Source: Xanthostigma xanthostigma (Eukaryota; Arthropoda; Insecta; Raphidioptera; Raphidiidae). From it: 64,000 bases of DNA. Location: assembly GCA_963575645.1 (NCBI GenBank), contig OY754476.1, positions 3,410,001 to 3,474,000 of the forward strand. Reading direction: 5' to 3'. The notes below the pieces were generated by a model. It was not told the origin of the DNA, ran no database searches, and saw nothing but the letters and a program-made list of their open reading frames with translations. Positions 1-64,000 of the stretch are shown piece after piece. The first letter of the stretch is position 1. Every line of letters starts with the position of its first letter. Both the position numbers and the translations under genes were made by a program.

Positions 1-30
1 TCTATGTCCCATTCTTAATAGGACACCCTG
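1..30. mobile_element. Right end of a TA-flanked DNA element, cut by the window start
   Basis: The first bases run into GGACACCCTG followed directly by TA. Read from the other strand this is TA-CAGGGTGTCC, a terminus of the kind often seen on insect Tc/mariner-type MITEs. Only this end is visible; the rest lies outside the window, so the family call is an inference from one terminus. Confidence 0.35.
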
Positions 31-450
31 TATTATATAGTACCATATCATAAAACCCCGTTCAGTTCTGGTTCTGAATAATTTACAGTACTATGCTTTC
101 GTTATTAATTACGGTAACAGGTGTTTTCTTAGGCGTGGATTAGTTTGACAAATATTCACAAACCACAAATCAATATTATGACATGGTGCGAAACCAACAC
201 GAGAATTCCTTGCTTTATTCACTTACAATGCCGTCAGAATGTTACACATTTACAAATTACAAAGTAGAGAAGGAGCTACATGAACGTTATTAAGGACCTA
301 CAACCTCTTAAATATACGTCATATCTCCAAGTGTTCAGTTCATTCTAAACTTTGAAACTTATGAAAATTTAATTAAAAAATTTAAAAACATCCCAACCCA
401 AAACGGCTACCTAATCGGTTGCTTAAAAAAAATTGGTTGTCTGTAAAGTC

Positions 451-1080
451 GGTTTACGGACGATAGTTTTACGTGATAACGTATTCCGTAATACATAACC
501 TAAATTTATATAATAATTATAATAATTCGAATCTATGATATTGTATCTTTCGCTTCAAATTTAGGTTAATTTTTTTTATTTAAATTACTCACCATATAAT
601 ATAATTGTTTTTTTTTAACTTTCTTTCGTATTTATTTTAAGTCTCAAAGATTAGCTGTCATAATATTTATAAAACAATTGTTTCACTGTTTATAATATAA
701 AATTCCAAAACCTACTTACAATATTTAAGTATTTTCATACGTCAAAAAATTGATTTTTATAATGATAAAATTTGTAAGAAAACGATTTTTTCGAGAGATG
801 AGACCTAGCTAAAACGATTTTTTGTCCCCCAAAATCCCTTTTCAGTAAATTTCATCCAAATCGTTAGGCCGTTTTCGAGAAAAGCACGCACAGGGTCAGG
901 CGGAACGTTACGCGTTACGAACGTTAGGAACGTTACGCGTTAGGAACGTTACGCGTTAGGAACGTTACGCGTTAGGAACGTTACGCGTTAGGAACGTTAC
1001 ACTTTTTCGTGCATGCAGCCGGTGTTTTATCAATTTATAAGATTGGTGATTCATCAATTTATAAGACGTTATCACGTCAA
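451..1080 (+). mobile_element. Non-autonomous DNA element, copy A (ends ACGTGATAACG / CGTTATCACGT)
   Basis: A second copy lies inverted at 59303-59477. Both share the stretch starting GGTTTACGGACG, then ACGTGATAACG, and at the other side end in CGTTATCACGTCAA, so the inner ends are inverted repeats of about 14 bp. The outer 18 bp exist on one side only, so the true boundary there is uncertain. The copy has no coding capacity. It contains an expanded 16-bp tandem repeat that is nearly absent from copy B. I could not assign a superfamily. Confidence 0.5.
902..1010 (+). repeat. 16-bp minisatellite inside element copy A
   Basis: The unit AACGTTACGCGTTAGG is repeated about five times head to tail, with degenerate half units at the left edge. 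The related element at 59.3 kb has only about one equivalent unit, so the array expanded in this copy after transposition. Confidence 0.8.
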
Positions 1081-1261
1081 AAAAGTATAAAATAAATTCA
1101 TATTGTTTATTGTTCGCGAATGCGTTGGGGACTGCATTTTTTATTATTCCCATTTTTTTCAAGTGTGTAGACTTTCACGGCCGGTGTTTTTCCAAATAGT
1201 CTTGGTTTCCAGGATTGTATGCCGTGGACCATTGGCATTTCTACCTGTCGTTTCGTCTACA

Positions 1262-1321
1262 ACATTATCAAAGGCGATGTAGTAGCGGGAGAAGTGTCCT
1301 TCTAGGTTGTTCACAGGTAAG
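1262..1321 (+). repeat. 60-bp exon-like segment, copy 1
   Basis: This segment is about 88 percent identical by eye to 62740-62799. In the other copy the shared block reads as an open frame, IIKGDVVAGEVFFQAAHG, ending at GGGTAAG, which resembles a 5' splice site. Here the same frame carries a TAG stop. I do not recognise the peptide with confidence; a faint likeness to the first strand of a Cu/Zn superoxide dismutase is a guess. It may be a host exon piece carried by a transposon, or simply repeat sequence. Confidence 0.4.
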
Positions 1322-1459
1322 TGTGTCGACGAGTGCGATTCTTCCTTATTTTATGCACAGTGTGCTAATTTTCTCTGCTTGATCGTAGTTTGCTCTTCTG
1401 TGATTGGTCATTCCATTCAGTGGGCTGGTACTGCACAGTGCTGGTATACAGGTTACTTA

Positions 1460-1881
1460 CGGCCGCTGCACACGAGGCTAGAAACGCTGCTAGATTCCAT
1501 GCTAGATTTGCCTACTAGTTTTCTAGCGCTGGTTTTCTTGGTTTCTGTTATGTGCTCACTTCACACGAGACGTTTTTCCAAGCTTGTTTTGTGAATAAGT
1601 CTGGTGCGCGCGCAATGAAAATTCAAATATTAAAACAGAGCAAAACGGGTCTGTTGTCTGACTGAGCAGAATGACGTCATGTTGGTTTTTGGGCGTTTGT
1701 TCAAATCGCCCACGAGTCAAAATACTGCTTCCTGATTGGTTCTTGCTCATATCTAACAACGGGTCTAGCAAATTTTAAAACCTATCATGTGAGCTAGCAG
1801 GCGAGCCCTCAGTGACGTTATTTTCAGCTTCGTACCCAGCAGAACTCCAAGCAGTGTCTCTAACCTCGTGTGCAGCGGCCT
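1460..1881. mobile_element. PIF/Harbinger-like MITE with TTA target duplication
   Basis: The termini CGGCCGCTGCACACGAGG and CCTCGTGTGCAGCGGCCT are inverted repeats, with similarity continuing inward for about 35 bp. TTA sits immediately outside both ends (1457-1459 and 1882-1884), the 3-bp TWA duplication expected of PIF/Harbinger. The element is 422 bp, lacks a transposase frame and is therefore non-autonomous. The interior includes a GACGTCA motif near 1672. Confidence 0.75.
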
Positions 1882-1937
1882 TTAGATTCAAACCTTCTTT
1901 TTTCCGGTTAAAATTATTTGCGTGCGTGTGTATTTCT

Positions 1938-2488
1938 ATGACACTCAAGGGACTGTGCACTTTGTGGCGTTATTGAGAGTTGTCGTTAAACGGAGAGAAG
2001 AAATAATCCATTTTTTTTTTTACCATAATTATGTATTTACTCATAATATATAAAATTTACAACTGACCAACAAACATTACATCACTTATCTTTTCTCCCG
2101 CATCTATTGCGCTAATTAATAAAACTTTTTCGTCAATACACAAAGATTTTCTTTTACTCGCCATGTTCACAGTTTGCAAGTTTGTGGCCAACTAAGAATA
2201 TGATAACTTATCGATAAGCAGCTGAACTAAACATATGAAAGATAATTCCAACAAACAAAACAATGAATTTCTTAGAATCTTCGGTACGCAAAATGCTAAC
2301 AACAAAGCAACAAAATAACAAACAAGTACTGTTTATTTATTGCTTAATGATGACGTAGTGTTGTCGTTATTTAGAGTGGGTGCGTCATTATTTAGAATGT
2401 ATCATTGTATGAGCAACAAGGTAAATCAACTAGAGTATAGTAATTTCGACGTTGTAAGGAGTTTGTCGTTAAAATGGAGTTTACACTG
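1938..2488. mobile_element. Pogo-like MITE, left end missing
   Basis: The right end GGAGTTTACACTG is followed by TA (2489-2490). The body matches the complete element at 42592-43039: ACACTCAAGGGA near the left, CAACTGACCAA in the middle and TTTCGACGTT near the right. The terminal CAGTGTAAACTC seen in the complete copy is absent at the left. This copy also keeps about 100 bp of interior (around 2085-2225) that the 42.6-kb copy lacks, so the two are different deletion derivatives of one parent. Confidence 0.65.
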
Positions 2489-2951
2489 TATTTGTAAAAT
2501 TGTAAAAGCAAATACCTACTCATTTCTATAAATGGTCGATTGATTTTTTTTTTCAATAAATTTTATTTAAAAAAGTGTAAACCAATTGTACATTCAAGTT
2601 CATGCATATATATCACTAAAAGTACAAAAAATAAAAATGCCGTTCAACGAAAAACCCTCTTTGTAAACAGTACAGCGTTTGATAGTAATTTGAATGTTTA
2701 CTGCGTACGGTGTACGCCGAAAGCGGTGCTTTGTACAAAACTAACATGCTATTCCATAGCTTCTGTGCAACCGATTGCGCTTAAGAACGTTCTTTTTAAT
2801 ACCGTATTTAAACGGTGAATGAAAAAAAATGTTAGCAATTTTTAATAAGCATGTAGAAAAATACACAATTCTCCTAATTATATACTAGCAAAAGCATGGC
2901 TTTGTAGTGACTTGCGAAGCTCTTTTACTATATAAGTAATTAGTAAAAGTA

Positions 2952-3430
2952 CTAGCGTGACCTGTGCGAATTATTCTCACTAAATAAGTATAATAATTAT
3001 CACTTTACAAAATTATTTTTTAAATATGATTGCAGGTATTCAATTCGTTTTTAATTTTGCACACTGCTTATAACGTTCTTCTTTTTGTTGTAAAAGAAAT
3101 ATTTTACTAAAATTGTCATATAGAGGCGCAAGTAGCAAACGCGTTGTTTAGCGTTGCCCGTTAGATGGCAGTATGCAGTATTTACAATATGAAGGTCAGA
3201 TGATAGATCGAAGTTTTAACGTTACGCCGTCAGATGGCAGACGTTGTTCAGAATTTAATTAATTTAATTATTTTACAAAAACAATAGCGATAATAAATTT
3301 TTTAGTTGTCGATGTCAGTAGAGCAAGCAATTATCTGTAAAATGATATATAATTTATGTGGAGAAATTGTGTGGTTTTTTTCTAAAAAGGGAGGCAAACA
3401 TCTTAAACCTTAGCGTATTAATATATATGA
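2952..3430 (-). mobile_element. Non-autonomous Helitron, family A copy 1
   Basis: Read on the minus strand it begins TCATATATATTAATACGC and ends with the hairpin GTGCGAATAATTCGCAC followed by AGGTCACG-CTAG, with T next. This is the Helitron signature: 5' TC, a 3' hairpin about 10 nt before CTRR, and insertion between A and T. In this copy one arm of the hairpin reads GAGAATAATTCGCAC. Two further copies (4101-4569 and 20731-21209) match along the full length. The interior holds two CCATCTGACG motifs but no protein-coding frame. Confidence 0.8.
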
Positions 3431-3767
3431 TTCAATATTTTTTGTTAAAAATTCAGTTGCAAAAAAACAGTAGTTTTTGTATTACCTCTTATAAAATAGC
3501 TGCTTTGCACACATGTATACAGACATGTAAAGTGCTCCATTACGCACTAGTGCGCTAAAATCAAACTGGTCGCACTTTACCTATCAATGTATGCCCGCCA
3601 GTTGTTTTTTGTTTGATGTGAAACATCTACTCTCTCATGCCGTCATACTATACACTTTGTTGCTTCTCTGTGTGAACTGTATACTGCGTGTGCCTTTATT
3701 TAGCGTGGGTCAATAATAGGTACTTACTGCGTGTTGTTAATGTTATACATTGGTAAGTTTTACGAGG

Positions 3768-3860
3768 TGAAATTTAGGTATACAGTGCGAAATTTCGTTA
3801 CAGGCGGAATTTCAGTTACAAGAGCGAAATTTAGTTACTAGAATTTCGCTTAAAATTTTA
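3768..3860 (+). repeat. Iterated GCGAAATTTAGTTACA motif
   Basis: Four diverged copies of about 20 bp, of the form GGCGAAATTTAGTTACAAG, follow one another. A related cluster lies at 47712-47815. Both clusters run into an inverted motif (AATTTCGCTTAAAATTT here, AAATTTTGCTTAAATTT there), so the two look like the same edge of one dispersed repeat. Confidence 0.45.
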
Positions 3861-3962
3861 ATTTACACACTAATGCGAAATGGGTCTTTTTATGGCCGCT
3901 ATACATACATAAAATGCCGAAATTTTCTAAAAGAATGTTAAAAAAATACCTATTTCTTCTAA

Positions 3963-4100
3963 TCTTAAATAATATACACCGTTCTTGTACAGAACAATGT
4001 TTTTATATTTTCTATTTATTTTATTTTACGGCGATTATAAATAATTACTAAATTTTGGAAAGCTGACTTCTATTTAAAGACTTTGTTAGTCCAGCAAAAA
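3963..4100 (+). repeat. Direct repeat, left copy, flanking Helitron 4101-4569
   Basis: Starts TCTTAAATAATATACACC and ends GTCCAGCAAAAA. The same block follows the Helitron at 4570-4757, where it is about 50 bp longer in the middle. The Helitron lies exactly at the junction of the two blocks. Confidence 0.75.
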
Positions 4101-4569
4101 TCATATATATTAATACGCTAAGGTTTAAGATGTTTGCCTCCCTTTTTAGAAAAACCCACACAATTTCTCCACATAAATTATATATCATTTTACAGATAAT
4201 TGCTTGCTCTACTGACATCGACAACTAAAAAATTTATTATTGCTATTGTTTTTGTAAATTAATTAAACTCTGAACAACGTCTGCCATCTGACGGCGTAAC
4301 GTTAACACTTCGATCTGTCATCTGACCTTCATATTGTAAATACTGCATACTGCCATCTGACGGGCAACGCTGAACAACGCTTTTGCTACTTGCGCCTCTA
4401 TATGACAATTTTAGTAAAATATTTCTTTAACAACAAAAAGAAGAACGTTTTAAGCAGTGTGCAAAATTAGAAACGAATTGAATACCTGCAATCATATTTA
4501 AAAAATAATTTTGTAAAGTGATAATTATTATACTTATTTAGTGAGAATAATTCGCACAGGTCACGCTAG
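4101..4569 (+). mobile_element. Non-autonomous Helitron, family A copy 2
   Basis: Begins TCATATATATTAATACGC after an A and ends GAATAATTCGCACAGGTC-ACG-CTAG before a T. It matches 2952-3430 in inverted orientation over its full length, so the two make a large inverted repeat with a 670-bp spacer. It lies between two direct repeats (3963-4100 and 4570-4757). Confidence 0.8.
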
Positions 4570-4757
4570 TCTTAAATAATATACACCGTTCTTGTACAGA
4601 ACAATATGTTCTTATATTTTCTATTTATTTTACATTGTAAAAGATTACATAACCAAGTCATAATAATAATGGTTCGTTTTTAAAACGGCGATTATAACTA
4701 ATTACTAAATTTTGGAAAGCTGACTTCCTTTTAAAGGCTTTGTTAGTCTAGCAAAAA
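4570..4757 (+). repeat. Direct repeat, right copy, flanking Helitron 4101-4569
   Basis: Partner of 3963-4100. It opens with the same TCTTAAATAATATACACC and closes GTCTAGCAAAAA, with an additional segment around 4635-4685. Confidence 0.75.
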
Positions 4758-4759
4758 TT

Positions 4760-7750
4760 CTAGATTCATTTAATATTATTTGTCATTTATCTGACATGCT
4801 CCCTCAACAGGTTTTTTCAAACAGAACAGTGAAAACTACTTCAAAGTTTTTATAATGTCCGCGTAAGAGTTTTATCAAAGTTTTGTGAATGAAATTTTCA
4901 AGAGATATCGCTTTCACTAGTCTTTATCAAACATTCTCCAGATTGAATTGGTGTGCGGTGGCACTCATGGGCGTACATACATAGAGAGGATCGAGGGAAA
5001 CATTCCTTCGTTTCAACCTCCTAAATGATGTTTTATATATTTATATTTTACGTCAGCTGAAGCACTTGATAAACTGAGTTTATAATTTTTCCCCCCTTTG
5101 ATTTTGGAAAAATTAATACTTCTATGCAGTAAAATGGCTTATTTTCTTTAACGGCACATCATAATGTTTCATAAACGCAAATATTCCCAAGGAATAACAG
5201 CTTATTATAAGGTCAACAATTTTTCTCTCTACAAATAATAAATAACATAAAATGGTTTATTTGCTGACAACATAGTTTTTTATTAAATTGAACTTTAATT
5301 TACTAAACAAAATATCTTCCGCAAATAGTTTTTTAGTGTTACTTACATCACTGTAAATACTGAACGAGTACCTAGATTAAATTCTGATATAGATAGTGAA
5401 ATACAAAAAAAGTGATTTATTGAAGATACGGTACATGGATATACAAAAATTTGAATGTTTTGTTGAAAAGCGCAATTTCGGTTATTGTCATAAATAATGA
5501 AAGAAATATTGTTTATATTTGTTGATGACAGCACATAGCACAACAAAACAATGTTGAAAAGAGAAAAAAAGGTCATTTTCTCCCTTTAGACTGTTACATA
5601 ATACATAAATCATTTGTTGCTTAACGCCGCTGGATGATTTTGGTCTGATTGGTGGCTTAAAGTGTCACTTTTTCCATCGTCTTCCTTAGGGACAGGTGTG
5701 AAATATTGTACTTTTTTCTGCACCACTTTATCAATTCTACTGGGTATCGTATATTTAACTTTGTTTCACTTTCTCATATCATGTTCGTTAGAAATTTGTC
5801 TCTCCAACTTCATTTTATTCCATTAGAATATTTTACAAACTAAAAATATAAAATGTGCTGCCAACTTAATGAAATTTTCTCTTGAAATGCAATATTTATT
5901 TACTGTCACAATATTTACAAAAACATTATAAAGGAATTTATAAAAATCGACTACCTATAAAAGACTAATGTTATTAAATTGGTAGAGTGCGTAACACAGA
6001 TAAGTACATAGTATTGACATAGGTATTCATAAATTACTTAAAAAAATTCCGTCACTAAAAAAACTGACTAAAAATAATAAAAACGATACACAAATCTAAT
6101 TTGAATATTACTAATGGAAAAAAACAAAATATAGCATTTAATTATATTTCCTTAATTAACCGTACAACATTTCTCGTTAGTATCTACATTTTTATAATAT
6201 AAAATTTTATAATATAATAATTGAAATCTACATCATATTTATTTAATATACACCTTGAACTTTTGTTGGTCTTCCTGAAAGTTATAATTTGGTTGTTCCG
6301 ATCATTTTATTCTGTTTTTTTAAGAAAAAGAGAACGAAAGGAGCGAACTGAGAATTTGATTAGATTTTGAGAAGTTTCAAGGGAGTTTGGTTTTGGTTGT
6401 TTTTCCCACCTCATACTTCTTCCAGACGTATTCCCCTCGCGAGACGAAACCCAGACTGCAAATAGCACCGTGTCCTGTTATGCACTACTAGGGACTGTAT
6501 ATCAAAATATTGATAAACTGAGAATCGTCAGCGCAGTGGTCAAGTTATATTTTTTTGTGAACAAACAAGTTCGTGATACTGTTTGTAGTTTTTACTATCA
6601 ATTTTCAGACTCTCCAAGAATACTTCAGACAGGGTTTTTCAATCTATAACTATTAATAACTTCGCAGTCACAATTTGGGAACAAAAACGGTAATAACTGT
6701 GAAGCTAGTGCGAAAAACGGACGACAAAAAACAATAATGTAGTGCTGTTTACATGAGGGGACTTCCCTTTATAGCTGCAGCAGTCAGTACAGTGGTGCCA
6801 TCTTCTAGTCTCAGCCACTACCTCATTACTTTGTTTATCAAATTAGAAGAGAAATGAGTGATTTATTTTCTATGTGCTCTTTTATTATGAAATAGGATGA
6901 ATTGACTTGTTATTAGTTGCAAATTAAACAATAGGTACGACAAATCTTATGAAAAACAGAATCAAACTTAGTTTTATTGATGTGGATTACAAAGTTAGTT
7001 TTTGTTTAAATGGTACAGAAATTGGCTAATGAAACAAATATGAAAGTTCAACTATGCCCAATAAAAAAATTTGCAAAAAATTGCCTTTTTGACATTAAAA
7101 ATTTTCCGGAAAATTTTCCTCCCCACATCACTAATTCGGAGTTCTCAGTGTTTTTTTCTGAGAAAGTTGACCTAAGCTCTATTGATTAGTAATCGATGTG
7201 TGTAACCAGAAACTTTTTAAGTGCACCTAGTATAAACACTCAGTTATAGGCATCGTCCGTCTCGACATTCATACTGATGAACTTTTTTGCTCTTTTTATC
7301 CTTTTTTTCTTTTTGTTTGTTTTTGAGTCTTCTAACCACAGTTGACCATTTAAGTAAATACTAAATGTTTGTTCAGATCACACGCGCAGTATACCTTTGT
7401 CGAAGGTAAAAAAACAACAGAAGATTTTATGTTATACATCACAATATTTTTATAAATATGAGTGTACAATTTTACGAACACGAAATTGAATGAAAAATAA
7501 ATTTCCTCCATACAATAGAGAAACAAGTCAAAGAGGCTTAGGACCGCTTACAAGGTGCATTCAACGAATCTATTATCCCGACCAGTAAACGAAAAAATAC
7601 CACATCAATGTTATCACTTTCTTTTACCAGCACGCAAACATATAGCATAGGGTAAAGTTCCTCAAATGTAACATTTTTTTCATAAAATTGCCAGTAATTT
7701 CGTAAAAAATAATTCTCGATGTTTCAAAAACTATGGATATTTGAATTACA
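4760..7750. other. AT-rich stretch with no recognised gene or element
   Basis: I read this on both strands and found no gene-like frame, no clear terminal inverted repeats and no tandem array. Open frames are 77 residues or shorter, of AT-rich random composition. It may be intron, intergenic sequence or very old transposon sequence. Confidence 0.5.
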
Positions 7751-7756
7751 CCTTTA

Positions 7757-8156
7757 GGCCTAGCTCACATGAAGAGCGTTCAACGCGCGTTAGCCTAACG
7801 CGCGTTTACAATTTCTATACAATTGTATATAACTGTTTATATGATAACGCGCGTTGGTGGCGCGTTGAACGCGCGTTATCATATATATAATATATGACGT
7901 TCAAGACAAACATGCAAATAGAGGCAAATACGACCATCCACACATGGCAGTCAAATAGCAAACACACAAACATTTGGACGCAATTGTATATAACTGTTTA
8001 TATGATAACGCGCGTTCAACGCGCCACCAACGCGCGTTATCATATAAACAGTTATATACAATTGCGTCCAAATGTTTGTGTGTTTGCTATTTGACTGCCA
8101 TGTGTGGATGGTCGTATTTGCCTCTATTTGCATGTTTGTCTTGAACGTCATATATT
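7757..8156 (+). mobile_element. Palindromic Harbinger-like element (left end only)
   Basis: TTA (7754-7756) precedes GGCCTAGCTCACATGAAG, and the first 130 bp match 62801-62930, which follows TAA and starts GGCTAGCGCACATGAAG. A three-base TWA flank and a G-rich terminus point to PIF/Harbinger. I could not find a matching right terminus. The sequence is built from GC-rich GCGCGTT motifs and ends in the perfect palindrome listed separately. Confidence 0.4.
7889..8156. repeat. Perfect 128-bp-arm palindrome with 12-nt loop
   Basis: Arms 7889-8016 and 8029-8156 are exact reverse complements. The centre, CAACGCGCCACC, is the only unpaired part. Because of this symmetry the same 41-residue peptide (starting MTFKTNMQIEANTT) can be read on both strands, so neither frame should be taken as a gene. 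A transcript would fold into a long blunt hairpin. Zero mismatches imply recent formation, gene conversion between the arms, or an assembly artefact. Confidence 0.9.
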
Positions 8157-8667
8157 TTGCCAAATACAAAAAACACCCAATAGCGAACAAAAATAGCCAT
8201 GTGAAGTGCCACCTTTACGTACACATGTTGCATTTGCTAATATATACAGAATGTTTAAGCGAAGTGAGTACAGTGTACATAGAAACTGCATGTAAATGTT
8301 TGACGTTGTTTTCTCATACGGATTAAGTTACATCACAAATTGACTTTCGCTGCTTGATTATACATATGTTACTTCCGAAAAGAAATCGCTCGGTATGTAT
8401 TGTATTATAAATAATCTGATCAGAAAACGATTATAATTCGATTAATGTCAATATGATATCGCCTAACAGAACAATTCTTACTCCAAAATACAAATAGACA
8501 TTGATAAATTGATGTTTTATATGATATCTTATTCTATTTTTCGTGTGTTTATTAACATTGACAATGATAATATGTCATTATGTCAACAATATTTACCTTA
8601 AAGTCATATTGAAAGTTTTCATTCATTAAATATGAAACTGGTTATTTATTCGTGGCTTCGCTCGCGT

Positions 8668-8770
8668 TTATGTCGGTTTTGATAAGAACGTAACTTGTTA
8701 TTTTTTCTTATTCTACAAAAAGTATATGCTAAAATTTAATAAGATAATGTTCTTGTCGAAACCGACATAA
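8668..8770. repeat. 22-bp inverted repeat
   Basis: TTATGTCGGTTTTGATAAGA at the left pairs with TTGTCGAAACCGACATAA at the right (outer edges 8668 and 8770), with few mismatches. The 60-bp spacer is AT-rich. It could be a small MITE, but I see no target duplication. Confidence 0.5.
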
Positions 8771-9620
8771 TGAAAGCACAGCTATATTTTTGTGTCACCA
8801 AATTCAGATCTTTTGAGAATAGTCATAAAAAACTCAATTCAGATCGAAGTTATAAAACATAAAAATTGCAATATAATATTAATTAATGACAAGGCATAGA
8901 TTAGACCGATTGGAGGATAAAGTGTCTGCCTAAGGAGTATAATATAAGCATTGTGTCAACTGCATAATATTCTTGTATTGTCTCAAGCATCAAATGCTCC
9001 GCATTACTAAAATCCTCCGTATTGAATCATTAGGCACGCCTAGCTTTAAACAGCTCAATATTTACACAAGTGCTTAAAGCACAAATAAACTTGTTAAATC
9101 ATTCAAGAATCAATACATTTATTTGTTTATTCTATGTACTATACACAGAATTTATTTTTTATGATCACAGCCTAATTTTAAATTGAAGATACTAAAACTG
9201 AACACATCAAATTGGATAGAATACGAAAACTCAATGTGCAAAATATCCACTGGAAATACCTACACAATTATTATTTTTTATTACTCATGCGGGAAAAGTA
9301 TGTTTACGCACGCTGTTACGGTTGAAAAGTAGCTATTTTCATTTGCGTGCGGAAACTTTATTTGTCACACTGAAATTATTGTTTGCCGCACACAAATTCA
9401 GAGTTACCATAGTTACCAATACTGAATGTGACAGCAAAAAATATGTATTTTAAAATTGAACATTTGTTCTGGGAATTTTAATTTATTCGTAATAAAAAAT
9501 AGTATGTGCAACTCGTGCGGCATTGTCGCACTAGATGCACAATATACTATTGTATAACATATTATAACAGTATTATTTAGCAGTTTTAAGTGCGGAATAT
9601 TGATTTTTATAAATTAGTTT
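8771..9620. other. AT-rich stretch with no recognised gene
   Basis: No frame, repeat or RNA gene that I can support. The sequence becomes locally richer in GTGCGG and TGCGCAC words around 9330-9540 without a clear repeat unit. Confidence 0.45.
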
Positions 9621-10010
9621 TTATTTGCGTAGTGAAAATGGGAAGGCGTTTGGGGGGAGTGCTTTGAAAAACAATTACCGGGTCGTGCCGATTCGATGGC
9701 GTTTTTTTTTTGTGCAGTGAAATGGGGAAGACTTTTGGGGGGAGCTCTTTAAAAAATAATTACGAGTTTCATGTACACAAAGTGAGATAGTAATACAGCA
9801 ATTCTACACCAGTTGCTATGACGTATATATATGATTTCTGATTGGTTAGATTAAAAAAATGACAGTGAAAGACAAAAAGTAATTCCAATTTTTTTATGTA
9901 TTTTTAAGGAAATTTGTGAATCATTTTTTTTTTCGGAACGTCAAAATTTAGCGTTTTCTATGACTTAAAAAAAGTCCAAATTTGGGCACACGGAGTTATT
10001 GTACTGAACC
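9621..10010 (+). repeat. Dispersed repeat family B, copy 1
   Basis: Matches 62065-62462. Each copy holds two successive versions of a GCGCAGTGAAAAGGGG ... GTTTGGGGGGAGT block, then GAGATAGTAATACAG, CACCAGTTGCTATGACGT and ATGACAGTGAAAGAC. In this copy it leads directly into LINE reverse-transcriptase code, and at 62 kb it abuts another LINE end in the opposite sense. It may be LINE 5' or inserted sequence. Confidence 0.6.
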
Positions 10011-10056
10011 CCATCAAATTTAATCATCTTACAATAGCAATTAAAACAGTAATTTG

Positions 10057-10302
10057 AAAATAAAATTTCTTGGTATTTATCTTGATCTAGATTTAAAATG
10101 GTGAACTCAGATGGAACATGTATGCAATAAGCTGAGTAGTGTTACGTATCCCATGGGAAGAGTCGAAGAGATTGCGTCCATAGTCTGAATAATGAATTTA
10201 AATTGCAATATTCTTGATTTTGTAATATTTTTTTATTCTGACGTGTTATATAGATTAATTTGTATTTTAATCATGACCCAATAAAACGTCTATCTATTTA
10301 TC
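10057..10302 (+). pseudogene. LINE ORF2 fragment and 3' tail
   Basis: The frame from 10057 reads KIKFLGIYLDLDLKW, a stop, then TQMEHVCNKLSSVTYPMGRV and EEIAS. FLGIYLD...W...IEHVC.KLSS..Y is a well-known stretch just after the reverse transcriptase domain of Jockey/CR1-type LINEs. An in-frame TGA follows W and another ends the fragment. About 110 bp of AT-rich sequence with AATAAAACG and a short TATC run follows, like a 3' UTR and tail. It is 5' truncated and dead. Confidence 0.75.
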
Positions 10303-12030
10303 AAATGTCTAAGTGAGATTTCCCAAGTTAGCGCGAAAATATCCCATTCTCCCCTACGTAAGCCAAACAGTAGTAGAAGAAGACACATCAACTATGAACG
10401 AGGAAGTGATATTGAGTACCGTATTAATAGCATATTATTATCTACAAACGTAAATCAGTGTTGCCAAATTATAAATAATTTGTCTAAAGAGTAACAGCTT
10501 GGTGTAACGGCTAGCATAGTGTCCTTTAGATCAAATCTTTTGTCATGTCGTTTAAGTATTTTTATGTTATCAGACGCAAACAGCCTAAGTTATATATAAT
10601 AAACTTCAAAAATTAAATAGCTATATTCACCGAACGTAAGTAATTATTTATTCGGTTGCAGGTAGCTATTCCTCGGAACAAATAGTGATAATTCAATTTA
10701 CCAAACATAATTAGGTTTACTACATGTATAAATCGTAAGAATATCTATTCTGTCCAACTTCAAAGGTATAAATATTTAATGTAGAAAGAAGTTATACACG
10801 TGTGATTTCGTAACAAGTGTTCCTTTCAATCACGTACAATTAAAGATGCTAAGTTATCTTTTTGGAAAAATTTAAAAAATATAAATATACAATTGGTTGC
10901 CAGTCAAACCTGAACTTCCAATTTCGCATTGGTTGTTTTATCAATTAATCTACAGTAAGCGATGGTAAAGTGTATTAGAAAATATTTATTTATGACTGAG
11001 AACCAGCATGCGAGAGTCGAGAATTAAACACAGGGTGTTATATCGATTTATTGATCAAAACATACCCGTTCCACGCATATGTTATATTGTGAAGTTTAAC
11101 TGCATTAGTCACTACGTGGAATAAACTAACCACACTGTAGTTAGAACGCAAATAAGGATTTTTTAATATCTGACAACACCGATGTAGTAGAACAAACGCT
11201 ATTTACATTTGCCTGTCGAAGACGATGATATAAGTGGTAATCATTGACATAAAGAATAGACTGCGCAACAGGTCAGAAAAGTCGTTCAGTAAAATGAGAT
11301 TGACAATGGTAATTGCTTTCTTTACATCTTTTTTTTCAATCAGAATTAGAGTAGAGTCTAATATGTAGTTTTGTTCTATGATAGCATTAGTATCATCCTG
11401 AGTAAATTGAAAATAAACAAGTGCGTTCTTAGCAAAAGACAAAAATTGGCAGCCACCTCAATTCGTCTCACTCACACAACAGTTATAGCATATTGTTGAG
11501 GTAAGGAAATACGCAGTCCGTTCTCTAAGTCAATGGTAGTAAACGTGCGGTGTGTACCAGGTCAAAGTTCGTATATATATTCCAGTAACCACACTGCCAG
11601 ATTAGACGCTTGCTCCTACTGTTGTATACGCTATGCCATCCTATTCCTGCATTCTGAACTAGGGCTTTCATCTACTTAATAATTATATTGTCACTGGCTT
11701 GTCACCTCTCATACGCCCTCGTTCTCTTTTATGACCTACGCGAAACAAGGTTAGGTTTAATGCTGATGAATTAAGCACACTCCTTCAAGGTCCAGATATA
11801 TACGAACCATTTCACATATTCAGATATTCAATAATTAACTTTAGTCTCCAATCTCCATAGATAATTAATACACTTCTGCAATTAGTTTTCCGTGAATCTA
11901 ACAAGCTGGAGGCTCTAGATAAATTTTACTGAATAATAGACTTTCCAAAAACAAACTAGCTCTTCAGTAAGTGAATGAAGTAGTAATGGCGTATTTATAG
12001 ACGGTTTATTGTTTTCAAAAAAGTATAAAA
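10303..12030. other. AT-rich stretch; part related to 31.4 kb
   Basis: No gene recognised. ATATTCACCGAACGTAAG (from about 10624) and TCTATTCTGTCCAACTTC (about 10746) recur as ATATTCACCAAACGTAAG and TCTATTCTATCTTACTTC at 31.42-31.49 kb, so 10620-10790 is probably a diverged copy of the same repeat. The remainder shows nothing I can name. Confidence 0.45.
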
Positions 12031-12033
12031 TTA

Positions 12034-12300
12034 TTTTAAGGGAAACAACGTCTTACATAAATGGATAAACAAAAGAACTGAAAATGGAAGACTTTCAAGA
12101 GCTAATATATGTATTTTAAAGTTACGAAAACATATGATGAAATTATTGCACTTATCATTTTCAAAGGAAAACAGCTCTTCTATGAATGGATAACAAAAGA
12201 AGAGAAAATGAAAAAAGAAAATAATAAAATTCTTATAAGAAAATGATTATATTATCATTTTCAAGGAAAAATAGCTCTCCCGCGAGTGGATGCAAAAAAG
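12034..12300 (+). repeat. Degenerate tandem repeat, three units
   Basis: The block ATTTTCAAAGGAAAACAGCT ... ATGGATAACAAAAGAAG recurs at about 12034, 12159 and 12259. The units are uneven (roughly 125 and 100 bp apart) and diverged, so the array is old. Confidence 0.55.
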
Positions 12301-12451
12301 ACAATATGTTTAATAAAACTCTATTAAGTTTATTTCAATTACAATTAGACTTGCAGATGGTCTCTTTATACTAGCGCACAATAATTTGAAAACCCTTATT
12401 TGCCAGGCAAATAATATTTTTAGAACTTTTTATTCGAGGCTAGAACAGTTT

Positions 12452-12699
12452 CATTGGCGTAGCAAGAGGGAGGGCAGGTGGACCTGGCCTACCCTAGAAT
12501 ATTAATAATTGTTCACATACAAATAAGATAAATCTACATATTATTTTCTTTGCTCTGAAATTTCTCCAGAAAGTCGTGTTGATCGATTTCGCTTCTATGA
12601 ACAGTTTTCAAATTATGTATAGTAAGTGGCAGCTTTCAATAGTAGGTAGTGTTGAAAATTCTCCCCCCCCCCCAGGATAAAATCGTTGCTACGTCTGTG
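12452..12699. mobile_element. hAT MITE with perfect 8-bp target duplication
   Basis: The left end CATTGGCGTAGCAA and the right end TTGCTACGTCTGTG are inverted repeats of the common hAT type (CAGTGGCGTAGC). AACAGTTT is duplicated exactly at 12444-12451 and 12700-12707. The 248-bp element carries a poly-C run beside its right terminus and has no coding capacity. Confidence 0.85.
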
Positions 12700-12791
12700 A
12701 ACAGTTTACACTAAACTGACATAAATGTATTACAGTATAACTATATTTTTGTCTGGTAAATGAAGATTTTCATATGAAACGTACTTCACAT

Positions 12792-13333
12792 TAGTGATGT
12801 GCCGGATATCCGTATCCGCGGATATCCGAGGGAGAAGAAAGATCCGTATCCGTATCCATTATTTTTTGGTGGATTTTTTACGGATCTTTTACCTTATTCA
12901 TTTTCAATTCATATGTGAAATTTTATAATGTATATAGGTGATTAGGTAATAATGAAAAACTGTTAAATTCCATTCAGATTATTTTTTATTTCTTAAAATC
13001 GTATTTGGCACCTTTATATTTCAAAAATTTATCGTAGTGAGTACCATACCAATAGTACATAACTCAAAGGTACTAAAAAACTATCTTCATAATGAGATAT
13101 TGCACATCGATCTTTGGAAAGAGACAATTTGTTATGAGAGTTAACTCTTAAAGAGGTCTATAACTTTCTCCCATAACAGATAGTCTCTTTCCAAAGGTCG
13201 ATGTGCAATATTTACCGCCGCGTACTCTAAGAAAGTTAAGATCCGTATCCGTATCCGCGGATCTTGAAACCAAAAATCCGTATTCAGATCCGTATCCGCG
13301 GATATACATTTTAAACGATCCGGCACATCACTA
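12792..13333. mobile_element. hAT MITE with long internal palindrome
   Basis: The termini TAGTGATGTGCCGGAT and ATCCGGCACATCACTA are inverted repeats. CTTCACAT is duplicated exactly at 12784-12791 and 13334-13341, the 8-bp signature of hAT. Subterminal GATCCGTATCCG motifs repeat on both sides. The centre is an imperfect inverted repeat: ATTGCACATCGATCTTTGGA near 13100 pairs with TCCAAAGGTCGATGTGCAAT near 13200. The length is 542 bp and there is no transposase. Confidence 0.9.
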
Positions 13334-14225
13334 CTTCACATACCCAATGACCCAAGCGATCGTTAAAAAATTAAGATTTTTTTAATGTCAATCGTACCTA
13401 AATATATACGCGCCACATGAGATTATACGTGGTATGATGTCATTTAGGCAGCCCTATTAATTTCTAGCCTAGCCTAACCTAACCAAGTCCCCTGTTTACA
13501 CTAAACGAGAGAGCACGCCAGTCCGCGGCGCACCTAACACAACCTAAACCTAAACAGTAGGTAGGGTTATAGAACTAACAACAATACACCTACTACAACG
13601 TACACTAGCAGCGTAACGTATATTTTGACAATTGTGTCGTTTAGTTACTAGCTTATTATAAATACATAAGCTCTGAGTATTTACTATACGCAGTTATCTA
13701 GTACTTAACACTACCTACTACTAACTGTAGAATGTGCGGTGTATTTGGATACCTCAAATTGTCACTCGTGCACTATTGTTTGATATTAACTTATTAATAA
13801 TAACGAAATTAATTATTACGTATCTATTTTCATTTGGATTAACAGTACGTCTTTTAAGAGAATCGTTATCTCGACGCCATTTTGAAAAACAAACGCAATC
13901 AAAATATCGTTATTTTAAAAATAATCATAGTTTTAAATAGCACCAGAATTTACTAGGGTTACGTAACGAAAATGAACGTAGCTAAACACTAAAAATTAAA
14001 GCAACGTTTTAATTTATTTAAAAGGAAATTTATTTTGTGGCAATAATTGTTTCGAACGACACAATGGCTTCGTCCGTCAAAGATCTTTGGAAAATTTTCA
14101 AAATAAAGTTAAATAAAAATGAAACACAGCGTTATGTTTCATTTATTTTCAAATGTATGACATTAGTTTTTATTAATTAAGGGTCAAATTTAGTTAAATA
14201 GTTGTAAATTCTAAAAACGATTGTA
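13334..14225. other. No recognised gene; mixed composition
   Basis: 13440-13640 is richer in GC and in CCTAA words (for example CCTAGCCTAACCTAACC) but is not a telomeric array. I see nothing else to annotate. Confidence 0.4.
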
Positions 14226-14655
14226 TCATGTGTTGGGAATGTGTACAAAATTTCAAATCGATCAGATATGTGGTGTCACCGTGTCCGCCATATTGGGTTA
14301 ACAATGACGTCGCATCGTATTCCAATTGTCAAACTTTTTTATTTGATACTCATGTCAAAAGGGTTGTGGAGAAGAGGTAACACAACATACTGGGGCATCC
14401 GCCGTATTGAATACAATGACGTCACACAGCTTATCGAATTCAGCTCGTTAATCTCTTTCGTTTGATACCCATGTCAAAGGGGTTGTGAAGAAAAAGGTAA
14501 TCCGTAATCGTGGTACATACGCCATGTTGGATTTCTGAATTGTCACCGAACTTTTACATGTGTACGAAATTTCAAAGCTCTAGCATAATTAGATCTAGTC
14601 TAAATATTAATTGCAAGTTTTGACCAAAACTGACATACTGACAGACAAACATGGC
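14226..14655 (+). repeat. Dispersed repeat family C (GCCATATTGG / TGACGTCAC), copy 1
   Basis: Contains GTGTACAAAATTTCAAATCG, CGCCATATTGGGTTAACAA, TGACGTCGCAT and ATGTCAAAAGGGTTGTGGAG, with the middle motifs partly repeated about 130 bp downstream. Related copies lie at 41225-41410 and, inverted, at 58385-58640. It ends in GACATACTGACAGACAAACATGGC. Non-coding; transposon family not identified. Confidence 0.6.
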
Positions 14656-14903
14656 AAGTTAAATAAAAGCTTGAAATAATTAATTATCCTATTTTAACTG
14701 AGTATTAGGTATTTGTAGAAAGACAAGCATAAATTATGGTAATTATAGGGTCATATGTGCCATTTCATTATACCGTGTTCCTTGATGCATTTATGTGCAA
14801 GTTATGCAGCGAAACACGAATTCCCAATTTGGATATTGCTACACTCCCTGTACGACCGTTCACAAACACAATAATTATTATACAAGTGATTCCGAAACTG
14901 ATA

Positions 14904-15267
14904 TCTATACTAATCTATACTACCTAATATACATATAAAACTGAAGAGTTTGTTTGGTTGAAACGCGCTAATTTCAGGAATTACTTGTTCCAATTGAAAA
15001 TATTTTTTTGGATAGCCCATTTATCGAGCAAGGCTATAGGCTATATAATATCACGCTACGACCAATAGGAGCGAAGCATCAATAAAAAATGTTGCAAAAC
15101 GTAACTCAAAATTTATTCGTCCGACAAAAACTTTTCAACGATAACTCCGATTATCATGAAATTTGGACACAACATTCATCTCGGTAAACTAAGATGAATG
15201 TGCGTACTTATGTCCCTCCCCCCCATTCGTTCTTTTGTACCCGGGTGAAACCGGGCGGGACCGCTAG
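14904..15267 (+). mobile_element. Non-autonomous Helitron
   Basis: Starts TCTATACTAATC after an A and contains the Helitron-like 5' block AACTGAAGAGTTTGTTTG ... AACGCGCTAATTTCAGGAA. The 3' end is CCGGGTGAAACCGGGC-GGGACCG-CTAG followed by T, nearly the same 3' end as 51415-51905. At 364 bp it carries no Rep/helicase. Confidence 0.85.
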
Positions 15268-18200
15268 TACATTATAAAATGGGTCAGAGAATAGCTGTGA
15301 TTGGTGGTTTAATGAAAGTACATGGATACTGTGATACTATTTAAGATCCTTGATGATGTAAATAATTTAATAAAAATCAGAGGAATAGGATTAGGAAATC
15401 AGTCAAAACTTCATGCTTACTCGCGACCTCAAAACTTTATTATTTTTCGCTTTTTAGTGGGTTTTCAGAAGGAAATAATTTTTTTTTAAACTTTTTTTTA
15501 TTTTTTACTTTTTAGTACCCTTGCAAAATGTAGTTTGCACATTATCTACTCTCTAATATATAATTACTAAACTAGAAAAAAAAACCTGCTCGATCGATTT
15601 AAGTAAGCCACCCTGAAGGTATGCTCCATTAAATAGGAAAATAATCTTCAAAATCGGTTCATAAATAGATAGTAGATAGATAGAAAGTATATATTATAAA
15701 AAAACGTTTCTTTTTTGTCTGTTAAAAGCGTTTAAACCGATTTAAAAAATATAAATATAGAACCGAACCGTACAATATTCTGAACATAACGGCGTCGAAA
15801 TTTTTAAATCGACTAAACCTTCGAACAATTGAATACAAAAATCGGTTTTCTTCTGAGATGAACTTGAACTCCTCCTCCTCAATTTAGGGTAAAGGATTTT
15901 TTAGCTTCTGATTTTTAAAATTGAAAGTTCACACTATGTCAAAAGCTTGGTACTTTTATTTATATAAACATGTGATTCCGGTTTTGTTTCCTTTTGAGAT
16001 ACAGAACTCCAAAAATATAATGAAGTTTAGATTCACCTGTACATTATTATACGTTGTCGAGAATTGAACACCAAACCAAAGTCCCGAGACACTGAGCTTC
16101 GTAACGCTATCAATCACAATACCACAAAACTAAATTGGATTTTACATCTGTATATACATAAGGGATGACGACATGTACCCGTTAAACCTAAATTTCTCGT
16201 CAATTCTTAAGTGGTTGATATGCACTCAGCGCTGCATGTCTATTAAAGCACAGATTGAACTGCATTCTCAATACGAGGAACGCATTTTTAAATCCGATAA
16301 ATGCAACGCAATATAAATCTAGCATAAAAACTTAATCCCCGATCACTAACCATAGTCAAGAACTGAAACTTTTGAGAAAAATGGATCCAAGTCTCCAAAA
16401 ATATGAGCAAAAGCTTATTCGATTCGGAAAAAATATTCCGAAAAACAAGAATTGTTTTTGTTATTAACAAAAAACGAAAAAACAAGCAAAGCTCCTCAGA
16501 TTTTGGAAAATACTCAACTATAACGATAGCGGAAATTGAAAAAAAAAAGATTCTTAAAGAGGAGAAAATTTACAAAAAAAGTTTTATCTCCCGCACTCTA
16601 TCTCTATTATTTATAGTTTTAATTTAACGTTAAAAATAAGGTTCTGCGCGGCGGTTACAGCTCGAGCGCTACTGCTGTTGAAAGAGTACAACACATAAAA
16701 TAATTTGTTTGTAGTATTAAATATCAAATCTGACTAAATTATGGTGTCATCTTAACACTTGAAAAAATTAAGTTCCGTGAAAAAAAAAGTTTAAATTTAT
16801 TTTTGAAACAGTGGAGCTATTAACTAAATATTTTTTTTAAAAAAACCATCTCCATTGAAAACAACAATGTTTAAATAATTGGCCTATAAATGTTTTGCTT
16901 CATGGAGCCCTTTTTACATATATACTTAACAAGATTACGTCATTTAAATATTTAAAAGTTATTTATTTTGTTTATTATAATTTTTTAAAGTTAACAAAAA
17001 ATTAAAAAAATACGCATTTTTTCAATTTCAAGTTTCAAGTTGCATAGTGAAAGTTGACTATCTTGGCTGCAGCACCCGGTCATGGCTATCAGATTATTAT
17101 ATTGTCATCGATACTAGATAGGTATGCAAAATAGGTAATAAATGAAGACGTGTAAATTATCCAAACTGAATGACTGACTGACTGAAGTCGAGTAAAAGCT
17201 TGTAAAAAATTAAAATAAACATGGAACAGATGACCATCTATCGTCAAATTGCAAAATAGTAAAGAACCTACCACGGATGTCTATGACTATATTAAAGACA
17301 TAGGTAACAAGTCACGTGATTCGCTAACCATAACGACAAACATTCGTAGCAATCGGATCATAAACGGTGTCCCCTAAAATTTTATTTAAAAAGTTACTTT
17401 TCGCGTACCATATAATTTTTCTAATTTCATGTCAATAGCTTCAGTAGTTTTAGAAGTTAAATTCATTTTTATAGACAGGCAAAAAAATAGATTTCGTGTA
17501 GTAGCCGAGAAGACAAACATAAAAAGTATTTAAAAGTCGAAAATTTAAAAATCACCGATAGACACTTCTATTATATTTATCTATATTGATGTTGGATTGG
17601 TCGGCTTCAGATAACCATAGTATTATGTATGATACAGAATTATTATATTATTAACTTATTGTTATAAAGCTCTCATTTTTTAATTTACCAATGCGAAAGA
17701 AAATCAGTAAGTATTGGTTTGGAGGTGAGTTACACCCCAAGCAGCTAATGAGTAATTCATTTCAGATTAGTATTCTCTAAACAGATTATAACCACGCCTT
17801 TATCGTAATATCTAAGGATTACATTTCTCTCAGGATATTATGATACAAAGTTGAGTTTTAAGTAAGAAATTTTATACTGAGAAAAAGTAAGTTATTTAAC
17901 TTTTTGCAACTTAAAATACTTATTGTACCCTATGGATTAAACACAAGAGGAAAAACTAGTAAAGCATTGTAGCGCAAATCAAAAATTCATAACTTCTACT
18001 ATTTCTACTGGTAAAGCAATTTTATTATGCTCTCACGAATATCAGTGTACTAAATAATATGTATTTTCACTGTAATGCAATGCATTATGTACGGAACTGC
18101 AGCAAGAAAAAGAGATTGCAAATCCCAAGTTGAACATCACGGCAAGTACTTAGAACATGACAGCAGAAACGGAGAGTGTGACCCTTCTAGATATTAACAC

Positions 18201-20090
18201 TTCTATTTATGCATACAGAGTGTTCATTTACTTCAATCCAGGGCTTCAAACCAGACATCAATATTTTAATCTTGCAATATTTTCGAAAACAGGGATAACA
18301 GTTCCGAGCGGTGAACGTTGAATCAACGAACTGTTCTTAGAATTAATTAGTTGACGACCCCAGTTACTTTGTCTATTAATTACAAAACCCAACGAGCGAA
18401 ATACAAACAGTTTTTCTGTCATAACTTAATCTGGAGATTGCAACGGTTCTATATAGAGTTCTAGCAACTGTTTGTCAACTAGTTGACGTGGAACAGGTTA
18501 AAATGCCAAAATCGTCAACAATCCACCATTAACTACCCCGATTTCGGGATGGAGATTTATTATGAAAGTGGGTTGTATGAAATAAAATTGATCGTTTTTT
18601 AAAGTGACCATTATTATTAGGTGTAAAAGTTATTCTTCAAAATAGAATAAATATGCGTGGTCACAATCTAAGGTCATTGCGAAATCAGAATATCTGACAA
18701 TGAGCTCTGCATAAGTCTTTACATTAAAACTAAAATTAGCTTTGAGTAAAGAAAACGAATTTTATCGAATGAACAGCGCTGTCTATCTATAAAAGTCACT
18801 ATTTATTTAAGCCAAGCTATCACGTACAAAAATATTAATTTTTTTTTAGATTTCCATACCTCAAAAAAGAAAATGAAACCGTCATAAGATCCTTCGTATG
18901 TCTGCTACAGTTATTTTTTTCTGAATTTAATGAAACTATCAAGATGTTTCGAACAGTCAGAATCAACAAAATATTGTTTCGTAAGTCGGACGGGGAAGGG
19001 GGTGGGGTTAACATCAAAATAATCTTTGTATTCAGTTACGTGGCTTGTCATTTGACAGAGTCTTTCTGAAGGACCTCAAAACTATTTTTGGAGAACTTTA
19101 TATATGTAACGCAGTTTTCGAAATTTTTCTGAAAGCACTTTTCAAAAACCAATTCCCTTCTCCACTTATTTCCAAAGCTAGTTCAGATAAAATTACAAAA
19201 AAAAAGACTAATGATATTAAAAGTACACCTACACGTTACAGGAAAACATAATTTTCGAAATTCCACGGAAAAAATCTAATTGACAGTATGGAATCTTTAG
19301 CGGGCAAGTTAAACTCGAACTTGACCCTTGTTTTTAAAATAAGTCTTACAGATTTTACAAAATCGCCAACGTTGTTTTTAAACTACTCTGTATATGTAAT
19401 TATCGACATTGTTAAAAAACTTTTCTAAAAGAAAATTAGTCATGACATTTTTTCTAAAAAGTTTACATTAAAATTACGTTAGCTAAATTATATTTCTCTT
19501 GTCGGAAAAGTCATTTGATATAAAAAAAACTACACAATCGGGAGTTGATTTTCAATATGATGCAAATAGAGCATAAGTAAATTAATGCACTATACCGCAT
19601 TCGTTCAAAAACCTACAGTTATATCTATTTAACTGCGTTATATCGCGCGATAAAGATTATTAGTTAATTATTATACATTTTTGAAATATTATTTTCTGCT
19701 TTCTCTCTTCAGTTAATTTTTTAGAACTTGACAATTTCTTGAAACGCAAATCTGTTTTTAATTTTACTCAGACTAAAATAATTTGTAATTAAAATTGAAT
19801 GTGTGCAATAACTGTTTTCAACTTTTGTTATATACTTTGAGTTTGGGTTTCCTTAAGAGGAGATACAAGACTCTTTTTCAAAATAATACCAACATTTTTT
19901 AATTTTTATCATCGAAAGAAATGCTCATTTTTCCAATGTATATTCACTTGACACTCGCACCGTCATCTAGTAATAAGCATTGCAACATTTGCAATCATCA
20001 TAGTACACGAAAAAATTACTATGAATGATGAAGCACTGTTGCCTTGATTTCGTATAAATAATTTAATTATTAATATCGTAAAAAACAATT
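15268..20090. other. Long AT-rich stretch without a recognised gene
   Basis: Frames are 74 residues or less and lysine/phenylalanine-rich as expected by chance. Around 15650-15770 there is a short run of ATAGATAGTAGATAGATAG and a CGTTTAAACCGATTT phrase typical of transposon edges, but no pair of ends. The rest holds nothing I can support. Confidence 0.45.
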
Positions 20091-20097
20091 TGTTTAA

Positions 20098-20400
20098 AGG
20101 ACTTTTTTTCAAAATCTTTGAGTCTGATAAGAACTCTTCAATATATAAAGTTATCAACCAATTTTTCAGACAAATACCTATAGATTAACAAAAAATATAA
20201 AAATTAATACATCAATGTTTCGGTCCGGATTTGGACCTTCTTCAGAACTGATCTAAAAAATATAAAATTAACTAATTATTAACTAATTTTTATATTTTTA
20301 AACCAGTTCTAAAGAAGGTCTAAATCCGGAATAAAACGTTAATATATTAATTTTTATATTTTTTGTTAATATATTTGTTTGAAAAATTGGTCAATAATTT
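20098..20400. mobile_element. Penelope-like element remnant: inverted pair of hammerhead-bearing repeats
   Basis: 20189-20372 is an imperfect inverted repeat whose arms each hold a hammerhead-type core. On the minus strand (20205-20252): CTGAAGA, then GGTCC-loop-GGACC as stem II, then GAAAC. On the plus strand (about 20305-20332) the matching core is degenerate (CTAAAGA). The flank CTCTTCAA...CCAATTTTTCAGAC matches 45.1 kb. Penelope-like retroelements are known to carry hammerhead motifs in terminal repeats that may be inverted. No coding remains. Confidence 0.55.
20205..20252 (-). ncRNA. Hammerhead-like motif
   Basis: The CUGAAGA box, a 5-bp stem II (GGUCC/GGACC) and GAAAC are present. GAAAC is followed by AUUGAUG, so the usual GUC cleavage triplet and a convincing stem I are missing. 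It is probably inactive now. Confidence 0.5.
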
Positions 20401-20459
20401 TATTTATTGGGGATTTTTTTTTGTAAGTTAAGATTTTATAATATGGAGTAAAATAAAAT

Positions 20460-20730
20460 ATTTTTTAAAAATTAAACGGGTTATCAACAATTTTTTTTGT
20501 AAAAATTTTGTGGGTGGAGTAATCATCTGGCAAAATGACAATGAATTTTTTAAAAGTTACCGTAGATACATAATCGGTGTCGAACCTCCTTAATAACATA
20601 TCAAGTGACATACCCAATGACTTAAAATACTGTCTAGGGATACTATCAGTTAGTGATAATGTTCGAAATTTCATCAAAATGAGTCCAGCCCATCTCGGTA
20701 AGTTTATGGGTGTCACACAAAATATAAAAA
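20460..20730 (-). repeat. Probable transposon edge beside Helitron copy 3
   Basis: On the minus strand it contains ACTCATTTTGATGAAATTTC, the phrase found just inside many Helitron and other element 5' ends. The 83-residue frame through it (MTPINLPRWAG...) matches no family I know and is probably incidental. Confidence 0.3.
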
Positions 20731-21209
20731 CTATCGTGACCTGTGCGAATTATTCGCACTAAATAAATATAATAATTATCACTTTACAAAATTATTTTTT
20801 TAAATATGATTGCAGGTATTCAATTCGTTTCTAATTTTGCACACTGCTTATAACGTTCTTTTTTTTGTTGTAAAAGAAATATTTTACTAAAATTGTCATA
20901 TAGAGGTGCAAGTAGCAAAAGCGTTGTTCAGCGTTGCCCGTCAGATGGCAGTATGCAGTATTTACAATATGATGATCAGATGACAGATCGAAGTGTTAAC
21001 GTTACGCCGTCAGATGGCAGACGTTGTTCAGAGTTTAATTAATTTAATTAATTTACAAAAACAATAGCAATAATAATTTTTTTAGTTGTCGATGTCAGTA
21101 GAGCAAGCAATTATCTGTAAAACGATATATAATTTATGTGGAGAAATTGTGTGGCTTTTTCTAAAAAGGGAAGCAAGCATCTTAAACCTTAGCGTATTAA
21201 TATATATGA
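20731..21209 (-). mobile_element. Non-autonomous Helitron, family A copy 3
   Basis: Matches 2952-3430 over its full length in the same orientation. Its 3' hairpin GTGCGAATAATTCGCAC is perfect, but the terminal CTAG reads ATAG on the minus strand. The 5' TCATATATATTAATACGC is intact, followed outward by A. It is 479 bp, the same as copy 1. Confidence 0.8.
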
Positions 21210-21769
21210 TGATAAATGAGCAGGTCCTGTGACTTAAAATTTGATTACAATATTATAAAGAATCGTTGAATTACACGAACTGTTTTTTCATTAGAAATCA
21301 AAATAAAAAGCTCGGAAAGTTGATTTTTACAGTTCGATCGCGTCGTTTCTGAAAGTACTCGTCTCATCCTTATTGTAGTACAAATCAATAAGTGAATTAT
21401 CACTTTATTGTCACAAAGCGCTGTATTCGCCTCTACAAAATTCACAACATCTCGTTGCATAGCTTGTATTCTAATCAATATTCCTTTTACAAAGTTTCTG
21501 TATGCTTTTTTCATTAAAGTTTTCAAGTCTTTATGTAAACAAAATGTCTCCTCGACATTGTATACAAGATGAATCCAAAAAACAGTTGTGTGGTTTTAAG
21601 AAACCACGACGCAAGTGAAACTTTTATTGGACTGTAGGCGTTGGATTGTAGACACTTATCCATCATGATTAATTATAAACAACAATATTCACATGAATAC
21701 ACGAATAAAAACATGTAAACACTGTACAGCACTTGCCCGCATGACAGACTGACTATGTGTTATACATAC

Positions 21770-21915
21770 TACACGGTCAGCTGATGCTAACCATGGGCGC
21801 CGCCATATTGGCCTTGGCTGCTCTACCGAGCGCCTACTCCGAACGCCTTTCACTTTACCCCTACTCCGCGGCCGCCTGTAATGCGACATGCAAAAGACGG
21901 CCAGAAAAATTCGGG
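21770..21915. other. GC-rich patch, CpG-dense
   Basis: An abrupt rise in GC with many CpGs (GGGCGCCGCC, CGCGGCCGCC) in otherwise AT-rich DNA. Both strands are open (66 residues each; plus strand MLYILHGQLMLTMGAA...), as expected where stops are rare. It might be a promoter-proximal island or an exon on the minus strand. I recognise no protein. Confidence 0.35.
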
Positions 21916-22042
21916 GCGATAGAATACAAGTTTCACTTTAAAAACCTAATCGCATAAATACACTATCTATTTAGAAACTAATAACTTCAGTTGTCGGGCA
22001 TCAAACTCAATTCTCTCTAAATAACTTTTCTTGAGCGGTTAA

Positions 22043-22518
22043 GGGGACATCCATAAATTACGTCACTCGTTAATGGGAGACGGTATCACCGGAATGTGAT
22101 ATAATGTAACAAGGGGCAGGGGGGGTTAAAACCTTTGTGACGTCATATGTTAAAATTCAAAATCCATAACGCAAAATTTATATGTGAATAACTTTAAAAA
22201 TTTACAAACGTGATCCATATTTATTAATAATAATCTATGAGATTATCTCTCAAGCAACAACAGTTAACTTCTAGAGCGGCGCTGTTATCTAAAATATTTG
22301 ACTTTATGTTGATTTTATTAAAGATTATTTAATAAAAATAAGAAAAAAATAAAAATAACTGCTTTTTTTAATTATTTTTAAATACATACATAAATTTGAA
22401 AAATGGGTGACGTCAGATCAGAGGGGAGGAAGTTGTTAAAATGTGATAACATGTGACAAGGAAGGGGGAGGGGTTAAAAAGTCCTAAAATTCGTGTGACG
22501 TAATTTATGGATGGCTCC
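22043..22518. mobile_element. PIF/Harbinger-like MITE with TAA target duplication
   Basis: The ends GGGGACATCCATAAATTACG and CGTAATTTATGGATGGCTCC are inverted repeats. Inside, GTGACAAGG-like words plus AGGGGGAGGGGTTAAAA mirror the left AAGGGGCAGGGGGGGTTAAA. TAA flanks both ends (22040-22042 and 22519-22521). The 476-bp element is non-coding. Confidence 0.75.
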
Positions 22519-24170
22519 TAAAAGCAGAATTATTAATTATTAATAGTTTTTAATTAAATCAAAACTCAATAAAAACAATGGAAGCAGAAAGAATATCTAA
22601 CTTTTCAGAAACTTTTTTTTTTAATTTCAAATGGAACTTAAATTTAATTAAGTGTATTGTATTTTTCAATTTATGAACGTTTTTTTTTCATTATAACTTT
22701 TGAAAATCCTATTAACTTGTAGGTGGTCGATACTGTAAATGATTTATAGAAAAACTCATTAAGAATGAATTAGGAGTTCAGCGCAATCTAAATATTTTAT
22801 TAATAGGTACAGATAAAAAATTCACAACATTTAGAACTGCCTGACATAGTATGTCTCAAATCATGTCACTAGCAACCTACCAACTTTATATAATAAATGT
22901 CAGTTGGTATGCATAATTCAGAAGAATCTTGTATAAAAGAAAAATTTGATTAGAAATTTAGAAATAAGAATTCATAAAATATAATCTATTCAAATAAAAT
23001 GAATTATTCAACAAAATTTTCATAATTTAATGAAAGAGATTTGATATAATAAACTTGACTTTTTTGATTTAATACAATGTAACAAAAATGCATTTTCCGA
23101 GTTAACAGTGTTCACAGGAAATCACATAATTTTCCAGCATGTTTAATTGGGTAGCCTCCGACAAAAATATTATTCTCACTTTCACGTTTGCTCGTTTAAC
23201 AAATTAACTGCCGTAATGGAAATGAAAAAATCGTCCCCTTCGGTCAATTTTTTTGACTAATTATCTTAGTTTAACTGAGAAGTAGGTAATCGTGCAAATG
23301 CAACAATAATTTTAACCGAATACTAACATCATGTTGTTACTGCATAGTGTTATCAAAATACAAAGTAATCTATGATAGTTTTCCATCATACTTTGTAATA
23401 CTCGCGTCAAAATTCTTCCATGACAAAGTATGTGACATTAATGATTGTCATTATATGTTTATTTCGCACGAAGTAGTGATTACAGAATAACATTTATAAT
23501 TTCTTATATCTTTATTCTTAAATAAAACATTGGTTTAATATCGGATGATTTCATTGCAAAAGTGATGTCATTTTGAGACAGACTGTGTAGTTCTTGATGG
23601 TGAATTGCTCGTTCCAGACCAGTAATTTTGATAATTACAACAATACCAATAGAAACCACTAAGGCATAACGCTGTTAAACACTACACACACCAAATTTAG
23701 TGTCCAAATTTCTTTTCGTTCAATGATTAATCGTTCAAAAAAAGTTGCTTACCAATTACCAGAAGAAGATATTTGTTCGAACGCTTACCTAAAAAATAAG
23801 AAATTTATAATTAGTTAAGCTGTTTCACCATTAAAAAACTGGAATGTCAAGTGTAGCATAAGCAAAATCGGTCAAAGAAAGAAATTATATGAAGTTTTTC
23901 GGAGTAACGAAAATATTGTATTCCGTGTGGTGAGAGAACTAGAATATTCGTGTTTGAATTAACGAGATAGTTACGGAAATTTCGATGATGAAAGATTGCA
24001 GATTATGGAAATTAGATCCTTATAAAAGTATTGTATTGCTATCAAAAGTATGTATGTGGATGTGTGCAAAGTAAGTTCGTAGCGAGCAACCGAACATTCG
24101 CCTGCAGCGAAGTAGAAAACAAACAGCCAAGCATACTAGAAAAGGAACGTTCATAATGATTTCTATGTAA
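22519..24170. other. AT-rich stretch with no recognised gene
   Basis: No frame above about 60 residues and no repeat pair visible. Sequence is homogeneous. Confidence 0.45.
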
Positions 24171-24173
24171 TAA

Positions 24174-25131
24174 CTAGCAACCCGGCCCGGTTTCACCCAG
24201 GTGCGATAATTATAATTCAGCAAAATGTATAATTCGTTTGCGGCCCGGCGTCTGAACTAATAGCTTTAAGCAAATTCTTGGTACTTGGTACTAAAACATT
24301 ATTTTTGTTTGCTTCTGAACTAACAGCTTTAAACAAAATCAGATGTCGCTGCATGTTACTAAAATAGTTTGTTTTTTTGAGAAAACCCTATAGTGTAAGT
24401 TGGACCAAGACACATTTACAAAATTTCATTAAAATCGGTTCAGTGGTTTCAGAGATTAGCGCAGCCAAAATTTTGACACAAGAATTGTATGTACCGGGTG
24501 TTTTTTTTTTTTTTGAAAACTTTGGACGTTTTTCTTAAAAAACAACGGATTGAATAAATAAAAAGTTCGGATGAAAGTTGTCGGGTTTCAAGAGGAAAAT
24601 CGTTTGGACACATTAACCACCTCACCTCTTAGCAGGGAGAGAGAGTGACTTTTGTTTTTTTGAATGGGAAACTCCATTTTTTATTATCGAATTTTTTTAG
24701 TATGTGAAAAAGAATATCTATTGTCTGAAATTTCTTTAAACTTATAGTTTTTTTGAAAATCGCTAATAATGACTGATAACACATTAAAGAATCAGCAGAC
24801 TCTTGTGAAAACTATGATAACGAATTCGACTCGTAGTGTTTTACCAAAACGCTCATTAAAAAAAAATTATTAATAGCGATTTGCAAAAAAAACTACAAGT
24901 AAAATTAAAGAAAATTCTGGCACAAGATGTTCATTTTCACATAAAAATAAAAAATGGAGATTTCCATTAAAAAACAAAAGTTACCCCCTCCCCTGCTAAG
25001 GGGTGAGGTGGTGGGGGTTGTTATTGTGTCCAAACGATTTCCCCCTCGAGATCCAACAACTTTATTTTATTCAATCCGTTGTTTTTTAAAGAAAAACGTC
25101 CAAAGTTTTCAAAAAACGCCCAGTATATGGA
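24174..25131 (-). mobile_element. Helitron interrupted by a foldback element
   Basis: The left edge ACTAGCAACCCGGCCCGG is, read on the minus strand, a 3' end CCGGGCCGGGTTG-CTAG-T. The right edge joins across the 24494-25123 insertion: minus-strand TCCATATA continues into CATACAATTCTTGTGTC after the insertion and one TA copy are removed. That gives the 5' TC and A/T flanks of a Helitron of about 330 bp. The interior (GTGTAAGTTGGACCAAG, AAAATCGGTTCAGTGGTTTC) matches the Helitron at 33044-33459. Confidence 0.8.
24494..25123. mobile_element. 630-bp foldback MITE inside a Helitron
   Basis: The outer ends CCGGGTGTTTTTT and AAAAAACGCCCAG are inverted, with TA on both sides (24492-24493, 25124-25125). 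The arms run about 290 bp each with many mismatches: AAAACTTTGGACGTTTTTCT at the left pairs with GAAAAACGTCCAAAGTTTTC at the right. The element would fold almost completely on itself. It is probably Tc/mariner-type given the TA duplication; no transposase is present. Confidence 0.8.
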
Positions 25132-25845
25132 TACTAAGATATAAGCAATTACAATTATTTCTAAGATACTTTTCCAAATATTTTTACTCTATGGAAATTC
25201 AACGGGATCAGTCTAGTTGTAACAATGACAAAAACTAAACCCAGAGTATTGATTCAATGATTGAATTTACAAAAAAAAAACTCCTTTTACATGGATATAT
25301 TGGTCTGTTAATTTATTACCTGTAATAAAATATCGTGTGGAAACGAAGTCTTGTTAATAATAAATCAGTTAATAGTAGGTATCAGCGTAACAAAGATAAA
25401 GATTAATATATTATTATGAAACAAAGATATATTGAAAAGTTATTGTGTCGTGTTTTAGAAACTGTTTAATCAATGGTAACCAAGTTGGGGTGCGAATGAC
25501 ATCGATCCACAGGAGAATAGTGGAAGCATAAGATCCACTTTAATATAACGTAAAAGTAAGTCTTAATTCTTTGAACTTGCATACAGCAAGCAATACAATC
25601 ATTTGAGCTACAAAATAAAAATATATATTAAAAAAATATAGAGAACATGCTTATATCAACGCACGAAAAAGTAGAGAATAAATTGATTTCTCTTCCATAA
25701 TGTTTAAAAACATGGGACACTCAATGAATTAAATGAAATATAGGTACCACGATTTTAAATGTAGAAGAAAATAAAATGTATTATCTACTTTTTGGTGCGA
25801 CGCGTACCTACTTTTTATTTAAATTTTATATTATACTAGCCGATA
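25132..25845. other. AT-rich stretch, nothing recognised
   Basis: No gene, repeat pair or RNA gene that I can support. Confidence 0.4.
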
Positions 25846-26100
25846 TCCGCGGCTTTGCACGCGATTGAGAAGAAAAGCGGATGCTTGCCCATGATAAATT
25901 TCAAAATTGATGACATTCACGAGATCAACAAACCTTGAAAATGACACCCATGTTGATTTTTAGACTATTTACCTCTATCATCCTTGCCTAGATATGCGAA
26001 CGTTATACGACGTAGTTTGACTGATGTGTGCTCACCGTTTATAATAGGCTTAATGAAATTATGGAAAAAGAGTTCAATGGATTCAGGTTAAGTCAAAGAT
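25846..26100 (-). mobile_element. Helitron 3' end
   Basis: ACTAGCCGATATCCGCGGC is, on the minus strand, GCCGCGGATATCGG-CTAG-T, a typical Helitron 3' terminus. The right (5') boundary is not identifiable, so 26100 is arbitrary. Confidence 0.5.
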
Positions 26101-26963
26101 AAAATGCGATTAAAGTGAAATTTTGCACAATAATACTAAAGACTAGTTTTCCACATGTAGGCGTAATAAGATTAAAAAAAATTTCACAACAACCTAAGCT
26201 ACAATTTTTTTGAACTTGCTTGAGAGAGAGAAAATGTAGGTTTTAGATGCTCGACAACTGAACAATTAGCATGAAATTGTTGAAAAAACGCGAATCAGTA
26301 AATCAGTAAGATCAGTTTTAGAGATACAAATATAACAGATAACAAAGGTTGTAAAGCTGTGAAGGTTTCGCCTATTAGGGTTATTGTCTGACTTGAATGC
26401 CAGCATGTTAATATAGGAAGATAGTGGTAATACCCATACGCTGGAAATAGCGACGGAGTCTGCATCGGCCATTTATTGCCGCGACACTGATTATTGTAAA
26501 TCTAACCAGTCACACCACTAAATCTCTGTTCCAGTCAGTTTTATCTTAGAACCAATAATAGATACATCAGAAACCTGCCCTCCTTATATCCTCTCATAAG
26601 TCTTAAGCCTACATCTTTGAAGTTGTGAGCTAGTTTTCAAATTACGCTAGTACCAGAAAATTTCAACACTGAATTCAAACATGTCCTTTTAGTTCAAAAT
26701 AATATCTTGTGGTTCTTGTAAGTATCAACAACCATATTAGTTTAGGTCTAAACTGACGTTTCAAAATTTTATCGTTTTAAGGTCCAACATATTTTTTGAC
26801 AATGTCTGTTTGTCTGTGAGCACGATACATGTCAAACAGCCAAGTGGATCGAAATCCTATCTTCAAAAGATGTTTAGCATATAGAAAAATTCTTATAGTT
26901 TTTGCGGAAAACAGAACACGCGCAGAAGAAATGTGCTATAGTGTTGTTTTTTATATTATTCAT

Positions 26964-27438
26964 ACTAATATTTTAAATGCAAAATTAACACTGTCTGTTT
27001 GTCTGTTACCTTTTCACGCCTAAACCTCTGAACCGATTTCGATAGAATTTGACAAGGAGATAGATTGCATCCTGAAGAAAGACCTTTTGTTTAAAAAAAG
27101 CCTGAAGGTGGTGAAATAGAGGATGAAAATTTGTAAGGAAAACCCATCATTCTCAGGTTACACATATGAAAATTCATATTTAGGCTTTAGTTAAGAAATA
27201 AGGAATTATATGTTTCAGCGTTTTTGCAAGGCTCTTAGCCGGAAAATTTTTTTGATGTTTACGAATACCGAGATAAAATATTTGGGATGGTCTCATTATG
27301 CTATTATAATAGGAAGCTGTAGTTCCTGGGAAATAGCGGGTAAATACATTTAGAAAAACGTTGCAACATCGTATAATGTGTGTCTCTACCTTTAAATGCA
27401 AACTACAAATCCGGGCGAATTCGAACCAAGCTGCAAGT
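26964..27438 (+). mobile_element. Helitron-like element of the Lep1 type
   Basis: Opens TACTAATATTTTAAATGC ... CTGTCTGTTTGTCTGTTAC and continues CTCTGAACCGATTTCGAT, the pattern of Lep1-type Helitrons. It closes TCCGGGCGAATTCGAACC-AAGCTGCAAGT, a decayed version of the usual GGGCGAAGCCGCGGGC...GCTAGT end. The 3' terminus is eroded. The 73-residue minus-strand frame inside is incidental. Confidence 0.55.
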
Positions 27439-27533
27439 AATAATATACTTTTATTAACAGTTTATTATTCCATTAATGTCTAAAAACCGTATTATGTAAC
27501 CATGCAAATGAAAAGCAAATATAATATTTATTA

Positions 27534-27600
27534 CTAGTCGTTATCCGTGTCACCGCCCGCGTAACTAAAATTTCATTTTTTTATTATATTAAGTCAAATG
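27534..27600 (-). mobile_element. Helitron 3' end fragment
   Basis: ACTAGTCGTTATCCGTGTCA reads on the minus strand as TGACACGGATAACGA-CTAG-T, with a GGGCGG stretch before it. Only the terminus is recognisable. Confidence 0.45.
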
Positions 27601-28249
27601 TCAGTATTTTTGAAGCTGGTATGTTTTGGCGCTCAACTGGATGGAATTTACTTTTATGCAATATATTTTTTTTCTTTTTGATGAGAAATAAATCTATAAT
27701 GAAAACAAAACATTTTGAATGAGATATCTTACTTACATAACTACTTATTAAACTTTTGTTCTACTACAAGCTAAGAGAAAGAATTTCCTTTATAACTACA
27801 GTTAAAAGCCAAGCAGCCTCACTTCGCGATACGTTTATATACCCAGAAAGTACCACAAGCAGGAATAGTACTAAGATTCTTGGAATTGCTTTCTCTTACT
27901 AGGTTTGTTCCTGTCAGTATGACTGTTAGGAATAGGACGGTATCCTACACCCAGATGACTAGATAAAAAGAATGGATTTCACTTTTACACCTTATAGATT
28001 TTTAACTTGGAATAAAAAGGTTAGTACCTACTTTCTGTTGTTTAACGTCTATGCGTATAGAAAGATACTTTAAAAACGGTCTACATCAGGTTTTTATCGC
28101 CACCTTGGCTTATAATCACTACTTTCTCTTTTTTCCATTTCAGCCAGTTTTATCGCGGCGACCTCAAAAGACGCAAGGATCAAAGCTGTTGTTTTATTTC
28201 AGTGTATTTAGTGCAAGTGAACTGAAACAGATGCATGGTTTCTTCGATT

Positions 28250-28432
28250 TTTAAAAAGCTTTTATTGGGCTTGCCATTTTTGCCAGTCATTCTGTAAGTG
28301 TGTCAATTATATGTGAATTTAATGAATTTTATTATGATGTATATTGTACAATTTTATGTATGACATATTCAATGGTTACGGCCTTTTTTGAATAAATTCT
28401 ATCTATCTATCTATCTATCTATACCAAATTTG
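28250..28432 (+). repeat. Retroelement 3' tail ending in (ATCT)n
   Basis: AT-rich sequence runs to GAATAAATTCTATCT and a pure ATCT repeat (about 28400-28423). An AATAAA-like signal followed at once by a tetranucleotide run is typical of Jockey/I-type LINE tails, as also seen after 38637. No coding part is recognisable upstream. Confidence 0.45.
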
Positions 28433-30550
28433 AAAAGAATCTGCCAACTTTGTGAAAATGTGCAACACTTATCCAAATTTTAGTATTAGTTATGTTCTCT
28501 GCAAACGGTAGTATTATCGTCACAGTCATGTCCATTAGATAAAACTAAACTGCATTGTATCGGTTTTGTGCGCATGCGTCGACTTTGAACTAATTTGTGG
28601 CTTAAAGGACAGTTCTGTAACCGTTCTAATATTACCGTTTGCAGAGAGGTTAGAACAGAGCCATTGATGACATGGTCATCTGTAGTCATTTGTTTATCAG
28701 AAACTGGTAAGGAACATTGCGATCAAGTCACAATGGAGCTGTTTGGAATAAACTGGAAACACTTGTGTTATAGCGGTTAGCAGAGGTCACGCCTCTAACA
28801 TATAGAGCATATGGCCGGCCGGCTTTGGCCATCTGTCCCCTAGGGACCTGTAAACAACATCCTGATTGCGTTCGTTATGGGGTGATAATGAATGAGCCTT
28901 GATCTATGTATGTACGTATTATGTGTGTATAAAGATTGACCTACTACTATGTCACGTTGTTGCTGGAACAGATTCGGTGTCGCTGTGTCACTCTGAACTG
29001 ATGAAAACATTAAATTGCTAACACTAAGTAATGAGCAGCTGAAAATCGTACGTGCTAACTGTTCAAATTGAAACTGCCAAGGCGCAGAAACATGTCTTCT
29101 GTATCGCTAGATATTGTTCCAAAACATTTGAAAGTGACTAAAGCAATACAAATATGAATTATGACACTAACTATATTCTAGACCAGTGTTTCCCAATATT
29201 TTGTCATTTTTTGTAAGTATACTATATTCGGAACATTAATCCTGTTAGAGTCACAGATGAGCAACGAGTACAAGCCGAAATGTTTCGAATAAGTAGCTAT
29301 ACCCGTGCCAGTTCAACCGATTGAGATACCAGACTACCAAAATATGTTTCACGTATCGGTACTGGGGCCCCAACCAAGCTTCAACTGGTAGCTTGGTGAG
29401 CCCCAATATTTAGAATATTATGCAGTTCAGATACTGTTTAATTGGAACACCTTGTATACAATTATGATAACATAAACACGGTTTAGTAAGGGCTACCATG
29501 GAAATTAACCTTATTCCCTTATTGGCAGTGATTGAACATCTCGCAAGAGACATAGAAAATTTACATACAGGATTGACTTCAAAACGTATCAAGATTCTAT
29601 TAAAATATATATTACCTACTCAAATTTATTCAAGACTTTCCTGAATCATTTGTTTTGAAGGTATACATTTATTTACTTTCGTCACTATTGATTCAGTTCA
29701 GTTGAAATTAAATATCCTACAATTAATGTCTTCGTTATCATAAATAAAGTTTTTAAGAAAAAGAAGTACTTTTCTTGCTGATTGCACAATGGATTATTTC
29801 CCGTTCAACATCGACATGCTTAATTTAATCTTAAACTTAGGCAATAAGCAGAATGTTTCCGTTTTTAACTAAGCTATCAAATAATTAGAAATCGATTCAA
29901 ATTATATTCCAGCTTTCCTACGCTATTAAACTGCTGGTTTTGCAGCTTATAGTTATCGCAAGTTTTGTAGCACATTCAGCATAATTCGGTATAAACAAAG
30001 ACGCTCCTATGTTGTCAAATTAAGAGATTTTCCTCTAACGTTTCCAGCTAAGGAAACCCAATTAAGAAGATTTTCATAAGTAAAAATCATTAAATAATAA
30101 TACGATTCCAAGATATTTCCACTCATATTATGTATCTATACTGTAAATATGACAAGTGACAACATGTTAAAAATGAGTTCCAGCTAGTTTTAGCAATCAC
30201 GGGAGTCACAATTTTTCGCACAAAATATATGTGATATTTTTTTTCACGTAGGTAACACCTATAAAATAGCCGATTTCCACTTAATTTTTAAAATTTTCGA
30301 CAGTTTAATTTCGAGCAAGTTCACTTCTTTATTGTACGCTGCGTTGTATTCTCATGCAGTTAGGCTATTATATAAATAACAGTATAGGTACGATAACATT
30401 TATTTTACTTTACGCAACTTTACAACACTAGTGTTAGATATGTCATTTCACGAAAAGCAGATTTATGTGTAAAATACAGTTTTTAACTGATGTATACATA
30501 TTGATTTGTGAAAACATTAAATTCGCATATCTTCTGCAATAAATGCTACT
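28433..30550. other. No recognised gene; small inverted repeats
   Basis: 28496-28648 has 20-bp inverted arms (CTCTGCAAACGGTAGTATTA / TAATATTACCGTTTGCAGAG). A GC-rich word GGCCGGCCGGCTTTGGCCAT lies near 28812. I see nothing gene-like; frames are 67 residues or less. Confidence 0.4.
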
Positions 30551-30559
30551 TTAAGTTGA

Positions 30560-30658
30560 GCCCTTTGTATTTCAAAAGACTTCATCCGATTTGGGTCAGT
30601 AGTTTTAACATGACGCATGAAACAAATAAACTACAGTGGGTATTATATTATGTATAGA
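30560..30658 (-). mobile_element. Helitron 5' end fragment
   Basis: On the minus strand it starts TCTATACATAATATAATACC after an A and continues into AACTACTGACCCAAATCGGA-TGAAG, a standard Helitron 5' layout. A possible 3' partner ACTAGTG at 30427 is not convincing. Confidence 0.45.
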
Positions 30659-31419
30659 TTATACGTATTGTAAAAAAATCTGCAATGGTTGTAGAAATAT
30701 TATTTATACGTAATTTTCTGGCGCTCCTAAAATGAACTTTTTGACCTAAGATTAGCCATCTTTTGAATTTTATTTTATTTGATTTTTATTTCCAAAACAC
30801 TCGGTATATTAAGAACTTTCAAAAACAAAACAATAATTATTCTTGCTTTAAAATTACCTTCGTTTGGTAATTACGGCTCAAAGAGGATTTTAAAATATTT
30901 AGTTATTGTATGAAAAAGCAATCTCAAATAGTTAGTTGGAAGCACTTGACTATATGATAGTGCATATCTGTTTTGTATATCTCAGAACGTAGATAGAATG
31001 AGATGGAAAATTAGACACGACCGTAATTGGGAAAAGGATACAATTAGTGTATATGAACGGGTCCGTTTCAGGCGGAAATAACATGATGAGTACGGCAAGT
31101 ATGGTGATTGCGTTGGTGTGAAAATTAATCCCTTAGTTTAATGATCTGAAGCAACGATGGCACCTACTGCCTACTACCTCTCTTTTATGTTGAATACATA
31201 CTGTAAGCAATTTTATTACTAGTTACGTGTTTATAAACTTTTTTACTCATTTTCATAAGATCCGGACTAAAAAAATACTCTGTAAAATAAAACATTTATA
31301 TAGAAAAAAAACCGATTAAACAAGCTTTTGTAATATGAATAATTGGAGTAGCTTTAAGGTGATCTAACCACTAGCATACTGAATTACTTTCATATTTTCA
31401 TATTAGAAGCTTGCTTATG

Positions 31420-31969
31420 GCCATATTCACCAAACGTAAGTTTTTATTATGTTTACTGCAGGTATAAATCTATTCTATCTTACTTCGAGGGTATAAATAT
31501 ATATTCGCCTGATAAAATAATAATGGCCACCTCATGATCTATGAGGTGGCCATTATTATTTTATCAGGCGAATATATATTTATACGAACATATAAACGTA
31601 ATAAACGTAGAGTATTATATCTACAGTGTGCTCTCGTGAATTTATTTATGTGTTGTTTATTAACCTCTTGTGGAGTGTATAGTGGTAAAACATAGTTAGT
31701 GTAAGTTTTGCGTGCAATTGGATTAGGATAAAACATTATTATTTTGTGAAACTTTTTTTTGACGCTTACACTAACGCCATCGGTCGGGTTTTTGGGTGAA
31801 CGTCAAAATATTCAACAAAAAGAGCAAAGAGTATAGTGCAGTGTATATTTATTCTTTTACTAACTTTTCTACCTGACATTTTGTTTGGTGAATTGAAAGT
31901 AAATTTTATTCAAAAAATTTGTTCCAAAATTAGTAACTTCTATCTTTAATAGTGTTTGGTGAACACAGG
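31420..31969. mobile_element. Putative TIR element with TTCACCAAAC ends
   Basis: The left end GCCATATTCACCAAACGTAA and, inverted, the right end GCCTGTGTTCACCAAACACT share a diverged terminal repeat. A related left half occurs at about 10620-10790. The element would enclose the perfect hairpin at 31491-31585. No clean target duplication could be fixed. Confidence 0.4.
31491..31585. repeat. Perfect hairpin, 45-bp arms, 5-nt loop
   Basis: 31491-31535 and 31541-31585 are exact reverse complements around the loop GATCT. The arms include TTCGCCTGATAAAATAATAA and TGGCCACCTCAT. It would form a 45-bp stem in RNA or in single-stranded DNA. The size is compatible with a pre-miRNA-like stem, but perfect pairing is more typical of a young inverted repeat. 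Confidence 0.85.
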
Positions 31970-32074
31970 CATCAGTCGGGCTTAGCTTTTTGAAGTGGAA
32001 CTTTTTACGCAGTTTAAATTGAATTCAGTGAGTAACATACATACATACACACAAACATTATTGCAAAAAATATT

Positions 32075-32110
32075 ACCCCTAGTTGGCTTTGACGCAGTCG
32101 GGAAAAAATT
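32075..32110 (+). repeat. Retroelement-like tail motif GACGCAGTCGGG
   Basis: TTTGACGCAGTCGGGAAAAA, preceded by an ACATACATACATACACAC run, matches TTCGCCGCAGTCGGGAAAAA at 54975-55000, also preceded by repeated ACATACGA words. This looks like the common 3' part of one dispersed element. Confidence 0.45.
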
Positions 32111-32264
32111 TAATATTCGATAAAACGCAGCACATATTCCACGAAATACTCTGCTGCATTAAATACTCTATTGTTTACAGCTCCTCAAATATGCTTATAG
32201 GATAAATAAAAAACACAGTCAAGCATGAATGTATTTCCCAGAATTCAGTGTGGATCATTCTCCC

Positions 32265-32330
32265 CAGTGCCGGATTTAACTTTTTGGTGCCTTATAATAA
32301 ACGGCGCCCTAGTTTTTCACTTTTTATTGT
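32265..32330 (+). mobile_element. hAT-like left terminus
   Basis: CAGTGCCGGATTTAACTTTT followed by TGGTGCC resembles a hAT terminal repeat. I could not find the opposite end nearby. Confidence 0.35.
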
Positions 32331-33043
32331 TTTGATCCACAGCGCAGGATCTCGTTTTTTATTAACACTTTTTAATGTTCCACTATTTTTCATAATAGGT
32401 GATTCAGAAGGAACGCCATCTACATATTCAGTTTTTTTCTTTTACTTTGGTTAAACAATAAAGTTGCTAGTTACAACACGAGGATATTAAAAAAAGTTTG
32501 AAATTTATTTATTTTCACGTGAAGCCGGTACTGTTCTTGTTAAGACTTTTTAAACTTAAATTTAATTAAAATAGTTTGTTACAAAACATTTCAATATATA
32601 GGTAATATTATATGTAAAAATAAACATAAAGGTATTTTTAAGTTTATAGATGCGAGTTTCGTAATATATTATGTTTTTCTTTCTGAAACAGTGTATCATA
32701 ATTCTATTTTATGAACTGTAAAAATATTATCACCGAAACCTAATATCCAGACCGCGAAAACTGTGACATTGGTTGATCGTAAAAACTGAACCGCTGGTCA
32801 AAGGATATGAGCAAAACCAATCAGTTTTTCTGTTAGTACGTAATTTAAAAATCCTATTTAGTGATAAAATTTTATTATCTGGAACAAATGTTTCACCTTG
32901 AAGCATGCCGATATTGAATGGGGTTTGTTTATTATAAAATAATAGTAAAAACACAATATATAATTATTAAAAAAACACAATTTATCAAGAAAAAAACTGA
33001 CGTCGAGGATTATATACAATCAACCACATTATTTATAAATAAA

Positions 33044-33459
33044 CTAGCGGTCCTTTCCGGTTTCAAGCGGGTGCAATAGATATAATTCTACAAAATGTAT
33101 TTCGTTTGCGACCCGTCGTCTGAACTAATCTTTGATCATATTCTACCAGATTTGCTTCTGAACTAATAGCTTTAAGCAAATTCTATCAGATGTCGCTACT
33201 TGCTTTTAAAACAGTTTTTTGTTGGCGTCTGAATTAATAGTTTTGAGTAAATTCTATCAGGTGTCGTTACATGTTACTAAATAAGTTTTTTCTTCACAAA
33301 ACACGTTAATTTTGCATAAAATATTATAAAAACCGTCCTATAGTGTAAGTTGAACCAAGCGAGACGCATTTACAATATTTCATTAAAATCGGATCAGTGG
33401 TTTCAGAAATTAATGTGGCCAAAATTGGGACACGAGATTTTTATATAATATTATATAGA
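33044..33459 (-). mobile_element. Non-autonomous Helitron
   Basis: On the minus strand it starts TCTATATAATATTATATAAA, includes ATCTCGTGTCCCAATTTTGG, and ends AACCGGAAAGGACCG-CTAG before T. The interior matches the interrupted Helitron at 24174-25131 and contains three diverged copies of a CTGAACTAATAGCTTTAAGC block. Length 416 bp. Confidence 0.85.
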
Positions 33460-34429
33460 TATGAAATTTATTCTGACATAAAAATTGCAGTACTTTTTTA
33501 AATATTACCTACATAGCAAAAACTGTTCCCATCCAATTTGACTTTAGTCAACGCTAGGTGTAGGTACCTACCTAATTTGAGATTTATTCAAGTAGGTATA
33601 TCATGTACGAGTTGCTGGTCCATTTCGAAACACAACGGAAGTGGTTATAATTAACATAAATGAAATCCCATTTGTAAACATCCACTTGAACGCACTGTAA
33701 AGATTTTTTCCTAGTCTACTTAAAACCACAGCAATTTAAGAATGCGAACTTTCAAAGCTATGTGATTTAAATTAGTCCAACAACTGGACGACATAATTAG
33801 TTCTTTCTTTGTAAATAAAAAGCTAATTAACAGCAATAAACATTTAAGATAGTTAAAAACATTTCCTGTTTCTTTTTTATTTGACTTTGTATCTGCAGTG
33901 TCTTTTTCTGTCATTTCTTGCACATACGAAAAAGTATACCATTTCCTCTCTAATGGTGTTGTTGAAAAAAAGAACATAGTAGCACGTAAATAGTTAGAAC
34001 TAGAAGCATAATATTCCAAATAGCACCAGTTCGATGCCGTTTATTGCAAGTTGTGACTCGACAAGGCAAGTCGTTAGACTGTTAGAATACAGTTGTGTAA
34101 AGCTTCCGTTAACTTATGTTCAGTTACTGGCGCATCCCCACTTTATCATTTCCGTTTTAAAAATGCTGACATACTTTAAAATATACTTAAAAATACTTCG
34201 CAAATAAATCTTTTTCATATTACCAACTGAACTTACTTTATTCACGAGCACTTTTGCGAATACTGCTCGTATTTTTGTTCGTTCTTCACGACTTTTCATG
34301 TGGAAAGTAGTGTTCAATATTTTAAATATTATAATTGTAAATAATATCTATCTCCTAGAATAAAAATGGTGTTGTCACAGTGGTAATATTTACGCAAGAA
34401 GTTACGACATATCGCACAATATTATAAAA

Positions 34430-34624
34430 TTATAACTTCCATCCTTTCAAAATATATCCGGATTCAAGAAAGTAGAAGAAGATGAAATAAGCCAAATTTA
34501 TGAGATTGTGGGATCTGAAATATTCTAAAATCGATATAAATTTAATATGAGGGTCTAAATTGCGCTGACGCAAGATCAGACAAACAAAAGTTATTATGAA
34601 CAGAAGCGCAATACGTCTGAACAT
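34430..34624 (-). CDS. Hypothetical 64-residue frame with hydrophobic start
   Basis: The frame begins MFRRIALLFIITFVCLIL, a signal-peptide or membrane-anchor-like stretch, and continues to a second hydrophobic run around residues 42-54 (LINLAYFIFFYFL). A TATA-like box lies 75 bp upstream on the same strand. It could be the first exon of a secreted or membrane protein (I considered a divergent ionotropic receptor) or chance in AT-rich DNA. No downstream exon was recognised. Confidence 0.25.
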   Translation of the reverse strand: MFRRIALLFIITFVCLILRQRNLDPHIKFISILEYFRSHNLINLAYFIFFYFLESGYILKGWKL

Positions 34625-34697
34625 CCGTAACTCACAACATTAACACCACAGCAAGCCACTCTCTTCAGTGGTTCAGTGCAACCCCTATAACCTTACA

Positions 34698-34706
34698 CTT
34701 TATATA
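34698..34706 (-). promoter_or_regulatory. TATA-box candidate for the 34624 frame
   Basis: TATATAAAG on the minus strand, about 75 bp upstream of the ATG at 34624. Such words are frequent in AT-rich DNA, so the spacing is the only support. Confidence 0.25.
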
Positions 34707-34902
34707 CCATGTGTTCATCAACACAAAATACTTCAGAAACAATCATTCCAATAAACGTAAATACGTCGATCACCCGGGAAAATTCTCTGAAACTCCTTAC
34801 GAAATCCCGAGGAACCATGTAGGCTGATAGAATTTTGAGTGAGCTGAGAAAAATTACAACAGCTCTGCGAACGTAGGCGACGATTTTTCTTCAAGAGGCT
34901 CG

Positions 34903-35298
34903 TCAATTTAAACAAAAGTTTTCGTATTTTAAAAAACTAAAATTGCTTGTAGATTCAAAATTATGGCAACTTAATGGTTTTACGTATGTTTCTGTCACTC
35001 TACGTATCTTGAGATCATTCGAAGATTTTTTCTCGTTTATCAAAAATTGATTATTTCTTCTAATTTTCTCTCTAGAACTTTTGTCGAGTTTTAGTAGGTA
35101 TTGAAAATGGCGCGCTGAAATAAATGAGTACACCCACAACTTTCTGAATTTTGCCGTTTCAAAGATACTTCTATTTTTTCTAGTGAACGCTAAAAGAAAT
35201 TTCGAACTGTAACAAAACTGCTGTAGTTCGTGGCGGAAATTATTTATTTGCAATAATAAATGTTTAACAAAACAGTTAAAACACACAAACGAAAGCAT
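34903..35298 (-). CDS. Unrecognised 131-residue frame
   Basis: The second longest frame of the window, starting MLSFVCFNCFVKHLLLQI, with a basic middle (KLDKSSREKIRRNN) and a serine/asparagine-rich end. It has no domain I know. It lies about 300 bp downstream of a TATA/heat-shock-element-like region on the same strand (35617-35690). A second minus-strand frame (34733-34915) partly overlaps its end. It may be a real small or fragmentary gene, part of a transposon transcript, or chance. Confidence 0.25.
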   Translation of the reverse strand: MLSFVCFNCFVKHLLLQINNFRHELQQFCYSSKFLLAFTRKNRSIFETAKFRKLWVYSFISARHFQYLLKLDKSSREKIRRNNQFLINEKKSSNDLKIRRVTETYVKPLSCHNFESTSNFSFLKYENFCLN

Positions 35299-35589
35299 AC
35301 TTCTTTAACTTAACAGAAATAATAACGTTAACAGAAACAAAACTAACAGTTCTAAATTATAAAATAAAAGACTATAAGTAACAGAGAATATAGAGTCACT
35401 AAATAAATACACAGGAACACAACACAAGGTTTATCAGCACACTTGTCTATTAACTATAAGTCATTTATTTAAAACCGGATTTATAATTGCACTCACTAGA
35501 GTTAATTTATCTTCGCAGTATTATGATTTAATTTATGTCGTAACGCCAGAGCACTGTATCCACACAACTCACGAACAGCTCGAATACTG

Positions 35590-35690
35590 ACTGCCTGACT
35601 TACTCACTCTGCTCGCCTTATATAGTTTCGGCCCACGCTTCTATCGAATGTTCTGGACGAATCGAGATTTTTTCCTTTACATCTATTGTT
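35590..35690 (-). promoter_or_regulatory. Minus-strand core promoter candidate with heat-shock-element-like sites
   Basis: On the minus strand: CCAGAACATTCGATAGAAGC, resembling alternating GAA/TTC heat-shock element units. About 25 bp later comes TATATAAGG (35617-35624), and 26-38 bp beyond that CAGGCAGTCAGT, an initiator-like run. This arrangement is tighter than chance TATA words. It could drive a host gene or be the promoter region of a solo LTR; no second copy exists in the window, so I cannot decide. Confidence 0.4.
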
Positions 35691-35699
35691 ATCTCCAAG

Positions 35700-36815
35700 C
35701 GATTCTAAGAAATCGGGTCTAAAAAAACTTTATGGAGTTCTAATGAATTAAAAAACCAAAACATTATTTCATATTTTAAAATTCGGTAAAAATTGCATAA
35801 TATATTGCAAAGATTAAATTAGAATTGTCCTGGGTGAAAATACGTGCCAGCAATTATACAAATTATGTAATAGTCTAATAAAACGTTTTATTATTAATAA
35901 TAACAGGAAAAAGAAATCCTAGCAGCTCTGTTGAAATTTTCTCAATTCAAATAAAGATGGAGCAAATTAAAAGCATATATTTTAAACGTGGTTAATCCAA
36001 TTTAGAGTATATTAGAATTGTTATACCGAGAAAACTAAAAATATACGTTTTTCCAGTGGAATACTACAAGTAAAATTTACATTTTTATTACTACGATTAG
36101 TGTGGAAAATGCTGTATTGAGTTTTATTCGCATTAAGGCAAAGGAAATTTGTCAATGCATCAGAAGACATACAGCGACATACGATATGAAGTGTAGTACA
36201 TGCGGTATCATGGACTACGAACTGCATCCAACCCTTCAACCAGTCTAACGAAACTCCTTCGACTTTTCCACTCATCTTCCAACCCCTTCATATGTCCCTT
36301 TCTGTCTGTCTATAATTCGCTGAGCTCAAATACAAATCTACCTCTCAGAATTAACACTCAACAACCGTCATAATTTCTTTAGGTTCGTTTTCAAATCTAT
36401 ATTGAGGAATCTTTAAAATCCATATCATATAAACATTTTTAGTACATTTGTATAAACTTAGTCGATGACACATAGCTACAATACAGGTTACATGATGGGG
36501 CCTAGAAGTAGGGCTATAAAATCTGGTTGTTCTGAATAAATTTGTATCACTTTTTAAGGAGCTACACCACCACTAGAAACATACTATTCAAAATGCACAG
36601 AATCTTACCATTTGAATAAGTACATATTATAATACACAAGATTATTTCGTTTTATAATATAGAATACAATTTTGAGGCATTAATTGATTTTTCTAATTTG
36701 TGTCGTTTTTTTCGGCAAAATACGATTTTTTTTTAGCATTCCCGATTTGCTAAAATAATTATCTGATAACACTGCTACCGCATCATTTCAAAAATGCAAT
36801 ATATGTATAAATATG
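35700..36815. other. No recognised gene
   Basis: An 84-residue minus-strand frame at 36021-36275 (MSGKVEGVSLDWLKGWMQ...) is the only item of note. It resembles nothing I know and has no supporting signals. Confidence 0.35.
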
Positions 36816-36822
36816 TCCTAAG

Positions 36823-36885
36823 CAGAGCCGTAACTAGCTTTTTTGGGGCAAGAGCTCATCACTGCCCCCTTCCCCTTTAATAAAT
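36823..36885 (+). mobile_element. hAT-like left terminus
   Basis: CAGAGCCGTAACTAGCTTTT followed by GGGGCAAGAG and CTGCCCCC matches the CAGWGSCGTAACTAG style of hAT ends. No right end found downstream. Confidence 0.4.
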
Positions 36886-37559
36886 TGTTTGAGTTAAATA
36901 TAGCTACTTATTACCTAAAAATAATAGCTAGTTTTAACCAGTAGTAAAACCAGAAAAAAACAAATTTTAAAGGGAGCTAAAAACATTAGTTAGGTATATG
37001 TTTCCACAGATTTCTACGAACAATTTTTGAATTGACGTGTATTTTTCTTGTTTTTTTCTTAGCTACTGTATTGTTAGAAAAGTAGTAGGGAGGTGGGAGT
37101 TGGTTTACTATTTTTGAACAGGTTCCCACAAAATTGTTGAAAGACGTTAAGTTTTTTTAATATAATGCAAATTTCTTCGATCTTTCTGGAGCCTCTTCTC
37201 CCCCTTTTTTCTAGAGCTTAGGATTTTTTAAGATTGTGAATTCAATCGATATTCCTATATCTAAAATCTTGCTAAACATATCTGTAGCTAAAAATCTATT
37301 AGTTATTAGACTATGAGCCCATGGACACTTTTTCTTAGTGACCTTTAAATTATAAAATAAAACCATTTTCGATCAATTTAACCAAGAACTAAATCCTAAA
37401 AGGTTTGTACGGGGTCCTTTTTCACCGAATACTTATTAAACTGTTGACGAGTTATTGATTTAGATTTAGAAATCAAAGCACTCTGGTTAATATAATAGGC
37501 ATCTAGAAGTAAATACAGAGAAACAGCAGTTTTCATAGAGGTATCTTACAGCAATGGCA

Positions 37560-37840
37560 TACTGTTACAGTACTCTATACATACCTCCTGCCGTTTGCAA
37601 AGGATTCTGTAATATAACTAGTCTTGTTAAATGCAAACTTGGTCTTTCGAATCTCATTGCCAGAATTTATACTACTATATCTTCTAGATGCGACTTCCTT
37701 AATACAGATCGCAACTTCTCTCTTAGCACCCTCAATATCATCGTTCCCATCCCACATGGGATGTCGTCGTTTTAACCCAATCGCCGCGGCGCCGCCTCCA
37801 TCTTCTTCTTCTTCTACCCCAGTAGTACAGTGACTTCATA
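37560..37840 (-). pseudogene. Possible LINE-derived or exon-like coding fragment
   Basis: One minus-strand frame stays open from about 37832 to the stop near 37573. It reads VEEEEDGGGAAAIGLKRR, HPMWDGNDDIEGAKRE, VAICIKEVASRRYSSI, NSGNEIRKTKFAFNK, then ESFANGRRYV. The phrase NEIRKTKFAFNK resembles the EIRxRIxxAKxAFNK linker behind the reverse transcriptase of some LINEs. GAG|GTATGT at the 3' side looks like a splice donor, so a host exon is the alternative. The acidic run comes from a short trinucleotide repeat near 37800. Confidence 0.35.
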
Positions 37841-38106
37841 TATACACTTATCAAAATTAAGGAATAGTAGATATAGTGTTTCCTCAATTCTGATCGCATT
37901 GAGTTCACAGTAAGTTAAGGAAGTATTCAGTAGAACATTATATAAACAATACTACTTGTGTAGCTTGTTTCAAAAGGGGGAAGATTCGAACAAAACTGTT
38001 AAACGCAATGGGGAACTAGTTTTGATTCAATAAGGAACATGTAACATTATATATTAGCATTCTAGTATAGTCTAATGTGCAGACAACTTGTCTCAAATTA
38101 GAATAA

Positions 38107-38637
38107 AATAAATTTTGCATTTATATACAAAGTAACAAAGTTACACTTAGATGGATCCCGGAACATGAGGGCCATCAAGGCAACGAATTTTCTGATAGCT
38201 TAGCTAAAAAGCGTTCAAAATCGCCCTTTATAGGACCGGAGTCTTATTGTAGCACATCAAAGTGCTACCTTAATGCCTTGCCTCATGGGAAAAGAAACAT
38301 TCCCTGTTCTGGAAGAATATGTATATATATTAAAACTAATAATGACAAAGCGGAAAAAAATTTACGCTTAAGGAAAACTGAGCTCAGAATTATTTCCAGG
38401 CTCTTTTCAGGTCACTGCCCTTTGAGATATCACCTTAACAAAATTGGTGTTACGGACACCATATCATTCCGTTTATGTTTGGAGGCTCCTGAAACATCGG
38501 AGCATTTGATTTGCAATTGTGAAGCAGTCATGATACGAAGATTCCGTCACTTCAACAATCCATTCCCAACGCCTGATACGGATTCCAAAGCCATTCTAGG
38601 CTTTATCAAAAGCCTTAGCCTCGCTCAGGAATAAACC
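38107..38637 (+). pseudogene. LINE ORF2 C-terminus (RNase H end and zinc-knuckle-like tail)
   Basis: A continuous frame of about 176 codons ends at TAA 38635-38637. It reads KVTLRWIPEHEGHQGNE, FSDSLAKKRSKSPFIGPE, typical of the last part of the RNase H domain in I/R1/Jockey-type LINEs (..WIPGH.G..GNE.AD.LAK). Then come SGHCPLRYHLNKIGV and FRLCLEAPETSEHLICNC, the usual GHxxLxxHLxRxG...C..C....E...H....C ending. It is 5' truncated, with a stop just before 38107, but otherwise undamaged, so it is comparatively young. Confidence 0.85.
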
Positions 38638-38725
38638 AGTCAGGGCTACACAATAGATCTACTAAGGTCGCGGTGTTGACGAGGCGTGCTTCACACCCTC
38701 TATCTAATCTATCTATCTACATTAA
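38638..38725 (+). repeat. LINE 3' UTR and (ATCT)n tail
   Basis: GGCTACACAATAGATCTACT ... GTCGCGGTGTTGACGAGG follows the stop, then CTATCTAATCTATCTATCTA. It belongs to the LINE at 38107-38637. Confidence 0.7.
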
Positions 38726-39915
38726 TTATATTTTTATGGTCACATTAAATCCAATAGCAAAGTTCACGCACATAAACTTTTAACAAATAGACGTTAAGGT
38801 TGCCAAGGAAGTCAGTAGAAGAACACCCAACTTTTTGATTGGTTATATTGCACTGATTGATATTTCAACCCACTATGGACGGGTAGTGTAGCACAGAAGA
38901 AGGGATGCTAAAGTAGCATAACATAGTTTGAACAAAAACAAGAAGACGATCCTTTGCATTTGACAGGTCATAAGCATAACTTGAACATAATTCAAAATAA
39001 TAATACGGGTCTGTTAAATGCAGAGTTCGAGCAATTGTATCAAAATTGTTATGTAGGTTTAGATGTACCTACAATATAATATGTGCACGCTAGTTGAAAA
39101 GGCCTTGTGCAAGTGATATTACATCATAACGCAGAAGCAGACCTGGACTTCAACTACAAAATAGGCTGTTTCAAAATTTTTTTCCGTCCGTCTGTCACGC
39201 CTTCTAAACGGCTGAGTTTGAAAACTTAAAATTTGGTATAAAACTAGAATATTGCAGTTCGCAGATATTACCAAAGAGTCATACCGTAAGACCGTTGCTG
39301 CTCTCGATTATATGCTATAGCTTTGTGAATATTTAATATTTCGGTCTAAAATTTTTACAGTATTTTCACAATATATTATACTTACTGAAATGTAAAAAAA
39401 ATAAATTTGATTTTCCGAAACCTGAACTTCAGACTACGTCCTTAAATGAAAACTGACGGAGATTAGTAAAATTGCATTACTTTTGTTTAACTTTATGCAC
39501 TAGTGTGAAAAAGGGTCATTTTACTACCCGCTGTACAGACATGAAAAGCATTTATTTTATAGTGGTCGTGCAAAATGTATCTTACACATCACTCTTTCAA
39601 ATAGCTGAGTGGGTGCCTGTAAAATGTAGATCGTTAAAATGGTAACGGTTATGTTTTGAGGTTATGACCATTTCTTAGTTTAACAGTCCGTACTTTGCAG
39701 ATGTGTATACGTTGCTTTCTCTTTCTATATACATGCGCATCTTATATTTTGAGCATATTCTAAAAGTCTTTATAATAAAGTAATATTAAATCATCCCGAA
39801 TTAAACTCTAAAGTCAAAGTGTATTACGGGGCATGGTTGCAATCAAACATACAATTTATTGCGTATTTAATTAACATCGATTGTCCATAAAAGTCACAAA
39901 CATTACGTGAAAATT
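38726..39915. other. No recognised gene
   Basis: Near 39495-39560, GCACTAGTGTGAAAAAGGGT and the words around it resemble 3870-3915 (CACTAATGCGAAATGGGTC), a weak dispersed repeat. CCGTCCGTCTGTCACGCC near 39187 is transposon-edge-like. Nothing else. Confidence 0.35.
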
Positions 39916-39917
39916 TA

Positions 39918-39990
39918 TTTAATAATAATAAATAATCGAGTTACGTCCGTTTTTCGACTTTATAGTCATAGCAGACGCTACCCACACCAT
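39918..39990 (-). repeat. 3' fragment of the tRNA-derived SINE
   Basis: AATAATAATAAATAATCGAG, ACGTCCGTTTTTCGACTTTA, TAGTCATAGCAGACG matches the 3' end and ATT-type tail of the SINE at 50288-50713, same orientation. The tRNA-like head is absent. Confidence 0.65.
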
Positions 39991-40886
39991 AAATATCGTC
40001 AATCAACATTTTTTCCGCAATATTTTTTTTTTTTATTAACGTATTTTCCCCTGACATAGTATACAGGCAGATACAATATTGCAGCTGTTCGCATATCAAA
40101 CTATACTTGCAAATTAGTATTTTCTCTTCGCACCTAGTATATAAACTCACCACTGTGTGTAGAAAAAACATCGTCCATTTTTTTGGAGGAATTTGTTCAG
40201 TGTAAACATAAATAGAAATTTAAATTTCTTGTCATCTATGTTATGAACCAATAAATATTGTTTAAAAGAAAAAAATATATATTTCAGTTTGTAAAAGAAA
40301 TTTGAAAACTCTAAGTAGAGTGTTCACACTATAAATTTTTTTTATGTGGGAAAGTAAATAAAATTATAAATGTTTATAGATTTCACTTTTATTATTTACA
40401 TTCTATAAAAATCTAGAATTTTCAAATTCACTTAACATTAAAATAAAATAAACATTTATACATGACATATAAAATACGACTCTGCGTGTAGGTTAGAACA
40501 GTTACTCTTCTATTTGAAAACCTATGTATTTTTCTATATAATTTGAAGCAAAAATATTTTTACATAATAAGAACTTTTCAATGAATAAGTTCATAGACTA
40601 GTTGGAACTGGTGTCAAGAACTCAGCAGATTCTCATTAACGCAGTAATTAAAAAGGTGAAGAATTGTATACATGTGTAAATATACCGGGTGGAAAATTAT
40701 AATGCAAACATATACGCACACACTGTATAAATTTTACAATTACTTAATAACGTGAGGAATTCAGTTTTTAATATTTTTGTACGAATCGTTAGACAATACA
40801 TTTATTATTAGGGATAGTGTACAACTGTAGTTTCAATTTTAATCTGGAAATTATGTTATACATGAGTGCATTAATAGTAGTTTTTG

Positions 40887-41120
40887 AAGTGAAAACTTCT
40901 ATAGCGGCGTTGTACACTTTTTTTGTAATGGGTAAAAAATGTTAAACTCGCGTCAGGGTCACGTGTCCTGATCGAAAATCCGTAAGACGAAAACTTTTAT
41001 TTATACAACGCTAGACATCTAGCGTTGAAATATCGTACATAAAAATGCAATCTATGATACAAACCATTTTGATCGAAAATTCGTAAGACGTTAATATTCA
41101 AGTTTTCACTTCTGCCGGCA
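40887..41120. mobile_element. Putative small TIR element
   Basis: GAAGTGAAAACTTCTATAGC at the left and CAAGTTTTCACTTCTGCC at the right are partly inverted (GAAGTGAAAACTT). Between them ATCGAAAATCCGTAAGACG is present twice (about 40972 and 41074, one mismatch). No clear target duplication. Confidence 0.35.
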
Positions 41121-41224
41121 CTCCAGGAGTGCAAAGGGGTATTTTTTTATATATAGGTATACAGCGCGCAGCGACTAAGGCTATGTGCAGGAGTCTATAA
41201 AGCCGGACGCCTGGCAACCCAAGC

Positions 41225-41410
41225 CGCGCCTGATCAAGGGTGTTGTAAAGAAAAAATAATTCGCCATCTTGGGAGGTCCGCCATATTGAATTTATATTGA
41301 CGTCACATAGCCTATGTCACGTTGTCACCTAACCAACATAGGTATGCAAAATTTCAGAGCTCTAGTTTCTATGGAAGCAGTCGAAATGTTGATTTGTCGT
41401 GGACAGGCGA
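41225..41410 (+). repeat. Dispersed repeat family C, copy 2
   Basis: Contains AAGGGTGTTGTAAAGAAAAA, TCGCCATCTTGG, GCCATATTGAATTTATATTG, ACGTCACATAGCC and AAATTTCAGAGCTCTAG, matching the other copies at 14.2 and 58.4 kb. Confidence 0.55.
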
Positions 41411-42364
41411 GTGGTCTCAGAGAACGATGTCTTTATAATATAATAAATAAAAGAAAACGTGGCATACATAAAAGACTAAATTCAAAATGATTTTTTCTAC
41501 GGAAAATACTTTCTTAAGAAAAAAGTTAATGGCTTAGAATTGAATCGTTTCAAATAAATTCTTCACTTCACCAAAAGAATGCTACGGATATTTGAAATTC
41601 AGTTTGCGAATAAAATTTTGGCGTCTCATAGATGTCTGTATTATATGCATAGTTATACAAGCTGTCTATTCTTCAATGTTACATAGGCTGCCCATAACCG
41701 AACAAATTTTAATTATTGCTAGTACTAAAACTTAATAGCCGTTTTACAGAAGGCACATCTTTGCATGGTGAAAGTCTAATTTAAAAATCGTACACTTGAA
41801 ATTCAACTGTCAGCCTAATACATTCAAAAGAGTAATTATTCTAAATACATTAACAACAGTTTCAAAACTCAGTCATTTTAAAAACGAATAAACTTTTTGA
41901 AGAGCCAGTTATCCACAAATATTTTCAAAAATATATAAAATAGGAATGGCACTTTTTCTATGATTTCATTATCTTGCGGTTTTTTTTCTGGTTTTCTGAG
42001 CTGTTCGTATGACATCTACGAAAAGCGCATTTTAGAAGCTTGTCTTATATATTTGTTTCAACATTACTCGAGAATGTTTGGATCGATTTTGATGAAACTT
42101 GGTACAACTGTACCGCTGTATAGGATGCTACGATTCGGTTAAAATAAATTGTCTGTGAAAACCGATGTTTGTTGAGTAATCGAATCCATGGGTAAACGCC
42201 AGTACAAAAGGGTGGGTGACTGCCGCCAAGAGTGTTGAAAGTTAAATTCCTGATGCTTTGCTAGAACTGAAAGCATAACGAAAACTGAAACAAGCCCGTT
42301 TGTAAGGAATGGCGCAATCGATATTCCCTTTACCCTGCCTCTCACGCACTGAGTGGCGTGTATA

Positions 42365-42568
42365 CTGCCGTAAAAAGGCAAAAGGCAGTAAGTGACCAAC
42401 TTATGAATTTGAGTAAATCAAGATTTACTAAAAATGTCTTGACCGTCCAGAATTTTAGATTATGGAAACCAAAACATGGGGGAAACACTTACTACTGTCG
42501 TTAGCTTCAGTATGAACTCATTTTTCAACAAAATATGTCACTTACTGCCTTTTTCCTTTTTAGGGCAG
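42365..42568. mobile_element. Tc/mariner-type MITE with TA duplication
   Basis: CTGCCGTAAAAAGGCAAAAG at the left and CTTTTTCCTTTTTAGGGCAG at the right are inverted, and the match extends through GGCAGTAAGTGAC / GTCACTTACTGCC. TA flanks both ends (42363-42364, 42569-42570). Length 204 bp. A related, right-truncated copy is at 52923-53117. Confidence 0.85.
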
Positions 42569-42591
42569 TATAGACGTCTCATTTTGTTATA

Positions 42592-43039
42592 CAGTGTAAA
42601 CTCTATATAGCGACACTCAAGGGAATTTACACTTTGTAGAGTTATTGAGAGCTGTGGTTAAACAGAGAGAAGAAATAATCCATTAATTTTTTTTTACTAT
42701 AATATATTTATTCATAATATATAAAATTTACAACTGACCAATGGACATTCATATTATCACAAATTACAACATATGGAAGATAATCCCAACAAACAAAAAA
42801 ACTAATTTTTTAGAATCTTCGGTATGCATGGTTCCGACAACAAACCAACAAAATAACAAACATGTACTGTTTATTGCTTAATGATGACGTATTGTTGTCG
42901 TTATTTAGAGTGGGTGTGTCGTCATTTAGAGTGTATCATTGTATGACCAACAAGATAAACCAACTAGAGTTAAGTAATTTCGACGTTTTAAGCCGGAGTT
43001 TGTCGTTATATCGAGTAACGTTAAATGGAGTTTATACTG
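42592..43039. mobile_element. Pogo-like MITE, complete
   Basis: Ends CAGTGTAAACTCTATATAGC and GGAGTTTATACTG are inverted with TA on both sides (42590-42591, 43040-43041). Terminal CAG and TA duplication fit pogo/Tigger. It shares its body with 1938-2488. It starts only 21 bp after the TA of the preceding MITE. Confidence 0.8.
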
Positions 43040-43171
43040 TACTTCCATTTCTTAACACACGTATTTAAACTACCGACATTTGAGTTTTCATTTCAAAAAT
43101 TATAACACTGTAGAAACCGTGAATTTGACTCTATTCAATAAATAGAGTAACTGTGATCCATTGAAGTTAAT

Positions 43172-43323
43172 GATAGAGTATTTGGAAAGAATATAATTAC
43201 AGAAAACTCTGAAGATGATACAAAACGTATCGAAACGTTAGTATTAAATGCAAGTTTAAAAAAATTTCAGTATTGCTTCATTTTCGATCCTTATGCCACG
43301 GAATTCTTTCCAAATACTCTATC
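43172..43323 (+). repeat. 21-bp inverted repeat enclosing a hammerhead motif
   Basis: GATAGAGTATTTGGAAAGAA at 43172 pairs perfectly with its complement ending at 43323, enclosing 110 bp with the hammerhead motif at 43203-43245. A direct repeat CACTGTAGAAACCGT occurs at about 43107 and 43324. Confidence 0.8.
43203..43245 (+). ncRNA. Hammerhead ribozyme-like motif with complete core
   Basis: CUGAAGA (43209-43215), one extra base, stem II GAUAC/GUAUC with loop AAAAC, GAAAC (43232-43236), then GUU as cleavage triplet. Stem I can form between AAAACU before the core and AGUAUU after the triplet with one mismatch. Stem III is reduced to the self-complementary ACGU, so cleavage would need a dimer, as proposed for Penelope-type hammerheads. 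Confidence 0.6.
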
Positions 43324-43329
43324 ACTGTA

Positions 43330-45090
43330 GAAACCGTTCACAATTACGCAAACATGAAAAAAGAACGCGTTTATACAACACTTCCGGATGGACATAAAAC
43401 GGTCGGTTGAAATGTACATAAGAGAAATGAATCTGAGCAGGGAAGTGAAGACATCAAGTAGGTAAATGTACGTGCGGTAACCAAGTCGGTAGCATTGGAT
43501 GACATCACGTTCATATTATTCCTACAATACAGTGTCGGTAGTAAGAGTGGGTGTCCGCTACCGACCGCTACCTTCTTCGACGCTTGCGGGATACCTATGT
43601 ATGTAAATACGACCCACAATGCATTGCCGGCACTTGATCTTGTTCAAATGCCTATAAACTATTGTTTTGTAAATCAGACAGTGAGTCGTGACTTTCTTTG
43701 TAAAACTCTTCTTCCCTTTTGTACATGGAAGATATGGAGGGTAGACGTAAGAAGGACTATCTTATATAAGAGATAAGTTGTAAAAGTGTCCATCTAAATG
43801 CTGTATTCAAAAAACGTCCGGAATGGCGCTAGCGCTGCATCCGAGTATAAAATCAAATTAGCAGTTGTTTACCCTCCATGACAGTTTTTTTTATAAAGTT
43901 TTTATTGGCTTTTGTTTTTAGTAACATTTAGCCACGACAAATATTTATTTATTATTTAACCATTCCTTTCTTATACTTAATTAATTAAACAGGGACACTA
44001 TAAACTCCATGACAGTTATAAACGAATTGAAGTGCGCTGAGTTGGAAAACTTAGTAATTTTAATTATTAGAGTCGTTAATAACACGTGCAATATATAAAA
44101 TATAAACTGTTTAGGTAGTCCAAAATAATTTAATAAATATAACCAAAAAACCTGCTGCAAGATAGTATCGAGAGTGATTTAATTTTTGTTAGCTTTTACT
44201 AATATTTTATAGTTTATTCAAATCAGTATAATCGTTAATTTACTACTTAATGGATAATAGCACGTTTAAAAATGATACTTATATCAAAAATTAATTTTGT
44301 CATATTAATTTTTAATTTTTTGTTTTACTTTCAAAAAGTGCGCCATAAAAAAGTGGAAATTTTTTCCTCGTTTACTTTTCTATCCTCTAATAATTAATTT
44401 TTGCCCTCCATACACTTGCTTTAAAGTTTACCCTTTTGCGACAGTGGCGGTCCTCTAAGGCTTTTTGATGGACACTTTTTCGTACACAGAGATTATTCTC
44501 CTTAATCTCTACCCTCCATACATTAAACGAAAAAAAACTCGATTTAAATAAAATTTATGTGAGACCAATCTGAAACTATGCCCTGTGAAATGGAAAAAAA
44601 TGATTCATACACGTACACAGAGATGGTTCTCCTTAACCTCTACCCTCCATAATAGAAGACGATCGAATGAAATATGAACACTATACATTCAAACTTATTA
44701 GTATCATTTGCAGGCTTTTATTTAGCTACACATGTTTGTCAGTCAGTCAGTCAATCAGTTTAGGTAAAATTTTGCAAGTCGATTTTGTACCGCTTCCAGT
44801 TGCATTGTGATCTAACAAATATTAAAAGTTTATAAGCTCTTTTCACAATACCAATACACTTTCATTAGTGAATAACAGTTTCCATACAACTAAGTCCACT
44901 CGAACCCAAAACTCCCAAGTTCGAGTTCTTGCAACTAACTAAGTGTCATCGAAGGCGACTCAGTGTTTTGTGAATTATTCCTGTGTTGGAAAGCATATTA
45001 TTATTCAGTCAAGAAATAACTTATTCAGAATAAATCCATGCAAAATACTTGATCAAATTGAGCACTAGCACTAATAAGTTATCAAATAAA
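43330..45090. other. No recognised gene; iterated CCCTCCAT words
   Basis: The word TACCCTCCAT or a close variant occurs near 43869, 44003, 44404, 44508 and 44641. Two of these lie in a 40-bp direct repeat listed separately. A 93-residue frame at 43495-43776 and its antisense partner are unsupported. Confidence 0.35.
44481..44650 (+). repeat. Pair of 40-bp direct repeats
   Basis: CGTACACAGAGAT, TTCTCCTTAA and CTCTACCCTCCATA occur in the same order at 44481-44520 and 44612-44651. Confidence 0.6.
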
Positions 45091-45094
45091 GTTT

Positions 45095-45520
45095 AGAACA
45101 ATTCAAATCTTTGAATAACGTCTGAATAGAACTCTTCAAATAAATAAAATTGTCGACCAATTTTTTTCAGACCATAATATATTGACAAAAATTATATAAA
45201 AAAATATAAATCAAAATAACAAAGGATGACGTTTCGATCCGGATTTGGATCTTCTTCAGAAAAATCTAGAAAATATAAAAATTATTAGTATTAGTTATTT
45301 AAATTTATGTAATAGAATGCACGATGATTGAATATTTTTGAGAAAATCAAAAGAATTAATAAAAAATCAATAACAAACAAATTTTTTAATACGTAGTCAT
45401 GGATATCAAAGTGCCATAAAGAAAAAGTTATTTAAAAAAAGTAATTTTTTTTTATTAAATAACTAATACTAATAATTTTTATATTTTTCTGAAGAAGATC
45501 CAAATTCGGATGGAAAAAAG
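45095..45520. mobile_element. Penelope-like element remnant with inverted hammerhead repeats
   Basis: TTAAATAACTAATACTAATA with hammerhead sequence at 45453-45516 is the inverted copy of 45237-45303. Left flank TCAAATCTTTGAATAACGTC, TGAATAGAACTCTTCAAA and TCGACCAATTTTT match 20.1 kb and 47.4 kb. Two terminal-type repeats in opposite orientation with hammerhead cores is the Penelope-like pattern. No reverse transcriptase or GIY-YIG code was found. Confidence 0.55.
45222..45268 (-). ncRNA. Hammerhead-like motif
   Basis: Minus strand: CUGAAGA, an extra A, stem II GAUCC/GGAUC, GAAAC, then GUC. Core and cleavage triplet are present and stem III is only ACGU. Stem I does not pair convincingly, so activity is doubtful. 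Confidence 0.55.
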
Positions 45521-46261
45521 TGATTTTTAGTGTTTTGAGTCATTTGAAGGGTAATATGATTTTTTATATAAAATTTATTGTCGACTATTTAAAAACAATT
45601 ATATTATATATATTTTTATACGAAGAGTGGATAAAATGGTAACATTACAAATCGTTGAACATTGATCGCGTTACTTTGGACTGATCTGCTTACAGTGACG
45701 TCACGTAATAGATTTACACACATATTACACGCACTTTTGAAGCTTATGTGTGACGTCAGATTGGTCATCAATTTCCGTAATAGAAAATTCAGAGCTATGC
45801 AAGAAGATTCACTGCAAAAATAATAGAGTAATCTAAAAATTATAACGATTGACTATCGATACTCAAATCGAGTACCGGGGAAAATGTAGTCAACTTTTGT
45901 TAAAACGGCATGAATGTAAATGTATATATCAAGTCATAATACGTTTGCTTCAGGTAATGAAAACCACTTAAGCCTTTGTGCAAATGTTATGCGACATCAG
46001 CATCAGCTTTGGCATTGAACGTTCGAACAGAACTTAACACCGTTCAACGAATGTACCCGTCACCTCCACCATTTCCGCCACACTCATTCCATCTTTGTAC
46101 AGTTAGAAGTTAATGTACAGTTGACATTGTTTGACTAAAATCGATTAACAAACCTTTTTTTCAAGCTCTGCAAAGTGTTGCTGAAACCAAAGATGAGGAT
46201 ATTCTTAAAGATTATTTTATTACTTAATTAATAAGGGCTAGAAGATGCAGGTATCCAATAA

Positions 46262-46500
46262 AAAAACCGGCCATCTGCGAGGGTTCCGTACAAACTTATA
46301 TAGGTGTGTAAATAGTTCATCCATCACGGGAATCGAGTCTCAAAGATTTTTCCCGCTTTGCAATTGGAAAACTGTTGTCTCCATACATCGATATACTAGG
46401 TCGCGGTCAGTTTATCAACTAAGTGTAATGAGTTCAGATGAACTATCCGAACTCTACTATATACCGTGGCTATATCTGATAGCTTAGCGGTCGTACCGTG
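46262..46500 (+). repeat. Dispersed insect-type repeat (GGTTCCGTAC family)
   Basis: CCGGCCATCTGCGAGGGTTC-CGTACAAAC, then ATCACGGGAATCGAGTCTC and CCCGCTTTGCAAT, matches the start of 57456-57900 (CCGGACTCGCGCACC...TTCCGTA). The edge at 47562 (AGGGTTACGTACCCGAAGGG) looks like the opposite end of the same family. The 80-residue frame inside is incidental. Confidence 0.5.
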
Positions 46501-46705
46501 CTGTACGCAACTGTTCTCATGATTGTATTTTAATAAAAGTTCGAGTATAGTGTTGTATAAACGCACCCTTAGCGGACGCTTGTTTTGTATTAGAACTGTT
46601 TCTGTGTACACGTGCGTAGCATGTTGTTGTGGTTTGTGTATGTATAGTATAGAATTTATTGTGAATAAATAAATTGGTTTTTCATCTAACACTAAAAAGA
46701 AGAAA

Positions 46706-46914
46706 ATAAAATATTTTTAACAAAAAAATTGAACCGACTTCAAAATATGCACTAAAAAGTAATAAAATAATTGCATTTTTGGAGTCGGTGTCAGCCAAGG
46801 AAGCTCTACAATATACCTAGCAATAATAACACCGACTCCAAAAATGCAATGATTTTATTACTTTTTAGTGCATATTTTGAAGTCGGTTCAATTTTTTTGT
46901 TAAAAATATTTTAT
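46706..46914. repeat. Foldback element, about 85-bp arms
   Basis: ATAAAATATTTTTAAC at the left, TTGAACCGACTTCAAAATAT, then TGCATTTTTGGAGTCGGTGT pair with their complements ending at 46914, with about one mismatch. The spacer is 37 bp. The high arm identity means it is young. Confidence 0.8.
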
Positions 46915-47361
46915 CTAATAAAGAATTAATTAAAATTAAACACCAATGTGACCACCATATTATTCTAACTAGATAGTTGCAATTTTATATATTTTACCTA
47001 GAAATGTCATATCACAGTTGGTCAGTTCCCGATATTGTTTATTGACAATTTAAACGTAACAAGACTAATATTTACAATTATTATAAAGAGACAATTCTGA
47101 ACGCTCATTTTTAACATACTTGGATACATCATGCTTGCTTTCGGCTTTAAAAAGCGGTTAGATGGAACCCGAATCTTAAAAATATTTTGAATGTTAACCA
47201 GGCTCAAACTACACATCTGTGATGTATAAACATATACACATGTATATATACGGGATGCTCATATAACATATCTACCCTTAAAAGAAAATATTTTCTAACT
47301 ATAAAGCAGATACCAATAATTTTTTAAATTAGGGAAATATCCACACGCAAAATTATTAAAA

Positions 47362-47450
47362 AATTCACTCTTCAAATAAATAAAATTGGTCGACCAATTT
47401 TATTTATTTGAAGACTTCTATTCAGACGTTAATCAAAGATTTTAAAATTC
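47362..47450 (-). mobile_element. Penelope-like terminal fragment with 44-bp palindrome
   Basis: TCTTCAAATAAATAAAATTG is followed by GTCGAC and its exact mirror, a perfect palindrome of about 46 bp. It is followed by TTCTATTCAGACGTTAATCA, the inverted match of 45.1 kb. The palindrome looks like a head-to-head joint of two copies of the same terminal sequence. Confidence 0.6.
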
Positions 47451-47561
47451 CCTCTTATTACAAAAAGGTTACCTGTCTATAGAATATTATTGATATTGAT
47501 CAGGAAAATTTAATTTAGAAACTACATTAACTTTGTTTACATTTTTCTGAATTTATTTTTT

Positions 47562-47830
47562 AGGGTTACGTACCCGAAGGGTGACCCACGGGATCTTATT
47601 AATAAACCTCCGCTACCCGTCCGTCCGTTTGTCTGTCAGCCGGCTGTGTCTCATGAACCGTAATAGGTAGAGAGTTGAAATTTTCACAGAGTGAAACAAA
47701 ACAACTAGATTACAGGACAAAATTTAGTAACAGGACGATATTTAGTTACCAAATTTTTGTTAGTTGACAGGGTGAAATTTAGTTACAAGGCAATATTTAG
47801 CGACTAAAATTTTGCTTAAATTTATGTCCT
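47562..47830 (+). repeat. Dispersed insect-type repeat edge plus GAAATTTAGTTACA cluster
   Basis: TTTTTTAGGGTTACGTACCC, CCGTCCGTCCGTTTGTCTGT and CTCATGAACCGTAATAGGTA-GAGAGTTGAAATTTTCAC form the widely seen edge of a dispersed insect repeat. From 47712 it runs into three diverged units like those at 3768-3860. Confidence 0.5.
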
Positions 47831-47924
47831 ACGACGACTCACAGTTTTTTAAATTGTATTCATTATTGCTTAATGAATTCGACAATTTTTCTGAAACAAC
47901 AATATTAATTGATTATGTTTATCT

Positions 47925-48353
47925 TTCAAAACAGCATTAAATATTTATTACGGCTTATTTCATTCGAACATGATATATGGTATTCTACTATGGGAAGCTG
48001 CTCCTGATGCAAAAAGAGTGTTTCGTCTACAAAAAAATTATTATTCGCATAATTATAAGAAGTAATTCCAGAGCCACATGCAAACCATTATTAAAATACA
48101 TGACAATTTAACTTTACATTCCATGTTAAATTAAATAAATTAAAGTTTTGAGCTCTAAAATTTTACAATAAGCTACCCACAGCCATTAGAGCGCTACAAC
48201 AACCGGCATTCATAAACCAAATAAAAAAATGCTTATCGATCTCTGTCTATACAAATTTACAGATTTCTTTTAAATTTTACGTATTTTGACTATTTTTGTA
48301 ACCGTACTTTTTAGTATACAAATAAACCAAATATTATTATTATTATTATTATA
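47925..48353 (+). pseudogene. LINE ORF2 C-terminus with (ATT)n tail
   Basis: The frame reads SFKTALNIYYGLFHSNMI, YGILLWEAAPDAKRVFRL, QK, typical of the region after the reverse transcriptase of Jockey-type LINEs (YYALFHSxLxYGIxLWG...LQKKA). Frameshifted thereafter; the last part reads FYNKLPTAIRALQQPAFI-NQIKKCL, the usual LYNxLPxxI...F...LK ending. The 3' tail is TATTATTATTATTATTAT. 5' truncated, with several stops and at least two frame changes. Confidence 0.75.
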
Positions 48354-48699
48354 AGTTATAGATGCTCGCCAACTGAATGAATTGAACACAACGATTGTTT
48401 ATAAGAAATTCTTTACAAACACCTGTTTTAGGAAGGAAAAAAAATGTACAGTTTCGCCCAACAACAGAACATTCTGTATATGTGTACATAAGTGAACAAC
48501 ATAGAGAACTCTGCAAATAGTTCTGTGCCAGATTTATAATGTTGTTTTTGTTTGCAGGCGAATGTTCGGATGATGTAAATCAAAGCCACCGGACACTAAT
48601 GGAGAATTATAGTATTTATATGCTGATTTTGCACTCCAGTGTGTGTTATGGTGTCATACCTATAGTATAGAATAACTGAATGCATTTACTATTAGACCT

Positions 48700-50095
48700 T
48701 CACATGTGTCTCACCTCTCATCTTACTGACATACTCCTCCTGTATCCGATCCGTCGCCTCACTTTGCCTTCATTCACAATTAGACGGAGAATATCAGATT
48801 TTTAAAACACCAGAATGCATCACAATACAGTATATTCCTTTATCGTTGCTAGATTGTAAACCAGAACCTCTCTAATTACAGCTCGCTGCTTTGACTGTCT
48901 GACATACGCTCGATCCGTCACCTCAACTACTCTTTATTCACAAAAGACGGGGAATTTCAGAATTTTAAAACACTAGAATGCATCAGAATACAATATACAG
49001 TCAAACCTGAGTGAATGAGAACTAGGTAAGCGAGAAAACTCTCTAAGTGAGAGTAATTGCCAGGTACCATCTTTGTAACACTCTAAAACCTCTATAAGTG
49101 AGAAACAGAAACCTCTATAACAGAAAGACGTTTTTCACTCATAGACCTTTATAACTGCCTGTACCCTATATACGCGATAGTCGAACGTATTAATAGTTCC
49201 ACGGAATTTAAGAATAAATCATAAATAACTGAACTAACTACCATTGTTTTTGTATAGTTTATATAGACCTCTATAAGTGATAAAGGCCACTCCTGTACCT
49301 TTATAAGCTAGAAACTCGGGCTAGTGAAAAATCTTCATAAGCGAAAAAGAGATCGCGGTCCCTTGAACTCTTGCTTATCCAAGTTCGACTGTATTCCTTT
49401 GTAGCTGTTAGGTTGTAAACCAGAATCTCTCCTCTTGCAGTTCGCTGGATTGGCTGTCCGACATACCTCTCATGCGTCCAATCCATCGTTTCACTTTCCC
49501 CTCATTCACAAGAGACGGGGAATACCAGAATTTGAAACCTCTAGAATGCATCAGCCTACAATATAGTCCTTTGTCGTTGCTAGGTTGTAAACCAGAGCCT
49601 CTCATTTGCACTTCGCTGCTTTGACTGTCCGATATACTCCTCATGCGTCCGATCCGTCACCTTACTTTCCTTTCATTCACAAGAGACGGGGAGTGCCATA
49701 ATTTTAAAACACTAAAATGCATCAGAATACAGTATATTCCTTTGCCGTTGCTAGGCTGTAAACCAGAATCTCTCCTTTTGCATTTCGTTGCATTGGATGT
49801 CCGACATACTTCTCATGCGTCCGATCCATCGTCTTACTTTCCCCTTTTCACAAGAGACGGGGAATACCTGAATTTGAAACCTCTAGAATGCATCAGCATA
49901 CAGTATAGTCCTGTGTCGTTGCTAGGTTGTAAATCAGAGCCTCTCTTCTTGTACTTCACTGCTTTGACTGTCTGACATACTTCTCATGCGTCCGATCTGT
50001 CACTGTCACTTTACCTTCATTCACTGAAGATGGGGAATACCCAAATTTTATAATGCCGGAATGCATTTCAATATAGTTTATTCCTTTAAAACATT
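48700..50095 (+). repeat. 171-bp satellite array with A/B alternation
   Basis: The landmark GTTGCTAGGTTGTAAACCAG recurs at about 48845, 49404, 49576, 49747 and 49918, that is every 171 bp once the MITE at 48998-49391 is removed. Two variants alternate in the right part: AAACCTCTAGAATGCATCAG-C...TATAGTCC and AAACACTAGAATGCATCAG-A...TATATTCC, suggesting a 342-bp higher-order unit. The edge units are more diverged. Since 171 is divisible by three, a 110-residue frame stays open over two units (49643-49975), probably by chance. Confidence 0.85.
48998..49391. mobile_element. Pogo-like MITE inserted in the satellite
   Basis: Ends CAGTCAAACCTGAGTGAATG and CTTATCCAAGTTCGACTG are inverted, with TA on both sides (48996-48997, 49392-49393). 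Removing the 394 bp plus one TA restores ACAATATATTCCTTT, the expected satellite sequence. The interior has repeated AACCTCTATAAGTGAGAAAC motifs. Confidence 0.9.
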
Positions 50096-50287
50096 GTTCG
50101 CGATTAAATAAGCGTTTCCCTTCGTACATTTTACAGCTTTGACTATCGCAAGTCTCAACTCCTTAGTGCCACAATGACCCTTCAGACTGTTTTTAATTGC
50201 TTTCATAAATTTAAACTACTAATATCTTTTAAACTAAGAAAGAGACAGATGTACATTCTGTTGGCATCGCAATAAACGTGATTAATT

Positions 50288-50713
50288 TGTAAAATAATAA
50301 TAATAATAATGCGTTTAACGTCCGTTTCTCGACTTTATGTCATAACAGACGCCATTGGCATCATTACTATTTTCCATCTATCACACTTCCCGTTATTTTA
50401 TACATTTTTAAACTTCCACTTAATTAATAGCAATGGGCGAATGACGGAATTTTTGGACCTTAGGATAAGGTAGACAAATTTTGAGAACAGGAGTTTGACA
50501 TGTAATCGGCCATGACTTGATTAAGGAACCATCTCGATATTTATCTGGAATCATTGAGGGAAACCATGGAAATCCTTAACAAGATGGCGGGTACAGGAAT
50601 TGTTGTTTTTCGGCGAGAGACAGCAGGAAAAAGTCCTAGCCACATCTGTCCCCGCCGGGATTCGAACACCTCCCGAATGCGAGTCTAGTGCTCTCACTAC
50701 TACGCCTCCCGCT
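50288..50713 (-). mobile_element. tRNA-derived SINE
   Basis: On the minus strand the 5' end has GGGAGGCGTAGTAGTGAGAG (A-box-like) and GGTGTTCGAATCCCGGCGGG, a clean pol III B box. The body runs about 350 bp and ends AGTCGAGAAACGGACGTTAA-ACGC followed by ATT repeats (50292-50310). A 3' fragment of the same family lies at 39918-39990. The anticodon region does not fold as a working tRNA. Confidence 0.75.
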
Positions 50714-51414
50714 TGATATAAATTTGTAAAATATCAGAGAAATATTGAATTTTGCTAAAAAACGTAATGTACAAAATTATTTTAAATTTGTTCTTGAAAT
50801 AGTTCGATACCGATCATAATATTGTATAACGTATATAAGTGGTAATTCACAATAGATTCAGATTGAAAGCACCACAAATAAATTGCACACACTGTCAGCG
50901 GTATGTGCTATTTTATCGCTTCAAGCGCCAGAGCTGAATTTTGCTCATACAATCACTTATATCTTGGTTAATTTCGCAAGAAATCGATTCAAATTGTAAC
51001 TTTTCGCAAGAGAGAGTTTCTATTCTGTAAAATGGAACCGTTTTTAAACTCGATTTCCTAAAATTGTAATTGAAAATCGCGAACAGCAGTTGTCAATACG
51101 TACATACATATGTACGTCCGAGCTTTGACGACCGTAAATCTTGACGGATCAACTTGGTTTACTTTTATGTTCACTTTGTTTACCATCAGAATACAATCCT
51201 ATTGAATTTCATTGGAAGCATTAAACAGTTTTATTGTCAAAAACAATTTCATTATTTTCTGACAACTAATAAAGTTTCAATCATAAGAAAAAAACATTTG
51301 CAACTGCATCGGCTTCCCATAGCCATCGCGTCTGCGTCATTTACGCAAAAGGTCGCGCACCGATTTGATTCACATTTAATTTATATTTATCCTTCTCCGT
51401 ATTCTTGATATTTA

Positions 51415-51905
51415 TCTAATATATAAAATTCTCGTGTCACAGTTTTCGTTGCCATACTCCTCCGAAACGGCTTGACCGATTTTGATGAAATTTTTTGTGC
51501 TTATCCGGTATCTATGAGAATCGGCAACATCTATTTTTCATCCCCCTAAATGTTAGGGGTAGTCCACCCCTAAATTTTTATTTTTTATTTTTTAAACAAA
51601 ATTTTTAATTTCTATTTTTTTATGATACAACATACAAAAATACATACAATCCTCAATTTTCACCCTTCTACGATCAACCCTTATTTTTTAATAGCCATTT
51701 TAGTAATTTAATAATTTTTCCTCTCCGGTCGAAAACTGATCAATCGTCATTTAATTAGTTATCCCCGCCAGATGTCTACAGGTGTCACTTCGCCAACATC
51801 TATTTTTCATCCCCCTAAATGTTAGGGGTAGTCCACCCCTAAATTTTTTTTCTTCCTTCCCCATTCGTTCTTTTGCACCCGGGTGAAACCGGGCGGGACC
51901 GCTAG
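51415..51905 (+). mobile_element. Non-autonomous Helitron
   Basis: Starts TCTAATATATAAAATTCTCG after an A and contains CCGAAACGGCTTGACCGATT. It ends CACCCGGGTGAAACCGGG-CGGGACCG-CTAG followed by T. A 53-bp block (ACATCTATTTTTCATCCCCC, TAGGGGTAGTCCACCCCTAA) is present twice, at about 51528 and 51797. Length 491 bp. Confidence 0.9.
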
Positions 51906-52048
51906 TATACATATATATATATATTTTTGTATTTCTCATAGAGTGGCAAACTTAACGGCGTGTATACCTACTTTTGATTTTGCGAACGATATTTTAAAAA
52001 TATTCGTTCTAAATAATAATATCAAATTTAAACTATTGCATTAGTTGT

Positions 52049-52560
52049 TGGGGTGATGCATCGGAAGTGGAAAGAGTATTTAGAATTCCAAAGAGAATAC
52101 TTAGAGCTATTTTTACCTTACGATATTTGGAATCATTCAGAAGTTTATTTAAGGACAACAATATTTTAACACTTTCACAAAATCTTCTCAATCTCCTTAC
52201 TCATATATAGAAAATACAAAATAGTCTTAACTCCAATAGCGATTTTCACAACCATAACACTAGAGGCAGACATTTAAAACGTCAGGACAAATACAAAGTG
52301 CATTTTTCCAAAGATCACCTCTTTATATAGGGGTCACACTTTTTTAATCTTATGCCAATATCTGTAAAAAATTCAAAATCAGTTGATCAGTTTAATACGC
52401 AATTTTTGGCGTTTCCCATAAGACCCCATGTAAAAATAAATTAAGCTACGAACATTCACAATATCATGATGGCATGTTTCGGTTAGTATTTATAATATAT
52501 AACATATAAACTCAATTTCACTGTATTCTGATCATTTTGATATTATATGGAGGGAACTCC
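52049..52560 (+). pseudogene. LINE ORF2 C-terminus and 3' UTR
   Basis: Reads WGDASEVERVFRIPKR, ILRAIFTLRYLESFRS, LFKDNNILTLSQNLL, then HNTRGRHLKRQDKYKV, HFSKDHLFI and SVDQFNTQFLAFPIRP before TAA near 52443. HNTR...L....K......Y.G...FN.LP is the classic ending of Jockey/CR1-type ORF2. Two in-frame stops are present and the 5' part is missing. About 115 bp of 3' UTR follows. Confidence 0.75.
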
Positions 52561-52922
52561 CTTCAAAAAAATATCTGACGCTGATCTGATATCATTAGTT
52601 CCTAATCTATGATGACGCTCTCAGTTCATTTATCGATTGTACAATTAAAAATTGGTTTTTATTTCTGTTAACCAATTGGTCCATTCTTAACGAGTAACAG
52701 ATTAACCTAACGGTAGTGCCCGGTCAGCTATTTTTAACTCATTGTGTTATTGTTAGCTGGTAGCTACAAGTGACCCTCGACACAATTTGTCAGTTTGGCC
52801 ACTGGCCACTATTATACAAACTCATTCCATAAATTATCAGGTACACGATACAGCTATCAAACACGATTTTAATGTACTGAGTGCGGTGACTGCACGCTTT
52901 TTTCGAGTTGCTATCAACCATA

Positions 52923-53117
52923 CTGCCGTAAAAAGGCAAAAGGCCAACTTATAAATTTGAGTAAATCAAGATTTACTAAAAATGTATTGACCGTCTAGAA
53001 TTTTAGATTATGGAAACCAAAACATGGGGGAAACATTTTTTAAAGACAATAAAATTATTGCTGCAACACTTCCTGCTGTCGTTGGTTTCAATATGAACTC
53101 ATTTTTCAACAAAGCAA
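52923..53117 (+). mobile_element. Tc/mariner-type MITE, right end lost
   Basis: Left end CTGCCGTAAAAAGGCAAAAG preceded by TA matches 42365. The body (GAATTTTAGATTATGGAAAC, ATGAACTCATTTTTCAACAA) matches too, but the right terminus is replaced by GC-rich unrelated sequence near 53120. It keeps about 40 bp around 53037-53075 that the other copy lacks. Confidence 0.65.
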
Positions 53118-54105
53118 GCCAGGTGGTAGGTAGGATAGGGGGCCCCCGCGCGGGCTAGGTTCCAGATCTTGCGACTTAAATGTAAACTAAATCAGATAAT
53201 TCGTTCGTATAATTGGAATGAAACAGAAAAATTCGAAAATGGTTCCCTGTTCCTTAAAAGTAGTTTTGAAAATTTTAGAACGGCGATAACTTTTGATCGA
53301 ATCAACTTATTTAGACGTGTATCACAATAGTAATACATTTGACATTGTTTCAGAAATCGGAGATATTAAAATATTAAAATTTAATTTTTGATGTTCTAAA
53401 AAACTCGATCGATTGGGTAAAAATTTTCAAATAATGCGAAAGAGGTGCATTATATCGATTCGCGACGCGGTCGCGACGGAGCTAAAGATATCGCATTCTG
53501 GCCGTGCGAGATCAGTACACAGGAAAGATAGAAGGTCGGTTATATAGGAGTATAAAATAAAAAGCGTAAATTACATAAGCAGATTTTTTTTTAATTTCCT
53601 CCGTAAATATTAATTTTTTGAGATAAAATAAACGTCATTGTGCTTCAGTTTCAATTTAAGTATGAAAAAAGTTACTCGTAAGTTAAAAAAATCACGTACT
53701 GAGCCGTCAGTAACACAGTGTTAAGGTATTTTTATCGAGCGTGCAAACACCGCACAAATTCCATTCAAATCACAATTATGGAGCTTATACGCATGTACCT
53801 ATAACCAAACAAACATACCTATGTATGAGAATGGAAGTGGAATATGAGTGTTGACATGCCCTGTCCGTTCTGGCCATTCTAAATACTAACCAACGATGGT
53901 CGGCCTCACAACGACACCAACCGACTACACACTAGGCACACTTCGTTGTTTCTAAAAAAAAATCTCAAATGTTTTCACATAAATAAAATAATGAATATTA
54001 AGGTTTAAGCCTACCACCGTATTCTTAATAATTGCGTTCGTGTTTTTCTTTATTATTTTTATTTTAATGTTAAGTACATCTTATAAACTGTAATTTAATT
54101 TTTAA
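53118..54105. other. No recognised gene; local GC-rich words
   Basis: GGGGGCCCCCGCGCGGGCTA near 53139 and TTCGCGACGCGGTCGCGACG near 53458 stand out. Nothing else can be assigned. Confidence 0.35.
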
Positions 54106-54109
54106 TATA

Positions 54110-54406
54110 CAGTATAAACTCTGTAAGTCGAACTTCAAGGGAGACGCCAAAATTTTGTAAGGAAATATTCAACTTGCAGAGGTCAAAATTCAACTAATTT
54201 TGAATTTCTATGTCTACGATACAGAGGTCCAATTTATTTTATCGAATTATGTAGAAAAAATATGTAACTACCGAAATGGCTTGCAGAGACTCACGGATTA
54301 TTTCGACTTATAGAGGGTTGAGATTAATGGAGATTTTTGGGCTTGTAGAGAAGGAAACAATACATTTTTTCGAGTTTTTGAAGTTCGACTTAAAGAGGTT
54401 CTACTG
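54110..54406. mobile_element. Pogo-like MITE
   Basis: Ends CAGTATAAACTCTGTAAGTC-GAAC and GTTCGACTTAAAGAGGTTCT-ACTG are inverted over about 24 bp. TA precedes the left end. The right side reads TG, presumably mutated TA. Length 297 bp. Confidence 0.8.
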
Positions 54407-54632
54407 TGTATAAAATTCGAATTTTTTAATGGGATACCAACGCGAGACTTGTCACATTTTTCGATGAGAATGAATACCAGTTAACAGTATACCTACTAAG
54501 GTTTATGAAAAACGGTCCAAACTTTCTCTAGTAACATTGGTTCAGATAAACAGACAAATGACAAAAATTCTGGAAACGTTTTCCCGTCCAAGAACAGAAT
54601 CCCTAAAAGCAGTAGATTCCCTGACAGTACTC

Positions 54633-54755
54633 AAATAAAAAATAAGTTCAAAAGCTAAAACCCGACTACTGAAAACTATGAAACAAAATGAGAATATTTT
54701 CTTGTTTTATACTTTTCTGTAGTTGGGTTTTAGTTTTTGAACTTATTTTTTATTT
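54633..54755. repeat. Inverted repeat, 37-bp arms
   Basis: AAATAAAAAATAAGTTCAAA, then AGCTAAAACCCGACTAC, pairs with the complement ending at 54755 with two mismatches. The spacer is 49 bp. Confidence 0.7.
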
Positions 54756-54779
54756 AAATTAACTTTGAACTTTTCTTTT

Positions 54780-55000
54780 TTTGTTTCCAATTTGCTCACC
54801 CCTGGGAGCAAAATTCACAAATAAATGTGGCCTATGTTACCGGGCTATAATAACGAGTCGATTGACACCTTATTTATCAAAATCGGATGAACAGTTTAGG
54901 TGCTATGGTGGAACATCCGTAAATACGAACATACATACGAGTACATAGACTGCTAAACTCTTAACCCTTCCTTTTGACTTCGCCGCAGTCGGGAAAAAAA
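54780..55000 (+). repeat. Dispersed element with GCCGCAGTCGGG tail
   Basis: CACCCCTGGGAGCAAAATTC, TCAAAATCGGATGAACAGTT, ACATACATACGAG, then TTGACTTCGCCGCAGTCGGG-AAAAA. The 3' part is shared with 32075-32110. The layout (primer-like phrase, ACATA run, conserved tail) is common at ends of insect transposons. Family not identified. Confidence 0.45.
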
Positions 55001-55009
55001 TATATTTTA

Positions 55010-56080
55010 TCGTGTAGATTGTAAAGGTAAACTTTTAAATATAAAGAAAAACCATTCCAAAATTTTAAAAAAAATTTATTATAAGCGCTCTAAATTGATT
55101 ATCGTGTAGAGTTGCATTTAGATATTATTTTTATTTTAATTTCTAGTTTTTATGATTTCAGTTCTTAATGTTACCATATTTTTATTTAGGTTAAGTGGAA
55201 GAACTGCTATGCTGTACTTGACTCTTTATTATTATTGATTTTTTTAGACTATCTGAACACTACGTCTTTTATTCTGACAGCGTCTTTAAATTTATAAGTT
55301 TTAAAATCATTTTATATTATTAATCGTAGCTTGTAACCAATTTAAACCGAATTTCTTCGGCTAGATATCGACCTTCGGCTAGTCTGCCAGACACTACTTT
55401 GAAGTCACGTACATTTGGTACGTCCTAACTCCATACCCAATTTCTTAAGGTAAAACCTGTAAACATATCTAAACAACAGCACCTTTAATTTAAAAGTAAC
55501 TCACTTTTATGAACAATGCGTCAACCAACAAAGGGGGTCTCAGCGACAATCAGTAAACGAAGCAGGGCGTTGGACAGTGGAACAATGGTGGGGCGTGGGA
55601 CACCGTGCAGGCATTAAGCAATGCGCAACGGACACAGCGTGTAGCCCGTTTACATTTGTACTCTGAATATACGCAATTAATCCTCACGCTTGTGGAAATC
55701 ATAGATAGCGCAATGAAATATTAGTGGCTGAATTCTTTTTACTCGCTCATACAGACTGGCTCTAAATTAGTCAAACAGAGGCCGTCAAATAATTATTATT
55801 TAATGAGTGGTGATGTTATACTAAAACAAATTCATTTTAAAAGATTTTTGAAGCACACAAACGACAAGACGTAAGATATTCGTCTCTACAGTATTGTTCA
55901 CCGCAAGTGGCAACAGTGAATAATTCTACTAGACAAAAAAAAGTTTAAATAGTTTTTTGTTCAACTCGAGATTTACTATCGGAAACTGCTAAGGTATATT
56001 TTTTGTACTTCAAACTCAACCGACTACATTTTTTTCAAAGTTTTAAGCCCAGTAGTTTTGGAGACAAGGGGATCGAATCA
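55010..56080. other. No recognised gene
   Basis: 55500-55700 is GC-richer than its surroundings (GGAACAATGGTGGGGCGTGG) without a frame I recognise. The rest is AT-rich. Confidence 0.35.
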
Positions 56081-56086
56081 TGGGGG

Positions 56087-56199
56087 TAGTGATGAGCAAA
56101 GCAAGACCAAGACCAAGACTGAAATAGTCTTGGTCTTGTTCTTGCCCAAATACTTTTAGTCTTGGTCTTGCTTATTCGGACCGATTTGGCTCAACACTA
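56087..56199. mobile_element. 113-bp hAT-like MITE with internal hairpin
   Basis: TAGTGATGAGCAAAGCAAG at the left and TTTGGCTCAACACTA at the right are hAT-style inverted ends. The flanks CATGGGGG and GATGGGAA form a partly eroded 8-bp duplication. The inside is made of GACCAAGACT / AGTCTTGGTC repeats that fold on themselves. Confidence 0.65.
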
Positions 56200-56737
56200 G
56201 ATGGGAAGAATGTTCAATTCAATTATATCGCCTTCAATATCTTTTAAACTATGAATTTCAAAATTATTTTTTATATATTTGTATTTTTCATAAAGAGCCC
56301 TTTCATTTGATACGCCACATGATGCACTTAAAAAATTGTTTTTTTTTTAATTTTCGAATTTTCCCTAATAATAGGAATTTGTTTATTCATGCTATACGTT
56401 CCTGACTGAGTCATCTAACTCTATATGTACCAAATTTCAACTTTTTTCGTCCAATAGATTCGGAGAAAATAATACGGAGAGACAGAGAGACACGAGAATT
56501 TTTTCATCGGATATACAGAATCCTAAAAGAATTAAACTAACTAATTTCTGTTATTGTTATCGACAGTTCAGACTCCGCCCTTTTTTAAGATTTAAATTTG
56601 AACACATTTAATGTTTTTACACGCTTTATATTAACTTCACTTGTAAGTTTGAATGTATGTATGTTTGTTTGTAACCTTCGTTTGGACTACATCAAGTGGT
56701 TTATTACTGTAGTATAATATGCCAGCACTGTAACTAC

Positions 56738-56826
56738 AGTGGTTAGCCGTGCGGTCTAGGGCACGGGTCTTCGCTGACGTCAACTCTCGGAATCACGGGT
56801 CGTGGGCTCTAATCCCGTCCACGTCG
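56738..56826 (+). repeat. tRNA-like SINE head
   Basis: CAGTGGTTAGCCGTGCGGTC resembles an A-box region and GGGCTCTAATCCCGTCC a weakened B box, about 60 bp apart. Poly-T follows. It differs from the SINE at 50.3 kb. It is not a functional tRNA by inspection. Confidence 0.4.
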
Positions 56827-56989
56827 GAAAAATTTTTTTTTTTTTTTCGGCAAATTTTTGACAATAAATCGAACTAAAAAGTGGAAAATAAATATAGTTA
56901 AAAAAAAACTAAAAAACACGCTTTATATCGAACTAAAAAGTAAAAAATATGTTTTTTAAAATAAGCTTAAAACAATAATGATATACAAG

Positions 56990-57068
56990 TATTATTGTGA
57001 AAAAAGCGTGGGGCGCTCGATGTACGAAAATGTGGAACAAAGCGCCCCACGCTTTTTTCACAATAATA
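56990..57068. repeat. Perfect hairpin, 28-bp GC-containing arms
   Basis: TATTATTGTGAAAAAAGCGT-GGGGCGCT (56990-57017) pairs perfectly with 57041-57068 across a 23-nt loop. The stem contains GCGTGGGGCGC, unusual here. On the plus strand the right arm is not followed by a T-run, so it is not a simple terminator. Confidence 0.8.
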
Positions 57069-57455
57069 TTAAGATTTAAATTTGAACACATTTAATGTTT
57101 TTATTTTTTAACTCCAATGTGATTATGATACTTTTCGATCAGCTATATAAAGTATACCTATGATAAAAGTGTCATGCGGTATAAAGGATATTTCGCAGTG
57201 CTTTTCAATTCCAAAATAAAATATGTATTTTTAAATAGCTAATGTAAAAGTTCCATTAAAGGGGTAATTACCGTTCGTTTACAAAGGAAATGTATATTAC
57301 TAAAGAAAACCAAATTGCATATGTAATTCAGGTCAGAAATCAATTTCAAAGAACACCGCATAGAGAATTTAATTTATATATCCAGAGCAACTTGAAAAAA
57401 GTCTGGATGAAAGAATAATTAATAAAACAGTGTAATGTCCCCAGCATTATTAAAA

Positions 57456-57900
57456 AAATCGGTCAAGTGTGAGCCGGACTCGCGCACCGAGGATTCCGTA
57501 AAAACTTTTAGGTATGTAAAAAGTTCGTCTATCACGGCAATTGAGACGCGAAGGTTCTTCCCGCTTAGATATAGGTTACAGTCAGTTTACGAACTGCAAA
57601 TAAGTTAATAATCGCAAACGAAAAAATGTTTGTGATGTAACTCCAATTTACGGTTTTCGAAGTTGTTCCCTTTACTTGTGCTATAAGGGATGGCTTCTTG
57701 CCAAATTTCATGGTTCTAGGTCAACGAGAAGTACCCTATAGGTTTTGAATTCCTTGCGAGTGTCAAAATATGCGGCATAAACGGCCGTGTCATTTGATTG
57801 CGTTGACTTAGAAGTTTGTTTTTTTCACAGTTCCAAGGAATTGCAGATCTGAATTGATATTAAGTTCTTGACGAAAAACGAAGTCATCCTATAATGGTTC
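57456..57900 (+). repeat. Dispersed insect-type repeat (GGACTCGCGCACC family)
   Basis: ATCGGTCAAGTGTGAGCCGG-ACTCGCGCACCGAGG-ATTCCGTA, then TTACGGTTTTCGAAGTTGTT, GCCAAATTTCATGGTTCTAG and TACCCTATAGGTTTTGAAT. Related to 46262-46500. Non-coding; seen, as far as I recall, across several insect orders. Confidence 0.55.
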
Positions 57901-58240
57901 ATTTTTTCCTTTTGAGGTATGGAACACTAAACAAAGATAGAATATAAATAACAGTGGATCTTCCCATCATTTCCCTGACATTTCTAGTTTCTAATAGACT
58001 TCTTTTAGGGGCGACGTCAATAAATACATTTAGGAACAAATTAAAAAAGTCATGTTCCCTTTTAGAGACTTGCACTTTACCTGACTGCGCAAAAGCAAAA
58101 GAGATTATATTACATAACATAATATAATTGACTTGATGGATATTGATAAATGAGATATCATTAAATTTATCATAATCCGACGTGTGACATTGGTTACTAT
58201 TATATGACGTCCTGTAAAGTTCAACATGGTCGTCCACCAT
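57899..58240 (-). CDS. Unrecognised 113-residue frame
   Basis: MVDDHVELYRTSYNSNQC... with a hydrophobic patch (VNYIMLCNIISFAFA, residues about 38-52) and a basic end. No family recognised and no promoter or splice signal stands out. Its start lies inside the hairpin at 58214-58252. Probably chance. Confidence 0.15.
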   Translation of the reverse strand: MVDDHVELYRTSYNSNQCHTSDYDKFNDISFINIHQVNYIMLCNIISFAFAQSGKVQVSKREHDFFNLFLNVFIDVAPKRSLLETRNVREMMGRSTVIYILSLFSVPYLKRKK

Positions 58241-58252
58241 GTTGAACTTTAC
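58214..58252. repeat. Perfect 17-bp hairpin
   Basis: GTAAAGTTCAACATGGT and its complement are separated by CGTCC. Confidence 0.75.
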
Positions 58253-58384
58253 AACGCAATATTGTCAAAATACAAAAGTCAAAAGTTAACAATCAAAAGT
58301 TAGTACTGATAAAAGTCTGTTAGAAAAATTTATAATCACTAACTATTTTTACAAGCTTCTAATTCACTTTCCATGTTTGTTTCA

Positions 58385-58640
58385 GTGTATTAGTCTGTCA
58401 GTGTGTGTCAACATTTGCAATCATAATTTAGACTACATCTAATTAAACTAGAGCTTTGAAATTTTTCACACGTAGATAAGTATGGTGACCTAGACGGCGA
58501 ATCACGTTTTTTTCCACAACCCTCTTGACATCGGTAATAAAAAATTTTGAAGAAAGGAATACGATAAGCTATGTTCCGTCATTGTAAACCCAACATAACG
58601 GGCGCCACATATATACGATCGACTTGAAATTTTGCACACG
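58385..58640 (-). repeat. Dispersed repeat family C, copy 3
   Basis: On the minus strand: GCAAAATTTCAAGTCGATCG, TATGTTGGGTTTACAATGAC, GATGTCAAGAGGGTTGTGGA and TTTCAAAGCTCTAGTTTAAT, in the same order as 14226-14655. Confidence 0.6.
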
Positions 58641-59302
58641 ATATTATTAAAGGAAAATAATGTTATGAGTAATCCCATTTGCGGCCAAAGATAATTTGAT
58701 AATTTCTAATAGATTTATTTAAAATACAGAATCATGTAATCGTTTTTAAAGAGCTCACCCATACCCCCTGCGCTTTTCACTGCGCAACAAAAACACCATC
58801 GCATCAACAATGTTGAATTAAATAAAAAATTAAGACAAATATTGGCTTTAGTAATAAGAATTAAAATTAGTTGTTCCATATTATTTTGATGTTTGAAAAA
58901 ATCTTTTCGATTACATTCGGAATTGTTTAGATAACTTAATGACTTCTTTCTGTAGAAAATTTGAAATTGGCTATTTATAAAGTTGTTTTCTTGACCACAA
59001 GTGAGATTACCCCTGACATTATTTGTATTTTATCATATTGACTGACCGCAAGCGGGACGAAAATTGTTCCGACCGCAAGTGAAAGGACACCAAAGTAAGG
59101 ATGTCAAGCACTTGCATGGATTAAATAATTTATAATAAAATAAAATTATGTCATTATACAGTTTTAGGTAAGAAAAAATTACATTTTCAAAGCGGAAAAT
59201 GATTTAAAAAATTTGTCAAACCTTACGAAAAACTACAAAAAATTTTCAGAAAGAATCTATTATAACATTATGGATATTTTACACTAAATTAATTAATTAT
59301 TA
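58641..59302. other. No recognised gene
   Basis: ACCGCAAG words occur twice near 59043-59085 (GACCGCAAGCGGGA, GACCGCAAGTGAAA). Nothing else. Confidence 0.35.
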
Positions 59303-59477
59303 TTGACGTGATAACGTCTTATAAATTGATGAATCACGTCAATATAAAAAGATGAAACACCGGCTGCATGCACGAAAAAGTGTAACGTTCCTAACGTTCC
59401 GCCTGACTCTGTGCGTGATTATTAAATATGATATTCGAGCGGAATACGTTATCACGTAAAACTATCGTCCGTAAACC
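59303..59477 (-). mobile_element. Non-autonomous DNA element, copy B
   Basis: Inverted relative to copy A. It runs TTGACGTGATAACGTC, AACACCGGCTGCATGCACGA, GTAACGTTCCTAACGTTCC-GCC, GAATACGTTATCACGT, CTATCGTCCGTAAACC. It is about 175 bp against about 630 bp in copy A, so one interior was deleted or the other expanded. Confidence 0.55.
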
Positions 59478-61325
59478 ATTTTTTTGTTATAAATTTTACT
59501 TCAGTCACAATACATCTGATATTTTTTTGTCACACCGAACTTCAATAATTTTTTGTACACGACGGGTATTTTCCAGTTATCGAATAGGTACAGTAAATAT
59601 GCAAACGATTGCAACGACCAATTCCTATCGATTATATGCATCGTACATGTCTGGCGTATACAGAATGATTCTCTAAAATGGAATATCAGACTGGCTGCTA
59701 TAGATTGTAACTCGTCAAGGAGTAAGCTTGTACACAGTCAAGTAATTTTTGGGAAGAGTTATGTTTAACAGTGTTCGAAACTCCCTTATATCAAATTTCA
59801 TTGCGATCCAACAAACTTGATTTTTTGAGCCATAAGGTAGGTAATGAAGACTTATAAAATTATAGATTAGATTTTTTTTTAGTTTTTTAGCTTTAGGTTT
59901 TTAACGTTATTCTCGGATCTCTATATACAAGCCCGCCAAGAAATAAAAAATAAACCTGGAATGAATTTTATATTATAGATCAGTAATGATAAATACATAC
60001 TGATTTTAAAATATTATGCTTCCTAAGTATAATTTTACATAAATAAAAAATTTAATTAAAAGGCAGCCGACGCGAATTGTCATCAGAAATAAAGCGCGGG
60101 ACAACGATCCCTGGACTGATTTCGACATCACGATGAACGCTCATCAAGACTAATCCAGTCAGTCGTGACTGTCCCATGATGTTTCTCAAAAAGTGTTTAG
60201 CCCCCTCGACGAGGAAAAAGTACACTCTGGTGTCGCCGTCGACACAGGTAGCGTCACGAGTATAATATTAACCGCATCGGAAAGCGCTTAGTGCCTCAAA
60301 AGGCCGCCGAATTGCGAAAACATCGAAAAACTTCAATTTTTTCAATTTTTTGGAAAATATAAAAGTGTCACGGATATGCCTGAATTTACTTGACCTTAGA
60401 GAAAAAAAGTGCGCTGAATCGAATGACCACAAGCGCAGAAGTGTATCTCTTCTGGTTTCGAAGTTATGAGCATTTAAAGTTTGAAAATTTCAAACTCGAA
60501 TATTTCGAAACTAGACAAGGTACAGAGCTGCGCGTGTGCTCATTGGAATCAGCGTGTCAAAACGAGAAAAATGGATTTCTCGGGTTTTGCTTGTTTGCTC
60601 TTCATTTGTTTTAGAAGGCCTTAAGTAACAAGTCGACACGTCACAATAGGCTTGGTGCCCTAGCACTCAACTAAGCGCTCCGAACATCTCTTTGAACAGC
60701 TGTAACTTTCCAACAACTTCGAATATTATAAAATCATTTTCCAGCGTATTCTAAACATGTTTAAGAATCAAATTATGCAAAAAAAAATAAATCGATTTTT
60801 TCAATCACATGGGGTGACCCCCTTAAGCCCCATATTATATGTTTTAGACATTACTGAAATCATCAGCTAGAATTATTGCTCCAGAGATTAGAAGGACATT
60901 TCTATTTGAACTCGACGTACAAATAAAAATAGAAGAAAACATTTTCGAATGTTCACAAAATGTACACACAGCGTATTTGCAAATTTTAGTAATTCACTTT
61001 TAAATACTTTGATGTAAATTGGTCATGTGTTATTCATGATATAGAATTATCATAAACACCACACAGTCACTCATCAAACCTACTGTCTCTCTTTCAATTT
61101 ATACACTCTCTGCCTCACTCATTTGCTCGATCTCTTTCCGATATCAGCTCATTCCCTCTTTCGTAAATTTGTAATTATAATTTAAATATTTCATCGATAT
61201 TGGAATCAGATGCAATAAATAATCTTGTTTAATATTTATTTATTTTTTAATCTTTCGTAATAAAAACATTCATTATACAAGATGTCTTCAGTATAAAGTA
61301 GTGTTGATCCAATAGAATGTTAAGA
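59478..61325. other. No recognised gene; GC-richer block at 60060-60300
   Basis: 60060-60300 holds GACAACGATCCCTGGACTGA, AGTCAGTCGTGACTG and GTCGCCGTCGACACAGG, clearly richer in CpG than its surroundings, with no frame or RNA fold I can name. GGGGTGACCCCCTTAAG at 60812-60828 resembles a transposon terminus beside TTAA, but no partner end is visible. Confidence 0.35.
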
Positions 61326-61331
61326 TGAACG

Positions 61332-61529
61332 AAGGTTTTAGTTGAGGATCATAAAATAAGCTTTACCAATGTTTCGCTAATGGCCAACGTTTCGAAAAAT
61401 TTATTTTCATCTTCTGGGCTTGCTAAACATTTCAACGTGTGCGATGCTTGTTGTCCGTAAGATGTGTAAATAAAATTGTAGAAACCCATAATGGTAAAGC
61501 TTATTTTATGATCCTCAACCAAAACCTTC
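61332..61529 (-). repeat. 38-bp inverted repeat enclosing a hammerhead-like motif
   Basis: GAAGGTTTTAGTTGAGGATC, then ATAAAATAAGCTTTACCA, at 61332-61369 pairs with 61492-61529 with one mismatch. Between them lies the motif at 61380-61422 and about 70 bp without clear identity. Confidence 0.75.
61380..61422 (-). ncRNA. Hammerhead-like motif, one core base different
   Basis: Minus strand: stem I GCC, core CAGAAGA (normally CUGANGA), one extra base, stem II GAAAA/UUUUC, GAAAC, GUU, then GGC closing stem I. All helices form, but the conserved core U is A, which should abolish cleavage. Stem III is only ACGU. Confidence 0.5.
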
Positions 61530-61611
61530 CTTCTTCTTCATATTATACAAGATGTTTCCAAATTAATACCGAAAACATTGGATGGCGACTCCTTATTAAT
61601 TTAGATAAAAG

Positions 61612-61613
61612 CC

Positions 61614-61650
<37 letters not shown>

Positions 61651-62115
61651 CACTTTATTAGAAAGTCTTTTTTTTAAAACACATTAATGGCGTCAACAAT
61701 AAAATGTATTATAACATTATTTATTAAAAAATTCATTTAAATCATAAAAGTTGTTTTGCAATAAAAATTTATTTATTAATTCCTTTTTAAAAAGGGATTT
61801 TTTGTTGATATCAATATTTTTAACATTCTGTAGCAGATTATTATGTATTCGAATCAGATGTCCAATGTCTATACATGTATACAATAAATTTCTGAAATAC
61901 AATTTAAAATTCAAAATTTTTTCTTCATTATTACGAAAGTATGAATTCATTCGTTTAAAATTTTGATAGATTATTAGGAAGGCCATGTTGTGTAAAAATC
62001 GCATAGATTCTTTTTTTTTAGTTGTAGAATTATTATAGTTACACAATGTATTAAAGTTTAATTTGCGCAGTAAAAAGAGAGGTGGGACGTTTGGGGGGAG
62101 TTCTTTAAAAATCAA
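61612..62115 (-). pseudogene. LINE ORF2 C-terminus with (ATT)n tail
   Basis: The minus-strand frame ends LLQNVKNIDINKKSLF, KKELINKFLLQNNFYDLNEF, FNK. The pattern LP..I+.....FK+.L...L....FY...EF is the standard C-terminus of Jockey-type ORF2. Downstream come AATAAAG and a pure ATT tail (about 61619-61648), as at 48.3 kb. The first 17 residues of the 132-residue frame come from dispersed repeat B, so the LINE part starts near 62060. Confidence 0.65.
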
Positions 62116-62462
62116 TTACAGGATCGTGTCGATGCGATAAGTTTTTTTTTGCGCAGTGAAAAGGGGAGAACGTTTGGGAGGAGTTCCTTCAAAAACAATA
62201 CGGGGTCGTGTATATAAAGTGAGATAGTAATACAGTAATTATACACCAGTTGCTATGACGTGTATATGTGATTAAAAAAATGACAGTGAAAGACGAAAAG
62301 TTTTTTCGTTTGAGGAAATTTTTGAATACTCCGCAAAGTTTTTTTTTTTTGGAACGTCAAAATTTAGTTTTCTTTGACTTGAAAACAAAAAAAAACAAAA
62401 CAAAAAAAAAAAAACAAAACAAAAACAAAATTTGAGCACATCCAGTTGTCGTACTGGACCCA
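62065..62462 (+). repeat. Dispersed repeat family B, copy 2
   Basis: Matches 9621-10010: two GCGCAGTGAAAAGGGGAGA-like blocks, GAGATAGTAATACAGTAATT, ACACCAGTTGCTATGACGTG, ATGACAGTGAAAGACGAAAA. A CAAAA-type simple repeat (62388-62430) has expanded near the right edge. Confidence 0.6.
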
Positions 62463-62739
62463 AAATTTGATTTTAAGATTATTAAATTTCTATGTACAGG
62501 CATCTACATAACAAGTTTGGGTGCTGGTATCAACTACCACGCAGGACATATTTTATTGTATTTTTAATTTTTAATAGAGGCTTAAACTATTTTTAGCATA
62601 CATTTTAGTTTTATGGTTTAAGCTGAGAAAAAAAAACATATTTTTAGCAGTGATACAGAACCTTAATAACGACGCAAGATAGTAATGTGGAACATGTAGG
62701 TATGTGTAATATATTATGCACATGTCTACAACTGCGGTA

Positions 62740-62799
62740 GACATTATCAAAGGCGATGTGGTAGCGGGTGAAGTGTTCTTCCAGGCTGCTCACGGGTAA
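62740..62799 (+). repeat. 60-bp exon-like segment, copy 2
   Basis: Open frame IIKGDVVAGEVFFQAAHG ending at GGGTAAG, with copy 1 at 1262-1321. It ends exactly where the palindromic Harbinger-like element (62801) begins. Identity of the peptide unknown. Confidence 0.4.
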
Positions 62800-62800
62800 G

Positions 62801-62956
62801 GGCTAGCGCACATGAAGAGCGTTCAACGTGCGTTAGCCTAACGCGCGTTTACAATTTCTATACAATTGTATATAACTGTTTATATGATAACGCGCGTTGG
62901 TGGCGCGTTGAACGCGCGTCATCATATAAACAGTTATATACAATTGTATAGAAATT
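62801..62956 (+). mobile_element. Palindromic Harbinger-like element fragment
   Basis: GGCTAGCGCACATGAAGAGC after TAA matches 7757 onward. 62853-62956 forms a hairpin with 46-bp arms, one mismatch and the same 12-nt GGTGGCGCGTTG loop as at 8.0 kb, in the opposite orientation. It stops at the end of the palindrome without a second terminus. Confidence 0.5.
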
Positions 62957-62980
62957 AAAAATAAATAAACAAAAAACATA

Positions 62981-63250
62981 TTTTTAATAACAAGTTTTTG
63001 TTAGTTGTTAATGAAAAAGAACTAAAAAGTTAAAAATATTTTTTCCGATTAGAAATAAGTCATTTTATACCTACTTATCACAGTCTCAAGTTTACATTTT
63101 AATAGCAAGACAGAAAAAGGAGGGTGTAACACTTTTATTTGAAAACTTGAGACTGTGATAAGGACGTATAAAATGGCTTATTTCTGATCGGAATAAAATA
63201 ATTTTTTAGTTCTTTTTTATTAACAACTAATAAAAGCTTGTTATTAAAAA
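62981..63250. repeat. Imperfect inverted repeat, about 115-bp arms
   Basis: TTTTTAATAACAAG, then CGATTAGAAATAAGTCATTT and CACAGTCTCAAGTTT, pair with AAACTTGAGACTGTG, AAATGGCTTATTTCTGATCG and CTTGTTATTAAAAA. It lies directly beside the palindrome at 62853-62956. Confidence 0.7.
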
Positions 63251-63915
63251 TTATTTTTTTCGATTATTTATTAAAATGTATTCAATATTAAGATCGTTAT
63301 GTACATATTTGAGAAAATAACGTCCAACTGGGATATTTTTGAATGTCTATACAGTACAGCAGTCTTAACTAATACACGCATTTTCAGTTTTGGCGGTTTC
63401 TCTTTTATTTAATTTATAATTTACATGCGTGGAAGGCAACCGTAGCCCAATCGACCGGTACCGTCGCAGCAGAAGTTTGTTATTAATAATATATTAATCA
63501 TATAAATACAAATCATGGTTGGTGAAATTTCGCGGATTTATAACTATATCAAAGTTCAAACGAAATGTATTTATAGTTTGCAAAATGTTGAAGCAAACAT
63601 TTAGAATTTCAACCCACTGTATCTCAGGAACTGTGCGTTTGCCGACAAATATTTAATGAAACTTTCTTTATATGACCTAAGGATTCGCCCTCTAAAGTTT
63701 TCGGCCAGACTTAGTAAACACCTTAAATAATATTTTTTCTTGATACTTCGATCGAAAGTACATACTTTCGGCATCAGTTTTAAGGCAGAAAGTCTAACAT
63801 TTACGCATTGGTGTGATTACACGCACTGATGCGGGAAATACGTACGTTCGAGCGACAGTAAAAAAAAGTAACCTATCAACTGTTGCTTAGCTAATAGTCG
63901 CGAACAGCTGTCATT
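63251..63915. other. No recognised gene
   Basis: Could be the body of the element whose hammerhead lies at 63922. No coding frame or repeat partner within the window. Confidence 0.3.
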
Positions 63916-63921
63916 CGTGTA

Positions 63922-63960
63922 CTCCTGAAGATGGACTTATTGTCCGAAACGAGCGTCGAG
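63922..63960 (+). ncRNA. Hammerhead ribozyme candidate, complete
   Basis: Stem I CUC (63922-63924) with GAG (63958-63960); core CUGAAGA (63925-63931); one extra U; stem II GGAC/GUCC with loop UUAUU; GAAA (63946-63949); stem III ACG/CGU with a 2-nt AG loop; cleavage triplet GUC (63955-63957). All conserved core positions are present in the right order. The extra base before stem II is shared by the other copies here. It is probably a Penelope-like terminal repeat running off the window. Confidence 0.7.
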
Positions 63961-64000
63961 AAAGAAAATATTTGTAGAATTTTCAAGTGTTTTATTATTT

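Follow-up and report, generated by a model that had tools for sequence, protein, structure and literature searches.

A minimal hammerhead motif in a 5′-truncated repeat copy of Penelope-like type from Xanthostigma xanthostigma

The window, a 64,000-nucleotide stretch of the Xanthostigma xanthostigma genome (contig OY754476.1, positions 3,410,001 to 3,474,000), ends in a copy of a dispersed repeat that interrupts an older one and carries a compact hammerhead motif. The motif occupies 63922–63960 and reads CTC-CTGAAGA-T-GGAC-TTATT-GTCC-GAAACGAGCGT-C-GAG, with GAAA at 63946–63949 and the pairing letters A-C-G and C-G-T within 63949–63956. The features of the locus are the following.

63735–63920, + strand: older host repeat, the target of the Penelope-like copy's insertion (own-genome repeat match)
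63918–64000, + strand: 5′-truncated pseudo-LTR copy of Penelope-like type, spanning −13 to +70 in the family numbering (own-genome DNA search and arm boundaries)
63918–63920, + strand: TGT common to the host repeat and the Penelope-like copy, a possible microhomology junction (the host-repeat match ends at 63920, the Penelope-like match begins at 63918)
63922–63924, + strand: 5′ strand of stem I, CUC (sequence and descriptor)
63925–63931, + strand: hammerhead core CUGAAGA (sequence, descriptor and genome-wide core count)
63932, + strand: one additional unpaired U after A9, ahead of stem II (other cores have U, A or C)
63933–63945, + strand: stem II, GGAC at 63933–63936 and GUCC (GTCC in the DNA) at 63942–63945, with the loop UUAUU (sequence; covariation in 13 cores)
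63946–63948, + strand: core GAA, G12-A13-A14 (invariant in 13 aligned cores)
63949–63956, + strand: stem III stretch ACGAGCGU, whose commonest form in the family is the palindrome ACGAUCGU
63957, + strand: C17, with predicted cleavage after it (position in the motif)
63958–63960, + strand: 3′ strand of stem I, GAG (sequence and descriptor)

Every hammerhead piece listed in the initial annotation is present at 63922–63960 in the correct order, and the conserved type I core CUGANGA ... GAAA ... NUH is intact. The cleavage point predicted after 63957 is in the right position, the base being C17 by motif order. The description of the hammerhead as complete holds for its letters and fails for its fold as a monomer, since closure of a 3-bp stem III by two nucleotides is below the minimum loop of the folding program. 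The extra base before stem II had been taken for an oddity and is nothing peculiar, being present in 29 of 29 distinct cores. Self-cleavage of the window copy appears doubtful from its letters because stem III lacks a normal hairpin closure and the 8-nt palindrome is broken: G replaces T at 63953, giving ACGAGCGU instead of ACGAUCGU.

The motif is more than a chance assembly of letters, as a 36-base majority core is found with up to three mismatches 274 times (144 on one strand, 130 on the other) in the 623 Mb, 28-contig host genome, against 0 for the reversed pattern. Within the window a descriptor comprising the core, a 4-bp stem II, a 3-bp stem III, NUH and a 3-bp stem I matches a single site when both strands are scanned, and the same descriptor yields two sites in total over 200 dinucleotide shuffles. 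Four occurrences of core plus stem II are present in the window versus 13 in 200 shuffles, and with the palindrome added there are two versus one. The window holds a hammerhead-like core, CTGAAGATGATACAAAACGTATCGAAACGTTAG, at 43209 (+ strand) with the palindromic ACGU. A second Penelope-like element (PLE) pseudo-LTR copy at 45081–45516, 85% identical to the L060 family, has its core at 45259 on the − strand, also with palindromic ACGU, and is accompanied by an inverted fragment. At 20112–20409 lies a pair of PLE pseudo-LTRs, placed head to head and belonging to the L058 family (82% and 80% identity), in which one arm retains a core at 20245 (− strand) in which ACAU replaces ACGU.

Stem II covaries in an alignment of 13 cores, of which five belong to the window family and eight to other families. 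None of these cores departs from CUGA, G8-A9 or GAAA, and stem II forms standard pairs in all 51 scorable cells. Three of its four pairs vary on both sides, with 17 such cells versus 4.6 in shuffles, counts that are inflated by related rows, and sliding the stem II partner destroys the pairing. Stem I has 3 bp in the window family. Between GAA and the cleavage base, 23 of 29 distinct cores have a perfect palindrome, although palindromy was no criterion in collecting them; the six exceptions are all variants of the window family, the window copy included. Five palindrome types occur, namely ACGU, ACUAGU, AGCGCU, AUGUACAU and ACGAUCGU, of which AGCGCU is a single case. It is the fifth type, from the hammerhead-like core of L080 (GAAAGCGCTTAA), a locus included on other grounds.

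Palindromic stem III stretches in the relatives fit a dimeric hammerhead. When two molecules of the majority core are folded together they are predicted to form a double hammerhead with a 3-bp stem I, a 4-bp stem II and an 8-bp shared stem III, at −23.2 versus −14.4 kcal/mol for two monomers, in a program that models no hammerhead tertiary contacts. In the same folding, the cores of the window copy, L056 and L044 prefer other pairings to the dimer. The three-helix architecture would consist of a stem II that covaries and a stem III that could form between molecules in intact copies and is broken in the window copy. If the hammerhead acts at all in intact copies, it would do so as a dimer.

These observations bear on the reading that the resemblance to a hammerhead is due to chance or is purely structural, with no ribozyme function either now or ancestrally. 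The letters could be kept for another reason, since an AUG at 63931 inside the core is open for 41 codons in the window subfamily, and the window copy is without a workable monomer stem III. Thirteen cores from several families nevertheless keep CUGANGA and GAAA with compensatory changes in stem II, stem III stretches are palindromic outside a few window-family variants, and the AUG frame is not conserved, so that this reading is very improbable indeed. A coding role for the core AUG as a general feature is rejected on the last of these grounds: codon 3 of the frame is TGA in the CTGATTG subfamily, and TAA or TAG follows soon after the AUG in the L056 and L044 cores. The tail of the repeat holds a second AUG (MFYQVPSEKSVQI), a candidate for the true start.

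Covariance models are a poor guide to this class of motif. The Rfam search of the window lists no match at the gathering threshold, and a permissive search of 62000–64000 gives Hammerhead_1 at 16.0 bits (E = 3.1, gathering 34), so the covariance-model check proposed at the outset falls short of its cut-off. The motif is accordingly filed as a minimal PLE variant and not as a canonical RF00163 member. The miss says little about the motif because the same-build cores of L056, L058, L060 and L062, which lie beside PLE genes, also lack any hit to a hammerhead model with E up to 5; a fifth control source, L013, is a poor one as its C3 is mutated. Rfam was therefore set aside as an uninformative test of minimal PLE hammerheads, a class that its thresholds miss. 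The window also has two long inverted repeats, MITE-like hairpins at 62851–62958 and about 63040–63240, with sub-threshold microRNA-precursor matches in Rfam.

The repeat carrying the hammerhead is present in hundreds of copies in the genome. In a numbering that sets the AUG at 63931 to +1, the longest arms start at −69, at the palindrome GGTTAACC (L010, L011, L013, L014), and arm ends cluster near +77 or near +124, the 47 bp between the two ends being an optional tail. Many copies are head-to-head inverted pairs, and 17 of the 18 loci with two arms combine an arm that extends to +117 to +131 with one that extends to +63 to +84. Thirteen of the 19 loci in the first batch (L010–L028) are two-armed and all 13 obey this rule, as do L047–L050 in the second batch, where L051 is the one ambiguous pair. 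At L051 (941–1725) both arms end at +73 and a piece covering +50 to +125 lies ~530 bp further, a pattern that could mean either that an insertion interrupted the arm or that the one-tail rule has an exception here. The pair count omits L014, whose second arm is only a 28-nt fragment and which has another single copy ~1.2 kb away, and the single-armed L009, L013, L017, L019, L023, L028, L052 and L053. The arm-end rule is not a product of selection because the query by which the loci were chosen ended at 64000, ahead of both ends.

Flank words of 9–16 bp, the target duplications of the family, are shared at 11 of 21 loci; mismatched flank pairs share words of at least 9 bp in 11 of 420 cases, none longer than 10. 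The arms of one locus also share non-consensus letters, 10 over 11 loci versus a mean of 1.1 when arms are re-paired, and none of 1000 re-pairings reaches 10. This comparison covers 11 of the 13 pairs of L010–L028, L015 and L022 overlapping too little, and none of L047–L050. It is these shared letters that point to a common source element for both arms, and not the divergence, whose mean within pairs (3.2%) is only slightly lower than that between loci (3.9%). Gene conversion between arms is a possible alternative cause.

Three of the marks by which PLEs are recognized are found in the family: pseudo-LTRs, direct or inverted, with an optional tail of 30–50 bp; variable target site duplications of roughly 8–16 bp, seen at family level; and a hammerhead motif in the pseudo-LTR. 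By its arms, tail, head-to-head inversion and target duplications the motif belongs to a PLE-type repeat family. Many inverted pairs with short target duplications could also suggest a foldback or MITE-type DNA transposon. The arms, however, differ in length by a fixed rule, one tailed and one tailless, and face inward from variable 5′ breakpoints with no fixed shared ends. The length of the target duplication varies, and full-length PLEs of the same genome are built alike, which leaves a DNA transposon with a negligible probability.

The window copy itself is a fragment of such an arm. It starts at −13, so that it lacks almost everything that precedes the core in the pseudo-LTR, and extends past the window by 54 bases to 64054 (position 1055 of L009), that is, through the tail. 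The copy is single-armed with no inverted partner and shows no target duplication (shared flank word of 4). The suggestion that a Penelope-like repeat continues beyond the window is borne out by this end at 64054, by the PLE-type anatomy and by the same-build cores beside PLE genes described below. In the other copies fetched, the older repeat continues past 63920 (TTTTACGTATAACC... or a close variant), a continuation that is absent from the window. Template jumping onto the natural end of another repeat is ruled out, since the upstream repeat continues beyond 63920 in the 10 copies examined (L002 and nine others). With its palindrome broken and its 5′ part missing, the window copy is probably an inert remnant whose activity, judging from its letters, would be weak or absent.

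PLE genes are abundant in the same genome. Searches for GIY-YIG give at least 37 matches at E up to 0.001 among the 150 of 521 candidates scored. L044 has a 657-aa open frame that contains RVT_1 (46.1 bits, cut-off 29.6) and GIY-YIG (25.8 bits, cut-off 22.6) by Pfam, and its protein, with 67 of 1563 candidates scored, matches at least 68 genomic sites. Pfam domains were checked in L044 alone, the other elements being PLEs by similarity to it. In the flanks of 11 distinct PLEs (20 short loci), all with open-framed genes, core plus stem II is found at 13 of 20 loci and in 10 of the 11 elements; the PLE at C10:12673056 has no hammerhead core in the flanks fetched. The element at C1:75242405, with an 844-aa open frame, has the same build as the window family: over 637 bp its inverted 5′ arm and its 3′ pseudo-LTR agree at 99.7% of positions, the tail is on the 3′ copy alone, and a 14-bp target duplication, TAATAGTTCTAAAT, flanks the whole element.

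An open reading frame joining reverse transcriptase (RT) to GIY-YIG, as seen in the sister families (L044 and C1:75242405), was not found on the window family's own pseudo-LTR by a search with the 41 N-terminal codons, in the best 150 of 647 candidates, where the longest frame has 155 aa. Nor did an RT partner for the family appear through the upstream pseudo-LTR sequence (40 of 57 candidates scored) or through the flanks of the 11 PLE genes. Such short copies, for which this search yielded no RT of their own, recall metazoan retrozymes, non-autonomous elements that spread as small circular RNAs cut by two hammerheads and use the PLE machinery in trans; available parts of one review (PMC7761336) propose that PLE enzymes mobilise retrozymes. 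Published metazoan retrozymes, as far as the available part of PMC7229834 describes them, are head-to-tail tandems of units of about 170–400 nt with canonical helices and loop-loop contacts. No head-to-tail tandem units were seen in 27 loci here; the additional fragments or copies 500–2600 bp away at L012, L014 and L051 are not unit-length tandems. Copies here stand alone or form head-to-head pairs, show target duplications and the two PLE-type ends, and have a hammerhead of the minimal PLE kind. A retrozyme origin is for these reasons highly unlikely.

The motif is, with high confidence, the hammerhead of a Penelope-like retroelement, lying in a short 5′-truncated pseudo-LTR copy inserted into an older repeat. 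Insertion may be pictured from what is described for the Anolis PLE in the available part of PMC11167929. The element RNA would be bound by a PLE protein carrying RT and GIY-YIG, both strands of an AT-rich target DNA would be cut, and reverse transcription would begin at two internal RNA positions, one about +77 and the other about +124. The 47-nt stretch between the two starts would then be the tail. A head-to-head copy would result from two RT starts, one on each cut strand, with the cDNA arms joined by microhomology. In intact members the palindrome ACGAUCGU may pair between molecules or in tandem as stem III, and a dimer would then cut after C17, in line with the dimer action proposed for PLE hammerheads in the available parts of reviews (PMC6155905, PMC7761336, PMC6466107).

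A further idea, speculative and on balance unlikely, is that the palindromic stem III is kept mainly for RNA pairing and not for cutting. Two element RNAs would be held together, each reverse-transcribed from one cut strand and one start site, giving head-to-head insertions with exactly one tail. The origin of both arms from the same source element and the use of one start site per arm are compatible with this proposal. If true, it would explain palindromes that are self-complementary yet family-specific (ACGU, ACUAGU, AUGUACAU and ACGAUCGU). It would also explain why core mutants left insertion unreduced in a published PLE assay: in the available part of PMC11167929, mutating the hammerhead core of the Anolis carolinensis Poseidon element PAc leaves insertion in vitro unchanged, the protein helps the RNA cut, and the mutants (C3 and G8) left stem III untouched. 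A hammerhead read from raw sequence is here confirmed and placed in a repeat family, and the genome becomes a test bed for the purpose of PLE hammerheads, as it offers families with different self-complementary stem III stretches and numerous head-to-head insertions in which each arm ends at a start site of its own.

Hammerheads in PLE pseudo-LTRs are of a kind already known from the literature; our literature search returned no paper joining Penelope-like, hammerhead and Lepidoptera. The minimal type I PLE hammerheads (Cervera and de la Pena 2014; Lunse et al. 2017), as presented in the available parts of PMC6155905, PMC7761336 and PMC6466107, lie in the pseudo-LTR, have a weak or absent monomer stem III and a palindromic stem III region. 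The window family resembles them in its short pseudo-LTR hammerhead, its weak or missing monomer stem III and its palindromic stem III region, the palindrome being 8 nt long in this family, 6 and 4 nt in sister families and lost in the window copy. For PAc, the available part of PMC11167929 reports that C3 and G8 precede the AUG and that the gene starts at stem II, that the cut lies 26 bp downstream, that two start sites of reverse transcription within the RNA bound the tail, and that both DNA strands are cut and extended. The window family likewise has C3 and G8 ahead of an AUG at the start of stem II and would share the two RT start sites separated by the tail. In PAc this AUG starts the RT gene, whereas here its frame is open in one subfamily and meets a stop at codon 3 in the other, and none of the window-family copies examined is followed by an RT gene. 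Pen2a of the rotifer Adineta vaga is a full element with an ORF and a 31-bp tail, as against the 47-bp tail of the window family; the available text of PMC3846280 contains 0 mentions of a hammerhead. That text describes head-to-head arms of which one bears the tail, a target duplication of 9 bp and, in some families, a palindrome at the pseudo-LTR 5′ end. The window family agrees with Pen2a in its inverted pseudo-LTRs, its one-arm tail and its target duplications, and with some of the families described there in its 5′ palindrome.
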